Part shown: in pieces, positions 1 to 64,000 of the stretch
How positions within the stretch are numbered: position 1 is the stretch's first letter
Layout: each line of letters opens with the position of its first letter
Origin: Oryzias latipes
Lineage: Eukaryota; Chordata; Actinopteri; Beloniformes; Adrianichthyidae
Length of the DNA stretch: 64,000 nt
Reading direction: 5' to 3'
NCBI RefSeq assembly: GCF_002234675.1
Contig: NC_019859.2
Coordinates: 3,565,240-3,629,239, forward strand
Program-made: the position numbers and the translations under genes
Notes under the pieces: model-generated
What the model was told of the DNA's origin: nothing
The model's input: the letters and a program-made list of their open reading frames with translations, nothing else
The model's database searches: none

Positions 1-101
1 TCTTGTAGTTTCTACAGAAAAATAAAACGCATTATTGAGTGTTTTAGGTGTACCGGTAATAAGCAGGTTGACGGGTTGATTGGTTTGTTTTTTCTTCCCA
101 G

Positions 102-3100
102 GTGTACAACCTCTCCCAGAATGTGCAGGAAGATGATCTGCAGCATCTTCAGGTCAGTTGATGTTTTGACCCACATTTAATTAAAAAGTAGAATAACGAG
201 ACAAGTCTAAGGTTTATTGCTCATTAAAGGCTAAATGAGTTTCTGAGTTTAGCTCTTTTCACACTAGACCTGCTTTACAAAGGTTTCAGCTCAAATGAAA
301 AATAGATGCTGACAATAAAATTGCATTTGTTTATTTCAAGCAATATAACAAAAAATGAAATAAAAAGATTTATTGGACCTGTTACAGATGTTAATTCATG
401 AATTAATTGGAAAATAAATGAAGTGGATGCTGTCTTCTATACCTCATAATTACTCTTAATCATAGACGTATTTGGACTTGCAGAACAGTATATGAAACAT
501 TTGAATCCATTCTTTATAATGATTATCAAAATAGGTTAATTTATTGTTTGAAAGAGAGTGGGACCTAATTAATTTGAACAAAGACGGCAGAAAAGACTGT
601 TGAGTTTTGTCTTAAATGCAGCTTTATCCTTTCTGGTTCAGACTCGGTTCTACCAGCTAATAGCTTCCAGCAGATCCAAAGAGTTCTGTTGGGTTTGTGA
701 ACCACATATAGATCAGAAAATGAGTTCTACACCGTTTAGGGAATTTGTGTGCACAGCTTCTCCACTAAACATTACAAAAACATGACAAACGTTGTAGCCT
801 TTTTAAAGCAATCGTCTGCTGGGAGTTTCTCCAAAACAGATGTGTGGTTTGGCTCCCAAACTGAACCCAACAGGCAAAAGTAGAAGAAAAAAAGATGCAA
901 TTGAGAAAATGGAACTTGTATTTTCTGTCCTAATAATTTACAGCATATTCAAAATTAAATAAAAGAAACTGAAAGGAATCAACACTCCAATAATAGGAGA
1001 GGACACTCACACTACAGGCAGATTACAAGAAAACAGTCAAATCTGCTTTCCATCTGGATCGGTTTATTTAGTTTATTTAATTGTTTATTTCATTCATAAT
1101 TTTAAGTTTTGTTTAGAAAAGAAAAAGTTAAAGCCTACATCTTTTAAAAATAAATGTGTTTGTTTGGCTCAAACAAATGAAGCAATAACAGAAAAAAGCT
1201 GTATGGGATTTGAAATGCATTTTAATTTTGTTCTCAGTAACGTTTATCAGTAGAATTTTTTTTTTCTTTTCTTTTTTTTTTAACTAAGTCAGTATTTGGA
1301 ATCGTGCATCAACTGTAACGATTAAAAAATGTGATTTGTTTGCTGCCCTTCAGCTCTTCACTGAATATGGAAGGCTTGCCATGGAGGAAGTCTACGAGAA
1401 ACCCTTCCAGGTCTGCAGAACTCTCTGTTACCTTCAAACTGGGACATGGAAAGGCCAGTTTGACTAACTAAAGAGAGCTGCTCAGTGAATTTCTTTATTT
1501 TCACTTTAAAGAAATCTAAAACCGTTTTTTTTTAAACAGATGAAGCTAGAGAGGACAATAAAATGTCCGTGTCATTATTTTCTCCTTTCAGACTCTGATG
1601 TTTCTGATCCGAGACTGGTGTTACCCCTACGAGCACCAGTACGGTTTGGAGGGAGGCCAAAGTTTCCTAGAGAAGCGGCTGCAGGTGAGTTTTACCCCAG
1701 AAGGTTTTCTGGAAGACACTTCCCAGATTCCACTCATTTTTTCCACAAGACTTAGGAACTAACAGCCCTCCAAACTAATCCACATGGAAATAAAATGTCT
1801 GCACACCAAACATTAACGAGGTTTTCTTGCGTTGAAATGATCAGGTGAAACAGAATCAACACGAGGAACTGCAAAATGTCCGCAAACACATTCACTCCTG
1901 CTTCTCCAACATCAGCTGCTTCTTGCTCCCACATCCAGGCCTCAAGGTGGCCACCAACCCTCACTTTGACGGCCGGCTCAGAGGTAAAACCTTAATGAAA
2001 GCTCAGCAGCTAGGGAGACTTTTAAATGCAGCTTGCTATTAAAATATAATTCACGTTTCTGAAGCCTTTTGGGGCATTTTCCCTGAATGTTAGTTTAAAA
2101 ACTAGCAGAAGTTGAAAGATGCTGCTTCTTCTGATGCACTGACTGCCTCACAGATATTGATGATGAATTTAAGAGGGCGCTGCAGGATCTCATCCCGACG
2201 CTCCTTTCTCCTGAAAACCTGGTGGAAAAGGAAATTGGAGGAGTCAAAATCACATGCAGAGACTTGCTGCACTACTTCAAGGTGAATTATAGTTTACTCT
2301 CTAGGAAGAAGTACTTTATACTGTTAACCTGCTAAATATTGGATCTAAAATCCAATATTTTGATGAAGAAAAAGTAATTTGTGTGCAAAAATAGAAAAAA
2401 TCCAGAGTGGGAAAAAATAATTTGAAGTTTTGTTTTTCTAGGGGTATCTGCATTGAAATGTTTAGTTTCTAAGGTAGTAGATGTGTCACATTTAGGAGCC
2501 ATTAACAGTTTATAATTACAATTGAAAGTTTTTCTCAGCTGTTTTATCTTTTTTTTCTTTTTTTTGGAACGAAAAAAAAAGATTTTAAATTAAATAATTC
2601 TCTTGTTTTTAAGCAAAGCCTGTCTGCCCACTGATTTTCTTATTTTAATAAGTCAAAATAAAGCTCACACAGCCCTCTGCAGCACACGATCAAGTGTTTT
2701 GTTTGTTTTGTAGGCTTTCCTCTAAGCTTCTTATCTATCTTGTTTTTGGTTTAAAAAAAAAAAGTGTCCCATCAATGGTTGTTTGTTCATCTCCAGGCCT
2801 ACATGAAGATCTACCAGGGAGAGGAACTTCCTCACCCTAAGTCAATGCTGCAGGTCAGTTCATACAACCTTACTGTTGGTGCGACAAGTTCAGAACCAGA
2901 CCATGAAAATCCCTTTTAGTAAATCTGATGTGATTGTTTTTGCGCAAATCAACGTCTGTAAATATTCACAAAAGACTATTTATACTTCGTTGTTGAGTAA
3001 AATATTGGGCTGAATAGATTCTGTTTTGAAACATAAGCAGTATCTGTAGGGTTAAAGTGTTTAATTTGCTTTTAGATGGTATTATAATTTTTTTTCTATA

Positions 3101-6100
3101 ATTCCATTTAAGAGTAATGAGCCTCATTTCCACGGAGCGTGATGATCGGGTCCAGTCCGGTCCTGTATTTTGAGTGTTTCCATTATGAAATACACCAATT
3201 TAGCCAGATTAAACCCTATTATTTATTGGCTCCTGTTGTAGGTACATAGAAAAATGGAACGGACCGGTTAGGGCGGAGCTTCTGTCGTCACACGTGGAAA
3301 TCGGCGGAAGGTCGTCACGACAGTAGAAAGCGCCAAACCAGCTACAACATTTCCAAACATTCACTAGTCGTTTTTGAGTAAAAGATGAGGAAAAAGACGT
3401 ATTTGACGTTGTTCGCTTTGGCTGTAGCCGACGAAATGCCTGAATATGAAAAATGGACTGAGTGACCCCCCCCCCCCCCCCCCCCCCCCCCCGACGTTCC
3501 AAACAGGAAGTACCCAGTGTCTTCAAGAAGACAAAATCCCATAGACTTCTGTATAGAAACAAACAGCTTTCATTCTATTGGTCAGAATAACCATTCTTGC
3601 TCCAATACCGTCTTCTAACGTGTTCTTGATAATACTCGTGTTTTTTTCATATTTTTTTCTGTAGTTCAAGTCATTCAAGTTGTAAACTGACCAATCAGGT
3701 CAGTTTACAATGTAAGTAGGCGGAGCCTCTGGCCCGGGTGTCCATTGTTCAAAGCGTTTGACAGATTTTGTGTAGCCCAGTTTCAAGTTGTAGTGATGTC
3801 GTCTTCCAGTAAGCTCATTTGGTTGGAGCCAGAGGTGAACCATTTTCTATGTATGGGTGACATCAGACACTCAGTCCAGTTCTCACGTACAGTCAATGGT
3901 TCTCAATGCCCTTCAGAAAAACAATGGCGTCATAAATCTGAGTACAAATTGAGGATTCATTGTGGTTTACGTTGTTACTTTCATATATTTTTTTAATTTT
4001 ACTCAATTTGGGATTTTCTGTTTCTGTCTTTTTAAGGCAACAGCAGAAGCTAATAACCTTGCTGCTGTGGCAGGAGCCAAAGATTTATATAACAAAAGCA
4101 TGGAGCAGGTAAGAGCAGCTCTATTTGACGCCCAGACTTTTCCCAAAAACATTTTTACCTCACTTCCCCCCCCCTCCTTTTCTCAGATCTGTGGTGGAGA
4201 CAAACCCTACATTTCTCCAGCAGAGCTGGAGCGCCGACACACGGAGTTGCTGCAAACATCCGTGCGACATTTCCGCTCGGTCAAGAAGATGGGCGGCGAG
4301 GATTTCTGCCGGCGCTACCAGGAGCAGCTGGAGGCGGAGCTCAATGAGAGCTACACCAATTTCACCAAGCACAACGACGGCAAAAACATCTTCTTTGCCG
4401 CACGGACCCCGGCCATGCTGTTCGCCGTCATGTTCGTCATGTACGTGGTGTCGCTGGTCACCGGCTTTGTGGGCATCAGTTACGTGGCCGTGCTGTGTAA
4501 TCTGGTGATGGGCGTGGCTCTGACCGCCCTCTGCATCTGGGCGTATGTCAAATACTCCGGAAAGTTTCGCGACGTTGGAAGAGTCATCGACATCGTGGCT
4601 GAAACTCTCTGGGAACAGGTGAGATGGAACGTGAAGTCCTTGATCTGCTTTATCGTTGCACTCAACGTTAAACCAACGGCATTTACAGGTAACCTGGCAG
4701 AGGATCGCCTCAGTTTAGCACCCAAACGTCCTCAGTGTTTTAGATGTAAAATTACTCGAGTAGTTCAGCTCTTTGAGCAGGTTTTGCCAGTAGCTGCTTG
4801 AAAGGGTGGATCTTTAGGCGGCGATCCAATTCTGCTCCTGAATCAGACCAACAATTTTCACAGATCAAACCACGGTTCTTACTATTTCGGTTGTTTCTAA
4901 ATGTTTGTCAATATTTAAAATATGTTATTTCATCACAATCATTTAAACCTTTATTTAGAACAGGAGATCAGAATCAACAAAACATAAAAACACAAAGATT
5001 TAGAAGGAAAAATGGACGCACTGAAACGTTTTTCTGTCTACTTTCTGGTAACTTCAGCCGCAAACAAAACAGAGACATCACTGAAAATGTTCGCCACTGT
5101 TTTTCCATCCTAAAAGTTCCAGTAAAAAGATGACAAGAAGACGGTAAAAAACAATGGAACAGCTAGAAAACTCTCACATTCCTGTCATCAAAACTGACAA
5201 CAGGGTTTCCAATAGAAACATGTTGTACCAACTGACTTTTTTCATCTTTAGTGGAAATACCTAAAAAAAACGTCGCCATTCTAACAGAAAAGCACAGGAT
5301 TTTGTCCTTTTTTTCATTTTCATTATATTTTATTCACATTTTTGAGAATGCAACTTATTTCACTAAACTACAAAAACCACTTTACTTTGAAAATGTATTT
5401 ACTTCCTATGACGATGGCACAAAAATTTAGTTTATGTACTTAAAATCCAACATTCTGCAATTTTACAGTGATAATTCCATCACCTGAAGTGTTTTTTATT
5501 TTTTTACTATATTCTATTTATAAAGAGCACAAATTGGCAATCTCTGACATCACCAACATTCATACTTGCTTTTTCTGGAACAGATGGAATATCCGAGTAT
5601 TCCGATACTTGTTCCTAGCAGCTGAATAACTTTAACGTCATGTCTCTAATGGTTTCTACTTTTCATTAAATGCTTTCAGAGGACTCCTCGAAAGGTGAGC
5701 ATGACTCCAAACAGACACCTTTAAACATCTTAAAGAAGTTTTGTCTTATGTTTTGTAAAACTTTATTCCGCTTTGCTCTGACGTTGAGTCTGTTTACATG
5801 CACACAAAATCAGTTAAAGTGACTGTAGAAATGTGATCATTAGGATGTCCTGATCTTTTGCTTAAGCTCCCATCTATTTATGAATGGACATAATTTTCAG
5901 TCTAGGCTTCACGGTGCTGTACTGGTTACCACTGTTGTCTCACAGTGAGAAGGCCCTGGTTCAAATCCCTTCTGTGTGTCCAGTCCAGTTTCCCCCTACC
6001 GTCCATAATCAGGGTTTATAGGTGATTCTTAATTGTTCTTAGGTGTATATGTGAGAGTGTGTGGCCCTGCAACAGACCGGAAGGATTCAGGGTGAACCCC

Positions 6101-6993
6101 GCCATCGCCTAGTAGTTGCTAGGATAGGCTCCAGCAACTCTGAAAGGGATTCAGTGGGTTCAGATGATGAATAGATGGCATAAATTTCTTGTCGTTCAAA
6201 AACGACAAAAAAAACCAACCCACTAACCTGTTTTTGGTGAAAATTGTTGTGGTACCTTACTCTCGTAAGGTAGAAGTTACGCACTATATAGACATATATA
6301 CACAAGGTAAAGGTGGAGACATGTCTAGAAGTGTCTGCTTTTGGGATAAATAATCTCATTTTAGGATAACTCCTGTTATGGCAGTTAGGACATCTTGACT
6401 GATATTTGAGGAATTGCACATCTGAAGAAATGATCAGATATGGATGCGTGCATATAAGCTAGCTTTTAATATTTATGGTGAAAGTTCATTGTTTGCTGTG
6501 ACCCTTTAACACTGACCCTTTAGCTCCCGCGTTGACTGTCTTTGGCTGCCAGAACTCTTCAACAGTTTACACAGTTAAGCTAATACCAGTGAATTCTCAC
6601 ACGGAGAAAAAGCAGCTTTTTGCTGATATTCAGCAATTTACAGTTGTAAATTGCTCACGATATCCGGGTAACTCAACTAATTCTATCGCAAATCCTGTAT
6701 GAAAAGCTGCCTTTTTGCACATCGGAATCGGCAGTTTCACGTTGATGGCATGAACGGTTGAAAGAGTTGCAGTGTGTCAAAGAGCATAGAAGCTTCTTCC
6801 AGCTCTGTATTTTAAAATACTCTCTTGTAGCGGTTCCTGGCCTTTGTCACTGTTCACCCCCGGTTAACCTTTCTTCTTCCAGGTTTTCTCCAAACTCTTC
6901 GAGGTGGCTCGAAGTCGGATTCCGTTGGGTAGCCTGATTCCAGTACCGCGACCCCGGCTCGCCTCAAACAACAACGTCAAGAAGAAAAACTAG
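102..6993 (+). CDS. atl3: Atlastin GTPase, 3' part (probably atlastin-3)
   Basis: Atlastins are dynamin-like GTPases of the ER membrane that drive homotypic fusion of tubules. Nine exons are visible: 102-152, 1354-1410, 1592-1684, 1845-1983, 2154-2281, 2797-2853, 4037-4108, 4187-4618 and 6883-6993 (stop TAG 6991-6993). All have AG/GT borders and keep frame. The G-domain start lies left of the window. Visible here are the end of the G domain ([11 protein letters not shown]), the three-helix bundle ([24 protein letters not shown]), two adjacent membrane segments in exon 4187-4618 (from [17 protein letters not shown] to [17 protein letters not shown]) and a C-terminal tail ([21 protein letters not shown]) resembling the amphipathic tail that stimulates fusion. 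By eye the membrane region looks closer to ATL2 than to mammalian ATL3. I chose atl3 because mark2 lies directly downstream, as in human 11q13. Family is certain, paralog less so. Confidence 0.9.
2854..4036. repeat. Atlastin intron with a dispersed repeat and a 27-C run
   Basis: Most of this intron from about 3125 is repetitive. The stretch around 3430-3540 (GACTGAGTGAC, C27 at 3466-3492, CCAAACAGGAAGTACC) recurs in reverse orientation at about 20140-20210. The part near 3830-3900 (ACCATTTTCTATG...CAGTCAATGG) has a diverged relative at 17940-18010. No coding potential was recognised. Confidence 0.6.
5680..5694 (+). other. Candidate 15-nt alternative microexon of the atlastin gene
   Basis: Inside the last atlastin intron, a polypyrimidine tract and TTTCAG are followed by 15 nt coding RTPRK and then GTGAGC, a strong donor. 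The phase matches both neighbours, so inclusion would insert five residues between ...LWEQ and VFSKLFE without breaking the frame. This is a prediction from splice signals. The intron is 2.26 kb, so a chance match is possible. Confidence 0.5.
5905..6175 (+). mobile_element. tRNA-derived SINE with LINE-like tail
   Basis: The head reads like a degenerate Pol III promoter: GCTGTACTGGTTACCACTGT as A-box region and GGTTCAAATCCC as B box. The tail (GTGTGTGGCCCTGCAACAG, ACCCCGCC, GGATAGGCTCCAGCA, then a GATGATGAATAGATGG end) is the common teleost SINE/LINE tail. It is diverged from the family consensus, so an old copy. Confidence 0.75.
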
Positions 6994-9396
6994 CGGAGCG
7001 CCGACTCGACTCCTTGTTCATTCTCTTCCCCTTCTGACCAGTTTCGGAACACTTTGCGAGACACACAGTTCTTTTTGACTGTAAATCATGGCTCCTCATC
7101 ATGCAGCCGGTTGGTTTGGAGGGACCTGCTTCCAATCCGGGCGTAGCGGTTTGTCGTCTAAAAATGTATCACGAGTTCAGCTATTTACGAAAGATAAGAG
7201 ATATTAGTCTGTCACTGTCATTCCAGATGTGATTATCTGCCGGACAATGTCGCATTGATTCCCGTTCATGTGAATGTACAAATGAGCGCATGACCTCTGA
7301 CCCTCTCTCATGGCTCCTCCCCTTCCTCTGGAGATCACTTTCTCAATCCCTGGATGGCATCATGAGGAGCCGCAGCCAAAGTTTACAGCTTTACGTGTAG
7401 ATGCTCACTTGCCAGGAGGACTGATGTGGAAAATTTCTGGACTTTTAAGGAAAGTTTGACTCGGATGAAGGGTTTTTGTTGTTGTTCACTTTTCTCGGGG
7501 TTTTAAACTGTCAAATGCCTTTTTTGCAGATGGAAGCGATGCTTGAAAAGTCCACTTTAGCTCAGTCACCAGATGCTGTGACTGTGACACCTTCGCTCCA
7601 TCTGGTGTTTCAAACTTCTCTTTTCTTTTTCTTTCCTTTTTTGGTTTGCATTCCACTTAGTTTACATGTGACGGACACGAACGTAGCACTTAAATCTAAC
7701 GCTTGCACAGATTTCCGTGGTCTTGTTCTGCATCCCGCCGGCTCAGAGCAAACGGTCAACTGAAGGTCCGACATCCAGCAAAACTCACAACGCCTCCGGG
7801 TTTTTAAAAATCCATTTTGTCATCTTTTTATCTAAATATTTTGATAGTTAGTTATGACTTGTCGTGTCACTAGAGAATTTTAAAGTTTAGTTTTGCATGA
7901 TTTCAAACTACTGTAGGTTGATGCTGGATTTGGCAGGAATTAAACACACACATTTTTTTATTTTAATATGACGAGGAATAGGAAGAGACCAAATGAGATT
8001 TTGGGAGTTTTGACCCCGTAAAGAAGACAAAAGTGGTGGTTTAATATCTGAAAAACATTTATGTATTAATTAATGCCAGTTTCCTCTTTGAATCAGAGCT
8101 AGCTTGTTTATTTTGATTCACTTCATTGTCTACCCTCCTTCTTTCTCTCTCAACAGTGAATTTCAACACTGGTTTGTCATAAAAGCTGATGTTCCTTTAA
8201 GTTTCAACAGTCTTAAATGCAAACAGCTGGAATTAAATGTGACCTGGAGGCTGTTTATAGAGAAATGATGCACTTACAAGTAGTTTTTAGATTTTTTTTT
8301 GTCTAAAATCTGACTTTTAAAGATCTCTACCATAAAGACAGTGTTTGTTCATTTAAATATATTTAAAAAAAAATCCAGCTCACCTCAGGTGTAGATGATC
8401 TAGAGCTTTCAAAAGTAAATAATTCCCGTTTTTAAACGCACTAGATGTCTCATAAAACACAGAGAATATTTAACTGTTGTGTTCTTGCTGTGATTTCTGT
8501 TGTGGCGTCACTCATCCGATCACTAGAAGACTCCGGGTCATAGCTGTGAAGTTTACTGAATCCTTCCCTTCCCTTATGTAATCATTCCATCCACATCACC
8601 ACAATGTGCTCTTTGCTTTGTACAGTTTTTTTTTTTCTTCTTACAGCCTCATCCACACTTAATGCATGGGTATGAAAACTATTCATATATAAATATACAC
8701 TTTTCTAGACCTTTTTGTAGCTGGAAGACCAGTTGGTTTGCAGACCAGACTCGGTGAAGGAATGCGTTTGTGACTTTCTGCATATGTTCAATCTTTTAAT
8801 TTTTTTTTCTTTTACTTTTTATTTTAAAGCATAAATATATATGTAAATTTAATCTTAAACACTGCTGTTCCACCTTCTGCTGGCAAAGAATGTTTATAAT
8901 CAGTTTTGTTTCCTTCCTCCTGTTGCATTTTAAAGTTATTTTCATTAATTTATTTTCAATATAATATTAAAGAAACTCAATGAAAGAGGGAGCATTGTAT
9001 GTCTTTATTTTCACATGGGCAGCTTCTATCGCGTCCTCTGGAGGGTAAAACTTACCCGTGAGAAATCTAAAAGCGGCGTTTCTGTTAGGATCCTCAATAC
9101 TTTCTTCAATAAGTAGTCGAGAAGAATTAAAAAATAAATAAAAGGTGGAAATTAAGGCACTGAAAACAAATGTTAAAGCTCTTGTGAAGAAACAACCTTT
9201 GATTTTAGTATCAAACTTCACCAAACATTTATTTCTTGCAAATGTTACTCGTCACCTGGACTCCAAGGTGCCCCTGCAGGATGGCAGTTAAGCCATGGGG
9301 TGGCAGTAAAACAGTACCAGAGATTCGGTCTCAAGCTTTCAATAATACCAGGGCAGATCTAAAAAATGCATGGAAAGGATATTTAAACTTCTCTAA
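6994..9396. other. Atlastin 3' UTR and intergenic spacer
   Basis: After the atlastin stop the sequence is AT-rich with long T runs and no recognised gene. The first 1-2 kb is probably 3' UTR. I could not fix a poly(A) site. A minus-strand open frame of 85 codons at 8967-9224 has no recognisable domain and is not called a gene. Confidence 0.5.
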
Positions 9397-9599
9397 CCCT
9401 TGTGCTATCTTAGATGACCCCACCCTTACATTGACGTCTTCTCCCTACCATGACAAAGGTGGATAAAGGTGGAAAGATTTCATGTAATCCATGGACACCA
9501 GTGAAGATCACAAACCATTGAAGAAAAAAGGTTCAAAGCACTGTCTAGTGGGTCTAGATGACCCAACTCCCAATGTTAAAGTGCCTAGGATAGCACAGG
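9397..9599. mobile_element. piggyBac-like MITE, copy 1
   Basis: About 200 bp with terminal inverted repeats CCCTTGTGCTATCTTAG and CTAGGATAGCACAGG. The inside is nearly palindromic in places (TGGGTCATCTAGACCCAC type core). The same family occurs at 21477-21681, 62529-62733 and 62993-63902. At the best copies the ends are flanked by TTAA, the piggyBac target duplication. This copy has lost part of its flanks. Confidence 0.75.
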
Positions 9600-10129
9600 A
9601 TATATCCCTTATGTGAAAATAAAAAAACAGTTGCTGAAGCCACTAAGACCTGCTCAGTCTGGCCAAAAGCACTAGAAAAACATTGCAAATGAATGAAACT
9701 TTTCAATAAATATTAGAAAGAAGAGGTTTAGTTTGGAGGACAGAAGGTGCCATCTGTTTTTGACATGCGTATATAGTTTATATTTGTAGAAAATAGGATA
9801 AAGGTAAATACAAAAACAGTTATTGAGTCTAAATATTTAAGTGCATTATAGGTACATAATTTCCATGCAGCGGTGTACCAATTTATTTTGACGATTTGAC
9901 ATTTTAGTATACATTTTATTTTTTAATAAACATATTTTAAATGTGTGTAAAATCTTTATTTTTGTATTAAAATAAAGTTTGCAGTCTCAACAGAAACATT
10001 TACTTCAAATTAGGCTGATTTCACCCAAAAAGTTCAAGTTGAAGACACTATTAATAGCAATCGGGGTTTATTTATTATTAATTTACAATTTATTTGAAGT
10101 TGGCTCATTAAGGCTCAGTGTTGATAAGA
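9600..10129. other. Intergenic spacer upstream of mark2
   Basis: AT-rich sequence with no recognised gene or repeat. It ends at the GC-rich promoter block. Confidence 0.5.
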
Positions 10130-10576
10130 AAAAGGGCGGCTGCTGAGGATGATGGGATATTTGGAGGATGACGCGCAGTGAGATGAAGATGAGGAGGAGG
10201 AGGAGCTCTGACGCTGTCCTTTCCTCCTGAACTCCGCAGTGTGCTCCCGTCTGACCTGATAAACGACAGGAAGCCGCGAGGAATTGGACTTTTCCCTCAC
10301 TCTCCTCTTCTTCCTCCTCCTCCTCTTCGTCGCTCCTCTCTGTCTTTGTTTCATTCCGTCTTTCTGTGCGGCTCAGACGCCCGGCCCCTCCCTGGCCGCC
10401 GCCCCGGAGCCCCCCCCCCTCCCATCATCAGCCGGTGAGGCTCCGCAGCTGATCCCCTCCTCGGCGACCTCCATCCAGGCAGAGATGCTGTAGAGCGGCC
10501 CGGCCGGCCGGCGCGCGCGCGGGATGCTGGTCCCGGTCTGAAGGCAGCGGAGAGGCGCGCGGGCAGACGGAAGATC
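10130..10576 (+). promoter_or_regulatory. GC-rich promoter / 5' UTR of mark2
   Basis: Base composition changes sharply from AT-rich to GC-rich, with many CpGs at 10370-10570 (CCGGCCGGCCGGCGCGCGCG) just before the ATG at 10577. A CT-rich run (TCCTCCTCCTCCTC type) lies at 10300-10330. There is no clear TATA box. This fits a CpG-island promoter with dispersed start sites; the transcription start was not located. Confidence 0.65.
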
Positions 10577-35097
<24,521 letters not shown>

Positions 35098-35379
35098 GCA
35101 ATCTCCTGCTATGAACATGTCCTTCTTTACCTCGACAAAGGGGAAAGCTCCAGTGGAGAGCGGCGGTTAGACCCAGAGGAGCTTCAGCTTCTTATACCCA
35201 ACTAGACTTGTTTCTTGTTGATGCAGCGGAAACCAAATCCGGCTATGGCTGGGTCGCACAGATATGCAGCTGATTCTTAATTCATCAGAACTCCTATCCC
35301 TCTTCACCTTTATGCTTAAAGATCCGCTCTGATCCTCATCTGATCTATTTTTAAGGCGTTACCAGTGATCTTTTAATTA

Positions 35380-35660
35380 CAATAATGCCTTTTTTAGCCA
35401 AAATCCAAACAACGTTTTTTTTTTTTTTAGGACATACAGAAGTTTCTGTTTGTAGAGCTGCTGTAGATCATCAAAAATTCACCTCTAAGTTGTGGGCTGG
35501 ACCATTGGCCCCAAGTAAGCCTGCCTCTACATCCCTAGATCCATCTGTTTACATTCTCTTCAGCTAGCTTCCAGCCCCTCACTCCCCCAACCTAACATAA
35601 CTACGGCGGGCAAAATTGGAGCAATGCAGCCGGACAGTTTTGAGCCCAGACGTGGAAAAC
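35380..35660 (+). repeat. Dispersed repeat family R2, copy 3
   Basis: CATCTGTTTACATTCTCTTC and CTAGCTTCCAGCCCCTCACT match the copies near 26.9 and 55.3 kb. Confidence 0.55.
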
Positions 35661-38356
35661 AAAGACTGTCGTATTTCCCAAAAACAGGACAATTGGGTGC
35701 TTCCGCCCATGTGCCCACAGCTTTCTGACACTCCAAATGCTCAATATCTTTAGCCAAAAAAAGTCATCTATGAATTTAGTCAGGCTTAGCCAACCAAAGA
35801 CCATTTCAATCCAAACTGTTATGCTTTAATTCTCTAGTAGCAGCTTCACAAAAACATTTGCTTATGACAATAATCCATTATCATTGTCTCATAATCATTC
35901 ATTTACACAAACTTTTACTTACTTTGCTTAAGAAATAGGAACAAAGCAGTGCAACTTAGCATGACAAATGCAAACAGATGTAGCTGAGTAAATATTCTGG
36001 GTTCTGAAGTTAATAATACAGAGGCTGACCATGTGAACGTGCATGAAGACGTTTTTCACTGCCGTCCCCTAATAACTCCACTCATTTTTTTTGGGGGGGG
36101 GGGGATTGGTGGATTGTTCGTTATTGGTTTTTTAATGTATTCTCCACATTGCAGTCAATCATTTAGAAACCACTAAAAATGTTTGTTTTGTCGTCCCCAG
36201 GCGCTTCAGGCAGATAATTCCTGATTAGAAAAGTCAGTACATGTTATATTATTAATGCTACAAAATAACATTTGTACCAGCTGCCACTGACGTTTGATGG
36301 ACAGTTTTTTAATCTCCCTTAAAATTTTCTTTTTTCTTAATTTCAGAACATCTTTATCTCATTTTTACATTTGCTTCTAAAACTGAAGCTGCAACATTTA
36401 AGAACCTTTAAGGAAACTAAAACAAAAACTTGTAAATAATAGTCAAATTAACACTTGACAGACGAGTATTTGTTTATTATTTTTGCTGCTGATCTAACAC
36501 AGGATCCATATGACTTTTGTTGAAATTCTTTTGTTTTTCCATCTTTTTCCGTTCTTAATGACATATTTGGTCGGCCATACTTAAAGGAAAATTTGTTTCT
36601 TAGACTTTCAGTCTTATTTTTTATCTTGTAATAATAAGATCCTTCTGTGTAGATGAACTGCATCCATCAGTTAGAACAGGACATAAAGATGGAGGAAAAT
36701 ATCACCTTCAATATGTAACTCGTCAAAATTCAGTTTTTTCTGCACTAATCTGAGGAATTACAAAGCAGCGCTTCTTTTAATGATTGGTAGTTATACTCAT
36801 TCTTTATGTAACTTTTGCTGACACAATGGAGATCCATGAATATAGTTACTAAAGATTTTTCGGTGTCCTACCTGCAGCCGATGGTGAAAATCCTTCTTTA
36901 GGCTAAGAAAATAATATATTTCTGCTGAAAGCATCGGCACAAATACTAAGACAATAGTAGAATCTTGTCGTAGTGGTTTTGGTTGAGATGCTTTTTATTT
37001 AGGAGAACATTTACAAAACATGCTTTAATCGTAACTCATATTTTTTTTTATGTTTTTTTTTTTTTAAATCCTTTCGTCTTCCTTCATCTGTGGTGCTGCT
37101 TCTAAGAGAAACTCCTGCTTGCTCGTGCAAACTAGTACGCCAAGCTTTCAAAACTGTAGAAGCGGCTACCAGTCGATCGCAGCACTGAAACATTTCTGTT
37201 GCATCTTTTTTCTGTGTCTTCATTGCTTTAGTCCCTTAAGCAGATCTGAACCGACAACCCTCAGGTCTCTTAATGAAAGACGGTAGATTCTGGACAGAAG
37301 AAGTGGATTGTTTTGAAACACCAGCTTGTTGTAGCTTTTAATTGAACCTTACAGGATGACACGGATGCACTCGTTCAGTTTCATTTAAAATGCTAAAGGT
37401 GCTAAATTTGGTTTTCCAGTTTTTTGTCGTAGATTCTTGCAACTCTGTGACCCCCCCCCCCCTCCAGGTTTCTCTGCGTTCAGTTGCACTATAACTTATT
37501 AAAATGGTCATTTTCTTTTTTATATTTCTCCTGGTCTTGTTGATTCTTGTGTGTACACGGATTGTGCAGCAGCCAGATGTTTGCCTCTGTAGTGGTTCAT
37601 GGTGCAATGCCTCTTCAGCGTTTCTGCATTCAGAAAATGTTCGTACTGTTGTGCTTTTTCACCCAGTATGTGGACAGGAGCAAAGAGAAGTGTTTGTCAG
37701 GATGTATATTTGTCACCATGTGCAGTTTGTGTCCAACTGTAACTCTGAGCCTCTAACTTTAATGTAGCGTTCACCTGAGTTTAGAGATGAAGCTGCCAGG
37801 CGACTGACTCACCGTCAGACCCGGCAGCAGCTGGACTGTAGCAGAAGTGAAGTCGTCATTGGTTTCATTTGGAATAAAGACGAACAGTGGGAAACATTTT
37901 ACAGCACGAGTTATCATTACTGTGGTTTGACCGCTTCATTAGCAGGTCATCGCCCTTCTCAGGAGCCCAGACTGCAGCACAGGAGGTCATTTAGATTCAG
38001 TTATCACAATAATGTTTAAAAATCTATCAAGACGATGCTTTCAGTCTGCAGGTAAGAACAAACAAAAGCTCCTCCCGTCGCCTGGGGTGCTCCCGGCCTG
38101 CCCCCCCCCCCCCCCCCCCCCCGGTCTGGCTGGGGAGGATCTGGTTCCCTTATGAACACACGGTTTACTTCAGCAGGGTGCATGTATCTCCACCCCCACG
38201 TGCACACTATCACACTGCTCCCTCTCTGCTTCATCCCTCCTCCTAACCCACAGTGTATTGATGGACAGACATTTTCTGCTCATCTTCATGTCAGAATTTC
38301 ACCTTTGATGTAATATTTGTCGTCTCAGCAGATCTGGTATAATTGTTATACAGCTT

Positions 38357-38371
38357 AAAATATTAACTTAT
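38357..38371. repeat. L1 target-site duplication, left
   Basis: AAAATATTAACTTAT; its right partner is at 52619-52633. Confidence 0.9.
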
Positions 38372-38492
38372 GAACTTCCGGTTATGGCGGCCATGTGAAA
38401 AGTCGTGTTTTCTGCCGCTCTGCAGCTCGTGCTATACCAAGAACTTTACTTGCTGCTATCCAAAACTAAATTACAAGAGGAATGAAGGAATA

Positions 38493-38972
38493 ATGCATAA
38501 AAAACCTAAAACTGGAAAAGAAACAACTGAAAATTCTAAGCAACCCAAGTTAACGGAGTTTCGTCTTCGAGGGGAAGCGCAGAAGGCTAACGCTGCCACT
38601 GTCCAAATGGCGGAGACGCGCGAGGAGGAAAGCAGCAAGGTGGATAAAATACTGTCTGTTGTGACCTCCATGAAGACAGACTTTTCTACAAGATTTGACA
38701 AACTTTTATTGGCAGTCGAAGACATAAAACAGGAACTGAATGATTGCGCTGAACGAGTGACACAAACGGAGGTGCGCATTTCCAACACGGAGGACGACAT
38801 CAGCGTTTTGCAGGCCAAGGTGAGCGCACTGGAAGCAAAAGGAAAAGTTCTGGAGGACAAAGTCTTAGATTTGGAATCAAGATCAAGGCGGAACAATTTA
38901 AGACTTGTCAATTTGCCAGAAGGAGCTGAACAGGACCCGTGCCTGTTCTTGGAAAAGTGGCTTCCGCAGAGG
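38493..38972 (+). pseudogene. L1 ORF1, 5' part (coiled coil and start of RRM-like domain)
   Basis: ORF1 proteins are trimeric RNA-binding chaperones of L1. This part begins MHKKPKTGKE, has a heptad-like coiled coil (about residues 50-130, ISNTEDDISVLQAKVSALEA) and the conserved SRRNNLRLVNLPEG motif at the start of the RRM. It breaks off at FLEKWLPQ where the large insertion begins. The remainder is at 47637-48016. Confidence 0.85.
38961..38972. repeat. 12-bp duplication flanking the large insertion, left
   Basis: CTTCCGCAGAGG, repeated at 47637-47648. The true duplication could be 9-12 bp, as border bases may match by chance. Confidence 0.85.
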
Positions 38973-39329
38973 ATGGGGCCAGAGTAGTGCAACAGTCCAC
39001 GTTCAACGTAGACGATCTCCGCTCCCATTGGTCGAGTCTGCGTCCAACATGGACAATTCTCGACGCTCATTGTTCCAGACTTGACGCCCATGGATGTGAA
39101 CGAGCAATCAGAGGCGCGTTGTGCCCAACCTAGAGAAGCAATCAGATCGCGAGCATTGACACGCTGCACGCGGACCAGGTGAGCCACTTTCCCAGCAATA
39201 CCTGCTTCATCAAAAATGGCCTTTGATTTAGTTAGGACAAGTTTTTTTCTTTATTCAAGCATTTACTATCCCTAATTACGTGTTTTCATTGTTGTCTGAG
39301 CTGCCATTCGCACGCACAGTTTACATTGT
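38973..39329. other. Left end of the large insertion
   Basis: Unique sequence with several CGATCTCCGC/CAATCAGAGGCGCG-type short motifs. It may hold the promoter and terminal binding sites. No frame of note. Confidence 0.4.
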
Positions 39330-39860
39330 TTTGCAAAAAAGGAATGATCGCTTCCACCTAGCAGTCCCTGTACTACTAGCATTTTTCCGACATTTTGAAA
39401 GGTGCTTTGTTTTATTCTTCTTCATATTAAATGTTGTCATTGTTCAAATCGCTCCGATCGCTAAGATTTGACGTTTTTCCTGGTCTGCAAACAGGTCCGA
39501 GCGAGCTAGCTAGCTAGCGATCTTTTCAAATTAGCGTTCGTTGTACTAACGTCCCTTTTACGGACGATTTTGAGAATAGTGCTTTGTTTTTCCTCTTCAA
39601 ATTAAACGTTTTGATCGTTCAAATCGCCCCGATCGCTGAGATTTGACGGTTTTCCTGGTCTGCCAACAGGTCCTCCTAGCTAGCTAGCTAGCGAACTTTT
39701 CAAATTAGCGTTCGTTGTAAAAGCATGCCTTTTACGGACGATTTTGCGAATAGCACTTTGTTTTTCCTCTTCAGATTAAACGTTTAACTGGTCAAACTGC
39801 TCCGATCGCTGAGATTTGACCTTTATTCTGGTCTGTAAACAGGTCCTAGCTAGCTAGCTA
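39330..39860. repeat. Subterminal tandem repeat, about 173-bp period, three to four copies
   Basis: Each unit carries GATCGCT(A/G)AGATTTGAC, TCTGGTCTG.AAACAGGTCC, a palindromic run CTAGCTAGCTAGCGA and TTTACGGACGATTTTG. The GCTAGC cores lie near 39506, 39682 and 39848. The first copy is degenerate. Confidence 0.8.
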
Positions 39861-40027
39861 GCGATTTTTTCGAATTAGCATTCGTTTTTAGTAGCATACA
39901 TTTTAGGGAGTAAATAAACACAAACATCTTTTTTTCCTAACTAGACAACGTCATTGTGGGTTTTAGCTTTTTAAGTGAACAAGTCTCTCTGCAACGTTGG
40001 ATTTTTCTAACAGTCAATTTTTAAAAC

Positions 40028-40445
40028 TATGTTGAGTGATGCATGCACATGCGTGTGCATGTGCACATGCATCATTGTATCTGCACGTCATTGTATGTGC
40101 ATGTACGTACATGCATGCACATGCACATACAATGACGTGCAGATATACGTACATGCATGCCCATGCACATACAATGACGTGCAGATGTACGTACATGCAT
40201 GCACATACAATGACGTGCACATGCACGTACATGCATGCCCATGCACATACAATGACGTGCACATGCACGTACATGCATGCACATGCACGTACATGCATGC
40301 ACATGCACGTACATGCATGCACATACAATGACGTGCACATACAATGATGCACGTCATCGTATGCATCATGACATGCACATACAATGATGCATGTGGACGT
40401 GCATGCATGCACGTGCACATGCGTGTACGTCATTGTATATTCATG
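40028..40445. repeat. Self-complementary alternating purine-pyrimidine satellite
   Basis: Built from ACATGCACGTACATGCATGC and ACATACAATGACGTGC units. Most of it alternates purine and pyrimidine and is its own reverse complement, which explains why several frames on both strands are open. Expected to form cruciform or Z-DNA. Confidence 0.85.
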
Positions 40446-40610
40446 TGCATGCTTTTAAAGGCCTAGATGAGGATTTAAAAAAGAATACTAACATTGAATA
40501 TACAATATAGATTTTGCCAAGATATTTGAATTAAACACACTTTGAAGTCTTGCCAGCACTCTGTGTAACCACCTATTACTCTTCTATGACACAGACTATC
40601 ACAAGCAAAG

Positions 40611-43600
40611 ATGGCAACTTTCATCCGGGTCACAAACCCAAACGCCCCAGCGCATCGCCAGCAGGCCATTATTGTGGCTTCAAAAGAGGCCCGCTTGTAT
40701 CGGGAGAACAAAAAAATCTTCCCTCAACCTCCACCAGAGCTGCTCCATCAGTTCACCGCCCTAGGCCATGCAGAAAAACTGCTGCGGGCTGAAGGGATCT
40801 CTTCACCATCCCATCAGCAGTGTCTGGGAAGGCTGGTGTTGCCTTTTGGGCAGTACAAGAACGCCCCTTTCCACTGGCTTGTGGCCAATGATGTTGGATA
40901 CCTGAAATTGTAAGTATTTAACATAAAAATGACCTTTTATGTACTACACAACCTAACGCATGCAATGCTAAATATGAATGACACAAATATGTCTGCATTA
41001 AACTAAACTGATCAAAATATCCACCTGCAGCCTAGTTGACAAACACAGAGCGGAGGTGATTAACCCGGCTCGAAAAGGTGAAATTGGGAACCAGTGGATA
41101 AAAGACTGCCTGACGGAATACGCAGAGAGCTTCCCTCAAGTCTCCATTCTCCTCGAGGCCAACATAGATCGGTGCATCTATGGCCAGAAAGGGTTTGAAG
41201 ACCATACCTTTCAGGAGATGTGGGAGCTCCACCGGCAGTATGCAGCCCAAAAAGACAGGCCAGAGACATTTAGCATGAAGGAGAGGGAGATGATTCAAAA
41301 AGCAAACAGCTCGGTGAGGAGATGGTTGAACACACCGCTGACCCACATCACCAGCGTGCAGATGAAGAGGTTCCGAAAATACATATCAGAAAAGGAACAA
41401 GTAAGTGTTGTGGCCATAAACACCCCAAAAGCAAAGAGCGTGTTTGATTTGCACATTGATAATGTTTCATGACTGAACTTTACAGAATTTAATGAATTAA
41501 AACGTTTTCTTTCCTACTGCAGCAACAGCTGAAAATGGGCAATCCATCTTCAATGTCTGCTGCTGCTGATGATGCTGAGCTGATGGCTGCATGTCAGGCT
41601 GTGGAAGGTAAGAGACTAACAGAGTTAATTAAAAATACGTACATGTCTTTCTTAATCCCAAAATTTTTACTTTCTTAGATTTAGTGACGTCTCAGGAGTC
41701 CGCTAGTGCAAGCCAAGGCAGTAGTCGGCTTACTGAGATTGTTTCTAAAGAATCCCAGCCTACAAAAAAGAAGTCAGCCAGCCGGGTCAAGTCATCCTCA
41801 TTTTCCCCTCGGAAAGAGATGACTGCCTCAACCGCATCTTCCTCCCAGCCTCAGATATCCTCATCTGCCCCCCTTCATCCAGAGAGGACCTCCCCATCTG
41901 CATCCTCCCAGCCTCAGATATCCTCATCTGCCCCCCTTCATCCAGAGAGGACCTCACCATCTGCATCCTCCCAGCCTCAGATATCCTTATCTGCCCCCCT
42001 TCATCCAGAGAGGACCTCCCCATCTGCATCCTCCCAGCCTAAAATCAGTAAGAGGCCCGTTCTGTCTGGAACCATTGCACAGCACTCTGCATCTGTTCTT
42101 CAGACCAGTGCGTTGGCCTCCACATCCCAGAGTCGCGTCACTCCTGTGGAACTGCCTCAGAGTGACTCACCTGTAAGTTAGTAAATATGACTACTTTAAA
42201 TCTCTTACATTTAATTAAAACTCATCACATGTTCTGTATATAATTTGCAATGCAGGTGGAATTAGAGGGTTGGGTGCGTCTGTGGGAAGACCCCAATGGC
42301 ATCCCGCCTGCTGACGTCAATTGGCTGAAGGAGGACACAGAGAGAGGACTCTTCACAGCTGTTCAAACATATAAAGATGTTTCTGGCCATCTCAAGAGGA
42401 GGCGAGTGATGAAATCAGACCGGATGTGGTTTTACCCTCCGGAGCCTCCTGGTTTCATCAGCGCTGGTCTACCGGCTCCACACCTCTTTTTCCGGAGCCG
42501 CGTCTTTGTCTGGCGTCCTGTGGGAGTTTGGAGGTACTCTCTCAAGTGTCCTCGGGGTGACACCTGTGCAGGTGCAGGGCGAGATGTGCACCTCTACAAG
42601 TCTGGCTACCATCATCGGGTACGACTCACCTTTTTTTTCTTCTTTTTTTGTAAATTTCTTTTTTAAGCAGAAGTGTTCAGGACAGAAGATCCAATACTAA
42701 TGTCTTTTAGAGGCTTTCCATACAGCTTTAATTTTGTTCTGTTTAGTAGTTAAATATAGCCTCAGAGATGAACACATCACACGTTGCTCAGCTTTGCTTC
42801 ACTGTTTCTGATCTCTGCAGGTACGGCACATATGTGACGTGCCCAGCTGGTACACAATGCTGACTGAGGTTTTGTGTTGTGGACCATGCACGAAGGCAGC
42901 CAGAAACAAGGAGGGGGGCACAGTGGGGCGCTGGCTTGCATGGGATCGTGTCATTCTGTCTCAGCTCAGTGAGGCCCATCAAGCCATGTTCCCTGCAGTT
43001 CTCACCTGCAAGTGAGTGTTACCAGCAGCATGTGGATGAATTTTAAATGAATCATCTGATGACTCTCTCTTCTCCAAGGCGCGGCGTGGACAAGAATGTT
43101 GTTCGCCTTCTGCGGGACAGAACAGAGGGCAACACCATGGTGAAGGTGTGGCGGCAGGTCCAGGAAAACCACCATGAAGAATATCTTCATCGTAAGGACC
43201 TGTACACCACCCTTCTGATGGGCACCCTGGAGCCGGGTGGCATTGTTTCCGCTTTGGGGCACACCTTCCGCCCTCCCCCCCCCTCCAGAGAGTTACCCTC
43301 CGCGCGACTGCTGCGGCACGCCTTTCTGCTGGCAGAGGCCGACAATGTGCAGGACTACAGGAACCAGATCCTCTCCAACTTTGGCACTGTGCTGAAAATG
43401 GATTCCACCAAAAAAGTATTTCAAAGTTTCATTGTATTATCATTTCAGACATATTGCAGTCATTTTCACAACTTGAGATGAAATGCACCTCATATTGCTG
43501 GGGTTTGATGACAAATGATGGTATGTTTCAGGTGGTTAAGAAGCTGTCTGGAGAGGCTCATGGGTCAGCCGAGTGGTTCACCAGTGTTGGAAACGAGCAC

Positions 43601-46469
43601 TCCCAAATTGTGACCTTCGTGCTGACCTGCGAGGAATCCACAGACAAGCTTCGGCCCATGTGTCAAGGACTGATGGAGAGGTTTGAGCAGGCCAATCAAC
43701 CGGCTCCGAAGATCCTGTACGTTGATCGGGGGTGCTGCCGCGCTCAAGGCCCAACAGCGGTGGAGACTTTGTTTCAGCCTTGGGTTGACCGTGGGATGGT
43801 GGTTCGGCTGGACATCTTCCATTGGATCCACCGGTTCGACGCAGCCATCCGGACTGATAGCCACTCCAAATGCGCTGCATTCAAGTCTGCACTGGCTGGG
43901 GCAGTGCTGGCTTACAATAAAGGCGACCTGGATCTGCTGATAAAGGCTGTCAGGGCTAAGGGGGAAGCCTTGAAGTCTTTGTCGGATGACTGCGTCATCC
44001 AGCAGCACATCTCCAGGGAGCAGCTGAAGCACCACGTGCGGAGGGTGACTCTGGGACCACAGGAAACATTCCAGCTCATCCAGGGGGCGATCGAGGAGCT
44101 GAAAGGTCCAGCTGGTCTGGATGAAAGTGGAGTGAGCCTCTTCAAGACACCAGGTAAACGGAAAGCTTTCTTAGTGAACTATCCAATTACTATATAACTA
44201 AGTGTTGAATGTTTGTCAGCAGTTAAAAGATTCTCTGAGAACCAAACAACTAAACACACTGAGGATCATTAACTCAAAGGAAAGGCAGCTATTTGGACTG
44301 ACAACCTGAAAACAGAGCTTAAATTAAAACAAACTAAAACAAAAAGTTCACAATCATCCCTGTATGTGTCAAAAATGTGTTGACTGAACTGCCTTATTTC
44401 TGAATTCCTTTATTTATTTATAGAAGCCATCGATGAGGTGTGGGCGTGCCAGCAGCGGCATCTGGGCTGCATTCAGGATCCACCTGACATGTGCATGTAC
44501 AGGGTGGCTCGTGTTACCAACATCAACGGTGTGGATGTGCCTTTTTATAAATGCCTTCGAGGAAGCAACAGCTTGGAGGGTTTCCACAAAGTGCTGCCAC
44601 ACATGATTCCAGGTAGAACACTCTGGCGTGCACAGAAGCAGCACATGAAAGGTTATTAAAAATGAGGTTTCTGAAAAATCTTGTCACCACACAGGGCCAC
44701 ACTGTGCTGCACGTCCATATCAGGTTTACCTGATAAGCGGTATTGCTCGCTGGAACTCCGACAGGAGCGCAGATGCCGTGTTTGGAGGCAGAGGGCGGAG
44801 ACACCGGACGTACTCTGCTCCGCTGATTGACAGGCTCAACAGACGCTGTCAGCAGCTGTTTGGAGAGACTGTGGAAGAAAACTTCCAAACTCCCGCTGAT
44901 GTGGCCTCAAAGGAGCTCCTGGGTTTGGAGTACCTCTTCAGCCAGAGCACAGGGGAATCTGGACCTTTTTCCCTTCAGGACATCATGTCAGATGGACCTG
45001 GTCCAGAAGAGGAGGTGGTTCCACCTGAGCAGCTGGATCCAGAAGTGGAAGATGAGGCCTACCACAGCGACAGCGAGGAGCAGAGTGATGTTCTCCACGC
45101 CACCCCAGCCCACATCAACATCACCAGCCACGACACCTCCACTCCTCACCCGCCAGCCTTTGTGAGTAGCCTCTTTTTAAATATTTCAAACGGCACAGAC
45201 AGTCTCCTGTGTGCAAGTCTTTTTATTCTCTGAAACCTTTTTAACTTTTGTTCTTTAAAACAGGAGGATGTCTGTAGTCCGAATCCTCTTCCTGGATTCC
45301 AGAGGCTGGAGAGATTCTGCTCTCTGCTCGTGGAGATTGGCGTGAGGGAGAACAAGCTGTCCCTCACCACAGAGCAGAGGAGCCAGGTTGTGGAAGCCTG
45401 GAACGCCGTGGAGGAACATGATAAGCAGCCGCAGAAGTTTCACCAGCTGTACAGGACACACTGGGGCAACACCTTGTACTGCAGGACCAAAAGGGATGAT
45501 CTTGTTGAAGCTGCCGTTATCCAGAAGGTGAAAATGGCTAAACGGTACGCTCCAGCTCAGCAAGACATCACCGCCCAAAACAACAGGCTGATGTACACGC
45601 TGGTGAAACTGTTGTGGCTGCGGACTCCTCACGGCTCTCAAAGCAGCCCGGAGAAGACCAACATTCTTAAAGCGTATGAACGCATCCAGCATTGTCTTCT
45701 GGTGGAGGACCCAATCCTGTCCAGGGCGGGGATCCCTCTACCAAAGATAAACAGCAAGACGGTGAGAGACTTTATTCGCTTTCAGGAGAGGCTGCTGAAC
45801 CTCCGTGCCACCAAGCAGCCGTCCACCATCACAAAGACCACCTCCATCTCCTCCTCGGAGCTACCTCCAGCACCACATCAGCCAGCTGTGCTGCCCCCAC
45901 AAGACTACCCTGTGCTTACATATGTACCAATACCAAGCACTGCTGGAACAAAAAAGCTGAAAAAGAGAACAGACATCCCTCTGCCCTCTTCCACCTCCTT
46001 CCCAAAACCACCAAGCAGAACTCTGATTAAACCTGTCATCCATAGCCAAACGCAGCCTGCAGCTGCTTCCTCATCCATCCAGGGCGTCTATTTCGTTCCC
46101 ATACGACCTGCCCCTGACAACACCAGCACTACTTCCAGCATCAGCACCGCTTCCAGCATCAGCACCGCTTCCAGCATCAGCGCCGCCTCCATGCAAAGCA
46201 CACACACCAGCATCAGCACACCCTCCTGGGCAAAAGCTACCATCTATAAAAGGAAGCTCCAAGGACAAAGCTCAGGAGGGGACAGTAAAGTGTCAAGAGT
46301 GCACAATCTCCCCGTTTGTAGTCTCTGTGGCCAAGCTCTCCAGGGACACAAAAAATACAAAAAGAAAACTTTTTGCCCAGTGACCAAGATGTCAACTTCA
46401 AAGGGTCTTCAAAACAGAGTTTTTGAGAGCTTTGAACATTTTAGCTCTGTTGTCGATGACATTTGTTGA
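40611..46469 (+). CDS. Transposon-encoded protein with RNase H-like D/D/E residues, 1540 aa
   Basis: Exons: 40611-40909, 41031-41400, 41523-41607, 41679-42172, 42256-42618, 42821-43011, 43079-43415, 43532-44153, 44424-44612, 44695-45161, 45264-46469. All borders are AG/GT and the phases sum to exactly 1541 codons, so the model is strong. Regions: a small N-terminal module (LPFGQYKNAPFHWL...NDVGYLKF, about 80-103) resembling the ExoX C-terminal/DUF3820 fold; a Ser/Pro/Gln linker with three about 21-residue repeats; a Cys-rich module (about 430-610; CPRGDTC, CCGPC) possibly DUF6729-like; a putative transposase core with Asp709 (DSTKK), Asp778 (LYVDRGCC) and Glu972 (SNSLEGFHK); an acidic stretch (about 1100); and a C-terminal zinc knuckle-like CSLCGQALQGHKKYKKKTFC. 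AATAAA follows at 46488-46493. Domain names are by eye; function is inferred from the insertion. Confidence 0.8.
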
Positions 46470-46543
46470 CAGATATGTTTGTGTTACAATAAAAAAGAAT
46501 TTGTGTTTTTACAGATTTGCATCATTCATTTTCTTCAGAAATC

Positions 46544-46706
46544 AGGTCACAAGGGCAGCAGTCTGAGCAAAGAAGGTCAGATTTTCCTCTTCAAAGGCCA
46601 CTTCCTCAGGGGGAATCCCAAGGCATTCCAGACAGTCACTGCAGTGTTTTCTGAGCCTTCCCTCATCACACGCAATCTTGATCTGTTCTTTGATTTGTAA
46701 GCACCT
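46544..46706 (-). other. Minus-strand open frame at the right end of the insertion (unconfirmed)
   Basis: The minus strand reads about 53 codons without a stop after an AG: CDEGRLRKHCSDCLECLGI, EENLTFFAQTAALVT, stop at 46542-46544. The Cys spacing and acidic composition look protein-like. It could be the last exon of a second, opposed gene of the element, or chance. Confidence 0.35.
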
Positions 46707-47636
46707 AACAGATCATATCATTAAAAAGGGAGACAGCAAATACTAAAAAGTAAATAAGACACAACAAAAACTTAGATTTACCTGAATGTTTATTCAAAAT
46801 AATCTCAAATACATTCTTAAGTGAAAATTAGAATTTCACTACAACATGTGTGGGAAAAAAAGTAAAGCTGGCTTAGTCTTTATTTTGTCAGCTTGTCATC
46901 TAATGGGAGTTCCTCCAGAGTAAGGAAGCAAATGCTGGTCAACTCCTTGACCACACTGTTGTCCATCTGGAGTGTTGTCTAACGGAGTATATCCAAATAC
47001 CTTCTTTGCAACTCCAATAAAAAGACCTCGTATGTTCAAGAGTTGAGTATAAGGAGCTCTGCAGTTCACTTTTCAGGTCAGATCACCTGGATCATTTGGC
47101 ACAGCTTCCAGCTTGGTTCTATGGACACATGACAGGAAATGTATCAGAGGAGATTTTCTATAATTCAAATCAAATTTAAGACATGACAAGAATTAACTTG
47201 AAACTACTGTCATTACTGTAAGGTTTTCAATAACTTGTTTACATAAACATGTGGATTTAGCAATTTGATCAACTGAACACTAGATGGCGCCAATTAGTGC
47301 CATACAGGCAACAGGACACTTTAGTGGAGGTTTTGCTTCATTCAAATAAACTTCAAGATATCAATAGATTTACTTCCAAATGAACCATCTTCATAAGTCA
47401 GCCGTCTCAAGAATTTAGGGGTACTTTTGGGTTGGACAATTTAATGGGAAGGTTAACATGGATTATTAATGTTTTCTGCATTTATTTACAATGACTGGGT
47501 AGCAGCGACCATTTTTCTCTGCAATTTCATCCATCTACCACAAGATGGCTCCACTGGGAGAAAACGTCAACACCTGTACGTCAAGGGTTGGCCAATCCTA
47601 ACACATCTCAATTGCACTTCTGTCCAGCGCATCGCC
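46707..47636. other. Right end of the large insertion
   Basis: No long frame. A 28-codon minus-strand frame (46880-46966, MDNSVVKELTS start, ends DDKLTK) has its stop overlapping an AATAAA, as in a compact 3' end. Otherwise unrecognised. Confidence 0.35.
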
Positions 47637-48016
47637 CTTCCGCAGAGGCGCTCGGCACCGAAATGCTTCAGACTCCGCTGACCATAGAAAGAGCGCACCG
47701 AATCGGACCGCGGAGAGACGGCAACGCTCCACCTCGCACTCTCATCATGAGATTCCTTAACTATAAGGATAAGCTGGCTGTTGTCTCTGCGGCGCGGGCC
47801 AAAAAGGATCTTCGCTACAAGGAGCAGCGGATCCGATTCTACCCGGACCTCGCGGCGGGAGTGCACCAGCTTCAGAAAAAGTTCGACTCGGTTCGAGAGG
47901 GTCTGCGCAGATTGGGGATAAAGCACGGAGTGCTTATAACGCGGCCCAACAGCCATCCAACTCAGTCCGCGACAATATGTTTAAAACTAAATATACAAGT
48001 GAATGTGTGCATTTGA
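47637..48016 (+). pseudogene. L1 ORF1, 3' part (RRM end and C-terminal domain)
   Basis: Continues ORF1 after the insertion: PLTIERAHRIG, PRTLIMRFLNYKDK, AARAKKDLRYKEQRIRFYPD and the C-terminal helix region, all hallmarks of the Transposase_22 (L1 ORF1p) family. The frame differs by one base from the upstream part, so ORF1 also carries an indel or lost bases at the junction. Confidence 0.85.
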
Positions 48017-48129
48017 TGTAATTTCAACATTTTTAAAGTACAATAAGTCTGTGGATTATTTTTAATAACATTGTTATTCTGTTTCTAATAAATGATGAGT
48101 ATTTCTCGTGGTAGTTTTGCTGATGGTCT

Positions 48130-48675
48130 AGTCTGGTTGATCCGTGGTGAGTTTCTGCTTCATGCAGGCGTTGAGACTTTAACGTGATCGTAGGTCTGAA
48201 TGTTCTGTAGATGTGAGAGACTGCTCACATGCAGACGGGGAGCCAAACACACACTCACACGCTGCAGTGAGTGACGGGCATTGGGTTTTACGTTTTTACA
48301 ATCCCTGCGCGATTCACCTGCTGCCTGTCCCCACAACACCTCAGCCCCACCCTCTGCTTTCTCCCTCACACATCCCATCCCCGCAACTGCGCGCTCTTTC
48401 TCAGAGACGGGAGCGCGCACTTTTAGGCACGGCAATTCACAGGTTACCAGTTGGTACAAACTCTGTGAAATTATAGATAATTGTAAACTTATAGCGCTGG
48501 CGCAGATTTTTCTCTCCAAGCACTGCTACTACTGCGCGCCTCTGGCATCGCATCGCGCCCGAGAAGGACTGGACTAATGATAAAAAAAACTATAATTAAA
48601 GATTTGTCTGCGAGCCACATGTGACCATCAAAAGAGCCATATATGGCTCGCGAGCCATAGGTTCCCGACCCCTGT
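48130..48675 (-). mobile_element. hAT-like non-autonomous element fragment inside the L1
   Basis: The right edge reads GGTTCCCGACCCCTG on plus, i.e. an inverted end CAGGGGTCGGGAACC typical of hAT elements, followed inward by TATGGCTCGCGAGCC and TGTGGCTCGC. The left end was not identified, so it may be truncated. It sits exactly where the start of L1 ORF2 is expected. Confidence 0.6.
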
Positions 48676-48676
48676 T

Positions 48677-51600
48677 CTAGAGGAAGACGAAAAAAGAATT
48701 AGAAGAGCAAGAGGAGTGATGACTCTTATTCATGAATCTGTACCATTCCATGTCAGTAATGTGATTAAAGACAAGAGGGGTAGATATTTAATAATACAAG
48801 GATCATTATTGTTGGAAACATTAAATTTGGTTAATATTTACGGTCCTAATTCTGATGATTTTAAGTTTTATGAAGACCTGTTCCTTACACTTTCAGCGCT
48901 GCCCGGGCAATTTATAATAGCTGGGGACTTTAACTGTACCTTAAATCCAAGCCAGGATAGATCCACAGGAACCAACCAAACTCATAACAACTGTAGACTG
49001 AGTATTCTGAGATCAATGAAAGAACTAAAACTGCTAGATATTTGGAGGGAATTAAATCAGCAAACCAAGGCCTATTCATGCTATTCTGCAACATTTCAAA
49101 CCTACTCACGTATAGATTATTTCCTAATTTCTTCTGAATTGATGTCCAAAATCCAAAAATGTACATATGACAATATTGTAATTTCGGACCATGCTCCATG
49201 TTGCCTAGTATACAGGGATGAAAAAATATCCAGCGACCCTCCTAGATGGCGATTCCAACACAAATGGCTGCAGGACGGAGAGTTTGTTAAATACATAGGA
49301 AAACAAATAGATGACTTTTTCTACTTCAACACAGATCAAACTTCAGCCTGCATTAGATGGGATGCCTTTAAGGCATTTCTTAGAGGAAAAATAATTAGTT
49401 ACACAAGCTATAAAAATAAGAAAGACAAACAAAATTTTGCACAACTAGAGAACAAAATAAAACACACACAACAAAAAATTTATGAAAATGGGGATCTGGA
49501 AGCAAAAAAAGAGTTATTACTCCTAAGAGCAGAATATGACAAACAGTCCAGTAACAGGGCTGCATCAAGCCTTTTAAGGTTAAAACAAACATTTTATGAA
49601 CAAGGTGACAAGGCTGGAAAATTATTGGCATGGCAAATAAAACAACTGGAAACTAAAACCTCTATCACATGTATCACAAAAAATGAACAAAACTTAGTCA
49701 ATCCAAAAGATATCAACGACGCCTTTAGAGAGTATTACCAGAAACTGTATGACGCTCAAGGGAACTGTAATCCTACTGACATTAATAGTTTCCTAAATAG
49801 GCTGAATATTCCAGTTATCTCAAATGAGAATAAGATCAATTTGAATTTAAAGTTTAATAACATAAAAGTCGCACAAACTATTGAAAACATGAAATCAGGA
49901 AAAAGTCCAGGTCCAGATGGTATTCCGATTGAAATATATAAAAAATTTAAGGATAAATTGCTAACACCCCTACTGGAAATGTTTACTGAGGCATTTGAAA
50001 AAGAATGTCTTCCACTCTCCATGAATCAAGCCCTTATCACATTACTGCCAAAACCAGGTAAACCACCTAACAAATGCGAGAATATGAGGCCTATTAGTTT
50101 ACTGAATTCTGATCTTAAAATTATTTGCAAATTGTTAGCAAGGCGTCTCCAAAACGTTCTGCCACATATAATAGAGATCAGAATGGCTTTGTTGCTGGAA
50201 GACTAGGATCTCATAATGTGAGAAGAGTTTTAAATATCATTCATCATAAAAAAGAAAACAGAGATACTGCTCTCCTGTCATTAGATGCAGAAAAAGCATT
50301 TGATAGGGTTGAGTGGCCCTATCTTTTCAGTATCTTGGAAAGATTTGGATGTGGATCCAACTTTATAAAATGGATCATGATATTGTATAAAGACCCGACA
50401 GCGGAAGTTTTAACAAATAGAAATTTCTCTAAGCCAATTAAAATTAAGAGAGGATGTCGGCAAGGATGTCCTCTCTCTCCTTTGCTTTTTACTTTAGCAA
50501 TAGAACCATTTGCAGCAGCGATTCGTGCACATACACAGATAACTGGAATCACAATAGGACCCACTGAACACAAAATTTCTTTGTTTGCAGAGGATGTCAT
50601 TTTATATTTGAGTAACCTTACTTCATCAATCCCAGCAGTGCTGGAAGTGATTCAAATATTTGGAAGTATTTCAGGATATAAAGTGAATAATGCAAAATCC
50701 TCAATTTTAATGCTAAATTCTATGGAAAGGCAAAACCCCACTTCCAAAACATCTCACTTTAAAGTAGTTGAACATTTTGAATACTTAGGAGTGGTAATTG
50801 TACCAAAGCTGGATCAAGTTGTCCAACGTAACTATGATTACTTAAAAGAAAAAATCAAAGATTCAATAGACAGATGGATGAAGCTGCCCATAACTATAAT
50901 GGGAAGAATAAATATCCTAAAAATGAACGTATTGCCAAAACTGCTATACTTGTTCCAAAATATCCCTCTGGCACCCCCTCTAGAATTATTTGCTTGGTTA
51001 AAGAAAATCACAGTAGCCTTTATATGGAACAACAGAAAACCTAAACTCCGTCTTACTTTACTATACTTACCATTTGATGGAGGGGGGCTAAAATGCCCTA
51101 ATTTTAAGCATTACTTCTGGGCTACACATCTGCGCTCCATTATGTTTTACTTCTCTAATGAGAATAATCCACATTGGGTGGAAATGGAGTCCCACAATTT
51201 AAAAATACCTTTACCGTCGTTCTTATACTCCGATAAAATAAGAAAGTTACAAAGACAAATCAAAAATCCTTTCTTGAAACACATGATAAAGGTCTGGTTT
51301 GAGGTCAAAAACTATTTAAAAGAAGTAAATTCTTTATCACAATTCAGCCCAATCTGGGGTCACCAGTGTTTTGTACCAGGAAGAATGGATACAACGTTTA
51401 AAACGTGGGCATCCAAAGGACTTAGAACAATTAGAGATTTGTACCCCTCACAGTCTGATACCTTTATGTCCTTTGAGGAGCTGCTAAAATCTATGTACGA
51501 CCTGGATAAAAAACACTACTTTAAATATCTTCAGTTAAGAAGCTTTGTGAATGCAAACCAAAAGAGTCTTAACAAAATTCCTTTTTCACAGCTGGAAACC

Positions 51601-52290
51601 CAGATGATGAAAAACAAATTAAGAAAAGGCATAATTTCGGACCTCTATAACTTATTGACATCTAATACATCAGAGAACTCAAATGGTAAATTAAAATCAT
51701 GGAATGATGACTTATCACTCAATATTAATGAAAATGATTGGACAAGGGCATGTTGTAAGATTCATTCTATGTCTATTAACAGTCGACTGAGAATACTACA
51801 ATTTAAATGGTTAATGCGTTTATATACGACACCAGTGCAACTAAATAAATATAATAAGAACATACCAGATGTTTGTGCAAAATGTGGATTTAAAGGCACA
51901 TTGAAGCATTGCATGTGGGAATGTCACCAAATACAAATCTTTTTGGAAGAAGTTAAAATTACAATAGAAAAAATAATCTCTAAACAACTTACATTGAGCC
52001 CTACCCTATTTCTTTTGACTATATATCCAGTGAAACATAATTTTAGTAATACAGAGAGTACATTTATTGATATCAGTTTCTTAACGGCTAAAAGGTGTAT
52101 TGCACAGGCTTGGAAAAACATGAGCAGACCTAGCATAAATCAGTGGCTAAAACAAATGTTGTATTGCCTTCCTTTGGAAAGAATAATGTATATCCATAAA
52201 AGCAAACAACACCTATTTGAGGAAATTTGGGGACCCTTTATTAATTATATTCAAAAATTAGAACTAATAGATGATTCAACAGATTTTTGA
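48677..52290 (+). pseudogene. L1 ORF2 (endonuclease-reverse transcriptase), truncated, frameshifted and mutated
   Basis: ORF2 nicks target DNA and reverse transcribes the RNA. The first part of the endonuclease is missing. Visible: NIYGPN, GDFN, SRIDYF and SDHAP of the AP-like endonuclease; a linker; then RT motifs [16 protein letters not shown] and RPISLLN. The frame shifts by one near 50165-50190 between LPHII and DQNGFVAGR. The second part has [28 protein letters not shown] and the catalytic box as FAED instead of FADD. A Cys-rich end follows (CAKCGF...HCMWECH). The copy cannot be autonomous. Confidence 0.92.
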
Positions 52291-52618
52291 TCTCAACCGC
52301 ACGGAATTTTGCAACCTCAGTTTAAAAGCTTTTGAAAAGGAGAGCTGTGATGGTATCATGTAAGAGAAGCAATGTTCGTTGTTAAGTTTTGTTTTATGTA
52401 ATTATAATTTTTATTTGTTTAAGTGCAGATATTTGTTTTGAGTGAAATGTCATACAATACAGTTTAGTTTTTTTTGTTTGTTTTTTTTTTTGTTTTTTTT
52501 TTAATTATTTTATTTCCTTTTTGCTTTTTGTCTTTTTATAAGGAAAACGTAACTGGTATTATTGAAGTTGCTGTGTTGTCATGACTAATTCTTTAAATAA
52601 AAAGTTGTGGGAAAAAAA

Positions 52619-52633
52619 AAAATATTAACTTAT
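52619..52633. repeat. L1 target-site duplication, right
   Basis: AAAATATTAACTTAT, directly after the A tail; it matches 38357-38371. Confidence 0.9.
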
Positions 52634-53825
52634 TCAAATCAGCGCTTGTATCCTCCACTTTCTCCACCTCTCTCCCTTCTATTCTCTTCCAGCCCCCCTC
52701 ACATAACAATTATTTATGACTCCGCTGTCTTCTGAAGATTAAAACGTTAATGGTTTATTAAAAAAATACATTATAATACATTGTTTTGGATAAAAATGTT
52801 CCAGCACAATGCATTGTGGTCTATATTCGCCGATCTAGTGATCATCGATGCACACTGATGTTTCGCAGAGATTTCTGGGAAATTTCTAGGGCACTGGATT
52901 TTGGAATTGTAGATTCAGACAGCACTACAAAATAGTGAACGCACTTTATAGTGCACTATGTAGTGAGTAGGGAAGGAATTCGGAAACAAAACATTTTTTA
53001 TAAGCTTTTTTCTCAAAATGGCATGTTTCTGTTGGGTTTATCTCCATTGCAACCATTTCATTTTTTTCGTCGCCTGGATCTGACGGACAGATTTGTGCAA
53101 ATTTTTGAAGAATCAGCAAAACTAAATTTTTGGATTTCCTTGGCAACAGAGGTTGTTTAGTCAACCATACCCTCATTCCTATTAAAGTTATATTATATGT
53201 CATATGATTTATTATAGCTTGAGTCAACAATTCATGTATTACATTTCTTACAAATGTGCGAGCAACTGGAAAAAGCCACTTCTGAGAGCTCACCATGCAA
53301 ATGAGCACAATTTTCTCATTTACAGAGTTTGCAGCAACAGTTCAAATCTAAAACTACAAAGACCAACATTAGTAGCTTCCCAATGATGCTTGAGAGATCA
53401 TGTGGTGATTAATCGAAACGAGGAGTTTCAATTTAGAAAAGGTTCTTAAAGTGAATATTATTATTTTTATTTTTTGAAAATTCAAGATAGCAGACCTAAA
53501 AAGACCGGGTTCACATTAAACTGTCACAGTAGTTCAGCTGTAAACATAAAAAAAAAAAAACACTTGAAACTGAATGAAGGATTCAAATAAAAGCTTAAAA
53601 GTGAAGAAAACTGCTTTAACCAATGAGGAAAAGACTGGTTTTTCATCAAAAACTGGAAAAAAAGGGTGCAAACTCTCACAAATGTGGTTTTTATTTGTAA
53701 AATTTCTAATTGATTTTCATATTCGTGAGTAACCGTGTGATTCTTTTGCTACAAAACGACGAGTAAAACACAAATGATATTTGGGAATTTCAGTCCTTTC
53801 AGAGTCGCTCATTAATCCTCCAGAT
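52634..53825. other. Intergenic spacer between the L1 and the creatine-kinase-like gene
   Basis: No gene. 52840-53000 contains TATAGTGCACTATGTAGTGAG, a palindromic piece seen in common fish MITEs. The rest is AT-rich; the right end is the likely 3' UTR of the minus-strand gene. Confidence 0.5.
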
Positions 53826-56800
53826 CTACTTGTGTGAGGGAAGGAGCTCGTGGATGTCTGCGCTGGCCTGCAGCCGCTTCTCCATGGCGATGAGCAGTTT
53901 GACCCCGTCCACCACCAGCTGAGTCAGCTCCACCTCAGTCTGCCCAAAGGTCGCAATGTTTCTCACGCTGTAGACCTCTGGGGATTCTTTTTTATAAAAA
54001 AAGAAGAAGAAAAGTGAGGTTTCAACTGTTTCTTTGGCCTTTCGATGCTTCTGTTGGGGGATATGAAGAAAGGTCCGTCTCCAACCTCCTAAAACATTAA
54101 AGTCTGCCGGAGTTTCCCCAGAGCTCATGACCATAGGTGAGGATTGGAACGAAGATCAACCGGTAAATTGAGAGCTTTGCTTTTTGGCTCAGATCTCTCT
54201 TCACCACAACGGACCGATATAGCGACCGCAAAACTATGGATGCTGCTCTTGATGCCTGTCAATCTCACGCTCCGGTCTTCCTTCAGTCGTGAACAAGACT
54301 CCAAGATATTTAAACTTCTCCATCTGGAGCAGGGACGCTCCACCCACCGAGAGATGGCAAACTACCTTTCTCCGGTCGAGAACCATGGCCTCAGATTTGT
54401 GCCGACCCTCATCCCAGCCGCTTCACACATTCGGGTTTTTACCATCTATATTACCAGAACATTTACCATTGTGGTGAAGGAAGATTTTAATAAATGAGGC
54501 TTTACCTAAAAAACAATTTAAATGATTGAATTCTGCCATTTTCAACGATTGAATCAAGAATTAAAGCCAAATATTTATTTAGATTTGTCTGATTAAACTG
54601 TTCAGGCTTCAACAACTATGTTACCCCAAAATGGATTCAGTGGCTATGGATGGATGGATGGATGGATGGATGGATGGATGGATGGAACGATCACATTTAT
54701 ATCACATGCTGAGGAATTTTTGCACCTGTTTTTTCCATGCAGATCTTCAGTCTCGTCAGGACGTCAGGGAGACGTTTGTGCTGGGGAAGAAGCTGCAGCT
54801 TCAGATGGATGCTGACTTTCAGACCTGTTCCCACATCAGCTGGGGAGCTGGTGACCCATCCCAGCTGCTGCTTCCAGATGAACGGGTGTTTCAGCGCTCT
54901 GTAGTGGTCCTCCAGCTGGGCAAAGAGAAGACAGATCGTATCAAAGTTAGAAACTCCAGTTTGACTTTCCTCCAAGATAAATGGTGTTTTTTGGTGTTTT
55001 TAACTTGTTCTTGTGGACCTTTTCTGATGATGGACGTTTATAAAGAAAATTGAGTTGAAATTTTTATCTCTGAATATTTCCTTAATCACATTGTTATGAA
55101 TCAGGAGCAGACGAAAAAATGCTGTAGGAAAAAGCCTGTAGCAGTGATGTAGGTGCTACAATTGACAGGCCACAAGCTCCCTGCTCTGCTCTATTCTGAT
55201 GGATACACTTGTAGAATAGATCCATGTCTTTGTTTTCCTCGTCTGAGCTGGAATCTGGCTCAAAACTACGGCTGGAAAGCTCCGATATTGTTATATTGAC
55301 ATTTTTGTTTCACCGCTAATGCTAAGTTGCGGGAGCGAGGGGCCGTAAGCTAGCGGGAGAGCATGTAAACAGATGAATGGTGGGAAATCGAGGTGGGCTT
55401 GCTCTACAACAACCGTTCCGCCCGCAACAATAGAGGTGAACTTCTGATGAACTACTGCCACTCTGCAGAAACTATGTCCTAGAAAACAACACAGGTTTTT
55501 AGGTGTTGGCTAAAAACAGCATAAGTATGATTGAAAGACACCTGGGAACACTTTAAAAAACAGATCTAAAGACTGTTAGAGGAATATTTTTTCTCCATTA
55601 TTTTAATTTTGAAACATACGTTTTTGTATCATCCTGTATCTAGATTCTGCTCTATGACAAAAGATTTGGTCAAAGTGTTTTCAAAGGCAGGATTTGATCA
55701 TAATGAAATCCCAAGAAGTTTCATTTAAAACACAACAAACGTGCCACTAAGTATTCTACCTTCAAATGGTCACATTTGTTTTTATTTCTCGAAAGGTGTG
55801 AGCATAGATGGAACGACTAAATGGTGCCAACTGTTTATTCTCCTTTGCGAGTAAATGGGAAAAAAGCAGCTTCCCGCCATTTGCTGACCTTCTGCAGGTT
55901 TATGAAGACTCTTTTAAAAGCTTCAGCCACGTTGGCGTCGTCCCGATGTGACACCAGTCTGAGATGATCGTCTATGTTGACCCAGATCACCAACCTGCCA
56001 TCTTGACTTAACCTGCATGAAGGTTCAACACACATCCTTAAACGCGCAGATAAGCACATGCAAACGTTTCTGATGGGCTCCTGCCTTTTCTGCTTCTTCT
56101 TCTTCATCTGCATTAAATCAGACTGACCAGACTGCTCTGGCGTCAGGCCAGTCCCGCGCCACTCCACAACGGAGCTGCAAGGAGGTTGGAGACGCCGCCT
56201 TCATCTCCGCCTGCTGCTGCCGGCTCAGCTCCTCCAATAGGAAGAGTTGTCCTGGAAGTTCAGCCTCGAGTTTCTGCAGAGCTGAGACCATAAGATGATT
56301 CCTGCAGTCCTGATACTTAACTTTAGGAAATATCCCAAGCGTTTTTTTGGAAGGAGCAGAGACAGCTGCAGGTTTCTGATTGGAAAAAGCTGCAGTCTGA
56401 TTAGGAGTTTAACCCTGTAAAGCCCACTACACACAATAATTGACAGAAATGTTTCTGTAATTAAGATTGTTTTTGAACCCCTTTGATGAAATCCACATTA
56501 AAAAATTGCAATATCATTGTTTTAAATGAAATATAAATGGTGTCAATTATAATTCATTGGGTGATTAGGTAAAAAGCACCTTATTTACTGACTGTCTCAG
56601 ATCTGATCCCCACATATTTAACGTGGTGTATTTGTATTAAAATAATTATCAACTAATTCTGAATTATTTAATTACAAGTAGTCATTTATAAAAAATGAAT
56701 AACTATAAATTGGCAAAAACTTTCCCGCCAAAAGCAGCCATTTTGAATGAGCAGGAAAAGCCCTTCTACTGCCCCTAGTTGTAGATGATGATCTATGGGG

Positions 56801-59441
56801 CAGAAAACACGGACCAAATTCTTCACAATGGGTTTCTAAGGAAAGTTTGGATCAAGTTAAGGATATAGGATATAAATCCAAGTATCAAATATGATATCAA
56901 TGGTTCAATAGGGTTAAGCTGCTGCAGAGATTACTTCAATCCACAAGTGTTGAAAAGCAAGGAGCAGTACCTCTCCTGGCCAGTGAGAGGAGGTGTCTGC
57001 GCTCTCCCCGGCTGCAGTGTGACGGAAAACAGAAGTCCTCGACTGCTCGTGTGACGCTAACCTCACAGTAGACCGCGAAGGATCTGTCTAGATCATCACC
57101 TCCCTATAAATAAACACACGGCCCCTTCAGACGTTCAAACCTCACAGTAACGGTTTTTCACCTACGGGCCAGACTTTGGACATGCCTGCAATTGTATCTT
57201 GTGTTTGTTACCTTCAAGTTGTCATAGTTGGAGTCACTCTCTGGGGTCTTGCTGGTGACTTTGTGCTCATGATAGGCTTCAATGATTCGATCAAAGAAGT
57301 CGCAGAACAGAATGTAGGACTGGGCGTCGCCTGCCAGACACCCGACCGTCACAGGACCGCACCATTCACCTACGGAAAACAGACGCTCAGTCAAGAGGAC
57401 CTATTATGAATTTCACATGTTTTAGCTTAATACCTGCTAAAAGCACTTGATACTTAATTTTCAACATTGTCCTAATAGAAAATTTTAAATGTGCGATGTT
57501 CCTGAATATAACTTTCCCTGAATTTGTTTCCCCATCCTCTGAAATTCCCTTGTTTTAATTTGCCACGTTTCATTTTTCTTGGACAGTTTCTCTCTCAGTA
57601 AATCATGGGCTGCAATGAACCAAGCAGGCCCCAGGGGGCAGTATAGCACACAGCAGAAGGGTTGGCATTTTTCTGCTAAGCTAACGAGAACCACCAAGAC
57701 TTCTTAGATCTATCAACTTGCTGTAAAGGAAAGTCATTTTTATTTTTCATTATGCTGAATAGCAGTGGATGCAGTTTATTATTCTCAGAGGATGTAGATG
57801 ATGAGTTGATATGAAAGTTAGCCCACATTTTTTGTCATATTTGTAAATGCTAACCAATCAAAACCACGTAGCTTCAATGTGGGTTGGGCATCACCTGAAA
57901 CTTTTGCACATGGAGGAGTTTGGGGGATTTGGGTTACCAAAATAAGAGTTCACGCAACCAAAATAAAAGTCGTTGCAACTTTAAAATGTTAATAATTGGC
58001 ATTGATGTTTTTCATTTGGCAACCTCTGCTCATAGATAAGTTTTTGTTTAACGGTCAACATTTCCTCTATGATTTTTCTTTTCAGTGTCAGCAGTGACAT
58101 TACCTGGTTCCTCGATGCCAAGACGGATGACATCATCAAACATGACTCCACTGGGGGTGCAGCGGTCGAACTGTCGGCGGTACATGGCAGGCGTGAGGAT
58201 CCGCCCCATCCAGGTAAAGTTTCTGCACAGGTCAGGAAACTCTTCTTCTGGAGAACCCCTCCTCAGGTGGAATTGGGACATGGGGTCAGGGGGAACCAAG
58301 TTCTGAGTCCAAGTTTTTAGAGGACAAAATGTAGAAGTTATTGTGCCAACAAGAAATAAAATAATGTCAAAAATATTCATAAGAAGAAAATGCGCTAAAA
58401 ATGCGAACTGTTAGATAGAATTACTTCAAACTGAATGTCATGCAGCCCAATAATAGATGTTTGGTGCCAGTTCTAAGCAAATGGTTAGTGTTCTTTGAGT
58501 TCTTGTGAACCTAGTTGTGGTTCATTTTGATTAGAGTGACAAAAAATTACACATTTTGAACAAAACGTAAAACAAAATGAGAATACCATCTTCAGTACAA
58601 GTTGACTCATCTTAAGAAATCCTCGCCAGATTTTTTTAATTTCTAGATCTGAGGTCTTAGTGAGACAAAAAACTTCTCGACTTGATTTTTAAGCAAAGCT
58701 TGTAAAGGTGTGAAGCAAAGATGAATGAAAACAACTTAAAACCTGGTAAAATATCTTAAATATATAAAAACAAATCTTTGCGAGTGTCAAATAGTTTGCA
58801 GTGTGATCATTAGTTGACCCCAATAAGAAACAACAAGCAGCGTTATTTCGCTTGCAAACTCACATTTGTGCCCCACACTCAAAAATAATTCACACTTTGT
58901 AACTGTTGTAAGAACGTTGGCAGGTCTAAAAGTGCAGTGGTTGTGGCCTCCACTGCGAAAGTTCTCATCCACTAAATTCTTGCATTTCTGCTGCTGTTTT
59001 AGCTGTTATTATGTGTAGTAATACCTAATTAAACAGGAACAGAATTCCGTTTGGTAAAGCTGAACCTATAAATGACAGAGATGTTTACCTCCAAGATGCA
59101 CCGGTACCTCGTCTCCATGGGAAACACAACAGGAGCTGCATAAAACCACAGCAGTTTGTCCAGGGATTCAAATATTTTCTTAATTATTTGTTGCATTGCC
59201 AACACATTAGGAAAGTTTTAAGACATTAAGTAAAGTAAAGACGTCAGAAATCAAACCAGTAGAGATTTCTACAGAAGTGACGTCTGAGGGAGGAAGCTAC
59301 AAGCTGTGAACACCTTTATGATCCCACTGACACAATTAATCAAATACAACAAAACCTAAAGGTTATTTTTTTTTTTTAAATAAATAAATGACAGAGGCAT
59401 GCAGTAAAAATGATGGGACACTCACGTTTGACCTTCCACAT
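53826..59441 (-). CDS. Creatine-kinase-like protein, probable pseudoenzyme
   Basis: Nine coding exons (minus): 59441-59426, 59135-59089, 58302-58104, 57369-57212, 57103-56971, 56281-56128, 56012-55889, 54915-54726, 53986-53826. They give 393 codons plus stop with all phases closing. It aligns end to end with creatine kinase: N domain (LTPAMY, TPSG..FDDVI, VTVGCLAGD), GGDDLD, HCSRGERR, ARDWPDAR, WVN..DHLR, HPFIW, GTGLK, EVELTQLVVDGVKLLIAMEK. By muscle CK numbering many key residues are changed: R130 to Glu154, R132 to Ser156, E231 to Ile249, E232 to Asp250, C283 to Ser301, R292 to Lys, R341 to Thr; the R320 loop is shortened. R236 remains. ATP and creatine chemistry are therefore unlikely. The start ATG is the first in frame of the leftmost exon; an upstream exon is possible. 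No disrupted frame, so it is kept by selection or is very young. Confidence 0.85.
54135..54475 (-). mobile_element. LINE fragment in the last intron of the CK-like gene
   Basis: GTGAACAAGACTCCAAGATA, GCCTGTCAATCTCACGCTCC and GAGAACCATGGCCTCAGATTT are familiar from the ORF2 region of fish RTE/Rex-type LINEs, read here as the strand complementary to the coding sense. Strand and family are tentative. Confidence 0.45.
54646..54686. repeat. (ATGG)n microsatellite
   Basis: About ten tandem TGGA/ATGG units, 40 bp from the splice donor of the 54726-54915 exon. Confidence 0.9.
54916..55888. other. CK-like gene intron with R2 repeat copy 4
   Basis: 55225-55535 carries R2 (AGCTAGCGGGAGAGCATGTA, ACAGATGAATGG, CTCTGCAGAAACTATGTCCT), in reverse orientation relative to 26.9 kb. 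The rest is unrecognised. Confidence 0.5.
56282..56970. other. CK-like gene intron
   Basis: AT-rich, no recognised repeat or exon. Confidence 0.5.
57370..58103. other. CK-like gene intron
   Basis: No recognised repeat or exon. Confidence 0.5.
58303..59088. other. CK-like gene intron
   Basis: AT-rich, no recognised repeat or exon. Confidence 0.5.
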
Positions 59442-60261
59442 GTCGTCAGCTTGATCTGGGACTGCAGACCACTGACAACGCAACAAAAGGTCTAAGAATA
59501 GTCATAATAGGCCTGAGTGATTCCTGCTGCAGCCTGCAGGGCTCCGGTTACAGCCCCAACAATGTCAGTCTTTTTATAACTAAAGCTTTAAAGAGCTGTT
59601 TGGAAGAAAGGAGGCTCCGCCTCCAGACTGTACGCCATCATCTTTAAATTGACGCCAAAAATACACTACGGTTCACAAAAGTCACATTCCAGGTTTTCCC
59701 ATGGAGGATGACTCTCCTATGTGTTGAATTTACAGCGTGTTAAAATGACGGCCTCTTGACGGCAAACGGAGAAATTACTGTGGTTCATATGTTAAAAAAA
59801 AAAGTTATAATATACACCACAGAAATCTGAATGGCAATTAAAACTACTTAGCTTAGATGTTCAATAAAAGACTTCACGTATGTCATGTGATGTGCACCTC
59901 GTCTTTCATTGGCTGCACCTGAAAACTGTGAGAAAATAGTTTGAGGAGCACACGTGTTAATTCTGTTGACCTCAGGCTCCATGTCTTGTGAATTCACAGA
60001 GATTAAAAAAAAAAATCTGAAAACTCTTTCAGAAGATTATTGTTGTGACGTTTGACATAACTGTCTCTGATGCTCAGGGGGTCAAACAGGCGACTTCATG
60101 TAGTTTTTCTTCAAGCTAAAGGTTTTGCTATGGCCCAAAGGTCATCTTTATTGTTGTTCTCTACAACAACTTGTAGCTTTAAAGATTTAAAGTCCACTTG
60201 ATCATCTTTTAAACAATTTTTAAAGCCTTCACGGTGGTCTTCATTGTAATTAAGTCGTTTT

Positions 60262-60350
60262 TTCAAAAACCTGTGTTGTTTTCTAGGACATAGTTTCTGC
60301 AGAGCGTTAGTGGTTCATGAGAAATTCATCTCTGAGTTGACCGATGGCGT
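60262..60350 (+). repeat. Dispersed repeat family R2, copy 5 (fragment)
   Basis: GTGTTGTTTTCTAGGACATA, GTTTCTGCAGAGCGTTAGTG and AAATTCATCTCTGAGTTG are shared with the other R2 copies. It is cut by, or joined to, the SINE at 60375. Confidence 0.55.
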
Positions 60351-60374
60351 GGATAAACTCATGAATACAATCTT

Positions 60375-60630
60375 CAGCTCAGTGGCCTTGTGGTAGAGTG
60401 TCCGCCCTGTGACTGGAAGGTCATGAGTTCAAATCCAGGCCGAGTCATACCAGAGACTCTAAAAATGCCTCCCTGCTTGAGGGGTTGGTTTGGGGGGGTT
60501 CAACCACCAAATGGTTCCTGAGTGCTGGCTGTGTCTGCAGCTCACTGCTCCCCCAGGGGATGGGTCAAGTGCAGAAAACAAATGCCACACACCTAGGTGT
60601 GTGACAGATGGTGGGACTTTAACTTTTACA
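60375..60630 (+). mobile_element. tRNA-derived SINE family S2, copy 3
   Basis: Best-preserved copy: GCTCAGTGGCCTTGTGGTAG and AGTGTCCG (A-box region), GGTCATGAGTTCAAATCC (B box), then AAAATGCCTCCCTGCTTGA, GCTGTGTCTGCAGCTCACTG and CCACACACCTAGGTGTGTGA. Confidence 0.8.
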
Positions 60631-61590
60631 AATTTCTAGAACAAATTGTAATGATTTTAAGACTATTTTTCATTATATTTGTCCTCCATCATCAGGAAAA
60701 TGCCCCAAGAACATGTTAAAAACACGCAATACATGATGCATCCTCTCTACAAAGTGGTGGACAAACTGAGAAGCAGCTTTAGCAGTAGACTCATTCACCC
60801 CGTGTGTGTACATGCACACGTAAATAAGAGTTTTTCTTCCCTGTATATTTCGTATTTATTTTATGGTGCTGCTACTAAAACTGAATTTCCCTACAGGGAT
60901 TACTAAAATTAATCTTAATCTTAATATCCATCTGTGCTTCATCCTTCATCTTGCGGTTACAAAGCAATGCCAGTAGGAGGCGCAGCAGCCCAACATCACC
61001 AGGAGTTTCCATCTCGGTGTAACAAAATGTGTTTGAACTTTGTGCTGTTGAAAACTACACTAAAGGATAAGATAATTTAAATTTATTAATAACATTTTGT
61101 TTTTAACAAAGAAGGCTGATTTAAACTGTTTTCAGGATAGCAAAATATGCTCAATTTATCAAAAAATGTCTTCACTCCAGTACAAATTTCTATTAAAAGT
61201 ATCTGTATCTGTTCAAAACTAGTGCTAACACATGAGTTCCTCTTATTTAATACAGTCAGACACACTTTTGTACATTTTATAAAATTGTTTATTTTTATTA
61301 ATGTTTGTAATTCAGGCAATAATTTATTCGTGCATAAATTACTGAAATAATAAAAAATATAATCTTTAAAAAAATGACACTACAGTCAGCAACGGAATGA
61401 CGATTGAAAATATACGTGGAGTCAGCAGATGGGATGAAGATAGAATAAATGCTTGAATATACCTTAAACTGTTCATTCAAAGGGACTTTTTACTAAAATA
61501 CATTTATGCAAATGGTTTTAGCTGCAAACTCAGTGAAAAAGGATGTTTTACATCCAGGTCACATCAAAGTGAAATATGACTGAAACGTTC

Positions 61591-62174
61591 TCAGAGCTCC
61601 AAGCCCGTCGTGTCCACCTTCACCTTGACAAACAGCGTGTCGTCTTTGACGTACACAGCATTTCCTGGAGCTTCCAGCGCATCCAGAGAAATGAAGCACG
61701 GAAAGCCGACGGCCACGTTGCTCGCCGACTCTGCAGCCGGCTGATGGAAGCATGTGTTTGTGGGGTCAGGCCTGAAATTAAAACTCTGGTGGTTCCTGGC
61801 GCCGCTTTGGTCCAGAACAGACAGAGACACGGTCTGTTTGAAAGGCCACGGCAGAAGAGCATCGAAGTCTCCGGGCATCAGAACGACATAAAGGGACAGG
61901 TGAGTTCCTCGTCCTTCCCCGTCTCCGTTGAGGTAGGCCTTCATGGCCATCTTGTAGCCGCAGCGTCCGGTGTGGAAGGGCACGCTGCTCAGACACGGAT
62001 GCTGACCCGTGGCTTCGGCTTCCCTTCTTTTCTGGAAATCTTTGATCTTCCAGATGAGTCTGCCGTCGTAGGAGGTCAGCTCAAGCTCCTGCAGGTGCTG
62101 CTTGTTGAGAGCGAGCTGAGCGACGTGGAGCTCCAAGAGACCCGAGTGACGCTTCCTATTCTCCTCCAGAGTTG
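61591..62174 (-). CDS. TRAF-family adaptor, last exon (TRAF-C/MATH domain)
   Basis: TRAF proteins are trimeric cytoplasmic adaptors that couple TNF-receptor-family tails to NF-kB and MAPK signalling. This exon (acceptor AG at 62175-62176, stop TGA at 61591-61593) begins with the end of the TRAF-N coiled coil (LHVAQLALNKQHLQEL) and then a full MATH domain: SYDGRLIWKIKDF, HTGRCGYKM, AYLNGDGEGRGTHLSLY, DALLPWPFKQTV, DQSG, FRPDP, GFPCFISL, VKDDTLFVKVKVDTTGLEL. The GRGTHLSL and LLPWPFKQ motifs place it in the TRAF1/2/3/5 group rather than TRAF4 or 6. The upstream RING and zinc-finger exons are not visible before the window end, so the paralog is left open. Confidence 0.88.
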
Positions 62175-62528
62175 CTGATTGGAGAAAAATTATGTAAATA
62201 AAAGTTCCACTGACCTATAAATAAGTCGATCTAAATGAACTGAAATAGTATAATATTTTATATAAACAGAATCTTTAGAATTTAAATTTTCTATTAGACT
62301 TTCTGCTCAGATGTGACTCATTTGTGATTTGTCTAAAAGGACAAAGAAAAGGAAGGTCTGACCAACAGGCAGTCTTCTCCAACCCTTTTTCTCTAAATTA
62401 AAGGCAAAACTCCAGATAAAAATAAATAAATAAATACATAAAATCCACAGAGACCCATGTTAAAACTTCAACTGTAAATTGAGACAAACTCTACAATCTG
62501 CTTTATGTTTTTTTTTTTTTTTTGTTAA
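62175..62528. other. TRAF gene intron, proximal part
   Basis: AT-rich with a T run at about 62507-62523. No further TRAF exon was recognised from here to 64000. Confidence 0.5.
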
Positions 62529-62733
62529 CCCTTGTGCTATCTTAGATGACCCCACCCTTACATTGACGTGTTCTCCCTACCATGACAAAGGTGGATAAAG
62601 GTGGAAACATTTCATGTAATCCATGGACACCAGTGAAGATCACAAATCATTGATGAAGAAAGGTTCAGAGTTCTGTCTAGTGGGTCTAGATGACCCAACT
62701 CCCAATTTTAAAGTGCCTAGGATAGCACAAGGG
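62529..62733. mobile_element. piggyBac-like MITE, copy 3
   Basis: TTAA at 62525-62528, CCCTTGTGCTATCTTAG at the left and GGATAGCACAAGGG then TTAC at the right. Complete, 205 bp. Confidence 0.85.
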
Positions 62734-62992
62734 TTACAAATCACATTTATGAATAATTGAAAAGCTAAAGGTGTTTCTTTAGATTGCTGGACAGACTCAA
62801 CAGGATTCCCATTTTACTTGCTTCTGTCCAATTTCCTTCTGAATATAGGTGAAGTGGGCGGAGCAAATTCCAGACAACGTGTCTGACTAGGCCCGCACAA
62901 TAAGTTGCAGATTTATCGTTATCGCGATACCAAGCTGTGTAATATGCATATCACAAAACACTGCAGAAAATTGCAATAAATGGTTACCGTAA

Positions 62993-63902
62993 CCCTTGTG
63001 CTATCCTAGGCACAGTTGGGTCATCTAGACCCACTAGACAGTGTTCTGAACCTTTTTTCTTCAATGATTTGTGATCTTCACTGGTGCCCATGGATTACAT
63101 GAAATCTTTCCACCTTTATCCATATTTGTCATGGTAGGAATAACATGTCAATGTAAAGGCCCGTACACACCGGGACGAATATTCGCCAGGCGTTATTCGC
63201 CAGCGTTTTTCGCCACGTTTTTTGTGTTCACACCCAGGCGATTTTCGCTGACGATGAGCTGAGTGAAAATGCAATTTCATTCCCTGACATTAGATGGCAC
63301 TTAATGTAAAACAGAAATACTCCTGTGCACAAGGTGGCGCTGCGCAACTTTACGCTTCTTAAAGTCGCTTTTCACTCAGAAGAAGAGAGCAAGTATTTAC
63401 GCGCTTGTTAGAATAATACAAAGAAAACATGAATATTTCAAACACCAGTTGCTCCAACTGGTGTTTGGTTCGGGGATATTTTAGAATGTCCGTCAATATT
63501 TCTTCGCGGCTGTGTAGATGCAACTTGGCGATTATCTTCTTCGCTGGTATGTGTGCTCAGAAAGGCAGTTTAGTGTTTGAGCGCCCCCAAGTTGTGTGTT
63601 TACTGTAACTTCAGAAGCTCCAGAGACGTGTACAAAAGCGCCATTCTCATTGGTCGAACAGATTTCGACGCGACGCGTCAAAAAAAAAAAACGAACCCGA
63701 GGCGGTTTTTTTTTGACGCTTTGTCGCGTGGCGTTTTTTTTTTTGACGCTTTGACGCATGGCGTTTTTTCGCGTCGGTGTGCACACTCTCATTGGTGCCC
63801 TCTGTTTAGTCACGAGGCGTTAAACGTCGGCGAAAATCGCGCGCGAAATTCGTCCCGGTGTGTACGGGCCTTAAGGGTGGGGTCATCTTAACAGCACAAG
63901 GG
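62993..63902. mobile_element. piggyBac-like MITE, copy 4, split by a Harbinger-like MITE
   Basis: Left CCCTTGTGCTATCCTAGGCA, right AACAGCACAAGGG followed by TTAA (63903-63906). Without the inner 715 bp it has the usual length of the family, with a small internal deletion near 63011. Confidence 0.8.
63157..63871. mobile_element. PIF/Harbinger-like MITE with long inverted ends
   Basis: Termini AGGCCCGTACACACCGGGAC and GTCCCGGTGTGTACGGGCCT are perfect inverted repeats, extending inward (GAAT/ATTC). The flanking TAA (63154-63156 and 63872-63874) is the 3-bp TWA duplication of Harbinger elements; uninterrupted copies of the host MITE have one TAA at this site. The inside has GCG-rich repeats and two A/T homopolymers but no transposase. 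Confidence 0.85.
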
Positions 63903-64000
63903 TTAAATGTGCTAAAACAATCTTACGGCAGCTTGAATTATTAAACAAATCAAATAAATCCATTTATGCATTTGACCAATCGGATGGAGCCCTTTTATGT

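What the first reader, a model, noticed from the sequence alone, without database searches (positions are those of the whole stretch)
38973..47636. Large undescribed-looking DNA transposon with an 11-exon gene, caught inside L1 ORF1
L1 ORF1 is interrupted at one point, and a 12-bp piece of L1 sequence stands on both sides. The 8.66 kb between them carries a gene whose 11 exons close in phase to 1540 codons with no stop. Such an intact spliced gene inside a dead L1 argues that it came in by transposition and was recently active. Its putative core (Asp709, Asp778, Glu972) has the D/D/E layout of RNase H-type transposases. A 9-12 bp duplication fits Mutator-like elements better than hAT (8) or piggyBac (4), but the protein does not look like a standard MULE transposase to me.
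Basis: partly seen in the sequence, partly recalled or inferred. Interest (0 to 1): 0.88.

Follow-up and report, generated by a model that had tools for sequence, protein, structure and literature searches.

The report
U1-targeting Dada transposon inside L1
An 8.7-kb fish jumping gene of the known Dada type, whose only other copy found in the same genome sits in a U1 splicing-RNA gene as Dada-U1 elements do, lies here inside an L1 retrotransposon, likely after missing its usual target; the gene is predicted to encode its own DNA-cutting transposase.

Summary
The 11 exons join to 1540 codons without an inner stop, and an 8.67-kb unit interrupts L1 ORF1. The unit is not of an undescribed kind: it is a Dada DNA transposon of the Dada-U1 group (Kojima and Jurka 2013; Kojima 2022). 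In the window's own genome one other copy of both ends was found, 99.85% identical (13 of 8629 compared positions differ) with the same 1540-codon frame, inside a U1 snRNA gene with the 6-bp repeat GTTCGC, published for Dada-U1 as GCGAAC. This moves the left boundary to 38968: the "12-bp duplication" is a 7-bp flanking repeat, CTTCCGC, plus AGAGG, the element's own first 5 bp on the left and L1 on the right. AGTGCAA lies inverted 18 bp from each end, as in Dada-U1. The protein has D709/D778/DxxH/E972 on a predicted RNase H fold nearest to an IS256-type transposase. New is the landing site, L1 ORF1, and a GC in the flanking repeat that 0 of 15 empty L1 sites have.

The parts
38968..47636 (+). 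Dada-U1 type DNA transposon, 8669 bp
   Evidence: Ends shared with a 99.85% identical copy at G000:C13:2536113-2544742 in a U1 gene
38961..38967 (+). left flanking repeat CTTCCGC (CTTCC as in empty L1 sites, plus GC)
47637..47643 (+). right flanking repeat CTTCCGC
38986..38992 (+). left sub-terminal repeat AGTGCAA, 18 bp from the 5' end
47612..47618 (-). right sub-terminal repeat (TTGCACT on + strand), 18 bp from the 3' end; ATTGCAC at 47611-47617
40611..40909 (+). coding exon 1
   Evidence: kept in the second copy
41031..41400 (+). coding exon 2
41523..41607 (+). coding exon 3
41679..42172 (+). coding exon 4
42256..42618 (+). coding exon 5 (start of DUF6729, Cys514 and Cys520)
42821..43011 (+). 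coding exon 6 (Cys557, Cys560)
43079..43415 (+). coding exon 7 (first catalytic residue, Asp709)
43532..44153 (+). coding exon 8 (Asp778 and the Asp807-x-x-His810 motif)
44424..44612 (+). coding exon 9 (third catalytic residue, Glu972)
44695..45161 (+). coding exon 10
45264..46469 (+). coding exon 11 with stop; C-terminal CCHC zinc finger Cys1491-Cys1494-His1501-Cys1510
46488..46493 (+). AATAAA, possible polyadenylation signal
   Evidence: sequence
38493..38960 (+). 5' part of the interrupted L1 ORF1 (start codon chosen by eye)
47644..47935 (+). 3' part of the interrupted L1 ORF1 (stretch shared with other L1 copies)

Best explanation
This is an 8669-bp Dada-U1 type DNA transposon that likely landed in L1 ORF1 by mistaking a U1-like sequence there for its usual target, the U1 snRNA gene in which its sister copy sits. 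[quoted passage not shown] The transposase would recognise the AGTGCAA repeats 18 bp from both ends, cut the element out and join it to a target in which CGC followed by A(A/G)(A/G)GG marks the cut. Shown: gene, both copies, ends, U1 target of the sister copy, empty L1 sites. Inferred: enzyme activity, binding to the sub-terminal repeats, the target motif (from two sites here and the published one), and that the L1 insertion is off-target rather than a second regular target.
Against: No published Dada protein sequence could be compared directly; no source name shown in the lists says Dada. Only two copies, in one genome. In L1 the distal U1 motif GTGCAAT is absent at the matching distance (ATGCTTC). 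The L1 flanking repeat contains GC that 0 of 15 empty L1 sites have, so a plain 7-bp duplication of the usual L1 sequence does not explain it. With default Rfam cut-offs the left side of the U1 gene gave no match. An extended terminal inverted repeat is absent: a weak gapped match was reached by 7 of 500 shuffles for the first 30 bp, 9 at 40 and 27 at 60, and the ungapped first 30 bp by 222 of 10,000.
Confidence: 0.93

Rival explanations
1. A Mutator-like (MULE) element: the 9-12 bp duplication and the D/D/E layout would be those of MULEs.
For: The nearest solved fold is ISCth4 of the IS256 family, whose transposases resemble those of MULEs (passages of PMC7780238).
Against: The flanking repeat is 6 bp in the U1 copy and 7 bp here; the Pfam scan of the window protein gives DUF6729 and one sub-threshold hit, no MULE model; gene structure, sub-terminal repeats and U1 target are those of Dada.
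Confidence: 0.03
2. L1 ORF1 is a regular second target of this Dada family, not an accident: a young, conserved multicopy sequence would serve like an RNA gene.
For: L1 is multicopy here (15 other copies span the site) and young; the site resembles U1 around the cut (CCGCAGAGG against published U1 CGCAGGGG); Dada targets are chosen for copy number and conservation.
Against: One of two copies found; 0 of 15 other L1 copies spanning the point carries an insert there, and the usual L1 sequence lacks CGC before AGAGG. A Dada copy inside another transposon is reported as one of five copies of Dada-tV_OL.
Confidence: 0.08
3. A domesticated host gene rather than a mobile element, carried into L1 by a segmental duplication.
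For: An intact 11-exon gene; a domesticated Dada-U6 gene exists in carps and minnows.
Against: Both copies share exact ends with flanking repeats in unrelated sites (U1 and L1), and the catalytic residues are intact.
Confidence: 0.01

Closest known systems
Dada-U1 (Dada superfamily of DNA transposons; Kojima and Jurka 2013 PMC3706591, Kojima 2022 PMC8869645)
   Same: Size and 11 exons (as given for Dada-U6_DR), DDE plus DxxH, CCCC and CCHC zinc fingers, 6-7 bp flanking repeats, GTGCAA/TTGCAC sub-terminal repeats, U1 target of the sister copy with the published repeat.
   Different: The window copy sits in L1 ORF1, not in a small RNA gene, and its flanking repeat carries an extra GC relative to empty L1 sites.
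Pfam DUF6729 (PF20499)
   Same: Present in 35 of 35 family members scanned; it holds the cysteines that match the N-terminal CCCC finger of Dada.
   Different: Pfam gives it no function; the link to Dada is made here. No paper in the library holds the word DUF6729.
IS256 family transposase ISCth4
   Different: Bacterial and much shorter; 9-11% identity in the aligned parts.
Dada-tV_OL inserted in hAT-N16_OL (medaka)
   Same: A Dada copy inside another transposon instead of its RNA gene.
   Different: Other Dada lineage, other host element.

Membership tests
Dada superfamily | DDE triad with DxxH between second D and E | tested here: met
   D709 33/35, D778 35/35, D807 and H810 35/35, E972 34/35
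Dada superfamily | RNase H-type catalytic fold | tested here: met
Dada superfamily | N-terminal CCCC zinc finger | tested here: met
   C514, C520, C557, C560 in the window protein; C514, C557, C560 in 35/35, C520 in 9/35 of a variable column
Dada superfamily | C-terminal CCHC zinc finger | tested here: met
   C1491, C1494, H1501, C1510; pattern in 25 of 35 members, 10 without, some of them shorter models
Dada superfamily | 6-7 bp target site duplication | tested here: met
   6 bp in the U1 copy; 7-bp flanking repeat in L1, of which 5 bp are in the empty sites
Dada superfamily | insertion in a multicopy small RNA gene | tested here: met
   Sister copy in a U1 gene (at default cut-offs missed the left side); not true of the window copy
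Dada superfamily | sequence match to a published Dada transposase | not tested
Dada-U1 group | duplication GCGAAT/GCGAAC in U1 | tested here: met
   GTTCGC on both sides of the sister copy, complement of GCGAAC (published)
Dada-U1 group | sub-terminal GTGCAAT/ATTGCAC, also in U1 at the same distance | tested here: met
   ATTGCAC 19 bp from the 3' end, GTGCAAC (6 of 7) 19 bp from the 5' end, GTGCAAT 19 bp past the repeat in U1
Dada-U1 group | place in the Dada-U1 branch of the transposase tree | not tested
   A tree of 35 homologues was built but no row carries a published Dada name
   6 and 7 bp
Mutator/MULE | match to a MULE transposase profile | tested here: not met
   Window protein: only DUF6729 and a sub-threshold adenoviral hit; no MULE model among the 25 of 42 families shown for 35 members
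KDZ/Zisupton | 8-bp duplication (Zisupton, passages of PMC12730594) and KDZ transposase profile | tested here: not met
   6-7 bp; no KDZ profile for the window protein

The most novel reading that the evidence does not exclude
When Dada-U1 misses U1 it rebuilds part of its own target at the wrong site: the GC that follows CTTCC on both sides of the insert, absent from 15 of 15 empty L1 sites, was laid down during integration and turned an L1 sequence into a U1-like one (TTCC-GC-AGAGG against U1 TTCGC-AGGGG). This would be the L1 counterpart of the unexplained target replacement published for Dada-tA and Dada-tY.
Probability: 0.35. Interest if true: 0.5.

Novelty: new member of a known kind. 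Interest (0 to 1): 0.33.

Why it matters
Dada is a rare group of DNA transposons with strict target choice, of interest for placing genes at chosen sites. This pair of nearly identical copies, one on target in U1 and one in L1, suggests which part of the target is needed (CGC followed by A(A/G)(A/G)GG at the cut) and which can be missing (GTGCAAT 19 bp away). It also suggests that Pfam DUF6729, so far without function, is the zinc-binding part of Dada transposases in many animal phyla.

Tried and rejected

Not answered: the number of U1 genes (RF00003) in the own genome, and whether CTTCCGCAGAGGCGCTCGGC occurs in any other L1 copy; every such search came back busy. Counts of copies in the own genome are lower bounds, as the tool says.

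Full report
Observation. CTTCCGCAGAGG occurs at 38961-38972 and at 47637-47648. The L1 reading is right: the broken ORF1 is closest to an Oryzias javanicus L1 ORF1 (83%), and the own genome holds 19 matches to the right-hand L1 flank, the window's own included.

Identification. The first Dada paper (PMC3706591, parts 1-3 of 4 read) gave the match: Dada-U6_DR is 8963 bp with 11 exons and 1402 codons, catalytic residues 68 and 176 apart (69 and 194 here), CCCC and CCHC zinc fingers, DxxH; Dada has no terminal inverted repeats but sub-terminal ones in the U6 and U1 groups, and 6-7 bp duplications. Dada-U1 has GTGCAAT/ATTGCAC near its ends and the repeat GCGAAT or GCGAAC. The window protein has C514, C520, C557, C560 and C1491, C1494, H1501, C1510.

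Second copy. In the 734-Mb own genome the left end has one other match and the right end one other match, on contig 13, 8.6 kb apart; such counts are lower bounds. The copy (C13:2536113-2544742, 8630 bp) differs from the window copy at 13 of 8629 compared positions, plus a 40-bp and a 1-bp gap; its 11 exons also give 1540 codons, with 3 residue differences. It splits a U1 snRNA gene. On the right side Rfam RF00003 scores 70.3 bits, just above the gathering score (the match runs 56 bases into the element, whose end resembles U1). On the left side the default search gave nothing and the sensitive one 60.7 bits, E 4.9e-15, for model positions 71-166 (cut off by the end of the stretch given, with 17 element bases in it). 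The flanking repeat is GTTCGC, the complement of the published Dada-U1 repeat. The element therefore starts AGAGGATGGGG and ends CCAGCGCATCGCC, and AGTGCAA lies 18 bp from both ends; the U1 flank carries GTGCAAT 19 bp past the repeat. This fixes the label Dada-U1 by structure and target; a tree with published members was not possible.

The L1 site. Of 18 other L1 loci returned (L009-L026), 15 distinct copies span the insertion point (L009-L023; L026 is the L023 element again, L024 and L025 do not cover the junction). Thirteen read CTTCCAGAGG, one CTTCAAGAGG, one CTTACAGAGG; none has GC before AGAGG. The filled site has CTTCCGC on both sides. Either this L1 copy already had GC, which made it U1-like and so a target, or integration added GC, as in the replaced flanks that Kojima reports for Dada-tA and Dada-tY (PMC8869645, parts 1-3 of 5, passages, and the figure and table section). 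I cannot decide; against the second view, no simple joining step puts GC on the far side of the right-hand repeat. An empty allele would decide. The target strings compared are CGCAGGGG (published U1), CGCAAAGG (the U1 gene on contig 13) and CGCAGAGG (this L1).

Mechanism. Shown: structure, ends, two insertions, targets. Inferred: the transposase binds sub-terminal AGTGCAA, cuts and joins by the DDE site with H810 near the cut phosphate (as the histidine of this motif does in Hermes, passages of PMC7780238), and reads CGC-A(A/G)(A/G)GG in the target. The L1 landing is likely off-target.

Host. Kojima's Table 1 marks Dada-U1 in Adrianichthyidae (three species taken together), so this family may already be in Repbase; I could not check. 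The library holds 4 papers with the term Dada-U1: the two Dada papers, and two seen only as listings, one of which is about Pseudomonas. In the parts I read no L1 insertion is reported.

Tree. In a tree of 35 core sequences the window protein joins Sebastes, Esox, Pygocentrus, Brachyhypopomus, Brienomyrus, Phoxinus, Alosa and Danio aesculapii (9 rows, support 100/100), with a starfish next (99/97). The order inside is poorly resolved; horizontal transfer was not tested.

Noticed in passing
12711-17653: LTR retroelement on the minus strand: end repeats identical over 311 bp, a 1447-codon open frame (gag-pol-like by eye) and a likely 5-bp duplication GAAGG.
   Followed up: partly
40037-40455: Array of ATGCATGCAC/TACGTGCA palindromic repeats upstream of coding exon 1 of the element; the two copies differ here by a 40-bp gap.
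   Followed up: no
39392-39909: Three head-to-tail copies of a roughly 174-bp unit with GCTAGCTAGC in the 5' non-coding part of the element.
   Followed up: no
40647-40659 and 47624-47636: The last 13 bp of the element, CCAGCGCATCGCC, also occur exactly in coding exon 1 in the same orientation; chance or function unknown.
   Followed up: no
47936-48680: Likeness to most other L1 copies stops at about 47935 and the ORF2 frame starts only near 48.6 kb, so the L1 may carry another insert of about 0.7 kb.
   Followed up: no
50119-50206: L1 ORF2 is split into two overlapping frames (48596-50206 and 50119-52290), so a frameshift breaks it.
   Followed up: no
homologues: Relatives of this protein bear misleading names in fish genomes (surface protein bspA-like, Epithelial-stromal interaction 1) or only DUF6729.
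   Followed up: partly
L004 1188-1243 (3' end of the contig 13 copy): The U1 covariance model runs on into the last 56 bases of the element, so the element's 3' end itself resembles the U1 sequence next to its target.
   Followed up: no
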